DNA of 64,000 bases from Akkermansia muciniphila (GTDB taxonomy: Bacteria; Verrucomicrobiota; Verrucomicrobiia; Verrucomicrobiales; V1-33), in contig CAMAUV010000014.1 of the NCBI GenBank assembly GCA_945861415.1, positions 1 through 64,000 of the forward strand, given 5' to 3'. The notes under the pieces are model-generated. The model was not told the DNA's origin. It ran no database searches and saw nothing but the letters and a program-made list of their open reading frames with translations. How positions within the stretch are numbered: the stretch's first letter is position 1; each line of letters begins with the position of its first letter. Of the stretch, positions 1-64,000 are shown piece after piece. The translations under genes and the position numbers were made by a program.

Positions 1-59
1 GCTTCCAGCGCTACACGGGCTTTAAATCCGGCATCATGTCTCTTTCGTTTGGCTTTCAT
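1..59 (-). CDS. IS3-family transposase OrfA, N-terminal 19 codons only
   Basis: Reading from an ATG at 59-57 the product begins MKAKRKRHDAGFKARVALEA and is cut by the window edge. The basic start followed by the F-K-A-R-V-A-L-E-A stretch is the first helix of the helix-turn-helix OrfA protein of IS3-family elements. In intact copies OrfA is followed by an overlapping OrfB integrase made by programmed frameshifting, which cannot be seen here. Only 20 residues support the call, but they are distinctive. Confidence 0.65.
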   Translation of the reverse strand, partial: MKAKRKRHDAGFKARVALE

Positions 60-147
60 TGGGTGGCTATTGCGTTCGCGGTTTCGTGCGCCAAGGTCCA
101 GCCCAATCATAGCTTAACCAGTGGCCTGGTTTTCGGCGTCCACCTCA
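1..147 (-). mobile_element. IS3-family insertion sequence, one end (element continues beyond the window)
   Basis: The minus strand reads into an IS3-type OrfA from 59 leftwards. The outer end of the element is placed at 147, where the minus strand begins TGAGGTGGACGCCGAAAA, a sequence of the kind found at IS3-group termini (TG at the tip, then a purine-rich stretch). The distance of about 88 bases from this tip to the OrfA start is normal for IS3 leaders. The other end and any target duplication lie outside the window, so the boundary is inferred from one end only. Confidence 0.6.
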
Positions 148-621
148 AAATCAACTTCCCGATGCTCCCTCAATCTTTGATCCTTTCATACAAAAGGCTC
201 ACCATCCCGCTTCCACCCCAGTTGAGCGATCATGGGCACATTCAGCATCGGCGTGGCGAATCTAGCAGCTTTTATAGCCTTCAGCGTCAACTTTTCCGAG
301 TCAGCTATCTGCTGCCTCTACCATACGTAACACTTATGCTCTAATGGCCCGCTGCCAATTAATATAAAGCGTGCCTTAAAGTAATTCATAGCGCCAGCGA
401 TCATCAACGAGTGGGCTCGCTGAATTTCAGATTTTCCATTCCCCGGACAGGTTTTTGTGGTAGCCGGGAAACGTCCGGCAGAACTCACCAGAGATTAACC
501 CCGGAAGACTGTGATTTACAACCTTTTACGCACCCACCCAAGGCGCCTCCCCATATGCAGGAATGAGGCACACCCCCTTTAGCTGTCGTGACGCGCGCTC
601 TTCATTGGCCAAAATAACGTT
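148..621. other. Non-coding or decayed DNA between the IS end and carB
   Basis: No convincing gene is visible. On the minus strand, roughly 318 down to 186, there is an open stretch of about 44 codons (including ATPMLNVPMIAQLGWKRDG) without a good start codon. It could be a decayed gene fragment, but I do not recognise it. The 102-codon plus-strand frame starting at 36 runs antisense through the IS end and has no family features. The area downstream of carB (about 540-621) shows no clear strong hairpin terminator. Confidence 0.4.
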
Positions 622-3600
622 TTACGAATGATACTCCTGCAGCGGCTTTACTTCCAGTTTGTTCTTCTGGAGTGAACCTATGGCATGAGCCGCCGCTCGA
701 GCGCCACGTAATGTCGTCTGGATCGGCGTTCGCGTGCTGACGCTGGTGCTGCGGATGATGACTTCGTCTTTGCGCGTTTCCTTTTCGCTCGGGGTGTTGA
801 TGATCATGGCGATTTCGCCGTTCTTCATCATATCGAGAATGTTCGGGCGGCGGCCTTCGGCGATTTTGTGAACTTTGTCGCAGGGGACGCCGGCTTCTTC
901 GATGACTTTGCGGGTGCCGTCGGTGGCGACGATGGTGAAGCCGAGGTCATAGTATTCCCTCGCGATGGCGCCTATGCGGTCTTTCTGGCGGTCGCTGACG
1001 CTGATGAATATCTTGCCCTTCAGCGGCAGGCTGTTTCCGGCGGCCATTTGGCTCTTGGCGAAGGCCATGGCGTGGTCGGCATCGATGCCCATGACTTCGC
1101 CGGTACTCTTCATTTCGGGGCCGAGGGCGATGTCGATGCCGGGGAATTTGGAGAAGGGGAAGACGGCTTCCTTCACGTTGTAGTGCGGCGGGATGATCTC
1201 CTTCGTGAAGTTGAGCGACTGGAGCGACTCGGTCTTCATGTCCGTGAGTCCGGCGCGCTTCAGGCCGTGGCTAGCCATGATTTTGGCGGCGTACTTGGCG
1301 AGCGGGCGGCCGATGGCTTTGGAAACGAAGGGCACGGTGCGGCTGGCGCGCGGATTCACCTCGATGACGTAGAGCACCTCGTCCTTCACGGCGAACTGGA
1401 TGTTCATGAGGCCGATGACGTTCAGCGCTTTGGCCAGTTCCTTGGCGGCGCGCATGATCTCCACTTTGATCGGTTCGCTGAGGCCGAACGCAGGAATGAC
1501 GCAGGCGCTGTCGCCGCTGTGCACGCCGGCCTGTTCGATGTGCTCCATGATGGCGCCGACCACGGTGGTCTCGCCGTCGGAAATGACGTCCACGTCCACC
1601 TCGGCGGCGTCTTCGAGGAAGCGGTCCACGAGTACCGGCCGGTCCGGACTGGCCTGCACAGCGTAGCGCATGTAGTGGCGGATTTCGTCGTCGCTGTAAA
1701 CGATCTGCATGGCGCGGCCGCCAAGCACGAAGCTGGGGCGCACGAGCACCGGATAGCCGATGCGCTGCGCGATGGCCACGGCTTCATCCTCAGTCACGGC
1801 GGTGCCGCTGGGGGCCTGATTGAGTTCTAGGTCGTCGAGCAGCTTGGCGAAGAACTTGCGGTCTTCGGCGAGTTCGATGCTCTTCGGCGACGTGCCGATG
1901 ATGTTGCAGCCGGCTTCTTCCAGCTTCGCCGCGAGGTTCAGCGGAGTCTGGCCGCCGAGTTGCACGATGACACCCCAGCACTGCTCATTTTCGTAAATGT
2001 TCATCACGTCCTCGAACGTAAGCGGCTCGAAGTAGAGGCGGTCGCTCGTGTCGTAGTCGGTGGAAACGGTCTCGGGATTCGAGTTCACCATGATAGTCTC
2101 GAAGCCCATTTCCTTCAGCGCGAAGGCGGCGTGAACACAGCAGTAGTCGAACTCGATGCCCTGACCGATCCGGTTTGGTCCGCCGCCGAGGATCATGACT
2201 TTGCGCTTTGTCGAATGACGCGTCTCGTTCTCCTCGCCGTAAGTGGAGTAATAGTAAGGCGTGTAGGCCTCGAACTCCGCCGCGCAGGTGTCCACTAGGC
2301 GGTAGGTCGGGATGATGCCGTGCTGTTTGCGCACCCGCCTGACCTCGCTCTCAGTGAAAAACAAATCCCAATGGCTCAATTCCGGATATTGAGCATGAAC
2401 CAGAGCGGACAACTGCCTATCAGAGAATCCCATCCTTTTTGCTTTGGTAATCAGGTCAATGGCCGCCGCCTCCGCCACTTCCTTCTGCTCGGGAGTCCGG
2501 TCGGAATTTCCTGACGGATCCACTAAGAAAAACAAGTCCGCGGAGAGCAGGTCCTTCTCCGCCGCTACGATTTCCTCAATGTTCCGCAGGAACCACGGAT
2601 CAATCTTCGTCAGTTCGTAGATCTCCTCCACGGTGCAGTCTTCACGGAAGGCCACACCCAGCCAGAAGATGCGCTCTGCGTTCGGGATGCTTAGCTTTCT
2701 GACGATTTCCTCCTTCGACGGATTCACTGGGTCTTTCCCGTCGGCTCCCAGTCCGGCGCGTCCCGTTTCCAGCGAGCGCAGCGCTTTTTGCAGGCTCTCC
2801 TTGAATGTGCGCCCGATGGCCATAGCTTCGCCAACGGATTTCATCTGCGTGGTCAGCGTGGCATCGGCGGTGGGGAATTTCTCGAACGTGAAGCGCGGGA
2901 TCTTCGTCACCACGTAGTCAATCGTCGGTTCGAAACTCGCGGGCGTCTCGCGGGTGATGTCGTTTTTGATCTCATCTAGCGTGTAGCCCACGGCCAGCTT
3001 CGCCGCGATTTTAGCGATGGGGAAACCAGTGGCCTTCGACGCCAGCGCCGACGAGCGACTAACGCGTGGATTCATCTCGATTACGATCATGCGGCCCGTC
3101 TCCGGGTGTGTGGCGAACTGGATATTCGATCCGCCTGTCTCCACGCCGATCTCGCGAATCACGGCGAACGACGCATCGCGCATGATCTGATACTCGCGGT
3201 CCGTCAGCGTCTGGATGGGCGCCACGGTGATGGAGTCGCCCGTGTGTACGCCCATCGGGTCCAGATTTTCGATGGAGCAAATGACCACGCAGTTGTCCGC
3301 GCAGTCGCGCATCACTTCCATTTCGAATTCCTTCCAGCCCAGCAGGCTTTCATCGATGAGCACCTCGCTCACCGGGGACAGGTCCAGCCCGCGGGTCACG
3401 ATGGTTTCAAACTCCTCGCGATTGTAAGCAATGCCGCCGCCCGTTCCGCCGAGCGTAAAGCCAGGCCGGATGATGAGCGGAAACGTTCCGATGTCGTGCG
3501 CCACGAGGCGTGCTTCCTCCATCGTGTGCGCGATGCCGCTTTTCGGCATGTCGAGGCCGATCTTGATCATCGCCTCTTTGAACTTCATACGGTTCTCGCC

Positions 3601-3975
3601 CTTCTCGATCGCATCCGCCTTGGCCCCGATCATGCGCACGTTGTGCTTCGCCAGCACCCCGCTGTGCCAGAGCGTCATGCTTGTGTTTAGAGCCGTCTGC
3701 CCGCCCAGTGTAGGCAGCAGCGCATCCGGCTTCTCCTTTTCGATGATCTTCTCGACCACATCCGGGGTGATCGGCTCTATGTAAGTCCGGTGCGCGAATT
3801 CCGGGTCCGTCATGATCGTCGCCGGATTGGAATTGATTAGCACCACCTGGTAACCCTCTTCCTTCAGCGCCTTGCAGGCCTGCACGCCTGAGTAGTCAAA
3901 CTCGCAGCCTTGGCCGATTACGATGGGGCCGGAACCGATGACGAGGATTTTGTGGATCGAGGTGTCTTTGGGCAT
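622..3975 (-). CDS. carB: Carbamoyl-phosphate synthase large subunit
   Basis: Makes carbamoyl phosphate from bicarbonate, glutamine-derived ammonia and two ATP, for pyrimidine and arginine synthesis. The 1117-residue product has the classic duplicated architecture. Each half has a pre-ATP-grasp segment ([18 protein letters not shown] in the first, [18 protein letters not shown] in the second) followed by an ATP-grasp domain. Further signatures are [12 protein letters not shown] and [18 protein letters not shown] in half one, and [11 protein letters not shown] and [15 protein letters not shown] in half two. A methylglyoxal-synthase-like allosteric domain forms the last 150 or so residues ([11 protein letters not shown] onward). 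I chose the ATG at 3975 because the protein then begins [17 protein letters not shown]; a GTG at 4008 would add 11 unconserved residues. It is about 45 residues longer than usual. The small subunit gene carA is not in the window, so carB stands alone, divergent from the phosphatase gene. Confidence 0.97.
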
Positions 3976-4199
3976 TCGGAAAGAGGTAAAATTCCGCTCA
4001 CCTGGCACGTGCTCGCGGGCCGTGTCAAAGGGGATGAGAGCTTACTGCCAGGGAAGTCATCAATTTCGAGCAGAATCAAGTGTATCCGGGCAGGGACAAA
4101 GCCCATGGTGGCTCTCTGGCTATAACCTTTTCACCCCGGAAACCACGCATCCAAATCCCGGACAGAGAGCGTATATTTTTAGCGTCATTTGTCCGGCTT

Positions 4200-5585
4200 A
4201 TGAAAAACAATTCTATTACTTCCCGCCGGGACTTCCTCCGGCTCTCCGCCATTACGGGCACCGTTTTCGGCGCGGATACTGCGCTGGCCGACAGCGCAAC
4301 GCGTGCGGCTGTTCAAAACCGGGGTTCGGCTAAAAATGTCATTTTCATGGTCAGCGACGGTATGAATATAGGCGCGCTGACCTTGGCAAGACGCTACCAG
4401 CTGGTCGTGCAGGGCAGGGAAACGCCGTGGATGCAGCTTTATCGCGAGCGCCCCGTGGTGCGCGCACTCATGGAGACCGCCTCCGCCAGTAGCCTCGTAA
4501 CCGACTCCGCCGCCGCCGCCAGCGCGTGGGGTGGCGGGCAGCGGGTGCGCAACGGTATAATTAATCTGCATCCCGAAACGAAGGCTCCACTGGAGCCGCT
4601 GCACCTTGCGGTGCAAAAATCTGGACGCCGCACCGGTCTCGTCTCCACAGCCACCATCACGCACGCCACCCCGGCCGGATTCGCCGTGAACTGCGATGAC
4701 CGGGGCAAAGAGGAGGAGATCGCGGTGCAGTATCTTGATCGAAAAGTTGATCTGCTCCTCGGTGGCGGGCAAAAGTTTTTCAACGATGCTCTTCGCGCCC
4801 GCTATGCAGCGGCTGGCTACGATGTGGTAGATTCCCGCGAAGGGCTTCGCGCGTTGCCTAGAGGCATCTTCAAGCCATTGCTGGGCGTGTTCTCCAGCAG
4901 TCATATGCCTTTCAGCATCGACCATGTGAGTGTGCCGGAGATCGCCGCCAAAGTTCCGCCGCTCGCAGAGATGTCGCGCGCTGCGCTGGAGCGCCTGCGT
5001 CATGCCCCGGAGGGATTCTTCCTCATGATTGAAGGTGCCCGCATTGACCATGCCGGTCATGCTAACGATTCCGCAGCATCAATTCATGACCAGCTCGCAT
5101 TCGAAGACGCGATGACCGTGGTACTGGAGTTCATCGACAAAAATCCGGACACGCTGCTCATCGTCACCACGGACCACGGCTGCGGTGGCATCCAGCTCAA
5201 CGGCGTGAGCGCGGATGCAAAACAGGGGTTCAGCCCTGGGCTTTACAATGCCACCGACGCATTCTTTGCACGCCTGCAGAAATTCCAGCGGTCCTTCGAG
5301 TGGATGAGGCAAAACAAAGTGGACAGCCTAAGTGGACCTAAGCTGGCGGAGGAACTCCTGCGCTTCACCGGACTCACGCTGACAGAAGACCAAATCAAGG
5401 CCGCGCAAGGACTGCGAAAGCTGGCCGAAATTGTAGGCGAACTGACCGGCGTGGGCTGGACCGGAGGAAATCACACCGGAGACCTCGTGGAATTTTGTGC
5501 CCTTGGCCCCGGGAGTCACCTGTTCCCGGCCTTCCTGCTCAACAGCGACGTCTACGGTCTAGTGCGCAAAGCAATGGCCGTGTGA
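4200..5585 (+). CDS. Tat-exported alkaline phosphatase (PhoA family)
   Basis: Hydrolyses phosphomonoesters outside the cytoplasm. The 461-residue product begins with a twin-arginine signal (SRRDFLRLSA), so it is exported folded. All expected active-site pieces are visible: the metal aspartate in MVSDGM, the nucleophilic serine in TDSAAAASAWGGG, a metal-ligand block IEGARIDHAGHAND, the second metal motif TTDHGCGG, and the late histidine in GNHTGDLV. Length is close to the PhoA norm. The start at 4200 is chosen because it places the Tat motif at residues 9-10; an in-frame ATG at 4080 would bury it. It is divergent from carB across a 224-base gap. Whether it is induced by phosphate starvation is unknown; I see no clear Pho box. 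Confidence 0.93.
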   Translation: MKNNSITSRRDFLRLSAITGTVFGADTALADSATRAAVQNRGSAKNVIFMVSDGMNIGALTLARRYQLVVQGRETPWMQLYRERPVVRALMETASASSLVTDSAAAASAWGGGQRVRNGIINLHPETKAPLEPLHLAVQKSGRRTGLVSTATITHATPAGFAVNCDDRGKEEEIAVQYLDRKVDLLLGGGQKFFNDALRARYAAAGYDVVDSREGLRALPRGIFKPLLGVFSSSHMPFSIDHVSVPEIAAKVPPLAEMSRAALERLRHAPEGFFLMIEGARIDHAGHANDSAASIHDQLAFEDAMTVVLEFIDKNPDTLLIVTTDHGCGGIQLNGVSADAKQGFSPGLYNATDAFFARLQKFQRSFEWMRQNKVDSLSGPKLAEELLRFTGLTLTEDQIKAAQGLRKLAEIVGELTGVGWTGGNHTGDLVEFCALGPGSHLFPAFLLNSDVYGLVRKAMAV

Positions 5586-5705
5586 GGGCTTCTTAGCAAA
5601 GATTGCGACTCTTCCGGCGCTAATCTGCCAATTATGGCGGTCTGATACGCCTGAAAAATACGTAACTCAGCTGCCTGCGGCGTAGCTGCTTCCTCGGTCC
5701 GGTCC

Positions 5706-7100
5706 ATGATGCGAACCATGTCCGCCAGCTTTCCCGCCATTCCTCCCTCCTTGTCTGCGCCCCTCGATCCCGACTTCGCTCCGTGCGCACTGTGGAACCG
5801 GGACTATCTCCGCTCAGTGAAATCCACAGGGAATGGCGTGCCGCTGGTTATCGCTTTGGAAGGAGAGGATGGGCGCGTGAGCCGCTATGAAACTTGGATC
5901 TCCGCCGATCCGGACGCTGCCGGGTTGCGCTATGCCGAGCGCATCGTGAAAATGCTTCTCTGGGCGCGCGGTGGCTGGCGCGTCATTATCGGCGGACCGC
6001 TAGCCGTGGCGGCCCATGTGCGTGGACTTTATGCAAAGGGTTCGGTGCGCGCGTTTGATGCAGAAATGATGGAGCGTATTTACCTACAGCCATTTACCGT
6101 GGAGCACTCCGCTTCGGATGCCGTGCCTGACTCACTTGAGCGCGGCATCGCGCAGGGTGGGCACTTGGACGGATGCCGTATCGGCTTTGATCTGGGGGCC
6201 AGTGATTACAAGCTGGCTGCTGTAAAGGAGGGAGACGTGGTGTGGTCGCACGAGATTCCTTGGGACCCGAAAAATCAGGCAGACCCCGACTATCACTATC
6301 GTCATCTCAGCGCCGGTCTAAAAGAAGCGGCATCCCACTTGCCCCGCGTCGATGCCATTGGCGGCAGTAGCGCGGGAGTCATTGTGAACAACCGTTTTAT
6401 GGTTGCCTCGCTCCTGCGCAGTGTGCCGGAGGAGAAGTTCGAGGAGGCGCGCAATTTGTTTGTCCGTCTCCAACGTGAGTGGAATATCCCGCTTGAAGTA
6501 GCCAATGACGGCGACGTCACCGCGCTGGCTGGGGCCATGTCGCTGGGAGAAAACGGCGTGCTCGGCATAGCCATGGGTAGCAGCAAAGCCGTGGGCTGCA
6601 TCGACCCGCAGGGCCGCATCACCGGCTGGTTGAATGAACTGGCCTTCGCTCCCGTGGATATGAACGATGCGGCTCCGGCCGATGAATGGAGCGGTGATCG
6701 CGGCGTTGGATCGCTCTACTTTTCCCAGCAGGCCGTGAACAAGCTCCTGCCCGCCGCCGGCATCTCACTGCCCGCCGAAATGAACCTGCCGGAGCGCCTC
6801 AAGGAAGTCCAGAAACTCATGGCTGCAGGCGACGAACGTGCCCTGCGCATCCACGAAACCATCGGTACTTACCTAGGCTACAGTGTCGCCCACTATGCGG
6901 ACTTTTACGACTTCCGCCACCTGCTCATCTTGGGCCGTGTCACCACCGGAGAAGGCGGCGATATCATCCTGAACCGAGCTAAGGAAGTGAGCGCAGCGGC
7001 GTTCCCAGAACTCGCTGCCCGCATCAATATGCAGCTCCCCGACGAAAAAAGCCGCCGCGTCGGCCAGGCCGTTGCCGCCGCCAGTCTGCCAAAACGGTAA
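5706..7100 (+). CDS. ROK-family sugar kinase-like or regulator-like protein
   Basis: The 464-residue product contains a ROK/actin-fold core from about residue 155: a phosphate-binding loop (IGFDLGASDYKLAAV), an IGGSSAGVI segment, the aspartate motif NDGDVTALAG, and the glycine-rich AMGSSKAVGCI region. ROK proteins phosphorylate hexoses or act as sugar-sensing repressors. There is no N-terminal helix-turn-helix, so a kinase or non-enzymatic role is likelier than a DNA-binding one. The 150 residues before the core are unusual for ROK kinases, and I do not recognise them. The zinc-binding cysteine cluster typical of many ROK kinases is not evident. Starts at 5706, 5709 or 5718 are all possible. 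It is co-directional with, but separated by 120 bases from, the phosphatase gene. Confidence 0.75.
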   Translation: MMRTMSASFPAIPPSLSAPLDPDFAPCALWNRDYLRSVKSTGNGVPLVIALEGEDGRVSRYETWISADPDAAGLRYAERIVKMLLWARGGWRVIIGGPLAVAAHVRGLYAKGSVRAFDAEMMERIYLQPFTVEHSASDAVPDSLERGIAQGGHLDGCRIGFDLGASDYKLAAVKEGDVVWSHEIPWDPKNQADPDYHYRHLSAGLKEAASHLPRVDAIGGSSAGVIVNNRFMVASLLRSVPEEKFEEARNLFVRLQREWNIPLEVANDGDVTALAGAMSLGENGVLGIAMGSSKAVGCIDPQGRITGWLNELAFAPVDMNDAAPADEWSGDRGVGSLYFSQQAVNKLLPAAGISLPAEMNLPERLKEVQKLMAAGDERALRIHETIGTYLGYSVAHYADFYDFRHLLILGRVTTGEGGDIILNRAKEVSAAAFPELAARINMQLPDEKSRRVGQAVAAASLPKR

Positions 7101-7190
7101 AGTTGTCCCCCCTCGGCGAATGATGTGGTGCCAGAGACCCAAACGTAACGCAGGCGTCCCCCTGACCCGCAGCGGTCCTGAATTAGCGTG

Positions 7191-7325
7191 ATGCCGGGGG
7201 ACTGCCATTTTTTCTTCACCGGTCCGAACGGGAAGGCGCAGATCGCCAGCAGCATGTTCAGCTATGCGAAATCGTTGAGAGAAAAGAAGGACGTGCTGGA
7301 ACTGCCGGAAATCAAAGGCGCGTAA
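7191..7325 (+). CDS. Short ORF or 3' gene remnant, 44 codons
   Basis: An ATG at 7191 (preceded in frame by GTG) opens a frame to a TAA at 7323-7325, encoding MPGDCHFFFTGPNGKAQIAS and 24 further residues ending LPEIKGA. The composition is protein-like and the end resembles the tail of a larger protein. However, a stop lies only nine bases upstream in frame and I recognise no family. It may be a small protein or the stump of a deleted gene. It fills most of the 294-base space between the ROK gene and the metallopeptidase gene. Confidence 0.3.
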   Translation: MPGDCHFFFTGPNGKAQIASSMFSYAKSLREKKDVLELPEIKGA

Positions 7326-7394
7326 TGAGTGGCCGCGGTTTGCGCATACGCAGAAATGAGGATGCACTGCCGCCGGGCCTAGATAGGAATACTC

Positions 7395-8189
7395 ATGCGT
7401 CTTACCATTTTGACATCTATCCTCGTTCTCAGCCTTGCCGCTATCGCGCAGGACAAACCTGCGGACTACCCGCCTGCCGCCGAGCCTCCGGAGAATGCCG
7501 GTGAAAAGCCCGCCGAAAAAGCGGCGGAGCCGCCCGCAGGCGCTCTCGAATCGGTAGTCATCGGTGAGGGGGAAAAGACAGTGCGATTCACGGTGGATAC
7601 CGCGCAGGCGCCCGACCTTGCGGGATGGACGAAGGAGCAGCTCATCCCCGTTATTAAAGAGTGGTATCCGAAAATCGTGGAGATGCTGCCGGGCAAGGAC
7701 TTCAAAGCGCCGGGGAGCTTCAGTATCGTATTCGACAACAAATACGAGGGGGTGGCGGCGACGATGGGCACTCGGGTGGTGTGCAATCCGGCCTGGTACC
7801 GGACGGAGTTGAAACGGGAGGCGCTGGGCTCTGTGGTACATGAGTTGGTGCATGTGGTGCAACAGTATGGCGGTCGCCGGGGTGTGCCTGTATGGATCAC
7901 AGAAGGACTGGCGGATTACATCCGGTGGTATCTTTATGAGCCGCAGTCTAAGGGCTGTGAGATTCCTGCGCATGCTGCCGGCCGCGTGAAGCATGACATG
8001 AGCTACCGCATCTCAGCGAATTTCCTGAACTGGGTGATTGCCCACCATGAAAAGGACCTCCTGCGGGAAATGAACGCCGCTCTGCGCGAGGGGCGCTACT
8101 CGCCGGCGCTGTGGACGGAACGCACGAAGAAGGATCTGGAGACGCTGGGCGCGGATTGGAAGAAGTTTCTTGAGGGAAAGAAGGCCTGA
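7395..8189 (+). CDS. Secreted basic-secretory-protein-like zinc metallopeptidase
   Basis: The 264-residue product has a signal peptide (residues 1-19, MRLTILTSILVLSLAAIAQ), then a proline/glutamate/alanine-rich linker to about residue 50, then a domain matching the basic secretory protein family (PF04450). That family is known from plants and many soil bacteria. The zinc-binding helix is HELVHVVQQYGG, followed by the GVPVWITEGLADYIRW segment that supplies a glutamate and stabilises the active site in gluzincin-like enzymes. The C-terminal YRISANFLNWV and WTERTKKDLETLGADWKKF blocks are typical of the family. Substrate is unknown. It stands alone, convergent with the large gene at 8254. Confidence 0.88.
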   Translation: MRLTILTSILVLSLAAIAQDKPADYPPAAEPPENAGEKPAEKAAEPPAGALESVVIGEGEKTVRFTVDTAQAPDLAGWTKEQLIPVIKEWYPKIVEMLPGKDFKAPGSFSIVFDNKYEGVAATMGTRVVCNPAWYRTELKREALGSVVHELVHVVQQYGGRRGVPVWITEGLADYIRWYLYEPQSKGCEIPAHAAGRVKHDMSYRISANFLNWVIAHHEKDLLREMNAALREGRYSPALWTERTKKDLETLGADWKKFLEGKKA

Positions 8190-8253
8190 CGCTATCCTGC
8201 CTTGTATGCCCGTTTTTTCAGCGCACGAATTGAAACTCCGGCAGCAGGCAAGG

Positions 8254-11200
8254 TTATGGCTCGAGCTGAAGCGCTACTCGAAGATGGAGGAAGCGGCGGC
8301 TGCTGGCGGGAAATGATGCGGGGCCGGTGATGGTCACGGTTTCGGTGCCGTCGTTGTTGTTGCTGATCGCCGGAACGGGAGCGGTTAAAGAGGACCAGAT
8401 GTCGAGATTGGGGGAGGTTTCGATGGTGAAGTCCACATCGAGGAGGTTCTTGCGGCGGCGGTATTGGACGGTCAGACTGTTTTCGCTGATGGATCCGGTG
8501 AGAAGCGCGGAGGCGGACTCAAATGGTGTGTGGCCGAGCGCGTAGCGCAGTTCGTTGGAGACTCCGGCGGCACCGGCAGCGGGCCCACTGATGAGGGGAT
8601 CGGCGAGTTGTGCGGGACTGAAGTAAGTGTGCCTCCACCCTTCGAACTGCCATGCGACTTCGCTGCTGTTCGTGGCCGCGGGAGTGCCGCCGGGTTGCGT
8701 GCTGATGCCCCATTGGGCGGCACTTTTCCACTCGCTGACTGGCGCGGACTCGTTGCGCACGATCATGGTGCGGCCGCCTCCGTCGGTCGCGGGGAACCAG
8801 GCGTCGCTGTAAGCAAAGGACTGAATCACCGCGCCAGTCGCATCGCGCAGCGTAATGGTTTCACCGCTGTTTCTGAGGGCATCGTCGGGGCCGCAGGCGC
8901 CAGCGACGCGCGCGCCGGTGCCGTAGCGGGACTGAAACGCGGCCACGCTGCGCACTACGATGATGCTTTCGCCGCCGGTGAGCGTGGTGTTCCCGGGGAA
9001 TACGAAATCAACACCTTCGGTGATGGCGCAGCCGCTGACGTCGAGCGTGCTGAGGCCTGTGTTTCGCAGTTCGATGAATTCGTAATCGTCCTTGTCGGTG
9101 CTGACCGCCAACTCCGGGCCTGCGGGAGGCGCGGGATGGTATTGCAGTTCGGTGATGCGGAGGAAATCCCGGGCCAGGGGGGCGGTCTGAGTGCCGGTGA
9201 TCGTAATGGTGTCGGTCCCGACCTGCGCGCCCTGATGATCAAATGCCCGGAGCGTGAGCGCGTTCGGGCCATTGAGCAGCGCGAGGCTGAGGCGCCATTT
9301 GCTTTCGCCGGTCCATTCGACATCGAGGACCGCGCCGGTGTCGGCCCGGCGGATTTCGCGAACGTTAATCCATCCGCTGCCCTCCAGCGAGACCTGCGTG
9401 GCGTTCACAGAGAAATTGTTGCCGCCGTTGGTGGAAATGGCGAACGGCGCGGAGGCGGGAACTTGCGAGAGCACGTAGGCTCTGCGCGACGTGATGTAGG
9501 TCTGCGCGGCGGAAAAATTCTTGCCCGCTTTCGCTCCGTAGTGCGCGATCCACGGGGCCATGTAGGTGGGGTTGAACGTCGTGTTGATGAGGTCGAGCAG
9601 GTGCCCGTGGAAGAGCCGCCGGTTGGCCGGGAGGTTGAAGACCTTGATCAGATTTCCGGTGGTGCCGATGAGCGAGGCATTGGTCGCGCGCTGAAAGCAC
9701 ACGTCGCTGTCGTGCTGGAAGGCGAGGAAGCGTCCGTCGCCGGGGCGGAGGTAGAGCTTCAAGTTGTGCGGCTGGTTGTGGGTGTAAAAGTCGTTGTTCC
9801 CGATGAGCGACTGCAACGCGAAGGTGCGCGCCCATTGGTCCACATCCATGAGCGGCCGGGTTGCGGCATCCAGCGCGCTGCCGCTCAGGCCGAATGCCGA
9901 TGCCAGCGCCATGAGTCGTTCCGCTCCAGGCTGCACGTCCGTGTCCTCAGGGGCGAAAGTCCAGCGGTAGTTCTCGGGGTCTGTCCCGTAGCTGGTGATG
10001 TCGCCGTAGGCGATGGGGCCGGCCGCCACGACTTTCGGACTCTCCGGGTTTCCGTTGGTGGTGCTGTTCGCGTAGTAAATGCCGTCGAACTTGTAGAGAG
10101 GCGAATCGCTTCCGTTGTCGAAATGCCGGTCGAGCCAGTCGTTCGAGTAGTCCGTGCTGAGCAGCGCGACATTGGTGTGCTGAACGAGCGGGGTGATGAC
10201 GCGGATGATGTCATCCTGCAGGCCGGCGAGGCCGCCTCCGGCGTGTCCGGCCATGTGTTTGACGAGAATTTCGTCCGGCGACGGACTGCCGAACGGACCG
10301 CGGCCGGAGCGGTCGATCACGATGCGCCGGTGGACGCCACGGAACGGACGATCGGCCGGGAAACTCACGGTGAAGCCGACAAACTCGTCATACGGCCGCC
10401 CGTAAGGACTGCCGCGGAGATGTACGCCAGCATCGTAGCAGATGTCACTTTCATTCGTGATGATGGTCGCGCCGAGGAAGCCGTTGCTCATGAGATTCGC
10501 GTTGGTGTGCAGCGAGGTCGCATCCGCCGCCGTCATGACGATGCGGACATTGTGCAGCGCGGTGAGGTTGGCGAGATTGTCCTGAACCTTATAGAGTGCG
10601 CGCGACGCCGCACCGCCTGGGGGCGCGGTGGCCGTGGCGGCAAGCGTGTCGGTCGCTTCGACATAAAACTGCACGATGGCCGACGCACTCTGACCCGGGA
10701 TGCTGGCGGAGTATTTCCCGCTGGCGAGGCTCATCATCGTATTCTGCCACGCGCCTCCGTTGACAGAATAGCGCAGTGTCGCGGAGGCCACGCCATCTGG
10801 ATCGGACGCCGCAATGCTCACCGTCACGGGTGCTAAGGCCGCGGGGACAGTTGGTGAGTGGATGAGGCCGGTAAACGTTGGCCCGGTGTTCGCAAAAGCG
10901 CGGGAGTTCGCCGCGCCCGGCGTGCCTGCAGCTTCCGGCAAGGTGAGCAGGGTGGTGCGCGGGAGACGGTTAAAATAGAGCCGCGTGTTCAGTGCGGAAC
11001 AGCCCGAGACCCAGCGGGCGCGGAACGAGATTTCGTAAGTTCGGCCATTCACAATGCTGCGCCCGGCGGCGAGGGTGGTTTCGACATGATCGCTGTCGTG
11101 ATCCGTCCCGCCTGTGGCGACGAGGCGGAACACCTGATTGCCCGGCACTCCCGGCTCGGCGATGACGGTCCCCTTGTGATTTCCCAGTGCGCGCCAGCTC

Positions 11201-13980
11201 GCGATGCCGGAGGTAAAGTTGCTGTTTTGCAGCATTTGAACCGGAGTGCCGTCGGGGTCTTCGGTCACTCGGATATCGTCGAGGAGAACTTCCCCCGCGC
11301 CCAGCAGACCGAACACAAACTCGCGCCACTGCGTATCCGGCCCGATGGGACTCGAGGCCGCCACACCGCGGTAAGTATAAGTCAGCCACGCTGTGCGGGA
11401 TGTCTCATCGCTCGCCGCCCATGTCGGAGGCGCACTGCCCGCGGCATTCCGATCTCGCCGCTCAAGGGTCGCGCCGCCGCCGTCCGGCGCCTCGGGCCAC
11501 GGGTGTCCGTCGGCCCAGGAAACGGTGTCCGCCGGATTGCCTGCCGGGTCGCGCAGGATCACGCGACCGCCGGAGTTGCTGAGCTTTCCGCTGAGTGGCC
11601 CCAGCGGGTTCGCACCGGGATGCAGCGATTGAAGTTCGGCGGGATTGTGCGCCACCGCCAGATAACCGCCCGCCGCGATCGTCGTCCCTGCCGGAAATGC
11701 AAAGTCCGTGTCGCCATCGAGCGACCAGCCCGTGAGGCTGACGGGCGCTGTCGAGCGATTGAACAACTCGACGAACTCCGTGTCGAGTTCCCGTTCCGGC
11801 GTGGGCGGCGCGAGCGTTTCCCGCGCGGTGAGAGTCATGCCAAATGTCGCATCGAGATCGCCGGGCGTCGCCTGATGCAGCTCCACGGCGATGACGTTGG
11901 TGCCCTGTACCAGACTGCCCGGCGGCAGCACCACCGGATCGCTCAGCGCGGCCACGCCAACCGGACTTGATGCGAGCGTCGCGTGGGAAACCGCGCCAGC
12001 GGGCATATTGCGCCGCGCGATTTCGGTGCCGTTCAAATAGAACACGGCTCCGTCATCCACGACCGACTTGAGTGTGAGTTCGGTCTGCGCCTGATCCCCG
12101 GTGAAATGGAAGCTTTTCCGAAAATACGTCGTCGTCAATCCGGTCGGGAGCGCGTTCCCCGGCCCGATGCGTCCGCTTCGCTCGTGAGCGGTGATTTCGC
12201 TGGCGGAAAGCGCCCGGTTATAGACGGCGACCTCATCAATCGCGCCGCGATGGAACTGGCCGACATCCGCCCAGTGCCGTCCGATGTACCACGTATCACG
12301 CGGCGCGAGAGTCCATGCAGAAGTGCCCGTCGCGGAGGGCACTTCCACGCCGCCAATCCAGGCGCGCACGTTGATCGTGTTGGATCCCGGCGCGTTGCCG
12401 CCTGTCTTCGTGATGACGGCGTAAATCTTTTTTCCGAAGTGATCCGCCCCGAGATTCACTGCGACGTTACTCACGGTGATGCCGGCTCCGTTGATGCCGA
12501 GCAGGTTGCTGTTCTCTATGAATGTCATGAGCGGCGCGCCGCTGTTTCCCGCTGCGCCGTTGTTGGAAAAGATGCCGCTCCACTCCGCCTGCGCGGTGTG
12601 GGTGAACCACGCTTCAATCGTCCAGTCGTTCGCGAAGACCCCGCTCAATCCGCCGCCGCTGACCTGCGTCGAGCCGCCGAACAGCACCGCGCCGTTCGCA
12701 TCTCCTGCAATCAATCCCGTCTGCGCCACGGCATTTAAGTATGTGCCGTTTTGGACTCCGCCGGCTGCCGAAGAATCAATCGCTGCACCGGTCGCCGGGT
12801 TCTCGCCCAACCGCCAGTAAGCGATGGGCGCGGCGCTTTGCACAGCGGCCGTGTATGCTAGGCCAGCCGGACCGGCGAACGTCGTGGTGCCCGTCGCCCA
12901 TGCGGTGTCAACGTAGCCCGGCTGCCGCCACGCCACGCCCAAATCCGCGCCGCTCGCCTCATAGCGCCAGGTGTCGCCGAAATCCGCGCAGATATAATCC
13001 GCAAACGCACCGCGAAAAGCCGGCACCGTGCGCGGGTGATAGTGGATCTCTGATATTACGAGCGCGTCGTGCAGCAGAAATATATTCGGGCTGCCGGGTG
13101 TGGGGCCTGTCGGCACGAGCCATGACGCGCCATCGCCGGAGCGGGCCTGACCGGTGGTGCGGAGGCGTCGCGCATCGAGCACGGACGACTGACCAGATGC
13201 GAAGAGGAACAGTTTCGCACTAGCAGGCGGTGATAATCCGAGGGCCGACGCGTCGAATGATTGCAGTGCGCCAGGTGTCAGCAGGCCGGCGGGAAGCACG
13301 TAACTTCCGCCGCCATCCGACGTCGCCAGGATCATTCCCCCCACTTCGACCGCAGCGGTCCCGACATTCCGCAGCTCAACAAAGAAACCAAGGCCTGCCG
13401 GAGCCAGTTCGTTGAGAATGATACCCGGCCCGGGCGGCGACGTGGGAAAGTTATTCGCGCCCGGCGTGCCCCCCGTCAGCGCGCTGACGCGCCAACTCGC
13501 CGGGTCCGCACTGGCGGTGTCGGCGCGCAATTTTGCCAGCGTTGAGCCGGAGCCGTCCGCGCCCACCGGCCAGTCGCCCGCGTCATTGTAGGCGAGTTCG
13601 TCCACGATGCCGCCGCCGCGATTCCGCAGCCGGATGGTCTCTCCCTCATTGGCCAGCGCGCCGGTCCACGGCCCCAGCGCCGCGGGCGGATTCCCGGCCA
13701 TGCTGGAGACCACGAGGAAACCGCCCGATGGCAGCACGGTCCCTGCGGGGAAAACGAAGTTCACGCCGCCGGTGATGCTCCAGCCGGACAAATCAAGATT
13801 CACCGAGAGCACATTTCTGAACTCGACCCACTCCGGCGCAGCGAGAGCGACCGGGTGGTACATGACCTCATTGAACACCGCCGTCGCATCCGCGGATCGC
13901 GCGACGCCCGCCATGAGGAACCAGGCGGCGCCCGTCAGCAGCGGGGCGCAACGCGCCGGAGAGGTGGAGGCCTTGTTCAT
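8254..13980 (-). CDS. Giant secreted lamin-tail/LamG/CotH-domain protein
   Basis: The product is 1908 residues from the ATG at 13980 and starts with a signal peptide. Domains in order: lamin-tail (LTD) modules near residues 35-130 (VFNEVMYHPVALAAPEWVEF) and 195-290; a LamG/concanavalin-like domain about 385-600 (AYWRLGENPATGAAIDSS); another LTD near 735 (EFVELFNRSTAPVSLTGW); carbohydrate-binding-like and Ig-like segments; a CotH-type domain about 1140-1450 (NVRIVMTAADATSLH ... LAFQHDSDVCFQRATN); and a last LTD from about 1605. CotH proteins include secreted or spore-coat protein kinases, but substrate and activity here are unknown. LTD modules are common on bacterial surface proteins. The C-terminus (FTIETSPNLDIWSSL) resembles a tail found on many exported proteins of this group. 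An in-frame start at 14001 is possible. Its counterpart is at 53955-58784. Confidence 0.88.
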   Translation of the reverse strand: MNKASTSPARCAPLLTGAAWFLMAGVARSADATAVFNEVMYHPVALAAPEWVEFRNVLSVNLDLSGWSITGGVNFVFPAGTVLPSGGFLVVSSMAGNPPAALGPWTGALANEGETIRLRNRGGGIVDELAYNDAGDWPVGADGSGSTLAKLRADTASADPASWRVSALTGGTPGANNFPTSPPGPGIILNELAPAGLGFFVELRNVGTAAVEVGGMILATSDGGGSYVLPAGLLTPGALQSFDASALGLSPPASAKLFLFASGQSSVLDARRLRTTGQARSGDGASWLVPTGPTPGSPNIFLLHDALVISEIHYHPRTVPAFRGAFADYICADFGDTWRYEASGADLGVAWRQPGYVDTAWATGTTTFAGPAGLAYTAAVQSAAPIAYWRLGENPATGAAIDSSAAGGVQNGTYLNAVAQTGLIAGDANGAVLFGGSTQVSGGGLSGVFANDWTIEAWFTHTAQAEWSGIFSNNGAAGNSGAPLMTFIENSNLLGINGAGITVSNVAVNLGADHFGKKIYAVITKTGGNAPGSNTINVRAWIGGVEVPSATGTSAWTLAPRDTWYIGRHWADVGQFHRGAIDEVAVYNRALSASEITAHERSGRIGPGNALPTGLTTTYFRKSFHFTGDQAQTELTLKSVVDDGAVFYLNGTEIARRNMPAGAVSHATLASSPVGVAALSDPVVLPPGSLVQGTNVIAVELHQATPGDLDATFGMTLTARETLAPPTPERELDTEFVELFNRSTAPVSLTGWSLDGDTDFAFPAGTTIAAGGYLAVAHNPAELQSLHPGANPLGPLSGKLSNSGGRVILRDPAGNPADTVSWADGHPWPEAPDGGGATLERRDRNAAGSAPPTWAASDETSRTAWLTYTYRGVAASSPIGPDTQWREFVFGLLGAGEVLLDDIRVTEDPDGTPVQMLQNSNFTSGIASWRALGNHKGTVIAEPGVPGNQVFRLVATGGTDHDSDHVETTLAAGRSIVNGRTYEISFRARWVSGCSALNTRLYFNRLPRTTLLTLPEAAGTPGAANSRAFANTGPTFTGLIHSPTVPAALAPVTVSIAASDPDGVASATLRYSVNGGAWQNTMMSLASGKYSASIPGQSASAIVQFYVEATDTLAATATAPPGGAASRALYKVQDNLANLTALHNVRIVMTAADATSLHTNANLMSNGFLGATIITNESDICYDAGVHLRGSPYGRPYDEFVGFTVSFPADRPFRGVHRRIVIDRSGRGPFGSPSPDEILVKHMAGHAGGGLAGLQDDIIRVITPLVQHTNVALLSTDYSNDWLDRHFDNGSDSPLYKFDGIYYANSTTNGNPESPKVVAAGPIAYGDITSYGTDPENYRWTFAPEDTDVQPGAERLMALASAFGLSGSALDAATRPLMDVDQWARTFALQSLIGNNDFYTHNQPHNLKLYLRPGDGRFLAFQHDSDVCFQRATNASLIGTTGNLIKVFNLPANRRLFHGHLLDLINTTFNPTYMAPWIAHYGAKAGKNFSAAQTYITSRRAYVLSQVPASAPFAISTNGGNNFSVNATQVSLEGSGWINVREIRRADTGAVLDVEWTGESKWRLSLALLNGPNALTLRAFDHQGAQVGTDTITITGTQTAPLARDFLRITELQYHPAPPAGPELAVSTDKDDYEFIELRNTGLSTLDVSGCAITEGVDFVFPGNTTLTGGESIIVVRSVAAFQSRYGTGARVAGACGPDDALRNSGETITLRDATGAVIQSFAYSDAWFPATDGGGRTMIVRNESAPVSEWKSAAQWGISTQPGGTPAATNSSEVAWQFEGWRHTYFSPAQLADPLISGPAAGAAGVSNELRYALGHTPFESASALLTGSISENSLTVQYRRRKNLLDVDFTIETSPNLDIWSSLTAPVPAISNNNDGTETVTITGPASFPASSRRFLHLRVALQLEP

Positions 13981-14329
13981 GATGTGATAAAGCAAATGCA
14001 AGTGTGTCCGGGCGCTGTAGAAGCCCCGTCCTGAGGAGGAGTCTTAAACCCTGTTTGCTGGTCTTCCTAAGAAATAATTCTGCATGAGGGCGGGACCTAA
14101 ACGGGTTCATTTTGTTTTGGTTTGGTGGATGTTTTGCCTGATGTGTCCGCCATTTCCGGAGTGCATCTTCTCCTCTTTCCGAATCCCGGGCCGATTTTAT
14201 GCGCAATTTTTCATTTTGTGTAAAATCCAAAAAGTGACCCGTGGATACGATGCCGGTCTCGAGGCAATTTTCGGGAATCAATCCGTGTTAAAGACAGCCG
14301 CATCGCGGAGAATAACCAGAGGAGCAGTT
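13981..14329. promoter_or_regulatory. Divergent intergenic region with leader and RBS of the sigma-factor remnant
   Basis: These 349 bases separate two divergent genes and are AT-richer than the flanks, especially 14080-14230. They should carry promoters for both, but I cannot name specific boxes. Just before the ATG at 14330 the sequence AGAGGAGCAG gives a good Shine-Dalgarno match, unusual in this window. This suggests that the sigma-factor start was once well translated. Confidence 0.45.
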
Positions 14330-14505
14330 ATGTCACCCACCGAAACCCAACGCCACATCCGATTCATGCGCAGCTTCACAGCCAGCGAACAGGCGATCCT
14401 CGCCTATGTCCGGCGGATGGTGCCAACGCGGGGAGATGCTGATGATGTCATGCAGGAGACTTCAGTAGTGCTTTTGGAAAAGTTCGACACCCGCGGCTCG
14501 GCTAG
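14330..14505 (+). pseudogene. Truncated ECF-type sigma factor (region 2 only)
   Basis: From ATG 14330 the product reads MSPTETQRHIRFMRSFTASE and continues AILAYVRRMVPTRGDADDVMQETSVVLLEKFD. This is region 2.1-2.2 of the sigma-70-like ECF factors that precede cytochrome/DUF1501 operons in this phylum. After LLEKFD, about 14487, similarity ends; the frame then runs on through meaningless residues to a stop at 14585-14587. Regions 2.3-2.4 and the whole of region 4 are missing, so it could not recognise a promoter. A different frame downstream encodes the tail of a LamG-type protein, so the two are joined by a deletion. Confidence 0.75.
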
Positions 14506-14637
14506 GCGCAGATCGGCAATTGGGACCTTCAGGATCTCGCGCTCAGTGGCCGCGTGGATGAACTGCTGTTGCTCGGTCGCCCGATGAGCGATGTCGAAAT
14601 AATCGCTTTATTTCAGGCGGGGAATCCTTATCGCTAA
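14506..14637 (+). pseudogene. C-terminal 43 codons of a LamG/FecR-type protein
   Basis: In the frame starting at 14506 the DNA encodes [20 protein letters not shown] followed by [23 protein letters not shown] and a TAA at 14635-14637. This is the closing segment of a LamG (concanavalin-like) domain: the G-R-[VI]-D-E-L strand, then a helix of the form S-x-x-E-I-x-A-L-[FY]-x-A-G. In this phylum such domains end the FecR-like partner proteins of ECF sigma factors. An in-frame TAG at 14503-14505 and loss of everything upstream show it is a remnant. It ends 7 bases before the PSCyt1/PSD1 gene, the usual place for that partner. Confidence 0.7.
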
Positions 14638-14644
14638 ATCTTAG

Positions 14645-17600
14645 GTGCGTTTTCTTCTGCTCATCACCGCCACTTCCGCACTCGCCGTGCCGGTGGATTT
14701 CGTGCGTGAAGTACGGCCGGTTTTTGAAGAGCACTGCCACGAGTGTCACGGGGAGAAAAAGCGGAAGTCTGGGCTGCGGCTGGATCTGAAGGCGGCGGCG
14801 ATGAAGGGTGGCGATAATCACGGGCCAGACATCATCTCGGGGAAGGCGAAGGAGAGTCCGCTGATTCATTTTCTCACGACGGAGGATAAGGACGAGATGA
14901 TGCCGCCGAAAGGCCGGCTGTCGGCGGAGGAGATTGCGGTCATTACGCGCTGGATAGACGAGGGCGCGGTGTGGCCGGATGGCGTGGACGGCTCGGTGGT
15001 GGAGGATTTGCGCGACCATTGGGCGTTTAAGCAGGTAGCGGCAGTGAACGGGCGCTCGGTGGATGATTTCATCGTGGAGAAGCTGCACGAGAACGGCCTG
15101 GCGATGTCGCCGCCCGCCACACCTGCGGCGTGGCTGCGGCGCGTGACCTTCGACCTAATTGGGCTGCCGCCGACGCCGGAGGAGATGGGATCGTTTTTGG
15201 ATGAGGCCCATAAGTCGGATACGGCGAATGGGGCCTATGAGCGCGCGGTCGAGCGACTGCTCGCCTCGCCGCGCTATGGCGAGCGCTGGGCGCAGCACTG
15301 GCTCGATGTCGTGCGCTATGCGGACACGCATGGTTTTGAAGTTAACACCGAGCGCCCGAATGCGTGGCCGTATCGCGACTACGTCATCCGCGCGTTCAAC
15401 GCCGACACGCCCTACGATCGTTTCATTCGCGAGCAGATTGCCGGTGACGCGATGGACGCTGATGCGGCGACGGGATTTCTGGTCACGGCGTCGGTGCTGC
15501 TACCGGGACAGATCGGACAGGACGAGCCTTCCATCCGCCTCGCACGCCAAGACTCGCTTGATGAAATGGTGACGAACATCGGGCAGACGTTTCTCGGCCT
15601 CAGCGTGGGCTGCGCACGGTGCCATGACCACAAATTCGATCCCATCACGGCGCAGGATTACTACGCAATGCAGGCGTTCGTCGCGGGCGTGGAGTATGAA
15701 GACAGACCGATTCGCGGCGCGGAGGCGATGGCGGTGGAGAAAGAAACCGAGTCGCTGCGCGGTGACATCGCGGCGGTCGAGGGGCGGTTGCTGGCGTTCG
15801 CTCCGCTCGCGCAGCCGGGCAGTGGAACGCGGACGACGAACGCGAAGGAGAATGCAGAGAATTTTCCCGCGATGGATGCGAAGTTCGTGCGATTCTCGAT
15901 TTTAGACACCAACCGGCATCCAAACCTCGGGCTCATCGAGCCGTGCATTGATGAGTTGGAGATTTTCACCGACGGCCCGCAGCCGCGCAACGTGGCGCTC
16001 TCGAGCGCGGGTGCGAAGGTGACGGCTTCGGGAAGCCGCGAGTCGGCGGCGCACAAGCTGGCGTACATCAACGACGGTGCGTTCGGGAATTCGCGGAGCT
16101 GGATGGCGTCGGAGGCCGGGCGCGGCTGGGTGATGTTCGAACTTGCGGAGACGGCGCACATTTCCCGCGTGGTTTGGAGCCGTGACCGCGAGGGGAAATT
16201 CACCGATCGGCTACCGACGGCGTTCACGCTGGAGGCGGGGCTTTCGCCGGACTCGATGAAGACGCTGACCTCGGTGCGCAGCCCGCGTCCCACGGTGAAC
16301 TGGGGGCACACGGTCGACCGCTTCGCGCCCGTGAGCACGGGGCGGCTGCGCTTCACGGTGCTCGCAACGAACGGCCTTGAGCCGTGCCTCGACGAGGTGG
16401 AAATCGTGAGCACCGCAGGCCGCAACGTGGCGCGTGATGCGGCGGTGAAAGCTTCGGGCAGCAGGAATGAGCCGGGGCGGCACGAGCTGGTGTTCATCAA
16501 CGACGGCCAATACGGCAATGAGCGGAGCTGGATGAGCAACGAGCACGGGAAGGGATGGGTGGAATTCGCGTTCGGTGCCGATGAGGAAATAACACGCGTG
16601 CATTGGAGCCGCGACCGAAACGGGAAGTTCGAGGACCGGATGCCCATCGAGTATCGCATTGAGGTTTTCGTCAGCGGAGCGTGGCGGGTCGTGGCGGATT
16701 CGACGGACCGGAGTCCGTTCGTCGCGGGCACGGCGATTGATGACACGTTTTCGCTGTCCGGGCTGAGCGCGGATGAATCCAGGGCCGCGGCCGCGCTGCT
16801 CGACGAGAAGACGAAGCTCGAAGCGCGCATCAAGACGCTGCAAGCAGGGCAGCTTGTGTTTGCGGGGAAATTTCGCACGCCGGACAAAATCCATCTCCTG
16901 CTCCGCGGCGACCCGGAACAGCCGAAGGAGGAGATTGTTCCCGCCGTGCCTGTCGCGCTCGGCAGCCTCTCGCTCGCGCAGGAGACTCCGGAGCAGCAAC
17001 GCCGGGTGGCGCTCGCGGAGTGGATTGCGAGCGCGGAGAATCCGCTCACCGCGCGCGCGATGGTCAACCGTATCTGGCAAGGCCACTTCGGCGCCGGGCT
17101 CGTCGCGACGCCGAGTGATTTCGGACGCAACGGCATGAAGCCCTCGCATCCAGCGCTGCTCGACTGGCTCGCCGCCGAGTTCGTGCGGAGCGGATGGAGC
17201 GTGAAGCGCATGCACCGGCTCATCGTGCTGTCGCGCACCTATCGGCAGTCATCCGCCATCGTGCCAAGTGCTGCGGAGAAAGACTCCGATGTGCGCCTTT
17301 TCTGGCGCTTCCCCTCGCGGCGGCTGGAAGCGGAAGTTATCCGTGACACAATGCTCGCAGTAGCGGGCACGCTGAACCTCACGATGTTCGGACGCGGATA
17401 CGATTTGTTCGACCAGCGCGGCGGTCTCAGCGGCTTCATCCCTGTCGAAAAACTGACACCGGATAATCAACGCCGCATGATTTACGCCCACAAAGTCCGG
17501 CGGGAGACCGAAGCGGTGTTCGGCGCGTTCGATTGCCCCGACGCCGGCCAAAGCACCGCCGTCCGCCGCGTGAGCACGACGCCCGTGCAGGCGTTGAATC

Positions 17601-17830
17601 TCTTTAACAGCCGCTTCACGCTCGACACAGCGGGGGCTTTTGCCGAGCGGGTAAAAGCGGAGGCGGGCGGCAATCCCGCTGAGCAGGTGCAACGGGCCTG
17701 GATGCTCGCGCTGAATCGTGCACCGGCAGCTGAAGAAGCAGAGGATGCGGTGCGTGAAGTTCAGTCGCACGGACTCGCGGTTGTGTGTCGCGTCCTGCTT
17801 AACTCCAACGAATTCGTGTTCCTTCCATGA
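14645..17830 (+). CDS. PSCyt1-PSCyt2-PSD1 cytochrome-type protein with discoidin-like domains
   Basis: This 1061-residue exported protein starts with GTG at 14645 and has a signal peptide (MRFLLLITATSALA). Residues 18-100 form a PSCyt1 (planctomycete cytochrome c) domain with haem site CHECH at 31-35. PSCyt2 (DUF1549) spans about 140-350 with a second haem-like site in [13 protein letters not shown]. Two related beta-sandwich segments follow (about 420-550 and 560-690; both contain SRD or WSRDR repeats and LAYINDG or LVFINDG), probably F5/8 type C modules. PSD1 (DUF1553) spans about 770-1060. The function of the family is not established; it is presumed to be periplasmic electron transfer linked to degradation of polymers. 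It starts 7 bases after the LamG remnant and overlaps the next gene by four bases (ATGA). Confidence 0.93.
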   Translation: MRFLLLITATSALAVPVDFVREVRPVFEEHCHECHGEKKRKSGLRLDLKAAAMKGGDNHGPDIISGKAKESPLIHFLTTEDKDEMMPPKGRLSAEEIAVITRWIDEGAVWPDGVDGSVVEDLRDHWAFKQVAAVNGRSVDDFIVEKLHENGLAMSPPATPAAWLRRVTFDLIGLPPTPEEMGSFLDEAHKSDTANGAYERAVERLLASPRYGERWAQHWLDVVRYADTHGFEVNTERPNAWPYRDYVIRAFNADTPYDRFIREQIAGDAMDADAATGFLVTASVLLPGQIGQDEPSIRLARQDSLDEMVTNIGQTFLGLSVGCARCHDHKFDPITAQDYYAMQAFVAGVEYEDRPIRGAEAMAVEKETESLRGDIAAVEGRLLAFAPLAQPGSGTRTTNAKENAENFPAMDAKFVRFSILDTNRHPNLGLIEPCIDELEIFTDGPQPRNVALSSAGAKVTASGSRESAAHKLAYINDGAFGNSRSWMASEAGRGWVMFELAETAHISRVVWSRDREGKFTDRLPTAFTLEAGLSPDSMKTLTSVRSPRPTVNWGHTVDRFAPVSTGRLRFTVLATNGLEPCLDEVEIVSTAGRNVARDAAVKASGSRNEPGRHELVFINDGQYGNERSWMSNEHGKGWVEFAFGADEEITRVHWSRDRNGKFEDRMPIEYRIEVFVSGAWRVVADSTDRSPFVAGTAIDDTFSLSGLSADESRAAAALLDEKTKLEARIKTLQAGQLVFAGKFRTPDKIHLLLRGDPEQPKEEIVPAVPVALGSLSLAQETPEQQRRVALAEWIASAENPLTARAMVNRIWQGHFGAGLVATPSDFGRNGMKPSHPALLDWLAAEFVRSGWSVKRMHRLIVLSRTYRQSSAIVPSAAEKDSDVRLFWRFPSRRLEAEVIRDTMLAVAGTLNLTMFGRGYDLFDQRGGLSGFIPVEKLTPDNQRRMIYAHKVRRETEAVFGAFDCPDAGQSTAVRRVSTTPVQALNLFNSRFTLDTAGAFAERVKAEAGGNPAEQVQRAWMLALNRAPAAEEAEDAVREVQSHGLAVVCRVLLNSNEFVFLP

Positions 17831-19374
17831 TGCGTGTATTGCTTATTCTTTGTTCGTGTCTTTCGGTGTTGGCGCAGACCCCTTCTACCCCGGAGCGCGT
17901 TTTGTTTCTTGGAAACAGCATTACTCTGCACGGTCCCGCGCCGGAGATTGGTTGGGGGGGCAACTGGGGCATGGCGGCGTCCGCCGCGGAGAAGGACTAC
18001 GTTCATCTCCTCACCGCAGCGCTTGAGAGGGATTCCGGTGTTCGGCCCGATATTCGCCTACGGAACATTGCGGACTTTGAACGCGACCCGGCGACATATG
18101 AGCCCGCGCGCGCTCTGGAGAGTGAGCTGAGTTTTCGACCGCAGATAGTAATTTTTGCCATCGGTGAAAATGTTGCCGACCCGGCCACGCCGGAGGCTCA
18201 GCAGGTCTTTGCCGGTGCTCTGGACCGGCTGCTGGCCGTGCTTAAGAAGGCAGGTGCATCTGAAATCATCGTTCGCAGTTGCTTCTGGCCGCACGCGGCG
18301 AAGGACCGCTTTTTGCGAGAGGCGTCAGAGCGGGCGGGAGTCGCGTTCCTAGACATTAGTAGACTCGGTCGTGACCCGGGAAATGCAGCGCGGTCTGAAC
18401 GGGAGATTGCTCATGCCGGAGTCGCAGGTCATCCGGGGGATTGCGGTATGAAGGCTTTGTCCGGGGCACTGTTGAACGTCATTCGCCAGCAGAGGTCCGG
18501 CACTGTCATTTTGCGCGGCGAGGGGGAATCGGAGCGCGCGCCGCACGGTCTGGGCAACGCCTACGCACCGGACATCGTCCAAGACGGCAGCCGCTGGCTC
18601 ATGTATTATGGCGCTCAGGGACGCGATGGACACGACCGCATTCACCTCGCGGAATCGCTGGACGGCTTCACGTGGATCAAACTCGGCGTCGTGCTCGACT
18701 GCGGCACAGCTAATCATGTGAATGACCCCAGCGTGGTGCGCGCCGGCGATGTGTGGTGGATGTTTTACACCGTGGCGGAAACCGGTGAAGCGGATGAAAT
18801 TGCCGCTGCTACCTCAAAGGATGCTATCGCATGGGAAAAGCGCGCTACCGTTTTCACACGTGGCTTGGGAGCAGCGTGGGACTCGGCAAAAGTGGGCCGG
18901 CCTTCTGTGCTGATGGAGGCAGGAAAGTTCCGCCTGTGGTATGACGGTCAGCCCACTGCCGCGGCAGCGGAATCGAACGAAGTCGCAAAGCGCGTGCGTG
19001 CGGAAGGCCGCGCTGTGGGCTATGCGGAATCCGCCGACGGACTCACCTGGACACGCCGGGCCGAGCCCGTTTTCCGCGAGGGAGCCGGTGCGGTGCAGGT
19101 CGCGCGTGAGCGCGGGCGTTATGTCATGGTCATCGAATCAGGCAGTGGCGTGCGTTGGGCGGAGAGCGCGGACGGATTGGCCTGGAAACCGCGCGGTCTG
19201 CTCACGGGCCTGACGGGCGGCGAAAGGGACGCCTTCGGCATGGTGACACCGTGTTTCGTGCATATCCGCCGGCGCAGTTGTTTATTCTACGGAGCCGCTG
19301 CACGCAAAGCGTGGGATGGCAACGCCATCGCTGTGAAACCCATATCCTTTCCCGGGCCAACCAACGAACGATGA
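17827..19374 (+). CDS. SGNH/GDSL hydrolase fused to a GH43-like five-bladed propeller
   Basis: The 515-residue product has a signal peptide, an SGNH esterase-type domain about 20-215, and a beta-propeller like those of glycoside hydrolase families 43/32 about 220-510. The serine block reads [10 protein letters not shown] and the asparagine block AIGENVAD. The last block, [12 protein letters not shown], keeps the histidine, but the aspartate usually three residues earlier is not seen. The propeller contains repeated strand motifs ([53 protein letters not shown]). The arrangement suggests an exported enzyme that removes an acyl group and binds or cleaves a glycan. It starts by ATGA overlap with the upstream gene and ends by ATGA overlap with the DUF1501 gene, so the three are translationally coupled. 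A start at 17830 is equally possible. Confidence 0.82.
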
Positions 19375-20846
19375 ATGAGAGCGAACTAATTTCTCCTGCG
19401 GGCCGATTGCTGCTGGACCGTCGGCGATTTCTTACAGAAAGCGCAACGGCTTTGGGCAGCATCGCGTTGACCAGTTTACTGGGCTCGGACAACTTGCTCG
19501 CATCAGAAGCGCCCGGGGTTCCGCTCATCGACCCGGCCCGGCCTTTTGCATCAAGGAAGCCGCATTTTCCCGCGAAGGCGAAGAATGTTGTCGTCATCTT
19601 CTGCGCGGGCGCGGTGAGCCAGTTGGAGACGTGGGATTACAAACCGGAACTGATTAAGTGGGACGACAAGCCGCTGCCCGGCGGCCCGGCGGTGACCTTT
19701 CAGGGACCGGCGGGAAATCTTGCGCGACCGCAGTATGAATTCCGCCCGCGCGGGCAGACCGGGAAGTGGGTGAGCGACATGATTCCGCATCTCGCTGAAC
19801 TGACGGACGACATCGCGTTTATTCACTCGCTTACCAGCAAATCGAACACACACGGCCCGGCGGAGAATTTTCTGTCCACCGGCTTCGTGCTCGACGGCTT
19901 TCCTTCGCTCGGTTCGTGGGTGACGTATGCGCTCGGCAGCGAGAGTCAGGAACTGCCGTCGTATGTCGCCATCCCCGACCCGCGCGGCGTGCCGCAAAAT
20001 GGAGCGAACAACTGGGGGCCGGGATTCCTCCCAGCAGCGTTTCAGGGCACCACGATGTCGTCGAAGTCGCCTCTGCGGCACCTCACCGGGGCCGGCGTCT
20101 CCGGCGATGCCGACCGCGCGGCGCGCGCGCTTTTGCAGCGCATGAACGCACGCCACCTCGCGGAGAATCCTGGCGACAGCCAGCTCGCCGCCCGTATCGC
20201 TAGCTACGAACTCGCTGCACGGATGCAGCTCAGCGTCCCGGAAATCAACGATCTCAGCACCGAGCCCGCGCACATTTTGAAAATGTATGGCGCCGACGAC
20301 GGCCAGAACGCCAACAAGGCCGCGTTCGCGAAGAACTGCATCCTCGCGCGGCGGCTCATCGAGCGAGGCGTGCGCTTCGTGCAGCTTTTCAATGGTGCCT
20401 ATGCGAGCGGAGGACAGCTGAACTGGGACGGGCACAATGCACTGAAGGAACAATACGACGTCCACGCGCAAGTCCTTGACCAGCCTGCAGCTGCGCTCAT
20501 CCGCGACCTAAAGCAGCGCGGCTTGTTGGAAGACACACTGGTCGTGTGGTGCACCGAGTTCGGCCGGATGCCGTTTTTCCAAAAAGGCAGCAAAGGCCGC
20601 GACCACAACCCCGACGGCTTCACGTGCTGGTTCACGGGCGCGGGCGTGAAGCCCGGCGTGAGCCACGGCCACACCGATGACCTCGGGCAGAAGGCCATCG
20701 ATAATGTGCATCCGCTTTATCACTTCAATGCGACGATCCTACACCTGCTTGGCCTCGACTTCGAGCGCCTGAGCTTCGAGCACAACGGCGTCCAGCGCCG
20801 GCTGACAAACGTGGAGGGGAATGTCATCCGCGAGGTACTCGCGTAG
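19371..20846 (+). CDS. DUF1501 protein, Tat-exported
   Basis: The 491-residue product belongs to the DUF1501 family (PF07394), which is related in fold to alkaline phosphatases and sulfatases and is almost always encoded next to PSCyt2/PSD1 genes. A twin-arginine signal is present ([14 protein letters not shown]). Characteristic blocks are [21 protein letters not shown] near the start, [32 protein letters not shown] (metal-site-like EFGR), and the family's end motif [16 protein letters not shown]. The catalytic role has not been established for the family. It is the last gene of the three-gene operon; the ATG at 19371 overlaps the preceding stop. Confidence 0.93.
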
Positions 20847-20967
20847 CCGATATAGCGGCCTCCGTAATGTGGAAATTCTATTTCTATGGAACGGCAGGAT
20901 CTACATTTCCTGGGGCCGCAACCGGCTACCTCCCTTGCGTTTGTTTTGAGTGAAGACAGGCGGCGAA

Positions 20968-21522
20968 ATGCCAAAGTCTTCGTTTTCAGGGGGAAGTTCA
21001 TCGCCCGGAATTCCTGCGGCGCTGCCGCAGAGGCGTTCGCTACCTGATCAAACGAAGGAGGCCATTTGCATGATGTTGGCGGGGCAGCAATGGAAAGATG
21101 TCCTGCCCGGGGAGCGCGAGATGTCCGCGGAGCTTGGCGTCAGCCGGGTGACGGTCGTCAGCGACGACATGACGGTGGAGGGGCTTCGCCGCGCACTGCG
21201 TTCCGTCCTCAATGGCAACGACCCTCCTACCGTTCTGATGCTTTCCAGTGTTGGGCAGTTGCTGCCGGTGCTGGGGATTTTTCGGGAACTGAGCCTCCGC
21301 GTTTCGAAGGACGTTTCGGTCATCGTGCGGGACCACGGTCTGCTGCTCACCCGGAGCGTGCGGAAACTGACCCATTACACCTTTGACTGGCAGCGCATGG
21401 GCCGGACCGCGGGGCGCCTGCTCAGTGAGATCTCCAGAAGCGGGAGCGGAAAGGCAACGCGTCGCGTGGTGCTGCCGGAATTCATTCGCGGCGAAACTCT
21501 CGGGCCCCGCCGCGCCGAATGA
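20968..21522 (+). CDS. Internally deleted GntR/LacI-like regulator
   Basis: The 184-residue product has two recognisable ends and no middle. Residues 25-65 (DQTKEAICMMLAGQQWKDVL, PGEREMSAELGVSRVT) are the first helices of a GntR-type winged helix, stopping at the recognition helix. Residues from about 66 (VVSDDMTVEGLRRALRSVL) to the end (VVLPEFIRGETLG) are the C-terminal half of a periplasmic-binding-protein-like sugar-sensing domain. Full-length relatives should have about 350-380 residues. The wing of the DNA-binding domain and the first lobe of the sensor are gone, so it is probably not a functional repressor, although the frame is intact. The junction is near 21155-21165. I used ATG 20968; GTG at 20950 would add six residues. 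Confidence 0.72.
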   Translation: MPKSSFSGGSSSPGIPAALPQRRSLPDQTKEAICMMLAGQQWKDVLPGEREMSAELGVSRVTVVSDDMTVEGLRRALRSVLNGNDPPTVLMLSSVGQLLPVLGIFRELSLRVSKDVSVIVRDHGLLLTRSVRKLTHYTFDWQRMGRTAGRLLSEISRSGSGKATRRVVLPEFIRGETLGPRRAE

Positions 21523-21635
21523 GGTAGCCGGGCAGGCTCAAGGTTTATTTTTCAAATACTACTTGTCTAAAAGTCTGGGCGCGGCATCGGGATGTTATGA
21601 GTGCACCATGGTCGCAACTCATTTGCATCGCTGTT

Positions 21636-24314
21636 ATGAAAGCATCCATCTGCCATCGTTCCTTCATTTCTCTGCTCTCGCTCTTCGCGATGGCTCCTGT
21701 TTCTCCCGCCGCCTCCATTGTGTGGGTGAGCGACAACGGCGCGGAAGGCAGCGCCGGCACGACGGGCACCGGTCCCGACGGGATTGTCCTCGGCGCGTGG
21801 CACGACGCCGTTTCTCCCGGCGCGCCTTACGTGGACCAGGGCTTTGTGGACCTGCTCATCAACGCCGGCCACACCGTGACGCGCTTTAATGTCGCCAGCA
21901 GGCTGTCCAACGGCGACCATGCCGAGCTCAATACCTATGATCTCATCATTGTGGGAGCCGCCCAGAACAGCGGCGCCTTCAATCCCACGACCTCTGCATG
22001 GAACACGGCCATCACGAAGCCGATGATCATTACCAAGGCCACTCTCATCCGCGGCACTAACCGCTTGGGCTGGGTGACCAGCGACAGGGAGTTTGACTCA
22101 GCGTCCGACCATAGCACTACGGTCAGCGGAAAACTGGCCTTCCTCCAGCCCGCGCACCCTATCTTCGCCGGGATCGGCCAGACGGGCGGTGAGATGAACA
22201 ACTTCTGCGGCATCATCGTGCCCTTCCCTGAGCGGAACCGCGGCATCTCCACTCAGGTGGCCAGCTTCTCGGTTGATGACGCGGATCAGGGTCTGTCCAA
22301 TCCGCCCGCACCCGGCGGTATCGTCCTTGCTACCCAAGCCTTCAATCCGCTGGACCCCGGCGTCAATATCCCTGCCGGAGGAACCCCTACCGTCTATCCG
22401 AACTACAAGGCTGTCGGCTATTCCATTATCGAATTGCCTGCCGGCACGACAGTGGGTGCGGGCCAAGTCCTTGCAGGCCACCGCATTCAATTCGCGTGCG
22501 GCACCCGTGACGCCAGTAACAGCCCTTCTCAGACTTCAGCTCCCAATCCCCAGGTGGGCGCCCTCGACATCACGCCGGACGGGCAGCGGATGTTCGTCCA
22601 GGCAGTGCGCTACGCCTTGTTGCAGCAGCCGCCCACCGGGCCCAACACATGGACCAACACCTCCGGCGACTTCCAGTGGAACTCCACCAGCGCCAACTGG
22701 TCCGCACCGGCCACTTGGACCGGCGGGGACAACGCCATCTTCGCCTCGACTGGCGCTGGAGCCATCAGCCTTACTGAGGCGATTACCGCCCGCCATGTCT
22801 TCGTCGGAGCGACCGGCTACTCATTCACCGGCGGCAATGCCTTGACACTTGCTGGCACGACCCCGACTTTCACCGTGAACGCTCCCATTTCGCTGGGAAT
22901 CAGCTTGCAAGGCACTGACGGTTTCACGTTTCAGGGGACGTCGAGCCTCACGCTGGAGGCCAGCAACAGCTTCACCGGCGGCACCTTCGTGCGCTCCGGC
23001 ACGCTAATTTTGAGAGCACCGAGCACGGGCAACAACCCCTCTCCTTACGCCGTGGACAGCATCGAAGCCATAGACGCTGGCGCCACCGTTCAGCAATGGG
23101 CGGCTACACCCGTCGAACCGCTCACCAACGCCAGCCTCGTACGCGCTACGAACGGTCAGATCTACCGCTTCAGCAAGCTCCATCTCAACGGCGGCACCCT
23201 CGACCTCAACGGCGAGGACAGCTCGACGCAGTGGCCCGCCCCGACCGGTAGCGGCACCATCACCAACAGCTCCCCCTACGCCCGCGCCGCGTTCCGCATC
23301 GCTGTCTCCAGCGGACAAACGAAAACCTTCTCCGGCATCATCCAGAACGGGAACGGCGGCGTGGTCACCACTAGCGTCGTGCCAAACAGTGCGCCTGGTG
23401 TGACACCTGTAACTTATAAGCAAGGCTACCGCATGGACCTCGACCTCCAGTCCATGCAGGATGACTCCGCCGTCTTCGTCCTCGATAACGTCAACACTTT
23501 CACGGGTTTTACGCGGATCGGCGGCGGTAGGCTGACCTTTACGAGCAAAGGCAAGTGGGGGGCCATCGTGGTGACCGGGGAACCCACCACCAGCACGCCC
23601 AACGGCTCGGTTATCTGCAACGGCAATACAGGCAATTTGCGCGTGGACTTCAACGGCACCAGCCAAGTCACCGGTGGACTGAGCGGCAACGGCGGCGTCT
23701 TTGCCAATAACCTTGCCGGTAGCTGCTCCATTCTCACGGTGGGCGCGGGCAACATCAGCAACACCGCGTGGCCCACCGGCGGGGGCGGCCAGAACGGCAA
23801 GATCACCGATAACACTACGGGGGTCGGCGGCATGATTGGCCTGACCAAGATTGGCACCGGCACCATCGGTCTGCCCACCGCGCAAAACGACTACAGCGGC
23901 CCCACGACCGTGAACAACGGAGTGCTCGAATTCACCTCCACCGGTGCGCCCAGTTCCCGTAGCGACCACCAGATCAACAGCCCTGGCACGATCAAACTGA
24001 GCTTCGCCGGAAGCCGAAACGTGAATAGCCTGTTCCTCAACGGTTCCAAACTGCCGCCCGGCATCTACGATGCCGCTTCGCACCCTGCCTTCATTACCGG
24101 AGGCGGATCAATCACTGTGGCCGAGGTTCACCCGGCCATCGTCCCCGCACAACTAACCATCACCCGCTCCGGGGGCAGTTCCACCGCCACATGGAATGGC
24201 TGTGGCCTCCTCCAGGTGTCCACGGATTTGACGGCATGGACAGACTTGCCCGATGCCGTCAGTCCGCATGTGTCGCCGGATTCCGGCCCGAGGAAATTCT
24301 GGCGACTGCGCTGA
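21636..24314 (+). CDS. Secreted protein: N-terminal alpha/beta domain plus autotransporter-associated beta-strand repeats
   Basis: The 892-residue product has a signal peptide (MKASICHRSFISLLSLFAMA). Residues 28-340 look like a flavodoxin/glutamine-amidotransferase-like sheet domain (SIVWVSDNGAEG, VDLLINAGHTVTRFN, YDLIIVGAA, HPIFAGIGQ). From about 350 there are autotransporter-associated beta-strand repeats, each ending in patterns such as FTGGTFVRSGTLIL, FTGFTRIGGGRLTF or YSGPTTVNNGVLEF. No outer-membrane barrel follows. The C-terminus (GLLQVSTDLTAWTDLPD ... FWRLR) is a short tail common on exported proteins of this phylum. Function is unknown; a surface or matrix adhesin is plausible. An upstream in-frame ATG at 21597 is less likely because it would spoil the signal peptide. 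Confidence 0.78.
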   Translation: MKASICHRSFISLLSLFAMAPVSPAASIVWVSDNGAEGSAGTTGTGPDGIVLGAWHDAVSPGAPYVDQGFVDLLINAGHTVTRFNVASRLSNGDHAELNTYDLIIVGAAQNSGAFNPTTSAWNTAITKPMIITKATLIRGTNRLGWVTSDREFDSASDHSTTVSGKLAFLQPAHPIFAGIGQTGGEMNNFCGIIVPFPERNRGISTQVASFSVDDADQGLSNPPAPGGIVLATQAFNPLDPGVNIPAGGTPTVYPNYKAVGYSIIELPAGTTVGAGQVLAGHRIQFACGTRDASNSPSQTSAPNPQVGALDITPDGQRMFVQAVRYALLQQPPTGPNTWTNTSGDFQWNSTSANWSAPATWTGGDNAIFASTGAGAISLTEAITARHVFVGATGYSFTGGNALTLAGTTPTFTVNAPISLGISLQGTDGFTFQGTSSLTLEASNSFTGGTFVRSGTLILRAPSTGNNPSPYAVDSIEAIDAGATVQQWAATPVEPLTNASLVRATNGQIYRFSKLHLNGGTLDLNGEDSSTQWPAPTGSGTITNSSPYARAAFRIAVSSGQTKTFSGIIQNGNGGVVTTSVVPNSAPGVTPVTYKQGYRMDLDLQSMQDDSAVFVLDNVNTFTGFTRIGGGRLTFTSKGKWGAIVVTGEPTTSTPNGSVICNGNTGNLRVDFNGTSQVTGGLSGNGGVFANNLAGSCSILTVGAGNISNTAWPTGGGGQNGKITDNTTGVGGMIGLTKIGTGTIGLPTAQNDYSGPTTVNNGVLEFTSTGAPSSRSDHQINSPGTIKLSFAGSRNVNSLFLNGSKLPPGIYDAASHPAFITGGGSITVAEVHPAIVPAQLTITRSGGSSTATWNGCGLLQVSTDLTAWTDLPDAVSPHVSPDSGPRKFWRLR

Positions 24315-24489
24315 GCCGCAACCCGGGAGGATGTTGGAATGAGAATGGCTATGAGGCGATACCCTCAAAAGAGTTTCGATGCCATTCATTTCCTTGCTAT
24401 CAACCTCATGGCCCGTCGCGCAACGAAGCGTTGGAAAGTCCTTCCGCGAAAACTTTGACAAGCAGGCTCAAAAGTCCTAGAACTGGACA

Positions 24490-27400
24490 ATGAACCCAAG
24501 CAACCGGAGGTGGTCGTGCCTGATCGGAGCGGCACTCTTAGTCTTTCTGAATCCAGCCCGGGCGGCCACGCTGAACGTCACGGCTTATGGAGCGGTGGCG
24601 AATGATGCCGGAGACGACCGGGCGGGAATCCAGGGCGCCATCAATGCGGCGGCGTCGGGTGATACCGTCCTGTTTCCGGTGGGAACCTTTCGCCTGTCTG
24701 GTGCCATATTGCCGAAATCGGGCATCCGGCTGGAAGGCGCAGCGGCCGTCGGATCGGTGCTGCTCTATGTCGGAGGCGGACTAAGCGAGATCATCGGCAT
24801 CGGCGGGCTGAGCAATGTAACGGTCACGTCGCTGACGCTGGACGGCAATGGCAGCACGGCGGTGAAGGACGGGATCCTTGCCGGCAACTCCAGCGGGCTG
24901 CGGCTCCAGAACCTCATCATCCGGAATATCGGCAATGGGCCCGAGGGACCGCGCGGCATTCGTTTTGAACCGAACGTCAACGATTCCATCATCACGGGGA
25001 ACCGGATTGAGAACATCGGCACCGGAACGGCGTGGGGTGTTGGAATCCGTCTCTCGTGGGGGTCCTCGCGCAATCAGGTGACGGACAACATCATTGCCAA
25101 CACCGGCCGCGGCGGGATCTTCTGCAACGACGACGCGACGGATAACACGATCCTCCGTAATACCGTGACCGGGTCGGGCGGCGTGAAACTGGGCATCGAA
25201 GTGTGGTCGGGATGTCACCGGGCGCTGATCGAGGATAACCGGATCGACCACTGGTTGAGTCTTGACGGTTCCAATTACTGCGCCGTGCGCCGCAACACCG
25301 TGAGCAATCAGAGCGGCAGCCATGCGTGGGCCGGCCTTGAGGCGATCTGCCAGAACAGCGTTTTTGCGGACAACCTCGTCGATAGAGGCGCCCAGGTCGG
25401 CATTTCCCAATCCAACTGGCAGACCAAGGAATACAATTTCTTTGCGCGTAATACGATCAAGGCCAGCGCCATGTTCGGCCTGTTCATGCAGGGATCTTCG
25501 GGCCCCTGCCAATATCAGTATTTCCACCAGAACCGGTTCCTGTCCTCGATCGGGACCCAGCCGCCGGCCCAATACTCCGGCACTGGAGACGGGATCCGCT
25601 TCGACCAGAACTGCAACTATATCACATTCGAGGCGAACGAAATCTCGAGCAACTCCCACGACGGGATCTGGCCCTTTGCGGCGCCAGCGAATCTGAATTT
25701 CCTGAGCTTTACGGGCAACACGATTCAGAACAACGGGAACGGCGGCGTCTGGGACGGCTTTGGAGGAGACCTTGAATGGACGGGGAACACCATCTCCGGC
25801 AACCACGGGGGTGGCGCGGACTGGAACAACCAACTGACCTCACGCGGCTTCACCAACCAGAAACCGGTGGCTGCGTTCACTGCGCCGTCGGCCGTGTTGC
25901 CGGGACAGGCCGTGACCTTTACCAATACCTCGACGGATCCGGATGGTTCCATCGGCCGCGTGCTGTGGGATTTTGGCAGTGGGCTGCCGTCCGATACCAT
26001 GAGCCCGACGTTTACTTTCAGGACAGCGGGGACGTATGCGGTCACCCTAGTGGTATGGGACATTCCGGGCCGTGCCTCGCGGGCGACGAGAACGATCACC
26101 GTCGGCGGTGGAATGGTGCCTTCCGGTTCAGTCTGGAAGTATCACGAATCCGGCAGCGCGCCGCAGGGCTGGCCGACGACCACTTTCAATGACGCCGCAT
26201 GGCCCTCCGGGCCGGGCATCCTCGGTTTTGGAGACTTGAATGGACAGATTCCGGTCACGCAGGTGAATGCGGTCCCGGCGCGCATCGCCACGTATTTTCG
26301 CCATGCCTTCGATGTGGCGAATCCCCGGCAGTACGGCGACCTCACGATGCAACTGCTGCGCGAGGATGGTGCCGTCATCTGGCTGAATGGCGTGGAGGTG
26401 CACAGATCCAATATGATTGCCGCCCCGGCAGTGATCAGCAGCAGCACCCCGGCGCTCACATCCGTGCCGCCTGCGGAGGAGAATGCCTGGTTCGCTACGG
26501 TGCTTGATGCCCGGCATCTGCGCAGCGGTCAGAATGTGATCGCCGCGGAAGTGCATAACATCACGACCGGAAGCAGCGATCTGGGATTCGATCTCTCGCT
26601 TGGCGCTGCTGCCGATGTTCCGGTCTCCCTGATCGCCGCCGGCGCGACATGGAAGTATCGCGACACCGGCGTCGCGCCGCCATCCAACTGGGCAAGCCCC
26701 GCATACAGCGACACGGCATGGAGCAGCGGCCCGGCGCGGCTCGGCTATGGCGATACCCAGGCGACGACCATTCAAGGCGGCCCGGCTGCCAGCCGTTACA
26801 TCACCTCGTGGTTCCGGCACACCTTCACCGTGGCCGATGTCAGCATGTTCGATGCCCTGCGACTGGAACTCCAGCGCGACGACGGCCTCGTCGTTTATCT
26901 CAACGGAGTGGAACTTCTCCGGGACAACCTTCCTGCCAGCATCATCTCGCCCTCCACTCTTGCTCCGGTCGCCATCGGCGGCGCGGACGAGACCGCCTGG
27001 AACGTGTTCACTCTGCCCGCCGCGGCACTGGTGACGGGTGCGAACACCCTGGCCGTCGAAGTTCACCAAAACGCTGCCACCAGCAGCGACCTTGGCCTCG
27101 ACGTGCGCCTCTTCGGTCTGCGTCAGGCGGCATCTACTTTCCAAACATGGCAAGCGACGCAATTCGGCAGCGATGCCGCCAACGCTGCGATCTCCGGTCC
27201 GCTCAGCGACTTCGACAAAGACGGCATCGTAACCCTGCTGGAGTACGCCTTCGTCACCGATCCCCGCATCAGGAACCGGAACGCTCTGCCCACCGTGACC
27301 GCCTCAACTGGCCGTCTCGCGCTGCAATTCGTGCGCAATTCGCTCGCCACTGACATCACGCTCACCGTGCAGGCCGCGGACACCCTTGCCGGCCCGTGGA

Positions 27401-27573
27401 CCGACCTTGCCAGCAGCACGGCGGGCGATCCATTCGTTCCCGTCGTCAGCGGCACCGTCGTTTTCGAATCCCCCGCAGGCTCGCGTCGCAGCGTGGAAGT
27501 CCGCGACGTGCGTCAGTTCAACGATCCACTGCATCCGCGTCGCTTCATGCGCGTGAAGGTAAGTTCGCCTTAG
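24490..27573 (+). CDS. Secreted right-handed beta-helix protein with PKD domain and paired C-terminal modules
   Basis: The 1027-residue product has a signal peptide (LIGAALLVFLNPARAA). Residues 27-450 form a pectate-lyase-type right-handed helix: it starts LNVTAYGAVANDAGDDRAGI, as in pectate lyase 3/polygalacturonase-like proteins, then has repeated G-N-x-[IV] turns (ITGNRIENIG, VTDNIIANTGRGG, VSNQSG). A PKD domain follows (about 456-540, FTNTSTDPDGSIGRVLWDFG). Two similar beta-sandwich modules begin at about 543 (WKYHESGSAPQGW) and 719 (WKYRDTGVAPPSNW), each with a LNGVE strand. A C-terminal segment contains FDKDGIVTLLEYAF. It is likely a surface or secreted polysaccharide-acting or polysaccharide-binding protein; catalytic residues are not identifiable. 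It ends convergent with the transporter operon. Confidence 0.85.
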   Translation: MNPSNRRWSCLIGAALLVFLNPARAATLNVTAYGAVANDAGDDRAGIQGAINAAASGDTVLFPVGTFRLSGAILPKSGIRLEGAAAVGSVLLYVGGGLSEIIGIGGLSNVTVTSLTLDGNGSTAVKDGILAGNSSGLRLQNLIIRNIGNGPEGPRGIRFEPNVNDSIITGNRIENIGTGTAWGVGIRLSWGSSRNQVTDNIIANTGRGGIFCNDDATDNTILRNTVTGSGGVKLGIEVWSGCHRALIEDNRIDHWLSLDGSNYCAVRRNTVSNQSGSHAWAGLEAICQNSVFADNLVDRGAQVGISQSNWQTKEYNFFARNTIKASAMFGLFMQGSSGPCQYQYFHQNRFLSSIGTQPPAQYSGTGDGIRFDQNCNYITFEANEISSNSHDGIWPFAAPANLNFLSFTGNTIQNNGNGGVWDGFGGDLEWTGNTISGNHGGGADWNNQLTSRGFTNQKPVAAFTAPSAVLPGQAVTFTNTSTDPDGSIGRVLWDFGSGLPSDTMSPTFTFRTAGTYAVTLVVWDIPGRASRATRTITVGGGMVPSGSVWKYHESGSAPQGWPTTTFNDAAWPSGPGILGFGDLNGQIPVTQVNAVPARIATYFRHAFDVANPRQYGDLTMQLLREDGAVIWLNGVEVHRSNMIAAPAVISSSTPALTSVPPAEENAWFATVLDARHLRSGQNVIAAEVHNITTGSSDLGFDLSLGAAADVPVSLIAAGATWKYRDTGVAPPSNWASPAYSDTAWSSGPARLGYGDTQATTIQGGPAASRYITSWFRHTFTVADVSMFDALRLELQRDDGLVVYLNGVELLRDNLPASIISPSTLAPVAIGGADETAWNVFTLPAAALVTGANTLAVEVHQNAATSSDLGLDVRLFGLRQAASTFQTWQATQFGSDAANAAISGPLSDFDKDGIVTLLEYAFVTDPRIRNRNALPTVTASTGRLALQFVRNSLATDITLTVQAADTLAGPWTDLASSTAGDPFVPVVSGTVVFESPAGSRRSVEVRDVRQFNDPLHPRRFMRVKVSSP

Positions 27574-27716
27574 GCATGATTTAAGAATGCCAGAGAAAGT
27601 GATCCGCGCCTGTCAGGCCAGGCTGGCGGCAACCTTATCTCCTTTTGTTCCTAGGGCAGGGGAGTTCAGCATGCGCAGAAGCGCCCGCCCTGGTGCCAGA
27701 AATCAAATGAATTCTC

Positions 27717-29042
27717 CTACTTCCGAGCGTGGCGGAGCTTGTCGAGCAGCACGGCACCGAGGATCACCAGACCGAGCACGACCTTCTGCGTGTAGCTCTC
27801 GACGTTGGTCAGGTTCATGCCGTTTTGGATCACGGCGATGGTGAACGCACCGATGAGCGTTCCGAGCATTTTGCCTTCCCCTCCGCTGAGACTCGTGCCG
27901 CCGACGACGACGGCGGCGATGACGTAGAGTTCATACATGTTGCCATAAGTCGCGGAGCCGCTCTTGAGTTGCGAGGCCATGATCACGCCCCCGAGACCCG
28001 CGAGCAGGGCACTGGCGATGTAGGCAAACATGAGCACGCGCTTCACCGGCACGCCGGAGAGGCGGGCGGCCTCCGCATTGCCGCCCACGGCGTAGAGGTA
28101 GCGCCCCAGTTTCATCCGGGACATGAGCACATGCGCGAGGGCATACAGAATAAGCATGAGCACAACGGCATTCGGGAGACTGAGCAAATCCGCATCGCGA
28201 CCGAGCCACACGAAGGAATCAGGGATCTGGTAAATGGACTGACCTTTTGCCAATATGTAAGCCAGCCCGCTGCCCACGAGCATCATGGCGAGCGTCACGA
28301 TGAAAGGTGGTATGGCAAAAAGCGTGATCATTGCTCCGGTGAAAGCCCCGATGAGGCCGCAGAGTCCGATGGCTGCGAGGCTGGCGAGCAGCATTCCTCC
28401 AGCCGAGGCGTCTACTCCTCCAGCAAGATCGCGGATGAACCCTGCGGTCAGCACCGCAGACAGGGCCAGGAGACTGCCCACAGAGAGATCAATCCCGCCC
28501 GTGATGATGACCATGGTCATCCCGATGGCGATGATGGCGATGACGGCGATTTGGTTGGCGATATTCAGCAGGTTTTCGGATTTCAGGAAATTGGGCCAGC
28601 GATAGCTGCGCGGCGCGATCACCTGCGGATCGCCGAGTGCCGGAAAGTCCGTTTTCAAGTCGGAGAAGAGGATCCATGCTCCGGTGACTTGAGTGCAGGC
28701 GACCGCATCCACCTTTTCGCCCGCCGCATTCAGCTTCACCAGGGCCTCGCGGGCGGCTGGCGGTTGCCCTTTGGCGGTTGCAAGGACTTGAGCACCCGAG
28801 GCGGTAAGGCTGCGCTCAAGGCTGGCGGCGTAATCGGCGTCGCCGGGCTGCTCGCCAACGGCGATGAGCACGCGCGGCGTTTTGCCGAATTGGTCAGTAA
28901 TCGACTCGGCGACCTGCTTCGCGGCGGCTTCGCCCGTGGGCGACTGATTGCTGATCGTCACGATGCTGAAGAATCCGCACAGCAGCAGCAGGACGAAAAT
29001 CATGCCGTAGTCGGAGAGAAATCTGGCGAATATCTGTTTCAT
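27717..29042 (-). CDS. rbsC: Ribose-type sugar ABC transporter permease with a large periplasmic insert
   Basis: The 441-residue product is a membrane permease of the RbsC/XylH/AraH family. After a first hydrophobic segment (residues 13-30, FVLLLLCGFFSIVTI) come about 120 extra residues (31-150), then the canonical family sequence: NQIAVIAIIAIGMTMVIITG, GIDLSVGSLLALSAVLTAG, GAMITLFAIPPFIVTLAMML, and near the end VVVGGTSLSGGEGKMLGTLIGA. Standard RbsC is about 320 residues. The insert (TPRVLIAVGEQPGDADYAAS, LERSLTASGAQVLATAKGQ) has the alternating alpha/beta character of a sugar-binding-protein lobe. It is the last gene of the operon and starts 7 bases after rbsA. The ATG at 29042 is chosen; longer starts lie inside rbsA. 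The transported sugar is unproven. Confidence 0.9.
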   Translation of the reverse strand: MKQIFARFLSDYGMIFVLLLLCGFFSIVTISNQSPTGEAAAKQVAESITDQFGKTPRVLIAVGEQPGDADYAASLERSLTASGAQVLATAKGQPPAAREALVKLNAAGEKVDAVACTQVTGAWILFSDLKTDFPALGDPQVIAPRSYRWPNFLKSENLLNIANQIAVIAIIAIGMTMVIITGGIDLSVGSLLALSAVLTAGFIRDLAGGVDASAGGMLLASLAAIGLCGLIGAFTGAMITLFAIPPFIVTLAMMLVGSGLAYILAKGQSIYQIPDSFVWLGRDADLLSLPNAVVLMLILYALAHVLMSRMKLGRYLYAVGGNAEAARLSGVPVKRVLMFAYIASALLAGLGGVIMASQLKSGSATYGNMYELYVIAAVVVGGTSLSGGEGKMLGTLIGAFTIAVIQNGMNLTNVESYTQKVVLGLVILGAVLLDKLRHARK

Positions 29043-29049
29043 GGATTGG

Positions 29050-30540
29050 TCAGGCCACTGCGAGTTGCATGATCTGCTCCTGAGTGGCGCGGCGTGCATC
29101 ATGGATTTCACCGGTCACGCGGCCATCGTGCATGACGAGGATGCGGTCCGCCATGCCCAGCACTTCGGGCAGTTCGGAACTGATCATGATGATGGCTTTG
29201 CCCGCTGCGGCGAGTTCGTTCATCAGGAGGTAGATTTCGTATTTCGCACCGACATCAATGCCGCGTGTCGGTTCATCGAAAATCAGGACATCGCAGTTCC
29301 GCGCCAGCCATTTGGCCAGGACGACCTTTTGCTGGTTGCCGCCGGAGAGATTGCCGGCGCGTGCTTCCTGGTTCGGCACTTTGATTTGGAGCTGGTTTAC
29401 GTAACGGCCGAATTCCTCGCGTTCCTGACGAAGCTCCACAAAGCCGTGGTGCGAAAGGCGTTCCAGATTGGGCAGGCCAAAATTCTCGCGCACCGAATGC
29501 CTGAGCACCAGTCCCTGCAGTTTTCGGTCTTCCGTCAAAAGACCGATGCCCGCCGCAATGGCGTCCCGCGGCGAGCGAATGGCGAGGACGTTTCCGTCGA
29601 GCCGGATTTCACCGGCCTCGCGGGGGTCGGCTCCGAAAATAAGGCGCACCGTCTCTGTGCGGCCTGCGCCCACCAGGCCGGTCAGCGCGAGGATCTCGCC
29701 GCGCCGCACAGAAAAGGAGACATCGCGCACGGTGCGGCCGCGGCGCAGCCCGGAGACATCAAGCCGCGCCGCGCCGGGACTCGTCGTGCGCGCGGGGAAT
29801 TCGTCCTTCAGTTCGCGGCCCACCATCAGTTCGATCATTTCGTGTCGCGTGATTTGCGAAATGGGACGCTCGCCGACGTTCCGGCCATCCCGGAGAACAG
29901 TCACGCGGTCGGCTATGCTGAAAACCTCATCAAGACGATGGCTGATGTAAATGATGCCGATGCCGTGACTTTGCAGGTCGCGGATGATTTCGAAGAGTCG
30001 CGCGACTTCATGGGACGTGAGCGCGGCGCTGGGTTCATCCATCACAATGATGCGTGCATCGAAGGCGAGTGCCTTAGCGATTTCGACGAGTTGCTGCTGC
30101 GCCATAGTGAGCCGGCGGCAGGGTGCGTCCAGGTCAATCTCCACTCCCAGACGTTTGAACATCTCCGCCGCACGGGCGCGTTCCTGTTTTTGCCCAATGA
30201 ACCCGACACGCGCCACCTCCTGACCAAGGAAAATGTTTTCCACCGCCGTCAGACCCGGCACGAGGTTGAACTCCTGATAGATCAACGCAACGCCCGCGCG
30301 GCGAGAATCCTGCGGTGAAGCAAATGGCGACTCCCGGCCATCGATGGAGATTGTGCCATCATCCGCCCGATAAGCCCCGCCCAGCACTTTCATCAGTGTG
30401 CTTTTACCGGCTCCGTTTTCGCCGAGCAGGGCCAGCACTTCTCCCGAGTGTAAACTGAGGTCAACCCCGCGCAACGCTTGGACCCCTGGAAAGGACTTAA
30501 CGATGCCGCGCATTTCCAAGAATGGCGCGGCGGCGCTCAT
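29050..30540 (-). CDS. rbsA: Ribose-type sugar ABC transporter ATPase (two nucleotide-binding domains)
   Basis: The 496-residue product is the double-cassette ATPase of the RbsA/MglA/XylG type that powers sugar import. Cassette 1 has Walker A GENGAGKST, a slightly atypical signature LTMAQQQLVEIAKAL and Walker B RIIVMDEPSAALTSHE. Cassette 2 has the degenerate Walker A usual in this family (LTGLVGAGRTE), signature LSGGNQQKVVLAKWL and VLIFDEPTRGIDVGAKYE. Length equals the family norm. The ATG at 30540 overlaps the stop of the aroE-like gene (ATGA), so its translation is probably coupled to that gene. Confidence 0.96.
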   Translation of the reverse strand: MSAAAPFLEMRGIVKSFPGVQALRGVDLSLHSGEVLALLGENGAGKSTLMKVLGGAYRADDGTISIDGRESPFASPQDSRRAGVALIYQEFNLVPGLTAVENIFLGQEVARVGFIGQKQERARAAEMFKRLGVEIDLDAPCRRLTMAQQQLVEIAKALAFDARIIVMDEPSAALTSHEVARLFEIIRDLQSHGIGIIYISHRLDEVFSIADRVTVLRDGRNVGERPISQITRHEMIELMVGRELKDEFPARTTSPGAARLDVSGLRRGRTVRDVSFSVRRGEILALTGLVGAGRTETVRLIFGADPREAGEIRLDGNVLAIRSPRDAIAAGIGLLTEDRKLQGLVLRHSVRENFGLPNLERLSHHGFVELRQEREEFGRYVNQLQIKVPNQEARAGNLSGGNQQKVVLAKWLARNCDVLIFDEPTRGIDVGAKYEIYLLMNELAAAGKAIIMISSELPEVLGMADRILVMHDGRVTGEIHDARRATQEQIMQLAVA

Positions 30541-31388
30541 AGGTCCATCGCGGATTCGAGGGCCTTGCGCATCACGTCCGCGTCTGGCGTGATGCCGGTC
30601 CAATATTCTACGCCAACGATGCCTTGGTTTACGAGCATGCCGAGACCATCAATGGCCACGCACCCGTGGGCGGCGGCATCGTCTAGGAAACGCGTGCGGA
30701 CCGGATTGAAGATCACATCGGCCACGACCATGCCGGACTTGAGCGAATCCAAAACAAGGTCCAGTCGTGCTTTGGCATCGTAGAGGCCAATGGAAGTGCC
30801 GTTGATGACGATATCGGTTCCGGTTGGCACGGCGTAATCTCCTTGCCACACGACGAGTTCGGCATCCAGTTTCAGCTTATCGCGCAGCAGAGTGACTAGT
30901 TCCGCGCCACGCTTCTCGGAGCGGTTCACGATGGTGATTCGTTTGGTTCCCGCGAGACCGAGTTCCACTGCGATGGCGCGGGAAGCGCCGCCGGCACCGA
31001 AGAGTACTACGGATTTTCCTTTTGGATCGATCTCGGTCTCCAGCGACTTCAGGAATCCTTTCCCGTCCGTGTTTTCGCCAATGAACTGATCTCCTCGGCG
31101 CACGACGCAGTTCACGGCACCCATAACTGCAGCAGATTCGCCCAGACCGTCGAGGTGCGGAATGACGGTGACCTTGTGAGGCAGGCTACAGTTGAAACCT
31201 CGAAAGCCCATCGCCTTCGCCCCTCGCACGGCGACGCCGAGATCCTCTGGCGTCACCTCCATGTTCACATAGCGCCAATGCAGTCCGTGATGCGCAAAGG
31301 CAGCCTCGATCATGGCCACGGTGGGATTGCCCGCCGCGCCCTGCGACATCGAGCCAACGAGTTCGTGAAGAAATTTTGCGGCGCTCAT
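30537..31388 (-). CDS. aroE: Shikimate dehydrogenase-family oxidoreductase
   Basis: The 283-residue product belongs to the AroE family, which reduces 3-dehydroshikimate with NADPH. The substrate-site lysine is in NCSLPHKVTVIPHLD and the aspartate in GENTDGKGFL. The nucleotide loop is LFGAGGASRAIAVEL and the late block is DGLGMLVNQG, as expected. Differences from standard AroE are that the N-terminal serine motif is GSMSQGAAGNP rather than the usual form with SxSP, and the threonine before the lysine motif is serine. The gene lies inside a sugar ABC operon, three bases after rbsB and overlapping rbsA by four. I therefore think it may oxidise or reduce the imported cyclitol, quinate-like or sugar compound rather than serve aromatic amino-acid synthesis. 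If the genome has no other aroE, it may do both. Confidence 0.88.
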   Translation of the reverse strand: MSAAKFLHELVGSMSQGAAGNPTVAMIEAAFAHHGLHWRYVNMEVTPEDLGVAVRGAKAMGFRGFNCSLPHKVTVIPHLDGLGESAAVMGAVNCVVRRGDQFIGENTDGKGFLKSLETEIDPKGKSVVLFGAGGASRAIAVELGLAGTKRITIVNRSEKRGAELVTLLRDKLKLDAELVVWQGDYAVPTGTDIVINGTSIGLYDAKARLDLVLDSLKSGMVVADVIFNPVRTRFLDDAAAHGCVAIDGLGMLVNQGIVGVEYWTGITPDADVMRKALESAMDL

Positions 31389-31391
31389 GGG

Positions 31392-32375
31392 TTATTTCAA
31401 TTCGGGGTCTTTCATTGCGTCCGCCTTGCGATAGAGGCTAGTGGGAATGAGCATCTGCGGAGGAAGACTCTCACCCTTGGAGTGACGGACGATTGCATCC
31501 ACAATGCGCACTCCCATTTTGTCAGGAAACTGAATTGGGTCAGCGTAAATCTTGCCGTCTTTGATCGCCTGCTTGCCCTCCGGTTGGCCGTCAAATCCAA
31601 CAATCACGACCTGCGTTTTGTCGGCCTTCTCCAGCGCCGCCCGGGCGCCGAGTGCTGCAGGATCGTTGATAGCGAAAATGCCGCGCAGATCCGGGTTGGC
31701 CTGTAGCGCATCCTCAGCTGCCTTAAAGCCCATGTCCTTGGCCGCGCCGCTTTCCAATTCAGTGACGATATCGATCTTTGTTTTGCCGCTCGCATTGTGG
31801 GTGTCGATGACCTCCCGGAACCCCTTAACGCGAAGTTGGCAGGACTCCGCCTGTTTGAAATGGAGCACGGCGATTTTTCCGCCTGCTTCGCCAAGCGCTT
31901 CGATCATCGCCTGTCCGGCCTCTTTGCCCCCGCCATAGTTGTCTGTGGCGATCTGCGTCACAATTTTTACGCCGGGCTCATTGCAGGGAATGTCCACCGT
32001 GAAGACCGGGATGCCCGCCGTATTGGCTTCCTGGATCACGGCGACGCTAGCCTTGGAATCACAGGGGCTGATTACAATGGCACTCACCTTTTTGACGATG
32101 AAATCCTTGATCTGATTGCCCTGCTTCGCAGGATCCTTGTCTGCGCTGACTACAATGGTCTCGTAGCCATGCTTCTTGCCCTCGGTAGTAATTTTATCAC
32201 CGATCACCATGAAGAATGGATTATCGAGTGTAATTAGAGAGACGCCGATGCTACCTCTGGCAGCGGGGGTCTGTGAGCCGGACGAGGAAGAGCCCGACGC
32301 GGACGCGGGTTTGTCACCACATCCGGCTAGGAGGGCGATCATAGAGGCAAGTAAAGCAAGGATATGAGGTCTCAT
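31392..32375 (-). CDS. rbsB: Ribose-type periplasmic sugar-binding lipoprotein
   Basis: The 327-residue product begins with a lipoprotein signal (LLASMIALLAGCGD; lipobox cysteine at about residue 19) and a serine/glycine-rich linker. It then folds as a type I periplasmic binding protein of the RbsB/D-ribose class: GVSLITLDNPFFMVIGDKIT, VIVSPCDSKASVAVIQEAN-like block, IPVFTVDIPC, IATDNYGGGKEAGQAM, GIFAINDPAALGARAAL, VVIVGFDGQPEGKQAIKDG. It delivers substrate to the RbsAC complex at the outer face of the membrane. It is the first gene of the operon. A 125-base space upstream, after the end of the dehydrogenase gene, should hold the operon promoter. There is no strong Shine-Dalgarno sequence. 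The start at 32375 fits the signal peptide. Confidence 0.94.
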   Translation of the reverse strand: MRPHILALLASMIALLAGCGDKPASASGSSSSGSQTPAARGSIGVSLITLDNPFFMVIGDKITTEGKKHGYETIVVSADKDPAKQGNQIKDFIVKKVSAIVISPCDSKASVAVIQEANTAGIPVFTVDIPCNEPGVKIVTQIATDNYGGGKEAGQAMIEALGEAGGKIAVLHFKQAESCQLRVKGFREVIDTHNASGKTKIDIVTELESGAAKDMGFKAAEDALQANPDLRGIFAINDPAALGARAALEKADKTQVVIVGFDGQPEGKQAIKDGKIYADPIQFPDKMGVRIVDAIVRHSKGESLPPQMLIPTSLYRKADAMKDPELK

Positions 32376-32500
32376 GTTAATACTGTGGGAAATCTGAGCT
32401 CGGTTGTTTGGCTGGATAAATGGTGAGTCTGCACTCCCGCAACGGCTCTTGTCACGCAAGAATTTTTTGGCGGAGGCAGTGACATTCCGGTGACCGCACA

Positions 32501-35191
32501 CTATTTTTTCAGAAAAGCGGCGATATCGGCAATGGACTGGGCGTCCAGACCGAAATACTGGGGCGGATACATAAGGGAAGTGTTCATCGCCTTTCTTGAT
32601 TGAATTTTGGATTTCGGGATGGTCTGGAGTAGGCCGCCCATGCATTTAATGATAACGGTATCACCGTCGGAAACGATCATGCCAGTTATGGTAAGTCCGT
32701 CTGTGGTTTTGATCTCGGTGCCTTCAAATCCGTGGGAGATCGCTGCCGATGGTTCGGCGATGGCGCGGATAACTTCCTCCAATGACTGCTGTTTGCCAAA
32801 GGTGGTCAGATCGGGGCCGAAATCGACTCCAGTATCGCCCTTGCGGTGACAGGTGTAGCAGGCGGCGGCTAGGGGCGCGCCGCGTTTGGCGTCTCCGGCC
32901 AGCCTCGTAATGTCTGCGGTCGTGGGGAGCTTGGGTGCGTCCGGATTCACTGGCGGCATCTCCACGGCAACCAGTTCGACATTTTCCGGGAGAGCTAGGC
33001 CGTGTTTCTTGATAATGCCCGTAAGGTCATAGTTCTTCCAATCGTTGTTCCGGCGATTCATAAGCCACCAGAAAGCGAGGTCGCGCAGAGGAAAGTCTTT
33101 GGCGGTGGCGAGCGTGGCCATAATATCTGCGGCCCTTGGCGCATCGATGAAGGCGATGGCGGTAAGCATTAGCTTTCGCTGCTCGACGCTAAGTTTTCCT
33201 GAGAGGAGGCGGGTCCTGATATCGGCGAGCGCCTCAATAGGATGCAGACGCCATACAATCCACGCGAAAGCATCTGTCCATGACTCTGCGGGATCAGCGG
33301 GAAATCCGGCGGCAACGGCGGCGTAAACTGCGCTCTCTTTTCCGCTGCTGCCAAGGCCGAAGGCTTCGAGGTAGGCGCGGTCTTTGCCGTCAAACTTTTT
33401 GGCGATCTCTACGAGGAGGGGAACACTCTTTTCCGCAGGTAAATCACGCAGGGTGAGGGCTGCTTCGCGGCGGATGGCGGCGCTTTCGTCGGTCGCCATG
33501 CGCTCGGTCATCACGAGCACGTCATGATTGACGAAACGCAGGGCGCGGCAGGCGACGAGACGCAGCGTAGCGTCATCGCTGGAGAGCATTGGCTTCACTA
33601 GGGAGATGCCTTCATCGCCCATCTGAGCGAGCAGCCACACGGCACGGGCGGCGAAGAAACGATTCTCGCTCTTCAGCAGCGAATCGACGGCAGAAATGGC
33701 TTTGCTGCCCTGAGCCCTGAGGCGGATGAAGCCGCTGTAGCGGACGTTGGGCGAAGGGCTTTTGAGCGCGGCTATCTGGCCTTCGGTGGTGGTCAGATTG
33801 ATCTTCGGCACGATGGATTTGAAGCCCTTGGGGGCGATGCGGTAAATGGTGCCGTGGCGCAGGCCATCGCGCATGCTGCTGCCGCCGACGCCGGGGTCAA
33901 ACCAGTCCGCCACATAGATGGCGCCATCCGGCCCCACGCAAACATCGCTCGGGCGGAAGAGCGTCGGCAATTCATCGGTGACACTCTTCCCTCCGCCGAG
34001 GAAGTCGGAGCCGGCGAACTTCTTTTCCTTGTTGGAGGTGAAGAAGTCGAAGCGCTCCAGTTTGAAACCCGCGCCATCGGGCTTGGGTAAGTAACCGAAG
34101 ACCACATTGCGCGCCGCTTCACAGACGAGCAGCAGACCATTCCATTGTTCGCCCAGAGCGCCGTTTTCATAGAATGCCACCCCGGTTGGTGAGCCGCCTC
34201 CATAGACATCGCCCGCCGGCATGGTTCCGGGGTCTTCCTGCCGCCATTCGGCGATGGCCGGTTTTTGGCCGGGGCGCATGTCCGCTTTCCATGAGCGTTT
34301 GCCATCGGCACTGGCAAAGCCTGCATTGCCTCCTTCTAGGATCGCTGAGACACGGCATGCCGGGGGATCATCGTTGTCGCTCTGGAACAGATCACCGAGC
34401 GAAGTGACGGTCTGCTCGTAGCTGTTGCGGTAGTTGTGGCCCATGATCTTCACGTTGGTTCCGTTGGGATTCATGCGGGCGGTGAAGCCGCCGACCCAGA
34501 CATTGCCGTCGTCGCTTTTCAGGCCGGAAATGGCCACCGAGTCCACCGGGTCCCGGCCCCGGTCGTGCTTGTAGAAGCTGCCCATCCGGAAGGTTTTTCC
34601 GGATTTATCAGTGAACTGCGCGCCGTTGTTGCCCTGATTCCAATACCACTGACCATCGGGTCCGGAGGTGACGCTGTGCAGACTGTGGTCGTGCTGCCAG
34701 CCGTTGAAGCCCGTGAGCAGGGTCGTGCGCTTTTCCGTCGCGGCATCGAACTTCCCATCGCGGTTCGTGTCCTCATAGACATACATGTCCGGCGGCTGGG
34801 AGACCACGACTTTGTCATCGAGTACCGCGACGCCGAGCGGGGCGGCGAGTTCCGGGCTCTGCGTGAAAACGGTGCGCTTGTCGGCCTTGCCGGCCCCCGT
34901 GGTGTCTTCCAGCACAATGATACGGTCGCCCTCCGGCTGCGTCTTGGCTCCGCCGCGGTAATTCATACCCTCCGCGACAAAGAGGCGCCCTTGAGCATCG
35001 AAATCAATGTTGGTCGGCTGGTTCAGCATGGGGGACGTCGCCCACACGGTGACCTCCAGTCCGTCTGCTACCGTGAACATCTCCCGCGGCACCATTGGCG
35101 GGGAGGGAACTTGGGCCTCCTGAGCGGATAAGCATCCAGCTATGCACTCAACAGCCAGAATGATTCTAAGTTTTTGGGATTTGTAATTCAT
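32501..35191 (-). CDS. Membrane-bound dehydrogenase-type protein with HEAT repeats and Pirellula/Verrucomicrobium haem domain
   Basis: The 896-residue exported product has three parts. The N-terminal NHL/quinoprotein-like propeller (about 35-430; FTVADGLEVTVWATSPMLNQ, PTNIDFDAQGRLFVAEGMNY, RPSDVCVGPDGAIYVADWFD) is the domain named for Pirellula/Verrucomicrobium dehydrogenases. HEAT-like helical repeats follow (about 460-730; ARAVWLLAQMGDEG, LRLVACRALRFVNHD). The C-terminal haem-binding domain (about 760-896) has CYTCHRKGDTGVDFGPDL and the later TGMIVSDGDTVIIK and DIAAFLKK. It probably oxidises a sugar or alcohol in the periplasm and passes electrons to the bound haem; the substrate is unknown. 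It is divergent from the DUF1080 gene, a pairing that fits carbohydrate oxidation. Confidence 0.92.
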   Translation of the reverse strand: MNYKSQKLRIILAVECIAGCLSAQEAQVPSPPMVPREMFTVADGLEVTVWATSPMLNQPTNIDFDAQGRLFVAEGMNYRGGAKTQPEGDRIIVLEDTTGAGKADKRTVFTQSPELAAPLGVAVLDDKVVVSQPPDMYVYEDTNRDGKFDAATEKRTTLLTGFNGWQHDHSLHSVTSGPDGQWYWNQGNNGAQFTDKSGKTFRMGSFYKHDRGRDPVDSVAISGLKSDDGNVWVGGFTARMNPNGTNVKIMGHNYRNSYEQTVTSLGDLFQSDNDDPPACRVSAILEGGNAGFASADGKRSWKADMRPGQKPAIAEWRQEDPGTMPAGDVYGGGSPTGVAFYENGALGEQWNGLLLVCEAARNVVFGYLPKPDGAGFKLERFDFFTSNKEKKFAGSDFLGGGKSVTDELPTLFRPSDVCVGPDGAIYVADWFDPGVGGSSMRDGLRHGTIYRIAPKGFKSIVPKINLTTTEGQIAALKSPSPNVRYSGFIRLRAQGSKAISAVDSLLKSENRFFAARAVWLLAQMGDEGISLVKPMLSSDDATLRLVACRALRFVNHDVLVMTERMATDESAAIRREAALTLRDLPAEKSVPLLVEIAKKFDGKDRAYLEAFGLGSSGKESAVYAAVAAGFPADPAESWTDAFAWIVWRLHPIEALADIRTRLLSGKLSVEQRKLMLTAIAFIDAPRAADIMATLATAKDFPLRDLAFWWLMNRRNNDWKNYDLTGIIKKHGLALPENVELVAVEMPPVNPDAPKLPTTADITRLAGDAKRGAPLAAACYTCHRKGDTGVDFGPDLTTFGKQQSLEEVIRAIAEPSAAISHGFEGTEIKTTDGLTITGMIVSDGDTVIIKCMGGLLQTIPKSKIQSRKAMNTSLMYPPQYFGLDAQSIADIAAFLKK

Positions 35192-35448
35192 AATATTTTC
35201 GCGCGACAAAGCCGCGACAAGAATGAGCCGCTCAGCCACGGAACCCGGCACCGCCAATCGCAACCAATATCGTGGCCGGGAAGCTTCAACTTTCAGAGGG
35301 AGCAGAGTAATTCGAGGCGGCTTCCGGCAGCAAGCGAAGGTGAGCTGAGCTTTGAATAAATGCGGCCCCCCGAACGAGCGCCGGCAATGCCGGGACTGCG
35401 GTGAAAATTTACGGTGACGTGATGGATGCTTCGGCACTATGTATCGAA
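35192..35448. promoter_or_regulatory. Divergent promoter region between the haem dehydrogenase and DUF1080 genes
   Basis: These 257 bases must carry both promoters. A short perfect hairpin CCGGCA-A-TGCCGG lies at 35383-35395, about 55 bases before the DUF1080 start. The AT-rich AAAATATTATG lies directly at the dehydrogenase start. I cannot assign -35/-10 boxes with confidence. Confidence 0.35.
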
Positions 35449-36807
35449 ATGATCAAAGCTCTACTCTTTCTACTTGCCGTTGCCACGCTCCCCGCAGCAG
35501 ATGATTCCCTGAAACCCATGTTCAATGGCAAGGACCTTACCGGTTGGGTCCCCATGAACATTGCGCTGGGCACATTCAGCGTGGGCAAAGACGGCACTAT
35601 CATCTGCACGGGCAAACCCGTGGGAATGCTGCGCACGGAGAACATGGTGGAGAACTTCATCCTCGAACTCGAATGGCGGCACCTGATCAGTGGCGGCAAT
35701 AGCGGTGTGTTCGTCTGGGGCGACGGCATACCGGCTCCGGGGAGTTCGTTTCCGCGCGGCATCGAAGTCCAGGTGCTGGACAACGGCTATAACGCGAAGG
35801 GCAAGAACGAGTGGTTCAGCACGCACGGCGACATCTTTGCCGTGCAGGGATCAAAGCTGACGGTGGCCGGCCGCATTTCCCCAAACGGGCAGCGCAGCTT
35901 TCCCATGGAGGAGCGCAGCAAGTCGTCGCCGGAGTGGAATCACTACCGCCTTGTCGGTAACAATGGCGACCTCAGCCTCAGCGTGAACGGCAAGGAAGTC
36001 ACCATCGCCAAAGCCGCGTCACCCCGGAAGGGTTATCTCATGCTGGAGAGCGAAGGCTCAGAGATTCACTTTCGCAACGTGCGCTTTAAAGAACTGCCCT
36101 CCACCAATCCGAAACCGGAGGAAATCGCCCGGGATGCCACGGGCTTTGTCCCCATCTTCACCGGCATCAATCTCGACGGCTGGAAAGTGCCCGAGGGCGA
36201 CAACGGCCACTGGAAAGTCGCCGGCGAAAACATTGACTACGACGCCGCCAGTGAGGCGCCGGGCGAGAAACATCTTTATACTTCTAAGGCGTATTCCAAC
36301 TACACCCTCATCGCCGACTGGCGCATCAAAGAGACGCCCTACATCAACCCTCGCACGCGCAAGATCCTGCCCGACGGCACCGAGGAGAAAGGCCCGGACG
36401 GCAAGCCGCTCGGTATTCCGCTGCCGGACAGCGACAGCGGCATTATCCTCGGCGGTGATCAGCGCTTTCAGGTGAATATTTGGTGCTGGCCCATCGGCAG
36501 CGGCGAGATGTACGGCGTCCGCGGTGATCCAAAAACAACTCCAGAACTCCGCGCTGCCGTCACGCCGAAGATGAAAGCGGACAAGCCCATTGGCGAGTGG
36601 AACCGCTACGAAATCACGCATCGTGACGGCACCGTCACCGTCCTGCTCAATGGCCAGGCCGTCATCCCCGGCGCGAAAATCCCCGACCTGCCTGCAAGCG
36701 GCCCTATCGGTCTCCAGCACCACGGTGGCAAGGACGAGGCAGGTACGTGGAGAAGCCCGCCCTCATTGCTTCAGTGGCGGAATCTGTTCATCAAAGAGTT
36801 GAAGTGA
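35449..36807 (+). CDS. Secreted protein with two DUF1080 (3-keto-disaccharide hydrolase-like) domains
   Basis: The 452-residue product has a signal peptide (MIKALLFLLAVATLPAA) and two concanavalin-like DUF1080 domains. The first runs from about residue 23 (LKPMFNGKDLTGWVP; IEVQVLDNGYN) to about 210. The second runs from about 228 (FVPIFTGINLDGWKVPEGDN) to the end (PIGLQHHGGKDEAGTW, LLQWRNLFIKEL). DUF1080 proteins bind or hydrolyse sugar derivatives, and some act on 3-keto-disaccharides made by periplasmic dehydrogenases. This fits its divergent neighbour at 32501. The ATG at 35449 is preferred over 35401 because it begins the signal peptide. Confidence 0.88.
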   Translation: MIKALLFLLAVATLPAADDSLKPMFNGKDLTGWVPMNIALGTFSVGKDGTIICTGKPVGMLRTENMVENFILELEWRHLISGGNSGVFVWGDGIPAPGSSFPRGIEVQVLDNGYNAKGKNEWFSTHGDIFAVQGSKLTVAGRISPNGQRSFPMEERSKSSPEWNHYRLVGNNGDLSLSVNGKEVTIAKAASPRKGYLMLESEGSEIHFRNVRFKELPSTNPKPEEIARDATGFVPIFTGINLDGWKVPEGDNGHWKVAGENIDYDAASEAPGEKHLYTSKAYSNYTLIADWRIKETPYINPRTRKILPDGTEEKGPDGKPLGIPLPDSDSGIILGGDQRFQVNIWCWPIGSGEMYGVRGDPKTTPELRAAVTPKMKADKPIGEWNRYEITHRDGTVTVLLNGQAVIPGAKIPDLPASGPIGLQHHGGKDEAGTWRSPPSLLQWRNLFIKELK

Positions 36808-36844
36808 CTGCCGGACCTAGCAAAGGCAGTGGCGAAGCCACCGT

Positions 36845-37042
36845 GGAGTGCTCCGACTTGTCGGAGCTTTCGGGGCAGGGCGACTTGTCGCCGGGCACTG
36901 ACGCCCGGGCGCGGTAGGAGCCTTTCTTGATCGGGATAACTCCTCGCCGCGAGGGACGCGCCCGGCCAAAGTGCCGCTTCGCTGGGTTGGTGGCGCCGGA
37001 CAAGTCCGGCCGGGACAAAGCTCCGACAAGTCGGAGCACTCC
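36845..37042. repeat. MITE- or REP-like element bounded by a perfect 26-base inverted repeat
   Basis: The arms 36845-36870 and 37017-37042 are perfect reverse complements over 26 bases, and each arm itself contains the hairpin GCTCCGAC-TT-GTCGGAGC (or its AA-loop counterpart). Inside lie further palindromes of the same style: GGCGAC-TT-GTCGCC at 36879-36892 and CCGGAC-AA-GTCCGG at 36997-37010. Just outside, GTGGC-GAA-GCCAC (36829-36841) may extend it. There is no ORF. The nested AA/TT-loop palindromes indicate a mobile or structure-forming repeat, probably present elsewhere in the genome. It lies between convergent genes. Confidence 0.75.
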
Positions 37043-37124
37043 AAAGCCTGCGGCTGCCAGGTTGGCCCGATGGGAAGAACACGGTACCGCAAAGAAGTTC
37101 GGCTGAACAAGGTTCACGCTCGAA

Positions 37125-38156
37125 TCAATTAACTTCGATGATCGCCTTGATGGCGCCGAGGCCGGGATCCGTGAATTTCTCGAAATCCACTGGCACCTCG
37201 TCGAAACGGAGGCGGTGGGTGATCCAGAGGTTGGTGTTGATCTTGCCGTCGCGGATGAGCCCGATGATATTCGTGAAGTCCCGGGGCAGGGCGTTTCGCG
37301 ACGCAAGCAGGGTGAGCTCGCGCCGGTGAAGCACCGGTGCGTGCGGAAAACTGAGGTCCGATGTTGCGATGCCGACATAGACGACGCGCCCAGTGAAGGC
37401 TGCGTATTCAAAACAGGTGGACATGGATTTGGGGCTGCCGGTGGCGTCGATTACTACGTCCGCGAGTTGGCCATCGGTGAGTTTTTCCAAGGCCGCGAGA
37501 GGCGAGCCATCGGGTTGGAATTCGATACTGTGCTGGATGCCGAGGCTTTTAGCGCAAAAATCCAAGCGTGTGCTGACCAAGTCCATGACAATAGTTTTCA
37601 CATCCATCAGTTTCAAAAATTCGAGGCAGGCGAGCCCAATGGGGCCAGCACCGATCACAAGGACCGTTTCCCCTGGTTGCGGATTGCCGCGCTGCACGGC
37701 GTGGCAGCCTACGGCGAGGGTTTCTACCAAGGCTAGTTGATCGTAGGAAAGATCGTTGCCTGGATGAAGTTTTCGCGCCGGAACAGGGAATACCCCCTGG
37801 CGCAGTCCGCCGTTGTTATGGACACCGGTGACTTGGAGGCCGGGGCAGCAATTTGACGACCCTTTGCGCGAGGTAGGAGTGGCGGGGTTATTGATATAGG
37901 GTTCAAGGGAGCACTTGTCGCCAATGTTCACGTTCGTTACGTCATCAGCCACCGCGACGACTTCGAGGCCGAGTTCGTGGCCCGGAATCCGTGGAAAGGC
38001 AAAGAAAGGGAATTTCCCAAGAAAGCAGGAGACGTCCGTTCCGCAGATGCCCATGCGGTGAGTGCGGACGAGTGCCTCTCCCGGGCCTGGCGAGAGTGGT
38101 TCCGGTAAGTCGATGACACGAATGTCCCTTGGTGCGAAAAATTGAATGGCTTTCAT
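37125..38156 (-). CDS. Zinc-type medium-chain alcohol/polyol dehydrogenase, structural-zinc loop altered
   Basis: The 343-residue product is a medium-chain dehydrogenase of the threonine/sorbitol/galactitol type. Catalytic zinc ligands are in GICGTDVSC and PGHELGLEV; the Rossmann loop is VIGAGPIGLACLEFLK, with an aspartate after the next strand (MDLVS) suggesting NAD. In relatives the structural zinc loop contains four spaced cysteines after EPYI; here that stretch reads EPYINNPATPTSRKGSSNCC, so only the last pair remains. It follows the DUF1501 gene by 58 bases and may share its operon, processing a sugar or polyol. The start at 38156 (MKAIQFFAPRDIRV) is well supported. Confidence 0.9.
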   Translation of the reverse strand: MKAIQFFAPRDIRVIDLPEPLSPGPGEALVRTHRMGICGTDVSCFLGKFPFFAFPRIPGHELGLEVVAVADDVTNVNIGDKCSLEPYINNPATPTSRKGSSNCCPGLQVTGVHNNGGLRQGVFPVPARKLHPGNDLSYDQLALVETLAVGCHAVQRGNPQPGETVLVIGAGPIGLACLEFLKLMDVKTIVMDLVSTRLDFCAKSLGIQHSIEFQPDGSPLAALEKLTDGQLADVVIDATGSPKSMSTCFEYAAFTGRVVYVGIATSDLSFPHAPVLHRRELTLLASRNALPRDFTNIIGLIRDGKINTNLWITHRLRFDEVPVDFEKFTDPGLGAIKAIIEVN

Positions 38157-38214
38157 GGAATTTAGCTGAGGTGAATTCAGGTAAGCCATTGCCGTGTCCA
38201 CAGTGTTTCGCTGG

Positions 38215-39630
38215 TCAGGTGAGGATTTGCTTTACCACTTTTCCCTGCACATCGGTGAGGCGGAAATCGCGGCCCTGAGTGCGGAAGGTAAGGCGTTCGT
38301 GGTGAATGCCCAGTTGATGGAGGATGGTGGCATGGAGGTCGTGGACATGGACGGGGCTTTCGGTGGCGTGGTAACCAAACTCATCGGTCGCTCCGTAGGT
38401 GATTCCCGGTTTCATGCCGCCGCCAGCGAGCCACATGGTGAATCCATGCGGATGGTGATCACGACCCCAGGTTTTCCCGGCAACCTGCGCCACGGGAGTG
38501 CGTCCGAATTCACCTCCCCAGATGACGAGGGTGTCATCAAGGAGGCCGCGTTGCTTGAGGTCGGTGATGAGGGCGGCGGCGGGTTGATCGGCGGCGGCGC
38601 ACTGGCGCTTGTGCTCTTTGTCGATGTCGGTGTGGGAATCCCAGCCGCGGTCGTAGAGCTGGACGAAACGGACGCCGCGCTCGACAAGGCGGCGGGCGAG
38701 CAGGCAGTTGCGGCCGAAGGATGGCTTCGCGGGGTCGGCTCCGTAGAGTTTGAGGATGTGGTCGGGCTCGTCCTTAAGGTCGGCGAGTGCGGGCACGCTG
38801 GCTTGCATGCGGAAGGCGAGTTCGTAGGAGGCGATGCGCGAGGCAATTTCGGGATCGCCCAGCGCGTCAATTTGGCGGCGGTTCATCCACTGGATCAGAG
38901 TGAGTTCGCGGCGCCGGTCGGCGGTGGTCACGCCCGTGGGATTATCGAGGTGCAGCACGGGCGCACCGCTGTTGCGGAAAGGCACGCCCGCATGGCGGGA
39001 ATCGAGAAAGCCATGGCCCCAGAAGCTCTGAAGCAGCGGTTGGCCGTCGCTGGTGCCCGAGGTCAGGACAATGTAGGCGGGCAGGTCGCTGTTTTCGGAA
39101 CCGAGGCCGTAGGAAAGCCACGCGCCCAGTGTGGGGCGGTCGCCGAGTTGCGTCCCGCAGTTCATAAAGTTGACGGCGGGATCGTGGACGTTTGTGTCCG
39201 TGTGCATTGAGCGGATGACGGTGAGTTCGTCCGCAACTTTGGAAAGATGCGGCAGCAGCTCGGAGATGACCGTGCCCGACTGTCCGTGTTTCTGAAACGT
39301 GTAGGGCGAACCTTGCAGCTTCGGCGTGCCGCGAATCAGGGCGAACTGCTGGTGATTTTTCAGCAGCTCCGGTGGAATGGTCTGGCCTTCGAGTTCGTTG
39401 AGCTTCGGCTTCGGGTCGAACAGGTCCACTTGCGAGGGCCCGCCCGCCATGAAGAGGAAGATGACGCGTTTGGCTTTCGGCGCGAAATTGGGAAAGCCCG
39501 GCAGTCCGCCGGACGCGAGCAACTCAGGCTTCAGCAGCGACGCCAGCGCCAAAGCGCCAAGACCGCCGGCGGAGCGTCCGAGAAATGCTCTGCGCGTGAG
39601 CGCCGCGTGGGAACTGGACGCTGGTTTCAT
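38215..39630 (-). CDS. DUF1501 protein, Tat-exported
   Basis: The 471-residue product has a twin-arginine signal (TRRAFLGRSAGGLGALALA) and DUF1501 blocks: [66 protein letters not shown] and an end motif RLTDVQGKVVKQILT. It starts by ATGA overlap with the preceding PSCyt2/PSD1 gene, so the pair is translationally coupled. The family lies in the alkaline phosphatase/sulfatase fold group, but its reaction is unknown. Confidence 0.94.
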   Translation of the reverse strand: MKPASSSHAALTRRAFLGRSAGGLGALALASLLKPELLASGGLPGFPNFAPKAKRVIFLFMAGGPSQVDLFDPKPKLNELEGQTIPPELLKNHQQFALIRGTPKLQGSPYTFQKHGQSGTVISELLPHLSKVADELTVIRSMHTDTNVHDPAVNFMNCGTQLGDRPTLGAWLSYGLGSENSDLPAYIVLTSGTSDGQPLLQSFWGHGFLDSRHAGVPFRNSGAPVLHLDNPTGVTTADRRRELTLIQWMNRRQIDALGDPEIASRIASYELAFRMQASVPALADLKDEPDHILKLYGADPAKPSFGRNCLLARRLVERGVRFVQLYDRGWDSHTDIDKEHKRQCAAADQPAAALITDLKQRGLLDDTLVIWGGEFGRTPVAQVAGKTWGRDHHPHGFTMWLAGGGMKPGITYGATDEFGYHATESPVHVHDLHATILHQLGIHHERLTFRTQGRDFRLTDVQGKVVKQILT

Positions 39631-41783
39631 GGTCTTTTGAGAGTTTCGTCGAGATTCATGAGCACGGTCGCGATGCTTGTCCAAGCGGCGGGGAGGTCGT
39701 TAGCATAGCGTTTGGTTTGCCCGTCAATGAACGCGAGAAATTGCCCGCGCTCTTCGTCGTCTGGCTTGCGGGAAAGACTTAGTCGGAAGGCGAATTCCAG
39801 ACGCGCCGCGTTGTCCTCAGTCGGTTCGGCGAGGATGCGTTTTGCGAAGGCGCTGGCTGCTTCGACGAAGATGGGATCGTTGAGCGTCACGAGTGCCTGG
39901 GTGGGCACATTCGACGTGTTGCGGCGGGCGGTGCAGACGGCCCGGGACGGAGCGTCGAGCAACTCCATCGTTGGATGCAGTGCCGAGCGCCGCCAGTAAA
40001 TGTAAAGGCTCTTGCGGTGAAGGTCATCGCCGCTGCTGGCGGTCCATTTTCCCGGCAGATCGCGGTCCTCCCAATAAGCGTCCGGCTGCGGTGGAAAGAT
40101 GCTGCGACCGATGCCCGCAGGCTTGAGCAGGCCGCCTAGGGTGAGGGCTTGATCGCGGATTTGCTCCGCGGGCAGGCGCACCCGGGGCATCCAGGCGAGC
40201 AAGCGATTCTGGGAGTCACGCACCGCGAGTTGCGGCGGGATCCGGGTTGACTGGCGATACGTCGCTGACGTGACGATGAGGCGGTGCATCGCCTTCATGT
40301 TCCAGCCGGATGCGACAAACTCACTCGCCAGCCAGTCGAGCAATTCGGGATGCGTCGGCGGCTCCCCCTGCAGGCCGAAGTCCGTCGGCGTGCGCACGAG
40401 GCCGTGGCCAAAATAGCCCTGCCAAAAGCGATTTACGACGACCCGCGCGACGAGCGGATTCCTACCGCTCACCAGCATGCGTGCGAACTCCAGCCGGTTT
40501 CCTGGCTGTCCGGTTTCACCAAGGAGAAACGCCGGAACTCCCGGCGATACTTTCTCCCCGCGCGTCAGAAAATTTCCCCGCACGTGGATGAACGTCTCGC
40601 GCGGCTCCGCGCGCTCTTTCATCACCGGAACCGATACGGTGTTTTTGTCAGGCAATTCGAGTTTCGAATGCGGCCCGCCCTGGCCGAATGCCACGCCGGA
40701 GTGCTCGATGTTGTTGAACAGCGCGAAGAGCCGGAAGTAGTCCGCCTGCGACCAGGGATCGAACTTGTGATCGTGACATTCCGCGCAGCCCACCGTGAGA
40801 CCGAGCCACACGGTGCCCGTCGTGTTCACGCGGTCCACGACTCCCTTCAGCCGGTATTCCTCCACGGGATACGTGTTCCCTTTTGCCTGCGGTGCGTTGC
40901 GGTGAAAAGCGGAGGCGATCTGCTGATCCGTGGTCGCATTCGGCAGCATGTCGCCCGCGAGCTGTTCGATGGTGAACTGGTCGAAAGGCTGGTTCCGCTG
41001 GATCGCCGCGATCACCCAGTCGCGGAACGGCCAGATCTCGCGCGTCTTGTCGTCGGCAAAGCCGCGCGTGTCCGCGTAGCGCGCCAGGTCGAGCCAGTCC
41101 TGCGCGCGCCGCTCGGCGTAATCCCGCGTGGCCATCAGCCGGTCCACGACACGCTCGTAGGCTTCCGGCGCGGCGTCCGCGAGGAAAGCGTCCACTTCCG
41201 CGACCGTCGGCAGCAGACCCGTGAGATCGAGCGTCACGCGCCGGATGAGCGTGGTGCGTTCCGCCTCCGGCGAAGGAGAAAGCCCGTCCTGCTCGAGCCG
41301 CGCGAGGATGAAGCGATCGATGGGATTGCGGATTTTAGTTTGGGGACTGCGGATTTCCGGCTGCGCCGGTTTTTGCACCGGGACGAACGCCCAGTGCTCC
41401 TCGTAGCGGGCGCCTTCCGCGATCCATCGACCCAGCAAGTCCCTCTGGGCGGTGGTGAGCACTTTGTGACTCTTTGGGGGCGGCATCACGTCGTCCTTGT
41501 TGGTTGCGTTGATCCGTGCCCACGCCTCGCTCTTATCCAGATCACCCGGCACAATCGCCACCACCCCGCTCTCAGTCTTTCCATAAGCGCCCTCTGGCGT
41601 ATCCAGACGCAGCTCCGCTTTGCGCTGCTTCAAATCCGGCCCGTGGCAGGAAAAGCAATTATCGGCAAGAATAGGCCGGATGTCCCTGCTGAAGGAAAAC
41701 AGGCGATGTTCAGCGGAGAACGCCTGCCATGGTCCCAGTTGCCCGAGTAGTAGGGCGGCGAGGGGCGCAAGGGTGGGTTTCAT
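39627..41783 (-). CDS. PSCyt1-PSCyt2-PSD1 cytochrome-type protein
   Basis: The 718-residue exported product has a signal peptide, then a PSCyt1 domain with haem site CFSCH at residues 43-47. PSCyt2 (DUF1549) spans about 130-330 with VGCAECHDHKFDPW. PSD1 (DUF1553) spans about 430-718 (NPLVARVVVNRFWQGYFGHG, HPELLDWLASEF, NVPTQALVTLNDPIF). There is no extra sugar-binding domain between the halves, making it the most compact copy in the window. The ATG at 41783 is chosen because an upstream in-frame start at 41867 adds non-signal residues. It heads the PSD1-DUF1501-dehydrogenase gene set. Confidence 0.94.
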   Translation of the reverse strand: MKPTLAPLAALLLGQLGPWQAFSAEHRLFSFSRDIRPILADNCFSCHGPDLKQRKAELRLDTPEGAYGKTESGVVAIVPGDLDKSEAWARINATNKDDVMPPPKSHKVLTTAQRDLLGRWIAEGARYEEHWAFVPVQKPAQPEIRSPQTKIRNPIDRFILARLEQDGLSPSPEAERTTLIRRVTLDLTGLLPTVAEVDAFLADAAPEAYERVVDRLMATRDYAERRAQDWLDLARYADTRGFADDKTREIWPFRDWVIAAIQRNQPFDQFTIEQLAGDMLPNATTDQQIASAFHRNAPQAKGNTYPVEEYRLKGVVDRVNTTGTVWLGLTVGCAECHDHKFDPWSQADYFRLFALFNNIEHSGVAFGQGGPHSKLELPDKNTVSVPVMKERAEPRETFIHVRGNFLTRGEKVSPGVPAFLLGETGQPGNRLEFARMLVSGRNPLVARVVVNRFWQGYFGHGLVRTPTDFGLQGEPPTHPELLDWLASEFVASGWNMKAMHRLIVTSATYRQSTRIPPQLAVRDSQNRLLAWMPRVRLPAEQIRDQALTLGGLLKPAGIGRSIFPPQPDAYWEDRDLPGKWTASSGDDLHRKSLYIYWRRSALHPTMELLDAPSRAVCTARRNTSNVPTQALVTLNDPIFVEAASAFAKRILAEPTEDNAARLEFAFRLSLSRKPDDEERGQFLAFIDGQTKRYANDLPAAWTSIATVLMNLDETLKRP

Positions 41784-41896
41784 GGTTGCGGGGCCGGTCG
41801 TGTTCTTTAGGTCAAGCAGCCTGCCTTTTGTCGGCAACGTCTCGCCATGCAACTCTGGAATCCGCAACTTCTTCCCATTTCAATTCGGGATTGCGG

Positions 41897-43204
41897 CTAT
41901 TTCCTCTGACCGAGCAGTCGCTGTTGGGTCTCGGGAGGAAGACCGCTGGTTGGTAGCCATGCCGACGCACCGGCGAGGTCCTTCTCAACATAAGCTTCGG
42001 CGGCGAGCCCCAGCGCTATCTCTCTTCCTTTCGCGTCCGGGATTTCATTCGCCCAAGCCACCGCTGCTGGGGGATCCTCCCAGCGGTGGGTATAAACCAG
42101 TCCGCCAATGGCATGGTTACGGCCTTCGGATGGCGGCATGGAGGCGACGTATTTGCTGGCTGCCAGGGGATCTGACTTGGCCCATCCGCCGAGCGCAGGC
42201 CCGTAGGCGGAGGCGGTCTCGGGATTACCCAGAGAATCCAGCCACTTCACTGCGGAGGCACCATCCTGGCCGCCCCATTCCATCGTGATTCCGTAAGCCA
42301 CCGATCCGGCATTTCCGTCCTGGGCCATGGTGTTTGCCCATTCGGCGGCGACGGTGGGATCGGCCCGCACCTGAGCGCGCGCTACTTCATAGAGGGCGTG
42401 ACCGCGCAGGTCGCCGCCAGGAAGCGCCGCCGCCCATGTGGCCGCTTCCGCAGGCCCGCTGGATCGCAGGAAGTGTCCGGTTACAATGCCCATCATCTCC
42501 TTCGCGCGCTTGTCGCCCGCTGCGCCAAGCGCCATCACGAAGTCCGCGGCGACCGCAGGACTGGCGTCCGCGAGACCGTGGACGAGAGCCGCCTTGAGGC
42601 GTTCCTGGTTGGCCGGCGTCTTCCCGGTCGCCTCCAGCGAGGCAAACCACGCCTTTGCGGCATCCGGATTTGCACTGGCCCAGCCTGCCATAGCGGGGTC
42701 AATATCGGCAACTGACGTCTCAGCGCCGTGCAGCACCGCCTCCGCGCCCGCGACGCTTCCCCACGCATAATGGAAGTCGCGGAAATCCGCGTGGTCCGAC
42801 GGTAGGTGGGCGATAAGTTTAAGCATCTCACTCGCGTTTTCCGGCGTCAGGCCCGCGATGAGTTCGGCGAAAGCTTTGCGCCGCTCAATCGGGCCTTTGG
42901 CGTTGCGGTAGAGTTCGCCGAGTTCTGCAAGGCGCGCGGCAGTCAGCGGTCCCCGGGCGGACTGCTCCCCACCGTTCTCCTTCGTTGCCGACGATGCGGC
43001 TGCGCCGGATCCGGGGCGAGGGGAGAGCGGGGAAAGTCCTGCGCGTCCAGCGATATTACCTTCCGCGGTAGACGGAGATCCAGATGCCCAGCCTTCTGCG
43101 CTTGAACCGCCTTCCGCGGTGCGGGGCTTGAGATTCCATCCGAGCACGAAGGCAAGGCTGGCGAGGAAAAGCCAGGCGGTGGTGGCGAGGTATTGTTTGC
43201 TCAT
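41897..43204 (-). CDS. Membrane-anchored helical-repeat protein of unknown function
   Basis: The 435-residue product starts MSKQYLATTAWLFLASLAFV: a short cytoplasmic tip and a single membrane segment. A low-complexity Gly/Ser/Ala/Pro stretch follows to about residue 90. From about 95 to the end there are alpha-helical repeats of about 33-38 residues with tryptophan-bearing cores: MAGWASANPDAAKAWFASLE, AATWAAALPGGDLRGHALYE, AAEWANTMAQDGNAGSVAYG, LGGWAKSDPLAASKYVASMP, AVAWANEIPDAKGREIALGL. Similar A-x-x-W-A repeats occur in hypothetical proteins of this phylum. I cannot assign a function; protein-protein scaffolding on the periplasmic side is plausible. Its first 60 residues and upstream DNA have a diverged copy at 49458-49695. 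Confidence 0.72.
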   Translation of the reverse strand: MSKQYLATTAWLFLASLAFVLGWNLKPRTAEGGSSAEGWASGSPSTAEGNIAGRAGLSPLSPRPGSGAAASSATKENGGEQSARGPLTAARLAELGELYRNAKGPIERRKAFAELIAGLTPENASEMLKLIAHLPSDHADFRDFHYAWGSVAGAEAVLHGAETSVADIDPAMAGWASANPDAAKAWFASLEATGKTPANQERLKAALVHGLADASPAVAADFVMALGAAGDKRAKEMMGIVTGHFLRSSGPAEAATWAAALPGGDLRGHALYEVARAQVRADPTVAAEWANTMAQDGNAGSVAYGITMEWGGQDGASAVKWLDSLGNPETASAYGPALGGWAKSDPLAASKYVASMPPSEGRNHAIGGLVYTHRWEDPPAAVAWANEIPDAKGREIALGLAAEAYVEKDLAGASAWLPTSGLPPETQQRLLGQRK

Positions 43205-43280
43205 GAGATTCACACTGCTCTGGTATAAGATTTTCTTAAAGGGAATTTTGGGACTACCTTTCGTCCGCGTGCGCGTACCG
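43011..43280 (-). repeat. Repeat copy A: promoter/leader block of the helical-repeat gene
   Basis: This block covers the 5' untranslated region and first 60 or so codons of the helical-repeat gene. It aligns visibly with 49458-49695, for example in GATTCCATC, AAAGCCAGGCGGTGGTGGC and the upstream stretch around TTCGTCCGC and GCGCGTACC. Identity is patchy but long, consistent with an old duplication. Limits are approximate. Confidence 0.65.
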
Positions 43281-43323
43281 GGAGCCAAACGACGCCTGCC
43301 ACGCCGGTTCATGTTCGCCATCG

Positions 43324-44619
43324 TCACGGCGTGCTCGCCTTGAAGAAGGCACGGGGTGGATTGGCCGGAACAGTCACTTCCACGGTGTGGGCGACCGGTT
43401 GTGACGCAACGGTGCGGATCGTGTTCCAAGACCCGCTTAGCAGAGAGGGACTCGACTCGATGGTGTAGGTGCGGCCGGGAACGGCATCGAACCGGAGCCG
43501 GATGGAACCGGACGGCAAACCGTCCGCCTCCAGCCGGAAAACACTCATCCGGTCTGTCGGAACGGTGCCTGCACCGTATTCGTGCATGTTCGTCGTTCCG
43601 TCCCCGTCGGGATCGTCCGCCGCGTCCGCCGGATGATTCGGATTGAGGCCGTAGAGGTCTTCCCAGACGTTTGGCATGCCGTCGCCGTCCGTATCGGGAT
43701 TGCTGCCGGAACTGACAAACTCCAGGCTGTGCGCCCCGGAGCCGGCACCGATCGTCCGCAGAAATGCGCCCGCGAGGCTGTAAACGCGGACTCCGTCATC
43801 GGTCCCAACGTAAACCTCGTTGTTGAAGACGTCCACATCCCAGAGGCGGCCATTGCCGGGGTCCTCAACGGAGTAGGTGGCATCGGTCAGGTTGTAGATA
43901 AACAGTTTCCAATTGTTCTCGTCCTTCGCGGTGATGAACATCGTGTTGCCGCTCACGGCGAGCGCTCCGAATTCACGCAAATTCTCTGTGAAATGCCTGT
44001 TATCCAGAAGGGTCGTTTCCGTGACGTTCCCAAAGTTAGTCGTCATTTTGTAGATTTCGAATGGCACCCCATTGCCGCCTCCGTCTTTGTCACCGTCGCC
44101 CCAATAGACCTCATCCGCGACCACCTGGACATCCCCTAGCCCGGTGCCAGCGGAGTTTGGCTGATTCACCGGGGTTGTGCAGGCTTCCACGGTGTTATCG
44201 TCTCCCGGTCCGGTATAGCGGATAAAACCGCGGCCATCGCCTCTGCGGTCGAGGCTCATGTACACTTTGCCGGCTTCGTCATGGTCCAGCCCCCAGTTTG
44301 CGCCTGCGGTATTCGTTGAGCCATCGGGGCTGTTGGCCGGTGACTCAGTGGCGGAGCCGGTGGCAAGGATGATTTGCCCATAGTGATCACCACGGCCCGT
44401 CGTGTGGTAGAGCACGTCCCCATCAATGGAGATTTGAATTGGATGGCGTCCGGCGGTGCTGAATGCCGGACCTGCGGCTCCGGTAGCAGGATCAAACGAG
44501 CGGATCGTCGGGTTTCCGGTATTGCCGACATACAAAGTATCTGCGGCAGCAGCTGCGGAGAGGAACAACCCTTTGGCCAGAAAGCCCGCGAGATAGGATG
44601 AGGCTTTCTGCGTTTTCAT
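43324..44619 (-). CDS. Secreted propeller-like protein with calcium-binding (TSP3-like) repeats
   Basis: The 431-residue product has a signal peptide (to about residue 26), then propeller-like strand repeats (DTLYVGNTGNPTIRSFDPAT, WGLDHDEAGKVYMSLDRRGD, DVDVFNNEVYVGTDDGVRVY). A calcium-binding segment of thrombospondin-type-3 style follows (NPDTDGDGMPNVWEDLYGLN, DDPDGDGTTNMHEYG; about 310-355). The C-terminal beta domain ends TYTIESSPSLLSGSWN, resembling the tails of other exported proteins here. Function is unknown; binding or sensing at the surface is likely. It lies 48 bases after the protease gene on the same strand, and 119 bases before the repeat-protein gene. Confidence 0.78.
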   Translation of the reverse strand: MKTQKASSYLAGFLAKGLFLSAAAAADTLYVGNTGNPTIRSFDPATGAAGPAFSTAGRHPIQISIDGDVLYHTTGRGDHYGQIILATGSATESPANSPDGSTNTAGANWGLDHDEAGKVYMSLDRRGDGRGFIRYTGPGDDNTVEACTTPVNQPNSAGTGLGDVQVVADEVYWGDGDKDGGGNGVPFEIYKMTTNFGNVTETTLLDNRHFTENLREFGALAVSGNTMFITAKDENNWKLFIYNLTDATYSVEDPGNGRLWDVDVFNNEVYVGTDDGVRVYSLAGAFLRTIGAGSGAHSLEFVSSGSNPDTDGDGMPNVWEDLYGLNPNHPADAADDPDGDGTTNMHEYGAGTVPTDRMSVFRLEADGLPSGSIRLRFDAVPGRTYTIESSPSLLSGSWNTIRTVASQPVAHTVEVTVPANPPRAFFKASTP

Positions 44620-44667
44620 GGCGTTGTTGCTGTGGTTTCCTGTTATGGGTTTATTCTGGATCGCTGG

Positions 44668-45783
44668 TTACTTCCCGGAGCCCTTTCCCTCCTCGTTTGA
44701 AGGCGGAGGTGCGGTTTGAGGAGCGGGCTTGCTGTCCTCCACGATTTTCATCTGCCCGGCCTCCACGATCTTCAGAATCCAGTCGCGGTAGCCGGACAGC
44801 AGAGCCCCCGCCGCAAAGGAGCCGAAAGGAGTGTAGCCGTTCACCGTGCCCCCGATCGTCGTATTGATGCCGAACACGATTAACTCACCCTTGTCCACCT
44901 TGCCGTCACCATTGGCATCGCTCCACAGAAAACTTGGGCCGCCGGAATCACCCGGGCTGACGATGGATTCCAGGTCGTTCCCCAGCCCGGGGCCGTCTTG
45001 AAATTTGTCGGTCTCTTTGGTTGGGCCATCGAAATCGTATTGGAACATCTCCAGTCTCCCGCTCTTCTCATCGTCGGGGCGGTAGAGCGAAGCGACGTTG
45101 CGTCCGGTGCGTTTCGTGCAGAAGGAGAATCGCGAGGTGTATTTGGCTTCATCTCCTGCGCCGGCAGGGCCGTAGCCGGCCATGATGATCAGGAGACCTG
45201 GCCTGGGAGCGCCGAAATACAGCGGGTAAACAGGCACTTCCTCCGGAGCCGGTGAGGCCAGCGTGATGATCGCCAGATCGTCATTCGGCTCAGGGCGGTT
45301 AAATCCTGTGAAGTCGGGATGCAGATGCACCTCCTTCGCGGCAATCACCACCATCCCCTCATTGGTGCAGTCCGGATTGTTGTGGTTGAATTGAATCCTC
45401 ACGATTTCTGTGCCCAGTTCCTGCTTGCCATCGCCATCCTGATCCACGCCGTGGGCTGCCGTTAGGATGTGATTTCGGCTGATCAACACACCGGAGAGCC
45501 CGGTGTTGATGCTGACGACGCCGACATAGGGTGAAGTTTTCACGTTCCGGTCGATGTGTGCTGCGGGATTGTCCGGCGGCCGCAGCCTCGCACCGCCGCC
45601 AACCATCACTGGCAGCCAGTCCGTTTGATCCTTCCCCGGCCTTCCGGTTTCTGCAGGCTGGCCACGGAAGGTCGCAACCAAAGCCCCGGCCGCGAGAGCA
45701 CTCAGCAGCGTGAGCGGAAACAGACATGCCGGGAGCCGGACGGGCTTTTTCGGGTCTGTGCCGGCAGTTTGGGGGCGAGGCAT
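44668..45783 (-). CDS. Membrane-anchored trypsin-like serine protease with EF-hand loops in the catalytic domain
   Basis: The 371-residue product has an N-terminal membrane segment (about residues 17-38) and an S1-type protease domain. The triad is visible: His111 in ILTAAHG, Asp169 in NDDLAIITL and Ser280 in SPGDSGGP. A calcium-loop-like DQDGDGKQE (114-122) follows the histidine. A canonical 12-residue EF-hand loop DANGDGKVDKGE (289-300) lies just after the catalytic serine and before the strand GINTTIGG. The C-terminal tail is proline/lysine-rich. It probably cleaves periplasmic or surface proteins in a calcium-dependent way. It sits only 8 bases after the DUF1501 gene, inside the PSD1 operon. 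Confidence 0.88.
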   Translation of the reverse strand: MPRPQTAGTDPKKPVRLPACLFPLTLLSALAAGALVATFRGQPAETGRPGKDQTDWLPVMVGGGARLRPPDNPAAHIDRNVKTSPYVGVVSINTGLSGVLISRNHILTAAHGVDQDGDGKQELGTEIVRIQFNHNNPDCTNEGMVVIAAKEVHLHPDFTGFNRPEPNDDLAIITLASPAPEEVPVYPLYFGAPRPGLLIIMAGYGPAGAGDEAKYTSRFSFCTKRTGRNVASLYRPDDEKSGRLEMFQYDFDGPTKETDKFQDGPGLGNDLESIVSPGDSGGPSFLWSDANGDGKVDKGELIVFGINTTIGGTVNGYTPFGSFAAGALLSGYRDWILKIVEAGQMKIVEDSKPAPQTAPPPSNEEGKGSGK

Positions 45784-45791
45784 GAGAAGGA

Positions 45792-47258
45792 TCAGGCGAG
45801 AATATCACGGATGACGGTTCCGGCGGTATCCGTCAGTCGTTTGAAGCGGCCGGCATGGTAGTAAGTCAGCCTTGTGTGGTCGATGCCGAGGACGTGGAGC
45901 AGAGTGGCGTGAACATCTTTCAGACTCTGACGCTGATCGACGGCTTTATTGCCGATGTCGTCCGTGGTTCCGATGAGCGTTCCGCCGGCGGTGCCGCCCC
46001 CGGCAAACCACATGGTCATAGCCCCTGGATTGTGGTCCCGGCCGTGGTTGTTTTTCTTGTGATTGCCTTCATTGGTGTCGGGGGTCCGGCCAAACTCGCC
46101 GCCCCAGACCACGATGGTTTCGTCCAGCAACCCGCGCTGTTTGAGATCCTTGATCAGCCCGGCGATGGGAACATCCACCTTCCCGGCGGCGCGGCGATGG
46201 CCGTTGAGGATGTCATCGTGCGAATCCCATCCGCCCGACCATAACTGCACGAAGCGCACTCCGCGCTCCACCAGCCGGCGGGCCAGCAGGCAGCGCGTTC
46301 CGAATGCTTTGGTCTGTTCCTGATCCAGTCCGTAGAGTTTCCGGATGGACTCCGGTTCGCCCTCGATGGAGAGCGTGCCGGGGACTTCAGTTTGCATTCG
46401 GAATGCGAGTTCGTAGCTCGCCATGCGGGCTTCCAGATCCGGATGAGTGGGATTCCGCTGGCTGTGTTCGCGATTGATGGTCTGCAGGAGATCGAGGCTT
46501 TCACGCTGCCGCTGCCGCCCGACCTCGTCCGGCGGTTGCAGATCAAGGATCGGAAGCGCGCCGCTGCGGAGCTGGGTTCCCTGGTAACACGCGGGAAGGT
46601 AGGCGTTCCCCCACGCAGCCGTGCCGCCGAATGGCTGCCCATCGCGGAGCACTACAAAGGCCGGAAGATTCTGATTCACTGATCCCAGCCCATAGGTCAC
46701 CCATGAGCCGATCGAAGGGCTGCCCTGAAAGGCCTGCCCGGTCAGGAACTGGAACAGGGCCGCCGGATGATTGTCGCTCTCGGCATAGACCGAACGCACG
46801 AAAGCGAGGTCATCCACACAGCTCCCCAGGTTCGTGAACAGTTCGCTGACCTCCCTGCCGCACTGGCCATAGCGCTGGAACTCGAACGGGGACGGCGTGA
46901 AAAACCGGTCACCGCTATTCTGATTCGATTTCTGTTTGTCGTCCCGCGTAAAGATCTTTCCAGCCATCTCTTTGAGCTTCGGCTTGGGGTCGAAAGTGTC
47001 CATGTGACTCGCCCCGCCTTCCATCATGAGAAAAATGCACGACTTCGCCCGTGCTGGAAAATGCGGCTTTTTGGCCAGCAGGGGATTGAGGGCGGCGCTG
47101 GCTCCGGTCACCTCGGAAGCGGCTGCCCGCTCCTGATTCAGCAACCAGCTCAGCGCCACGGAACCGACACCGGAGCCGAGTGAATACATAAACCCCCGCC
47201 GGTCGAGCAGGCTGGAATCCTGAAGCGGGTGGAATGTGGATGCGCGGTGCTTTTTCAT
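45792..47258 (-). CDS. DUF1501 protein, probably Tat-exported
   Basis: The 488-residue product has a short Tat-like leader (DRRGFMYSLGSGVGSVALSW) and DUF1501 signatures: [73 protein letters not shown], and the end motif KRLTDTAGTVIRDILA. It is 25 bases downstream of the PSCyt2/PSD1 gene at 47284 and 8 bases upstream of the protease gene, so the three should be co-transcribed. ATG 47258 is preferred to an in-frame start at 47306, which lies inside the upstream gene. Confidence 0.94.
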   Translation of the reverse strand: MKKHRASTFHPLQDSSLLDRRGFMYSLGSGVGSVALSWLLNQERAAASEVTGASAALNPLLAKKPHFPARAKSCIFLMMEGGASHMDTFDPKPKLKEMAGKIFTRDDKQKSNQNSGDRFFTPSPFEFQRYGQCGREVSELFTNLGSCVDDLAFVRSVYAESDNHPAALFQFLTGQAFQGSPSIGSWVTYGLGSVNQNLPAFVVLRDGQPFGGTAAWGNAYLPACYQGTQLRSGALPILDLQPPDEVGRQRQRESLDLLQTINREHSQRNPTHPDLEARMASYELAFRMQTEVPGTLSIEGEPESIRKLYGLDQEQTKAFGTRCLLARRLVERGVRFVQLWSGGWDSHDDILNGHRRAAGKVDVPIAGLIKDLKQRGLLDETIVVWGGEFGRTPDTNEGNHKKNNHGRDHNPGAMTMWFAGGGTAGGTLIGTTDDIGNKAVDQRQSLKDVHATLLHVLGIDHTRLTYYHAGRFKRLTDTAGTVIRDILA

Positions 47259-47283
47259 GATCGATCGAATGCAGGGAGTGCCA

Positions 47284-49617
47284 TTACTCCAAATACAAAA
47301 ACTCATTGGCGTTCATGGCGACCAGGCAGAGATCGGCCAGCGCCTTTGAAGGTTCGCCCTCCGCCGCTTCTGCTGCGGGTTGTTTCTCGAGGAAGCGGGC
47401 GCCAAAGTCCAGTTCAGTCGCGCTTGGCTTCCTGCCAAAGGCAAAGCTGTAGACCCATTCCACCTGACGGCGCGGCACCGTGCCGGCCTCGCGCTGCACC
47501 CGGCGGGCAAAATGCCGACTCGTTTCGTAGGCAAACTGGCTGTTAAAAAGGCTGAAGACCTGCGGAGTGGTCACCGAAGCGCCCCGGCGCGGGCACGAAG
47601 CGGACCTGTCAGCGGCGTCAAAGGATTCCATCATTGGCACCATCAGGTTCCGGCGCTGAAACTGATAAAGGCTGCGGCGCCGGCGCTGATCCTCTTCTGA
47701 CGGGTCCCATTTGAACATATCGAAATCGCGGCCCATTTCCGGGGGCAGTTCGTCCAAAAAACCGGGGCCGCCACGCGTGAGCAGCAACCGTCCGCTCACC
47801 GCCAGCATCGCATCCCGCAGGGCCTCCCCCTCCAGCCGGCGGAAGGGGGCACGCCAGAGCAGCCGGTTGTCAGGATCAACTCCGGCGCAGACTTCGTGCT
47901 GCGGATGGCGGGAGGAAATCTGATAAGTCCGTGACAACAGCATCAGCCGGTGGAGCGGCTTGAGCCGCCAGTCGTTTTCAATCAGGCTGGCCGCAAGAAA
48001 ATCGAGCAACTCCGGATGGCTCGCCCCGGAGCCGTTCACTCCAAAATCATTGGCCGTGGAGACGATCCCTGCACCAAAGTGATACTGCCAGAGCCGGTTG
48101 ACCAGCACGCGGGCGGTCAGCGGATTTTTCGGGCTGGCAACCCATTCTGCCAGAACCTTTCGTCTGCCCGAGGCCGTGGACTTCAGATTCGGCAGCTCAT
48201 CGAAACACCCGCCTGACCATGCCGGGACGGCGGAGAGGAATGCCGGCGTGACGGACTGGAGTGGGGAAGTCACGCTTCCGCCATTGAGCACGCGGGTCTC
48301 CGGGACCGGCTCATCGTCCGATGGATTCGCCACCGCGCAGGCCACGGCTTTGAATCGTGCCGGGCCTTTGAATTGGGAAACTGCCATCTTGAGCTGGTTG
48401 AACTGATTGATCTCGTCCTTCGTGAACGAGGTATCCTTGCCAAAGTTTCCGTCGAACTCCTTGTCGTCCACTTCCTCGGCCGCCTTCTTCAAAATGGCTG
48501 CGAGCCGCGGCCTGAACGCGGTCCGGAATTTGGACAGGGAACGTTGGCGCCGGAGCATCTCCTCCTGGGCTTTGGCGTGTTGCTCGTCGAACTCACCGCC
48601 TTTTTCCACTTCCAAATATTTTACCGCAGGTTCAGCCCGCTTCATCGGGGAGAGAAACGCCTGCAGGCTGTAATAATCCACGATGGAAACCGGATCGTAT
48701 TTGTGATCGTGACACCGGGCGCATCCCACCGTGATCCCAAGGAAGACGGACCCGACGGTGTCGGTGATTTCGTTGAGATAATCCTGCCGCTTGTTTTCCG
48801 GCACCATGTTATCCGCTTCCCACGGACCGAGCCGGTAAAAACCGGTCGCGACGATTCCCTCGCTTCCAGCCTCCAGTTCGTCGCCAGCCAGTTGCTCGCG
48901 GATGAAACGGTCGAACGGACGGTCCTCATTGAACACGCGGACGACATAGTCCCGGTAGCGCCAGAGAGTCGGGCGTTCTTCATCGATGGCAAAACCGTCC
49001 GTGTCGGCATAGCGCACGACATCAAGCCAGTGACGTGCCCAGCGCTCGCCGTAGGCGGGCGAAGCAAGCAAACGCTCCACCACCTTTTCGAAGGCATCCG
49101 GCGAACTGTCCGTCAGAAAGGCCTCTATCTCATCAGGCGTGGGCGGCAGTCCGGTCACATCGAAAGAAATCCGCCGGAGCAAAGCAACGCGCGAAGCCAG
49201 CGGAGCGGGCTCAATTCCCCGGGTATCCTGCTTTGCCAGGATAAACGCATCAATGGGCGTCAACACCAGACCGGCCTGCTTCGCGGCCGGAATAGCGGGT
49301 TTGGCAATTGGTTGGAACGCCCGGTTGCCGGCACCATTCTGCTGTCCGGTGCCCGGCTCCTGAGACTGCGCCGTCAGCCCGGGCGCGAGAACCAATAACA
49401 CCATGGAGAGCACGGCCCACACCCGCGAGCCTGGCAGGAATCCAGCACCGAAAACCCTCGGGCTGGCGGAGAGCGGAGAGAGTTCCGTGCGTCCAGTGAC
49501 CTTGCCTGCTGCGGTGGCACCGGTTTCCTCAGCGCGAGGCTTGAGATTCCATCCGGGCACGAAGTCGAGGCCGGCGAGGGAAAGCCAGGCGGTGGTGGCT
49601 CGGTGTTGTCTGCTCAT
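47284..49617 (-). CDS. PSCyt2-PSD1 protein fused to a foreign membrane leader; lacks PSCyt1
   Basis: The 777-residue product contains PSCyt2 (DUF1549; about 115-330, ISFDVTGLPPTPDEIEAFL and [14 protein letters not shown]) and PSD1 (DUF1553; about 480-777, ARVLVNRLWQYHFGAGIV, HPELLDFLAASL). No N-terminal PSCyt1 cytochrome domain is present. Residues 1-60 (MSRQHRATTAWLSLAGLDFV) are clearly related to the leader of the helical-repeat protein at 41897, not to PSD1 proteins. A second hydrophobic segment starting at Met 72 (MVLLVLAPGLTAQSQE) looks like the original signal peptide; its ATG is at 49404. The fusion is in frame, so either start could be used. It heads the operon PSD1, DUF1501, protease, propeller, repeat protein. 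Confidence 0.88.
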   Translation of the reverse strand: MSRQHRATTAWLSLAGLDFVPGWNLKPRAEETGATAAGKVTGRTELSPLSASPRVFGAGFLPGSRVWAVLSMVLLVLAPGLTAQSQEPGTGQQNGAGNRAFQPIAKPAIPAAKQAGLVLTPIDAFILAKQDTRGIEPAPLASRVALLRRISFDVTGLPPTPDEIEAFLTDSSPDAFEKVVERLLASPAYGERWARHWLDVVRYADTDGFAIDEERPTLWRYRDYVVRVFNEDRPFDRFIREQLAGDELEAGSEGIVATGFYRLGPWEADNMVPENKRQDYLNEITDTVGSVFLGITVGCARCHDHKYDPVSIVDYYSLQAFLSPMKRAEPAVKYLEVEKGGEFDEQHAKAQEEMLRRQRSLSKFRTAFRPRLAAILKKAAEEVDDKEFDGNFGKDTSFTKDEINQFNQLKMAVSQFKGPARFKAVACAVANPSDDEPVPETRVLNGGSVTSPLQSVTPAFLSAVPAWSGGCFDELPNLKSTASGRRKVLAEWVASPKNPLTARVLVNRLWQYHFGAGIVSTANDFGVNGSGASHPELLDFLAASLIENDWRLKPLHRLMLLSRTYQISSRHPQHEVCAGVDPDNRLLWRAPFRRLEGEALRDAMLAVSGRLLLTRGGPGFLDELPPEMGRDFDMFKWDPSEEDQRRRRSLYQFQRRNLMVPMMESFDAADRSASCPRRGASVTTPQVFSLFNSQFAYETSRHFARRVQREAGTVPRRQVEWVYSFAFGRKPSATELDFGARFLEKQPAAEAAEGEPSKALADLCLVAMNANEFLYLE

Positions 49618-49695
49618 GATATTCACACCGCTCTGCTATTACTTTTTGTTTAAGGGGATTTCGGGACTTCTTTTCGTCCGCATGCGCGTACCATC
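49458..49695 (-). repeat. Repeat copy B: promoter/leader block joined to the PSD1 gene
   Basis: This is the diverged copy of 43011-43280, covering about 75 bases of upstream DNA and the first 50 or so codons of the PSD1 fusion. Shared landmarks are ATTCACAC-GCTCTG near the start codon, TTCGTCCG and GCGCGTACC upstream, and the coding stretch for TTAWLxLAxLxFVxGWNLKPR. It implies that this operon and the helical-repeat gene once had the same promoter. Confidence 0.65.
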
Positions 49696-49730
49696 GACCG
49701 GCGACTTACATTACCGGAGACCGGAGGATC
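49679..49730 (-). repeat. Short intergenic repeat upstream of the PSD1 operon (related to 53827-53879)
   Basis: About 50 bases from CGCATGCGCGTACC to ACCGGAGACCGGAGGAT have a close match at 53827-53879, upstream of the delta-60 gene on the same strand. Both copies precede minus-strand genes, so the block may be a shared upstream regulatory element or the relic of a duplicated leader. GGAGACCGGAGG is the best-conserved part. Confidence 0.55.
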
Positions 49731-49790
49731 TCACCGGGCCGGGGCGCGGCGGAGACTGCCGAGGGCAGATGAGCCGTTCCCTCCACGCGC

Positions 49791-52700
49791 TCAGCGTTCG
49801 AAGAACCGGTAAAACCGGCGGCGGGTCACCGGGTAGGCGTCGTCGAACAAGCGTTTGGAGCCGTCCGGTCCGGTGATAAAGTCCGTCAGCGGCGTCCAGT
49901 TGACGAGGTTCGATGAATACTCGCAGCGGTAGCTCCGGCCGGGGGAGCCGCAGAGGTCAATGATGGTGCTGAACGGATCGTTCGTGAAGGCGGTGATCTC
50001 GATCGGGAGGCTGCCGCCGGCGAGGGCGGTAACGTAGGCGCGGGCCTCGCCATTCACGCTGACGAATTCGCCGCCGATGTAAACGTCGCCCGCCGTGTGG
50101 CCGGCCATGCCGGACGGGGCGATGGCGATGGCGCGCACGGCACCATCGAGCACGGGACGGAAGGATGAATCGAGGCTCCCGTCCGGCCGCAGGCGGGCGA
50201 GGTAGGGCTGGACAAGTCCGCCCGCCTGACTGAAGCGTCCGCCGGCGAGGATGCCGCCATTCGGCTGCACCGCCACGCTGAGCACCGGGCCATTGAATCC
50301 GGGAAACGGATTGAAGCCGGGGAGCACGTGGCCGGTGGGCTGGAGACAGCTCAGGTTCTGATGGGAGGTGCCGTTCACGGAGTTGAACTCACCGGCGATG
50401 ATCACGTTCCCTTCGGGCGTGAGGGCGAGGCTGCGGACGATGCCGCCGCCGGATAGCGCCACATTCCATGCCGAATCCACGATCCACGCGCCGGCCTGCA
50501 TTTTCAGCCGGGGGAGGCCGGTGCGCGCTTGGCCGCCGAGGAGGTTGAATTCCCCGCCCACGATCACACCGTCCGTCGCGTCCACCAGCAGGGCATGCAC
50601 GGGATCGTTCGCGCCAAGGGAGAAAGCTCCGTTCAGCGTGCCGTCGGCATTGAGCAGGACGAGATTATCGCGGGCCGGTCCCACCGTGTTGTCGGGATGC
50701 GGCAGGCCGCCGAAATTCCGGAAGTCGCCGCCCGCGAGGAACATCCCGTCCGGCAGCGGGACCACGGTCCTGATTTCCCCGCGCGCGGCGCCGTCCCACG
50801 TGCCGTTGCTGACGTTCCATGCCGTCCGCGCGCGCTGGCGCTCGTCGAGACGGCAGATGTCGGGGTTATTGATGTTATGGACGCTACCCAGTCCGTCGAA
50901 ACACCTCGAGAAACGGCCAGCGAGCAGCACATCCTGCGTGGCGGGCACGGCGGTGAGAGCCTTCACCTTCGAACCAGATATCCGGGCACGGACCGTCGGA
51001 TCGTTCCGCCAGCCGAGGTCCGTCTGCAGCACGGCCAGGTTCGGGGCGGAGTTGGTCTGAACCGAGGAAAAATCGCCCGCGGCGAACAGCCGTCCCGGTT
51101 GAGGGAGGAGCGCAGAGACCGGGCCGTCCAACCCCGAATGCGGCGGGTCGTTGACGATGAGAAAGTCGTCATCGGCGTCAAAAAAGGCGACATGGCTCAC
51201 TGGCTGGTTGTCGAAACTGCGGAAGTTCCCCCCCAGCAGGAAGGCTGGCCCCGACCACTCCGGCCGGGAGACAGGCATGAGGATAGTCGGGTATAGAGCT
51301 TGCTGGAAATAGCCAGCAGGGCGGATGAATTTCTGACCCGGATCGCTCACTCCGTCTGGCAGCAGGCGCTCGACCTGCCGGATTTCATCCGCGGGGATGT
51401 CGCTGCTGAAAGTGCTCATCAGGTAGCCGACCGTTAGGGTTCCGTCGGCCCGGACGTACAGGGCACCCGGAATGAGATTCTGCGGTGCCCGGAGCGACGG
51501 CTTCCAGCCATCAAGGGTGTGCGTGCCCGGCTGGAGCCGTGCGATGCGGTCGCGCGATCCGGTGCCCACATGGGCGAATGCGCCCGCCAAGTAGATGAAG
51601 CCGTCCATCCCGGGAACCATCATGGTGCAACCGCTGTCGCAGGTGATGGCGGAGTATGCCGGATCCTCCGCTCCCGAAGGCAATAGCCGGGTGATCTGCG
51701 CCTCAAAACCCACTGAATGCAGTAACAGGATCCTGTCCACCGTCGCGACGATCTGGCGTGAGTTGTAACATTCCGGTAACAACCCGACACCCCAAGCCGG
51801 TGCAGCGAAGCCGGGATCGACAGCGCCGTGATGAAAAACGCGTTTCAGGCGCGCCGCGGCGCCCGAAGGCTTTTGGATGATCACATAGCCGCCGCCAAAC
51901 ACGTCGATCTCCAAGACCGTGTCATTCACGGCACTCAGCGTGTGGTCCAGCACCAGCATTGGATCATGAGCGCCGGTGAGGGTATTCAGGCGTATCAGAC
52001 ACGAGGCAGGCGATCCCCGGCTGGTGTGGAAGCTCCCGCCGAGCAGCACCTGCCCACCGTCCACCGTGATGCCAAGCGGCCGCCGGTCCAGCCACGGCGC
52101 GTTGAAGGTCATGTCCACCTTGCCTTCCGGTGTCAGCTTTGCCACATAGCGGCGATCCGCACCGAAGAGGCGTGTGAAGTTCCCGATGACGTAGATGCTG
52201 CCGTCATTACCCATCGCCGCCTCTGTAATATCGCCGTTGGTACTGGTATCCCGGTAGATGATGTCGAAGCCAAAGAGCGATTCATGGAAGCGGGCGAAAT
52301 TCCTGCCGTCGATAGTGCTTCGGAAATTCCCTCCGACAAAGTGGGCTCCGGAACCGGTCCGCGTGATCGCCCGCACCGACTCGCCGTAGGAACGGAAATA
52401 CCCGTCAGTATAGCCTCCTGTGGCTGGGAAAATCGCGAGGCACCAGGGCGCATCCGCCCCTTCGCGGTCCTTGCCGAGCCAGACGCGGCCATCTGCCAGC
52501 ACAAAGAGCGCCCGCACCGTGTCCTCCCGTGGGATGAACGTCCCGGCACTGTCGTAGGTCAGATCCGCACTGCCGTCCGTATCGAGCCGGAGGTGATTGC
52601 GCACGGGCGTGCCGCGGTAGCTCGGAAACTGGCCGCCGATGACGATCCGGTCATCCCGTGGATCAATCGCCACGGCATGCACCGGCCCCTCCGGTCCCGT

Positions 52701-53444
52701 GCCGGGATTGAAAGAAAGATCGAACTCGCCGGTGGAATGGATTCGGTCCACGTTCGCACTTGGGAGAGTAGTGCCGTCCATGACTACGTGGGTGAACTGT
52801 CCGCCGATCACGATCCGGTCGATTGAATCTACCGCCAGCGCGTGAATGGGGCCGTTCGCACCGGTGTTCCAGTCACGAGGCACACCCGTGCGTTCCATCC
52901 GCGCGAGCCGGTTCCGCGGAACGCCAGAGAGCAAGGTGTAATCTCCCGCCGCCATGAGCAGCCGGGTGCTGAAGAATCCGTCCGTAAAGTTCGCCAAAAG
53001 CAGCGCGCGCACCGTGTCGTTGAAGCCCTCACCGAGGTTGGCATTGAATCCGATGTCAAACGTCCCGTCGGCATGGAACCGCGCCAGCCGGCCCACATCG
53101 ACACCGTTCACCTGTGTGAACTCACCCGCGATGTAGAACCCGCCGCCTTCCGCATTCCTCTCCGTCTCCACAGCCAGCACCCGCCCGTTGAGTTGCAGGC
53201 TGAACCCCGCCACCGGCGTCCCGTCCTCCTCAAGGAACGCCACATTGCGCGAGAGCTGTCCGTTCACCGTCCTGAACTCCCCGCCGAGGATCATCCGTCC
53301 GTTTTCCAGCGAGCCCGTGGCAAAGACCGGACCATCAACGGGGGCAAAGCCCGTGGACACCGGCAGCAGGCTGTCCGCGGCGGGCTGCACCGCCGTGGCG
53401 ATAGAGAGCAGCAGGGCGGACCAAAGGAGAAGAAGGACTTTCAT
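49791..53444 (-). CDS. Secreted delta-60 repeat propeller protein
   Basis: The 1217-residue product has a signal peptide (MKVLLLLWSALLLSIATAVQ), then about sixteen repeats of the delta-60 type, each with a core like G-G-x-F-x-x-x-x-G, then an R-L-x-x-D-G-x-x-D-x-x-F block. Examples are ILGGEFRTVNGQLSRNVAFL, YIAGEFTQVNGVDVGRLARF, VIGGQFPSYRGTPVRNHLRL, IIAGEFNSVNGTSHQNLSCL and LAGGRFSQAGGLVQPYLARL. A small C-terminal beta domain (ITAFTNDPFSTIIDLCGSPG to FYRFFER) matches the tail style of other exported proteins here. Delta-60 repeats are predicted beta-propeller blades; no enzyme activity is known. It lies alone between the second LTD/CotH gene and the PSD1 operon. Confidence 0.85.
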   Translation of the reverse strand: MKVLLLLWSALLLSIATAVQPAADSLLPVSTGFAPVDGPVFATGSLENGRMILGGEFRTVNGQLSRNVAFLEEDGTPVAGFSLQLNGRVLAVETERNAEGGGFYIAGEFTQVNGVDVGRLARFHADGTFDIGFNANLGEGFNDTVRALLLANFTDGFFSTRLLMAAGDYTLLSGVPRNRLARMERTGVPRDWNTGANGPIHALAVDSIDRIVIGGQFTHVVMDGTTLPSANVDRIHSTGEFDLSFNPGTGPEGPVHAVAIDPRDDRIVIGGQFPSYRGTPVRNHLRLDTDGSADLTYDSAGTFIPREDTVRALFVLADGRVWLGKDREGADAPWCLAIFPATGGYTDGYFRSYGESVRAITRTGSGAHFVGGNFRSTIDGRNFARFHESLFGFDIIYRDTSTNGDITEAAMGNDGSIYVIGNFTRLFGADRRYVAKLTPEGKVDMTFNAPWLDRRPLGITVDGGQVLLGGSFHTSRGSPASCLIRLNTLTGAHDPMLVLDHTLSAVNDTVLEIDVFGGGYVIIQKPSGAAARLKRVFHHGAVDPGFAAPAWGVGLLPECYNSRQIVATVDRILLLHSVGFEAQITRLLPSGAEDPAYSAITCDSGCTMMVPGMDGFIYLAGAFAHVGTGSRDRIARLQPGTHTLDGWKPSLRAPQNLIPGALYVRADGTLTVGYLMSTFSSDIPADEIRQVERLLPDGVSDPGQKFIRPAGYFQQALYPTILMPVSRPEWSGPAFLLGGNFRSFDNQPVSHVAFFDADDDFLIVNDPPHSGLDGPVSALLPQPGRLFAAGDFSSVQTNSAPNLAVLQTDLGWRNDPTVRARISGSKVKALTAVPATQDVLLAGRFSRCFDGLGSVHNINNPDICRLDERQRARTAWNVSNGTWDGAARGEIRTVVPLPDGMFLAGGDFRNFGGLPHPDNTVGPARDNLVLLNADGTLNGAFSLGANDPVHALLVDATDGVIVGGEFNLLGGQARTGLPRLKMQAGAWIVDSAWNVALSGGGIVRSLALTPEGNVIIAGEFNSVNGTSHQNLSCLQPTGHVLPGFNPFPGFNGPVLSVAVQPNGGILAGGRFSQAGGLVQPYLARLRPDGSLDSSFRPVLDGAVRAIAIAPSGMAGHTAGDVYIGGEFVSVNGEARAYVTALAGGSLPIEITAFTNDPFSTIIDLCGSPGRSYRCEYSSNLVNWTPLTDFITGPDGSKRLFDDAYPVTRRRFYRFFER

Positions 53445-53954
53445 GGGAGGCGAGCGGATTCGGGATTCCGTGATCTCCGCGCGGAGTGATGAGCAGCGGG
53501 CACCATATGCCGGGGGAGGTCGCCAGCGTCATCGGGCAGCAAGCGGGGAATCTTGCACCAAAAGTGAGATATCCCGAAGGTCGTCAGGAATTCCCGCGGG
53601 TCCGCGCCGGCGGGCAGCGAGGCTACCGGCAGCAGATTGACGATTGCTGAACAAGGATGGCTGATTTTTGAAGGATGCACCCCCGGCACTGACTTCAACA
53701 ATCGACAATCCTTGTTCAGCCATCTGCGTTTTCCTCCCGGCTCCGTCAGGGCTGCGCCGGGCGGGTAAGGGGCATGCCGGAGAAAGCGGAGCCGATGCTG
53801 CGCTGCATGATGCCCTCCCGCATCCCGCATGCGCCTGCCGTCGACCGTCGACCTGCATTATTGCCGGAGACCGGAGGAACGTGCCTTCCGCGGGGGAGCC
53901 GGATTCTGCGGTGCGCGTGCAGTCGCCCTGCCATGCGCAGTCTCTCCGCACGAA
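53445..53954. other. Intergenic region with repeat copy C and an inverted repeat
   Basis: No gene is convincing; an open frame across 53529-53951 has arginine/alanine-rich, non-family sequence. Present features are the short repeat at 53827-53879 (see 49679-49730) and a 13-base inverted repeat GCTGAACAAGGAT at 53646-53658 with its complement at 53708-53720. That repeat could form a stem with a loop of about 49 bases; it is not followed by a T-run. The promoter of the delta-60 gene should lie within about 100 bases of 53444. Confidence 0.45.
53827..53879 (-). repeat. Repeat copy C (short intergenic block)
   Basis: It matches 49679-49730 in CGCATGCGC, the TCGAC core and the CCGGAGACCGGAGGA end, with a few substitutions and small gaps. 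No open reading frame is conserved between the two copies. Confidence 0.55.
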
Positions 53955-56900
53955 TCAGGGCGGGAGGAGCAGTTCCACATGGTAGTAAGCGGGCGGGGAA
54001 AGGGTGGACGGAGCAGGAAAGCTGGCTGTTAAGGGGCCGGCGGAGGCGGGGGCGTAGTATTGGCCGGGGACTACGGTCCAGGTAATGAGATCGGAGGAAT
54101 GGCGGACGCGATAAAGGCGGCCAGGCTGGGTGGGCCAGGTGAGTTGCACCTGGCCGGAAGGTGTGAGGCCAACGCTGGAAATGCGGAGCGCCGAAGTGCC
54201 GGAACGGGGATCGGTGCCGGCGAAGTATTCAGTGCTGTTGGTGAAGCCGTCGCCGTCGGCATCGGTGCCGGCGTCGTTGACGGCATTGCTGAGGCCGTGG
54301 GCGGTTTCCCAGGCGTCCGGCATCCGGTCGCCGTCGCTGTCGGGTGCGGGCGCGGGTGCGGTGACATTGAATGGCGCGGACTGGCCGGTGCGGAGCTGGG
54401 CATCGGTGGCGCTGATCCGCACTCCGGTGGCGGTTTTGGGGATGGAGATGAATCCGGCGAAGTAACCGTCGCTGAAGGTGACGGCGGCGGGCGAGAGCGC
54501 GCCCCGCCAGGGAATAGCGAGGCCGGGGTTGAAAATGCCCCATGTGCTGGCGTCGGTGGTGAAGGTCCAGTCGGCAGCGCTGTCTTTATCGGTGCTGCCG
54601 GTGCGCTGCCAGGAGCTGATGCCGCTCGGCACCCGAGTTCCGACGGGAGCGCCGTTGCCGGTCCACTGGCTGCCGATGGTCACGGGCGATCCATTGACGA
54701 TGATGTTGAGGCTCTGGAGATCCGTCTGCGGCCAGCCAAAGGCCATGAAGTCGCGCAGAGTGCCGTCGGCATCGAAGAGCATGATCCAGCCGCGATTGGG
54801 CCCGCTGAGCCATGAGATGTTGCCGCCGAAGTTGAGCCACCCGGTCTTGTTTACATCAGAGACGCGGACTATCTCGCCGGGAGCGAAGGAGGAAGGCAGC
54901 GTCCAGGTGACGGCATTTAGCGCATCAATGCCCGAACTGTTGCCGACGCGTACGAACCAGCCGGCGGTGTTCACCAGCGTGGAGCCGGTGTTTTGCAGTT
55001 CAAACTGATCCTGATCCTCGTCCGTGACTTCGGTGATATAAACGGATGAGCTGACCGAGAGCGGCACGGTGCCGGAGTAGTGAGTGACCACGCGGTCCAG
55101 CTGGTCGCGGGCGCTGATGATCGCGGGGAAGGGCACGCCGGTCTGCACGGAGGAGGGCGTGTGGTCCCATGTGAAATGGTGCAGCGGGCCGCTGGGGGCG
55201 GTGCCGGGCGTGCCGTTGGGCACGGCGGAGGCGGTCCAGCTTTCACGCTCATTGTAGTCGCGCGCCGGAAGAGCCACGGCATCCACATGGGTGAGGGAAT
55301 AGCCGGCGGTGAAGGTCAGCGGTTCCCAGCCGGTTTCGTAGCGGAAGTTGAGAATGGCCACATCCCGGGGATTGGGCAGGGAGAGCGTTATGCCTTCGTC
55401 GTTGTTGTCGAGCGCGCCGGCGAACTGCCCCGGCGCGAGTAAGGTCCCGGCATTGGGAAAGCGGCTGAGAAAAGCCGTGCGGTTGCGGCAGACGACGGCG
55501 AACGCGCCGCGCGCGAGCGCAGTGCCGGCGGGGAAGGTATAGTCCACGCCGTTGGTAAAGCGCACGCCGCTCAAGTCCAGGGCAGTGGTGCCGGTGTTGA
55601 GCATTTCGATGAACTCAAAGTCGCTGCCGCCGTTCGGCTTGTAGATGAACTCAGAAATGCGCAGGCCGTCGAGCAGGGCCTGACAGGCGGCGGGCAGCGG
55701 CTCATTCGGCAGGCCAGGACTGGGGACGCTGAAGGTGGCGATGGCCGCCCCGCCGTCGGGGTTGCGGCCGGTGGATCGATCGCGGAACTGCGAGACAGTG
55801 TCCACGCGGTCGGCGAGCGCGCCGTTCTCGCCGAGCAGCGCCGCTCCGCCGAAGGTGTTGTCCAGTCCGAAGGGTAATTCAGATGGATCTTTTTGCGTGG
55901 CGCTGCTGCCCATGGCCTTGAAGACGTGGAATCCGCCCGGCCCGATGAAGCTGAGCACGGGCAGGACGTGGCGGGAGGGGAAGTTCACCCAGTCATCCGT
56001 GAGCCTCATGCCACCAATGGCCACGGGCAGGGCCGCCGAGTTGTGGATTTCGAGGAAGTCGTCGTCGAGCCGGAAGTCGGGGTTGGTGAACCACTCGTTG
56101 ATGCGCAGCGCCGCCGGGGAGCCGAGGGCTGCCGCGGTATTCGCTGCGCCGATGCTCGGCGTGCAGAGTGTGAGGGTATTCAGGGCATTCAATGTCTCAC
56201 CCGTGCGGCCCACGGAAAAATCCGTGGCCTGCGGGCCGAAGGTGATGGAATCCAGCAGCGCACCGCCATTGGCCACCGAGTCGTGGAGGAAGACGGCGTC
56301 GCTGTTTTGATCGAGGGAGAAACCCGTGTGCAGGCCGCTGCCGGCGAAGTTGCTGTCCGCGTAGAGCACGAGGAATGCGCTCGGTGCCAGCGTGGTGCCG
56401 GCGGGGAAGACGAACTTCTGCGGCAGCGCGGCATCGTCCGTGAGCGACATGCCGCTGAGGTCCACGGGCGCGGTGCCGGAATTCAGCAGCTCGATCACGT
56501 CGGGATACACACCGTCCTGCGGATGCGCGGTAGCGTTGGCGGCGAGGACCTCGGAGATGACGAGTTCGCCGTGAGTTTGTGTGACGCTGGAGGAAGCCGT
56601 CGGTATCGCCGGCGGGATGGCGGCTGCACCGATCCGCCCGAGCAGATGACTGCACCGCGCGCTCATGAAGGTCTTGATCTCGCTGCGGATGTTTGGCGGA
56701 GTCCAGGTGCCGAGGTGCTGCTCCACGAAGGAGGGGAAGGTTGCGTCGCTGAAAACGCCGCCGCACAGTTCCCGGATCGCATTGTGGTAAAGGGTGCACC
56801 ATTTGGGGTTGCCGGCAACGCTGGAATTTCCCATGAGCGGCAGCAACGGGCGGAAGGACGAGTCCTGTTCGGTGGCGTCGTAGAGGCCGCGGGCGGTCGG

Positions 56901-58784
56901 ACCGAGCGGGCTGTCGCCTTTGCCAAAGACCGTATCGAGGTCGTGCGGGATCAGTTGCATGCGGCGCTCATTGGCGGGCCCTGGGACGAAATAGCAGGCA
57001 TAGTCGTCATCCTGGCCGTTGGAGATATTGGTCTCGTTGGACTGCAACAGCGTCATCATGGCGAACCAGCGCGCCCATTGCTGCAGGTCCGCCACGGTCT
57101 CGATGGTCCTAGCCTCGTCACTGTTGAACGGCACGCTGTTCCACGAGCCTTGGTCGACATCGCCGGCCGGCGCGCCGGGGAAATGTGAAGCCGCCGTATT
57201 CTGCCAGACCTGGAAGAAGTTCCGCAGATCACTCCAGTCGTTGGCGGCGCTGTTGTTCTGCTTGATCCAGCCGTCGAGCAGTTGGTCGGGAGTGGCGGGC
57301 GCAGAGGCGGTGCTGCGCCAGAATTCATCCGGGCGGCCTTTCTTGTAGATGTTGCCGGAGTTGGCGAGCGGCCAGTGATTGTCCACCATCTCTGCACTCT
57401 GGTCCTCCATGCGCACCCACAGCCCGTAGTCGGGCGTGCCGCTTGTACTGGTCGTGGACTCGACCCCGTTCCGGCGAACTTCGGCGGGGACCACATCCGG
57501 CGCGCTCATACCGGAGGCATGGAAACACCTCATGCCTAGGTATTGCAGGAAGGAGGCCGCAGGATTGAGGTTGAAGCGCGTCACGCCGTCGAGCGCATCG
57601 TCATTGGGAATGCTCACGCGCATGGGCTTGAAGATGTAACCGCGGCTGCCGTTGCCGCGGATGCGCATGGCGCTGCGATACCGGATCGAAGTTTCCGTGC
57701 CGTGGACCACGATGAGCGTCTGATTGAACTGCTGGTTGCTGCCCGGGCTGACGCTGGTGAAGGCGCTGTTCTCCGCTCCTGTCAGGGTGAGGCGATACAT
57801 TTCCGCCGTGGTGGAGGGCGCCTCATTGTCCACTTGATACTGGCAATTGGCATTCTGCCCCCCGCTGGCGGGCGCGGGCCAGGTGCGGGTGGCCGTGCCG
57901 TCGCTGCTGCTGATGTAGAATTCCCAAATCGACTTGTCGCCGGCGGGAGCGAGGACCGCAGTGAGTTTTCCTGTGCCGTCATTGATCATGGCCACGCTGG
58001 AGAAGGACGGCGGCGAAGTGGAAGTGGCATTGCGGTAGAACAGCGTGGCCGTCCGGTCCGCGGCGGGCGCCTCGTCATTCACCTCGCAGGAAACAGTCAC
58101 GTTCTGCGTGCTGCGCGGCACGGCGGGCGAGTGCTTCACGGCCTTGATAATGGGCGGCACATTCGCCGTCGCCGCAGTGTTCGCCGCGCCCGGCGTGCCG
58201 CCTTTGGAGGCGGTGCTCGGGGACCAGTTCTGGCCGTTGTCATTGCTCAGCGCGGCGTTGCGCAGTTCCAGACTTTTACCGCCGCCATTGGCGGGAGTGC
58301 TCCAGTCCCAGCCCAGCCCTCCCCGGGTGCGGCTCGCCCAGTCGCCCTCGCTGGCATACGTCACCTCATCCACCGTCGCCCATGTGCCCGCCGGCACGCC
58401 AGGCCGGGAAAGGCGGATGCGCTCCCCGTTATTGGACAATCCCTCGCCCGCCGGCCACGGTCCCAGGGCACTCACATTCCCGTGCGCACTCACCAGCGCC
58501 GCCGGATTCGCCGCCACCACTACCCACTCGCCTGCAGGGATCACCGTTCCCTCCGGCATCGTGTAGTTCACCCCGCTGCGCAGCGCCCAGCCGCCGATGT
58601 CCGCGGCCACGGTATCGGGATTGTGGATTTCGATGTACTCCAGCGCCGTATTCTCCGGGTAGCCCGGGCCGGGACGATACATGATTTCACTGATGACCGG
58701 GGCAGCGCGGGCGAGCGAGAGCGAAAGGCCCAGCGCGAGCATCGCGACAGCACCGGACGCGACAATGGGATCGGGGTTATTCAT
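53955..58784 (-). CDS. Second giant secreted LTD/CotH protein with calcium-binding repeat
   Basis: The product is 1609 residues from the ATG at 58784 and starts with a signal peptide ending near ARAAP. An LTD module follows at once (VISEIMYRPGPGYPENTALE). A CotH-type domain spans about 330-620 (YRLTLTGAENSAFTSVSPGS, SAMRIRGNGSRGYIFKPMRV, MQLIPHDLDTVFGKGDSPLG). At least four more LTD modules start near 740, 895, 1040 and 1248. A TSP3-like calcium segment lies near 1480 (DSDGDRMPDAWETAHGLSNA), and the C-terminal domain contains RLYRVRHSSDLITWTVVPGQ. It shares the LTD plus CotH plan with 8254-13980 but lacks LamG. The open frame extends upstream to 59000 through DNA that encodes a kinase fragment on the other strand, so the later ATG is preferred. 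Substrate is unknown. Confidence 0.87.
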   Translation of the reverse strand: MNNPDPIVASGAVAMLALGLSLSLARAAPVISEIMYRPGPGYPENTALEYIEIHNPDTVAADIGGWALRSGVNYTMPEGTVIPAGEWVVVAANPAALVSAHGNVSALGPWPAGEGLSNNGERIRLSRPGVPAGTWATVDEVTYASEGDWASRTRGGLGWDWSTPANGGGKSLELRNAALSNDNGQNWSPSTASKGGTPGAANTAATANVPPIIKAVKHSPAVPRSTQNVTVSCEVNDEAPAADRTATLFYRNATSTSPPSFSSVAMINDGTGKLTAVLAPAGDKSIWEFYISSSDGTATRTWPAPASGGQNANCQYQVDNEAPSTTAEMYRLTLTGAENSAFTSVSPGSNQQFNQTLIVVHGTETSIRYRSAMRIRGNGSRGYIFKPMRVSIPNDDALDGVTRFNLNPAASFLQYLGMRCFHASGMSAPDVVPAEVRRNGVESTTSTSGTPDYGLWVRMEDQSAEMVDNHWPLANSGNIYKKGRPDEFWRSTASAPATPDQLLDGWIKQNNSAANDWSDLRNFFQVWQNTAASHFPGAPAGDVDQGSWNSVPFNSDEARTIETVADLQQWARWFAMMTLLQSNETNISNGQDDDYACYFVPGPANERRMQLIPHDLDTVFGKGDSPLGPTARGLYDATEQDSSFRPLLPLMGNSSVAGNPKWCTLYHNAIRELCGGVFSDATFPSFVEQHLGTWTPPNIRSEIKTFMSARCSHLLGRIGAAAIPPAIPTASSSVTQTHGELVISEVLAANATAHPQDGVYPDVIELLNSGTAPVDLSGMSLTDDAALPQKFVFPAGTTLAPSAFLVLYADSNFAGSGLHTGFSLDQNSDAVFLHDSVANGGALLDSITFGPQATDFSVGRTGETLNALNTLTLCTPSIGAANTAAALGSPAALRINEWFTNPDFRLDDDFLEIHNSAALPVAIGGMRLTDDWVNFPSRHVLPVLSFIGPGGFHVFKAMGSSATQKDPSELPFGLDNTFGGAALLGENGALADRVDTVSQFRDRSTGRNPDGGAAIATFSVPSPGLPNEPLPAACQALLDGLRISEFIYKPNGGSDFEFIEMLNTGTTALDLSGVRFTNGVDYTFPAGTALARGAFAVVCRNRTAFLSRFPNAGTLLAPGQFAGALDNNDEGITLSLPNPRDVAILNFRYETGWEPLTFTAGYSLTHVDAVALPARDYNERESWTASAVPNGTPGTAPSGPLHHFTWDHTPSSVQTGVPFPAIISARDQLDRVVTHYSGTVPLSVSSSVYITEVTDEDQDQFELQNTGSTLVNTAGWFVRVGNSSGIDALNAVTWTLPSSFAPGEIVRVSDVNKTGWLNFGGNISWLSGPNRGWIMLFDADGTLRDFMAFGWPQTDLQSLNIIVNGSPVTIGSQWTGNGAPVGTRVPSGISSWQRTGSTDKDSAADWTFTTDASTWGIFNPGLAIPWRGALSPAAVTFSDGYFAGFISIPKTATGVRISATDAQLRTGQSAPFNVTAPAPAPDSDGDRMPDAWETAHGLSNAVNDAGTDADGDGFTNSTEYFAGTDPRSGTSALRISSVGLTPSGQVQLTWPTQPGRLYRVRHSSDLITWTVVPGQYYAPASAGPLTASFPAPSTLSPPAYYHVELLLPP

Positions 58785-58871
58785 GGGTTGGAAGGGGGGC
58801 GCAGAGCCGGCCGGTCGCGGCTCTATTACCGTCAGAATCCACGCGCGCAACATCCGTGGTGAATCATTCAA

Positions 58872-58979
58872 CTCAATTATAACACCATCAAACACGATCA
58901 CGTCGTCGCGATGCACGGCGCCGATGAAGCCAACGGGTTGCCGTATCTCGTGATGGAATATGTGCCCGGCGAATCGCTG
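58872..58979 (+). pseudogene. Fragment of a Hanks-type serine/threonine protein kinase
   Basis: On the plus strand, in the frame through 58887, the DNA encodes IKHDHVVAMHGADEANGLPY and then LVMEYVPGESL. This is the kinase beta4-beta5-hinge segment (H-x-x-[VI]-[VI]-x-[ML]-H ... P-[YF]-L-V-M-E-Y-[VI]-x-G-x-S-L) of bacterial Hanks-type kinases. There is no glycine loop, catalytic HRD or DFG on either side: upstream the sequence becomes AT-rich non-kinase DNA, and downstream it turns into unrelated codons. It is a relic of about 35 codons between two minus-strand genes. Confidence 0.7.
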
Positions 58980-59019
58980 TTTGTCTTCGACGAAGATCAA
59001 TACGTCGCCGCCGGTCTCG

Positions 59020-61693
59020 TCAACGATCGTTCCGCCACCGTGATAGCCCTTTTCGGAAACGGCGATCAGGCGAGGATGTCATGCACCACTTCGCCGTGGA
59101 CGTTAGTGAGGCGGCGCTCGATGCCGTTTGTTTGTTAGGGTCGGTGCCTACCTCGCGCTCCGCGCGCCTAGCGAACCCGTTGGCCATACGCAGGACGAAG
59201 GCGTTGTTCAGCAGCGCGAGCGCCTGCAATGGCGAGGTCGTCACCGAGCGGCTTGGCGCGGTGGTTGCCGGGTCCGGGCAGTCGAATGTTTCGAGGATCG
59301 CGCTGCGCTGTCCGCGCGGACTGAAGCGGTAGATGGAACGGCGGTTCAGGCTGGGATCGTCGTCCTTGTCGAAGGGGGTGTAGTAGGTCGTGCCGTCGTT
59401 GTGATGGCCTCCCACATCGCGGAAGCCTAGTCCGCCCGCCTCCGGGTTGAGCAGTCCGGAAACCTGCAGCATCGTATCGCGCAGGCTTTCGGCATCGAGA
59501 CGTGCCGGCGATTTGCGCCACAGCAGGCGGTTGTTCGCATCAACCGCCATCGCCTCCGGGCGGGGCTTTGACGACTGCCGGTAGGTCTGTGAGGTCACCA
59601 TCAGCCGGTGCAGGGGCTTGAGGCGATAGCCGTTCGCCTTCAACTCACCTGCCAGCCAGTCGAGGAGTTCCGGATGGCTTGGCCGACCGCCGCTGAAGCC
59701 GAGGTCGTTGGGCGTGTTCACGAGGCCGGTGCCGAAGTGGTGATGCCAGAGCCGGTTGACGATGACGCGTGTAAAGAGCGGGTTGTCAGGATGCGTGATC
59801 CACGCGGCCAGTTTCGTGCGCCGTTCTGCGTCCGGGGCATCCTGTGGCAGCCCGAAATCTGACGGCGGTCCAGTGACGGCGGCGGGTGCACGGGGCGCGA
59901 CCGGCTCCACTGGCTGCAACGCGTGACCGCGCTTGAGCACCCGCGTGACCCCGGGCTTTTCGTTGGTCCGGACCGAGTAAATTTTGCGTTTGTTTTCACC
60001 AAGGCGTCTCGCCTCATCCGCAAGGCCAGCCGCCTCCGCCCGCAGCCGGTCCATCTCCGCGCGCTGTTCCGCCGACAGCGCAGCAGTCAGCTGATCATCC
60101 GGCACATACTTGCTCTCAGAGCCAGCGGAGGCCGCCACTTCCTCGGCAGTTAGTGCGCGGTCGTAAAGTTGGGCGCGGAGGATGCGGCCTTCCAGCAGGC
60201 GGTTGCTGCGGGCGAATGTCCCTTGGCGCATGCCAAAGAGAATCTCTGCGGCCCCTTTTGTGAACGTGACTTGCCCGGTCTTGTAGGGCTCGTCATAACG
60301 AACGCCATTGCGATAGCGGTGAATGCTGCCGTCCGCCTCGTAAACGATCGCCAGATGGATCGGATTCCTGATGATCGTGTTCTCCGCCGGGCCGCCATTC
60401 CGCTGCGTCCGCGAGTCCATGTCGCTGCCCGCCGTCCATGCCCCGGCAACTCCCTTGCCGAAAGTGATGGCATCGTAGGTATTCCCATCGGTGGTCTGCA
60501 AGCTGATCGGAGCACTGCCGGTCTGCACGGCATTGTCGAGCACGACCCAGGCTTCCAGCGTCTTCACGGTGATATCCTTCTCGATCACTGCCGTCTTCGC
60601 ATATCCACTCCTTGCGTCGAGCACCAGCGCCCCGTCCTCAAACCGCACCTCGCCGACTGCTTCGCCGTGCAATCCGCCGAGGCTGTCGCGCAAGTTGCCT
60701 TCGAATTCCCATTGTGCTAGCGGCTGCGGCAAAGCAGAAGCCTACTTCGCCGGCTGCGCGGCGCGGGCTGCCAGCGCCGTTCGCCAGCCAGCTACGCCGA
60801 TCTCCCCGATCTTTGATTCGATTGCGCCGCGGCGCGCATCCAACGCGGAAATCTTCTCCAGCGTGGAGGCATCAGGCGTCTCTAATTCCTTGTGAAAGAC
60901 CCCCTGGAACGCCGAGGCCATCTGATAGTATTCCTTTTGCGAAATCGGGTCGTACTTGTGATCGTGACAGCGGGCGCAATTCATGGTGAGCCCTAGGAAG
61001 GTCTGACCGACCGTCCCGGTGATCTCCTCGAGTTCGTCTTGGCGCGCGGTTTTCTGCATGAACTCGCTTCCTCCAACCACCGTGTTGTGCAGGCCCGCCG
61101 CGAGGAACGCGACCGCCGCCTTGCCCTCAAACCCCGGCTTGATAAAGGTCACCCGCAATCTGCATCCGAGTGAACTCGTCGTAGGGCATGTCGGCGTTCA
61201 GTGCAGCGATCACCCAATCGCGATACGGCCACAGATGGTCGCGCGCGAAATTCCGCTCAAACCCGTCGCTTTCGCCGAAGCGCGCAACGTCCAGCCAGTG
61301 GCGAGCCCAGCGCTCGCCATATGCCGGCGACGCCAGCAACTCATCCACGATTTTGCCGTATGCGGCATCACTCGGGTCGGTTTCAAATGCCCTCACCGCC
61401 TCTGTTGAGGGTGGCATTCCGGTAAGGTCGAAATACACTCGTCGGATCTGAGCCCGCGGATCGGTCGGCGGCGAAGACGTGAGTCCGCGCAACTCAAGCT
61501 TCGCCGCAATAAAGGCATCAATTGGATTGGAGCTGCGCGCCGCCTTGCCTGCATCCGGCGGGACTATTTTCGCGAGCGGTTGCAGCGACCACCAGTCCGA
61601 ACCAGCGCGCTTTCTTTCCGCGGCAGCGAGAGGGCTCAAGAACAGGCCGCAGAAGGCGAGGATTCGGGGAATGACGGGGGGAAAGAAAGCCAC
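59020..61693 (-). pseudogene. PSCyt2-LamG-PSD1 gene with a frameshift, a nonsense codon and a missing 3' end
   Basis: From ATG 61693 the DNA encodes a signal peptide, SDWWSLQPL and PSCyt2 (VYFDLTGMPPSTEAVRAF, RYGERWARHWLDVARFGESD-type block). At 61144-61146 one extra base in an A-run (T-run on the coding strand) shifts the frame: [11 protein letters not shown]-stop replaces the expected [14 protein letters not shown], and the frame resumes as [20 protein letters not shown] and [12 protein letters not shown]. At 60742-60744 an in-frame TAG interrupts between PAK and ASALPQPLAQWEFEGN, where a LamG-like domain starts. PSD1 then runs to about EREVGTDPNKQ (near 59130), where the normal C-terminus is replaced by the end of a DUF1501 gene in another frame; the PSD1 frame stops at 59020. 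Two indel-type lesions might be sequencing errors; the 3' fusion is not. Confidence 0.8.
59066..59128 (-). pseudogene. Last 20 codons of a DUF1501 gene
   Basis: Reading minus from 59128 the DNA encodes NGIERRLTNVHGEVVHDILA and a TGA at 59066-59068. This is the invariant end of DUF1501 proteins (compare [16 protein letters not shown] at the end of the intact copy at 19371). It is out of frame with the upstream PSD1 remnant, and a TAA lies directly upstream in its own frame, so only the tail survives. A full DUF1501 gene would be about 1.4 kb; the missing part was deleted together with the end of PSD1. Confidence 0.8.
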
Positions 61694-61884
61694 TATGTGG
61701 AGATTGATAGGCTGGCGCTCGAAACAGATTGGATTGTAGGGTATCCAACCAATAACGTCAGGCGCGGGATTTTCTGTCTCCTGCCTTCTCCAACAAGCCG
61801 GGGGGCGGTGACACTCGCAACCCTGAGGCAGTGCTTGTGTGAGGTCGGCGAGTGCTGATTTCCCGGGGCTTTGGGCATTTATCC

Positions 61885-63219
61885 TCAGATCAGTCCGTTC
61901 AGTCGTCCGGTTCCGTCCACGAACTTTTGCTGCTCGACGCCCATGGCTTGCAGCATGGTGACGTGGAGATTGCAGAGTGGGGTGGCGTCGTTTTCGTAAA
62001 CGAGGTGCTGGCCCTGCTTAATGCCGAGGCTGCGGCCGCCGGCGAGGAGCATGGGAAGCTTGCGCGTGGAGTGGCTGCCGCCGCCATCGCTGAGGCCCGT
62101 GCCGTTGTTCATGCCGCTGCCGTAGAGAACGAGGGTGCGGTCGAGCAAGGTAGCGCCCTCTTCATTGATGCCTTGCAGGCCTTTGAGGAAGTCGGCCAGC
62201 AGGTCGGCTCCCCGTTTGTCCACTTTAGCGAGATTCTCCAGCGAACCCTTGTTCCCTCCGTGGTGCTGAATGCCATGCATGGTATCATTCACGCCCAATT
62301 CCTGCCATTTGTAGCCATCGACTTCCACTCCTGACATCAGCGTGATGACGCGGGTGGCGTCGGTGCGAAGTGAGAGGAGCATCAAGTCGTACATGACCTT
62401 GAGGAACTCCGAGCGGTTCTTGAATTCGAACTGAAGCTGGCTGGCGTCAATCTCGGGCTTGGGTTGGTCGAGCCACTTCTGGTTTCGGTCCAGCTGAATT
62501 TCCACGTCGCGGACAGAATCGAGATACTGATCCAGCCGTGCACGATCCTCATTACTGAGCTTGCGATTGAGGTCCTTTGATTCAATCAGGACATTGTCGA
62601 GGAGGCTGCGCTGGCGCTGATAGCGTGCCCTTTCCGCGGCGAGGTCCTCCGCCCTATCTGGAACGAACAACCGGTGAAACAGCGCTCTCGGATTGTTGAT
62701 GGCGGGCAGGGGCAGGCCGCGCGAGTTGAATGAGAGGGTGTTGCTGCGTCCAGGAACGCCGGCGCCGGCTTCGGTGGAGAGTTGCAGGGAGGGCCAGCGG
62801 GTTTGATTGCCGAGGTGAGCGGCCACTACCTGGTCCATGGAGTGCGATTCGTTCGGGGAGGCGAAGTCCACGAGGATGCGGTCATTCTCATGGACGCCCG
62901 TGAGCCAGCGTCCTGCTGCGGCATGGCCGACATTGGAAGACATGCGGGGATGGCAGAGTCCGGTAAAGATTGAGACTTCTTTGCGAACGGGTTCTAGGGA
63001 CTGAAGCGTGGGGGACAGCGTGTAGCCGGCTCCGGTTTCTTTCGGATACCACAGGCTGTTGCGCACGCCGTGCGGGGTGTAAATGCACACGAGCCTTGAT
63101 GAGGGCAACGTTTTCGCCTTCTCTCCCGCGGTGAGGCGCGACGCGACGCTTTGGAGAGCAGGCAGGGCGATGGCTGCGCCTGCCCCCCTGAGAATACTGC
63201 GGCGGGTCATAAGAGTCAT
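61885..63219 (-). CDS. DUF1552 protein, Tat-exported
   Basis: The 444-residue product belongs to DUF1552 (PF07586), the usual partner of DUF1592-type cytochrome proteins. It begins with a twin-arginine signal ([20 protein letters not shown]). Typical blocks are [78 protein letters not shown], and [20 protein letters not shown] with the GSGM turn. Activity is unknown. It starts by ATGA overlap with the preceding DUF1592-type gene. Starts at 63219 or 63210 both keep the signal. Confidence 0.94.
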
Positions 63220-64000
63220 GATTTTGGTGTCCTGTCTAAGAAACGATTACTGAGCACGATCTGTTCAATTAAATTTCGCAATGTGGGCGCCTGTTCCAGC
63301 TTCTTGACTATCGTATTTACGGTCGTCCGGTCGCCAAAGGAAGTCGTGTTGCCGGTGGCATAAACTAGCATTTTTTCGGTGAGGGATATTAGGAGAGCTC
63401 GCTTGTTATCCATCAGAAGCTTTTTGAACTCGCTGACATCCTTGAAAGAGCGTCCGTTGGGCAGGGTTCCGGTGGCATCTACGGGCGTCCAGGCGAGTGC
63501 CTTGGACTTATTTCCGGCATCCAGCAGGAAGGGGGCCTTGCGGGTGCCCGGGCTGTCGGCGGCGACCTTGAAGCGCTGGCTCACTGCGGTCTCGAGGCGA
63601 TTAGCCAGGAAGTAACGCGCCTCGTATTCGCCGGGCTCTTTGGGGGCGTTCAGGGTGATGATCCCGTTGAAAAGGCCATTCGGTAGCTGCTTCCGGGTGT
63701 TGGTGGTGAATTTCCAGCTATCCAGCTTCTCGAACTGCCCATTGTCAGTGTCGGCGGCGGCAAGCACGGCGATCTTGTCGCTGCCTTCACCGGATCCGTT
63801 GGCGAAGTGGATGGTGATGCTCTCACCGGGGGCGAATACTTGGATTTCCTGCTTATCGCGCTCCACTTCGACCAGTTCCTGAGTGCGCCAGGTCCCGATG
63901 GCATCAAAGCTCTCCAGTGCGAAACCGGGAGGGTCCAACTTCTCGTGGCAGTTGATGCAGGAGGGATCGTTGCGGTGTTGTTCCAGCCGCTCACGCAGGG
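63216..64000 (-). CDS. DUF1592/DUF1588/DUF1585 cytochrome-type protein, C-terminal part with an inserted beta domain
   Basis: The gene enters from beyond the window. The visible part begins [20 protein letters not shown], the haem-bearing PSCyt3 (DUF1588) domain with CINCH, then [20 protein letters not shown]. Instead of passing directly to DUF1585, about 125 residues intervene ([20 protein letters not shown] ... [20 protein letters not shown]), which look like an Ig-like or phosphatase-associated beta-sandwich. DUF1585 then follows ([54 protein letters not shown]). The N-terminal DUF1587/1595/1592 domains are off the edge. It is coupled to the DUF1552 gene by ATGA. The family is presumed periplasmic and redox-linked. 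Confidence 0.92.

Follow-up and report, generated by a model that had tools for sequence, protein, structure and literature searches.

A probable REPIN/BIME-like mobile element of Akkermansia muciniphila and a Y1 transposase subfamily that adjoins its relatives

Elements of the general kind treated here are already known, in the accessible portions of the published descriptions, as REP sequences with their RAYTs and as TIRtrons, whose repeats can be self-complementary. A GTAG foot is canonical for REP/RAYT repeats, and a GTGG foot is also described (PMC6006769). TIRtrons (TIRYT) are RAYT-like genes flanked by TIRs, some of them self-complementary; they are known in Acidobacteria, form repeat families in the genome and share the motif GGGGWSAS (PMC3733652). 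Among TnpA_Y1 proteins, class 3 occurs in Planctomycetes and Acidobacteria with atypical hairpins around the gene, a CnGA foot, a Y----Q signature and high copy number, and subclass 2.8 has the NHYH version of the HUH motif, GT[AG]G-footed hairpins and sampled members that are cyanobacterial (PMC6006769).

The element described here lies in a 64,000-nt stretch of Akkermansia muciniphila (GCA_945861415.1, contig CAMAUV010000014.1, positions 1 to 64,000), hereafter the window, and belongs to a family built on a short module, GGA[GC]T-GC-stem-GC-TTT, in which foot and tail are constant and the stem is variable with pairing kept. Like REP, BIME and REPIN sequences with their RAYTs, the family combines short hairpins bearing a conserved 5' foot with an inverted arrangement, a high copy number in relatives, some of the copies apparently extragenic, and a Y1 HUH gene boxed by repeats, the protein of which matches the NCBIfam RAYT model. 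It differs from them in its foot (GGA[GC]T as opposed to GTAG/GTGG; PMC6006769), in its fixed GCTTT tail and a stem sequence that is free between genomes, and in a second hairpin in many units, giving a four-hairpin dimer. With TIRtrons it shares RAYT-like genes flanked by inverted repeats, genomic repeat families and occurrence in Acidobacteria, but GGGGWSAS is not the module found here; this comparison is by description only, and the two groups may overlap (PMC3733652). The hosts, atypical hairpins and copy number of class 3 are likewise shared, whereas foot and catalytic signature are GGA[GC]T and Y---N[PA] here; subclass 2.8 is alike in its NHYH motif and unlike in its feet and sampled hosts (PMC6006769). 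In the published literature searched, as far as the texts were accessible, no description was found of a GGA[GC]T foot with a GCTTT tail, of the four-hairpin dimer or of the pairing with this transposase subfamily. Whole-element dispersal, inward-facing module pairs and a Y1 subfamily found specifically beside the modules assign the element, with a probability of roughly 85%, to REPIN/BIME-like non-autonomous mobile units, for which a RAYT-like Y1 HUH transposase is the most likely means of spread.

The unit occupies most of the spacer between two convergent open reading frames (Table 1). A preliminary description of this DNA had placed it at 36820-37060, which is the correct location with limits a little too wide (the unit extends from about 36841 to 37046), and had given it perfect 26-base ends (arm 36845-36870), correct to one base, as the arm measured 27 nt from 36844. 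The arms as hairpins and the two internal palindromes, all of the pattern arm-TT/AA-arm, were present as described. The arms stand 146 nt apart, each forming its own hairpin of 8 pairs with a loop of TT (left) or AA (right). Element borders were inferred from copies elsewhere, in which conservation ends with TTT/AAA; the window copy departs from this on its left side, with CGT in place of the usual TTT. The left inner hairpin is also visible in copies of another bin (e.g., locus L122). Folded as single-stranded DNA, 36841-37046 reached -69.1 kcal/mol, compared with -44.8 ± 3.8 kcal/mol for 200 shuffled sequences, none of which folded as stably (z = -6.5). When one mismatch was allowed, the 10-mer CGACTTGTCG was not enriched across the window (8 found, 6.2 expected); the improbable feature is the paired architecture rather than the abundance of the 10-mer. 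An Rfam search of 36000-38000 returned no matches at E ≤ 1.

Table 1. Coordinates of the element, its parts and the neighbouring genes in the window
Feature	Positions	Strand	Description
ORF	35401-36807	+	3-keto-disaccharide hydrolase domain
Whole element	36841-37046		Two inverted modules and three outer bases per end; CGT left, AAA right
Left arm, module 1	36844-36870	+	TGGAGTGC-hairpin-GCTTT; foot GGAGT, tail TTT; 27 nt, 100% complementary to right arm
Outer hairpin, left	36850-36867		GCTCCGAC-TT-GTCGGAGC
Inner hairpin, left	36879-36892		GGCGAC-TT-GTCGCC
Centre between inner hairpins	36893-36994		Partly recognisable in the window genome's second copy
Inner hairpin, right	36995-37010		GCCGGAC-AA-GTCCGGC
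Right arm	37017-37043	-	Left-arm module in inverted orientation
Outer hairpin, right	37020-37037		GCTCCGAC-AA-GTCGGAGC
ORF	37125-38201	-	Zinc-type alcohol dehydrogenase

The neighbouring genes do converge, as had been claimed, and this position together with the strong folding would fit an immobile host element, that is, a bidirectional terminator or an RNA structure between convergent genes. A terminator scan of 36700-37200 gave 0 terminator-like sites (0.6 expected): the G+C-rich hairpin and following T run of an intrinsic terminator were not found there, and the run after the hairpins is three T only. In a survey of copies elsewhere, 33 of 61 were intergenic, as is the window copy, compared with 12% of random positions under a crude ORF model; in this crude survey both neighbours could be called for 28 of these 33, and 7 of the 28 lay between convergent genes, which is no excess. 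Whole copies also occur at unrelated loci, and a host element is considered highly improbable. The proposed role in bidirectional termination, for which position is the sole argument, was not upheld.

The preliminary description had named a single occurrence in the genome and its relatives as counting against mobility. The element does recur, as a diverged copy, as lone modules and as copies in relatives, but it is sparse in the window's own genome (G000). There, one diverged second copy was found on contig C34 (71% over query positions 17-142), with a matching opposite arm (85% over 40). A looser pattern gave 6 matches in this genome (backward control, 5): the two window arms, two lone modules with another stem on C23 and C64, and matches on C9 and C49 that look like chance. 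The many copies per genome typical of REP/REPIN sequences are accordingly lacking in the window's genome and are found in relatives, e.g., G330 and G325. Direct DNA search of 57 relatives gave matches only in the window's own genome and in G012, a member of the same family, where a full element with a GACTTGTC core lies just downstream of a gene of the transposase subfamily described below (L345). Modules in congeners of the window's genome carry another stem. A search of the family for a conserved spacer equivalent to the window's site found none.

The exact frame GGAGTGC-stem-GCTTT was found in 12 of 141 genomes of the order (backward control, 0) and, in a named collection, in at least 119 stretches. 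By the labels of their bins, the 119 listed stretches comprise 50 from Verrucomicrobiota, 33 from Planctomycetota, 21 from Acidobacteriota, 11 from Chlamydiota and 2 each from Chloroflexota and Pseudomonadota; nearly all are metagenome bins in which single contigs may be misbinned, and the Chloroflexota and Pseudomonadota occurrences are doubtful. The specific arm pattern, at up to 3 mismatches, matched 8 of 288 genomes of the phylum (backward control, 3), and on reading the loci were mostly variant modules or chance matches. At loci of the transposase subfamily the foot was GGAGT in 116 of 175 modules, GGACT in 55 and other in 4; the conserved foot of REP/REPIN sequences is present here in the form GGA[GC]T, and the canonical GTAG/GTGG is absent. 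Two contigs in bins titled Akkermansia muciniphila (L189 and L186) carry the module, and the L189 element is ~83% like elements of an unrelated bin, a similarity that suggests either transfer or a misnamed bin. At L046 and L056 (G325), the loop portion of the right terminal hairpin is swapped for another palindrome, TCCCGCATGCGGGA, with foot and outer stem intact.

Pairing within the variable stem was scored on 44 unique modules of 26 nt, taken from protein-fetched loci with correctly spaced GGA[GC]TGC and GCTTT as the sole selection. Of 264 variable-stem cells, 199 held Watson-Crick pairs, whereas shuffled stems gave 125. In 149 modules, three stem positions that had not been selected on were paired at all three in 115, at two in 33 and at one in 1.

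Neighbouring modules within 400 bp of each other formed 88 distinct pairs, of which 73 were inward-facing (54-355 bp). Whole dimers are also dispersed, so that the inverted pair as the unit of spread, characteristic of REPINs, is seen here as well. In one Verrucomicrobiota bin, among the first 80 of 847 rows, elements of ~186 bp were 76-85% alike over their full length, with alignments ending at the element borders. By a count from the match listing, G330 carries 13 end-to-end copies of an element from G325 (74-86%), and the whole elements that recur across related genomes have flanks unrelated to one another. In the 73 inward pairs, the three bases outside GGAG were mostly T (123, 118 and 136 of 145 ends), beyond which composition was flat; a few pairs (e.g., L169:7792, L174, L209:4874) that are without the TTT border and may not belong were kept in. 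An orthologous spacer without the element was located in G330 for comparison with G325 as an empty site, but it was too diverged to align.

Target duplications, which the preliminary description had proposed aligning copies to define, were sought in 71 elements, and no consistent direct repeat flanked them. A 2-base match just outside TTT/AAA was commoner than expected (15 vs. 5.7) and was present in 14 of 71 pairs, position-wise scores at all tested lengths lying within z 3.2 of shuffles. Complementary bases at -4 and -7 were slightly in excess in the same set (0.41 and 0.42 vs. ~0.28 ± 0.05). These flanks bear on whether the element could be a MITE derived from a classical DDE transposon, with arms of 27 nt acting as double-stranded TIRs that a DDE transposase cuts in trans. 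Size, long terminal inverted repeats, lack of coding sequence and dispersal of whole-length copies are all as in such MITEs, and the 2-base flank matches are a weak excess in the same direction; however, no consistent target duplication was seen, each arm is a hairpin with free stem sequence, modules occur singly, and one Y1 subfamily is specifically associated with them, which makes a DDE origin very unlikely. In one element from a Chlamydiae bin (L157, 4363-4536), the flanks form a 21-nt inverted repeat, as though the element had landed in the middle of a larger palindrome or the unit were longer there; the right flank is common to this element and one at L212 in the same bin.

At the first 42 Y1 loci examined (12 + 30), the hairpins flanking the genes, where seen, were of other types. 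Of 78 remaining Y1 matches, 60 were then fetched, weaker ones included (18 of 108 being left out), and at five of the 60 the module, in its usual or its GGACTGC form, lies next to the gene. A profile built from these five members ranked three loci, L011, L044 and L105, on the same level (E ≤ 5e-71), all of them retrieved through the hairpin pattern rather than through their protein; the next Y1 gene, at 2e-18, was without a module. The 119 hairpin-fetched loci had yielded no Y1 gene with a canonical Y1 profile; that profile misses this subfamily, of which L105 is a member within that set. By the Pfam Y1 model the five members fall under or near the cut-off (22.7 bits for the first, cut-off 23), whereas all five match the NCBIfam model for REP-associated tyrosine transposases, NF047646 (92.1 bits for the first, cut-off 80), and the sole match in a PDB search was E. 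coli TnpA_REP (4er8, E = 9e-11). N-H-Y-H, with HUH as HYH, and Y-x-x-x-N are invariant in 5/5; the Y---NP form appears as NP in two and NA in three. The HUH motif, catalytic tyrosine signature and profile match of a RAYT are all present in this protein.

The subfamily profile matched 58 of the 141 genomes of the order at E ≤ 1e-20, with 79 matches at ≤ 1.1e-37 and 27 at ≥ 6e-29, as counted from the listing. The 79, together with second fetches of four and with L011 and L105 from outside the search, gave 85 loci. When strict modules up to 600 bp away were counted, 43 of these loci had them on both sides, 20 on one side and 22 on neither. After removal of 9 rows chosen or re-fetched for their modules and 3 fetched by pattern, 73 loci found by protein only remained, and 53 of them had a strict module at a distance of 600 bp or less, with 37 flanked on either side and 16 on one only; variant modules were recognised by eye at some of the 20 without one (L307, L327, L340, L347). 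The corresponding count for other Y1 loci was 0 of 108 (82 canonical, 14 near and 12 far), many of them from module-bearing genomes and two loci without a recognised Y1 having been dropped. A gene flanked by its own repeats on both sides, the arrangement of a cognate RAYT, is thus found in relatives at 37 of the 73 loci. The subfamily is not alone in having a GGAG foot beside its genes: hairpins of another type with this foot flank other Y1 genes at L033, L231, L253, L254 and L279.

A REP-associated Y1 transposase, which the preliminary description had suggested seeking, was found beside modules in relatives, but the window's genome had no subfamily match at E ≤ 1e-20 (assembly 93.9% complete); all three congeners searched have a subfamily gene. 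Those congener genes (L352, L354, L355 and L356, in G001, G002 and G003) are surrounded by closely packed copies of another repeat, which has GGACTGCTGTCAG..TACAGCTCTC and GCGCACGGAGTGCGCCTACC parts and is not the strict module. The window's genome does have an open Y1 gene of 229 codons (C101, 5800-6135; L031), flanked by its own TTAG-footed CCGGTGGC hairpins, which are unrelated to the window element. Among the 12 genomes that carry the exact module, five (G000, G018, G326, G366 and G372) had no subfamily match at E ≤ 1e-37. These genomes, and elements far from any such gene elsewhere, would be expected if the modules were mobile by other means and only gathered around a Y1 gene that does not act on them. 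Such a bystander role is nevertheless judged unlikely, given modules on both sides of the gene at 37 of 73 protein-only loci against none of 108 other Y1 loci, and given that core class and transposase clade cluster: core classes, set after the cores had been seen, required 18 changes on the transposase tree against 39.1 when shuffled (0 of 200 as low). The GAC..GTC-like class, which includes the window's core, did not cluster on that tree (6 changes vs. 6.8 shuffled).

Under the favoured REPIN/BIME-like reading, the mobile unit would consist of two REP-type modules in inverted orientation, each made up of a GGAGT foot, a hairpin and a TTT tail, with a further hairpin on its inner side. From RAYT biology and the anatomy of the unit, a RAYT-like Y1 HUH transposase would recognise foot, tail and hairpin on single-stranded DNA and nick at the feet of the inverted dimer, and the unit would be rejoined elsewhere without target duplication; the subfamily described here is the candidate for moving the inverted dimer. 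The window copy is most likely an inactive relic or a past arrival, in view of a genome in which no subfamily enzyme was found and of congeners whose modules carry another stem.

Overall, the mobile MITE-, REP- or BIME-like family proposed in the preliminary description is borne out by dispersed whole-length copies in other genomes and by the adjoining REP-associated Y1 subfamily. In a broader reading, toward which the evidence leans slightly, these elements would form a REP/RAYT superfamily that extends across the PVC phyla and Acidobacteriota, and perhaps further, whose transposase reads the constant GGA[GC]T foot, the GCTTT tail and the shape of the hairpin. Paired substitutions could alter the stem freely, and the mobile inverted dimer, with up to four hairpins, would bear a genome-specific stem barcode matched to the transposase of that genome. 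A widespread palindromic repeat family, undescribed as far as the literature was searched, gains from these results a candidate transposase and a recognition code (foot, tail, stem) that can be tested. With a constant foot and tail and stems that vary from genome to genome, the family offers a natural series for studying hairpin recognition by REP transposases, the origin of REPINs, and the persistence of copies in genomes that, like the genome of the window, no longer show the enzyme.
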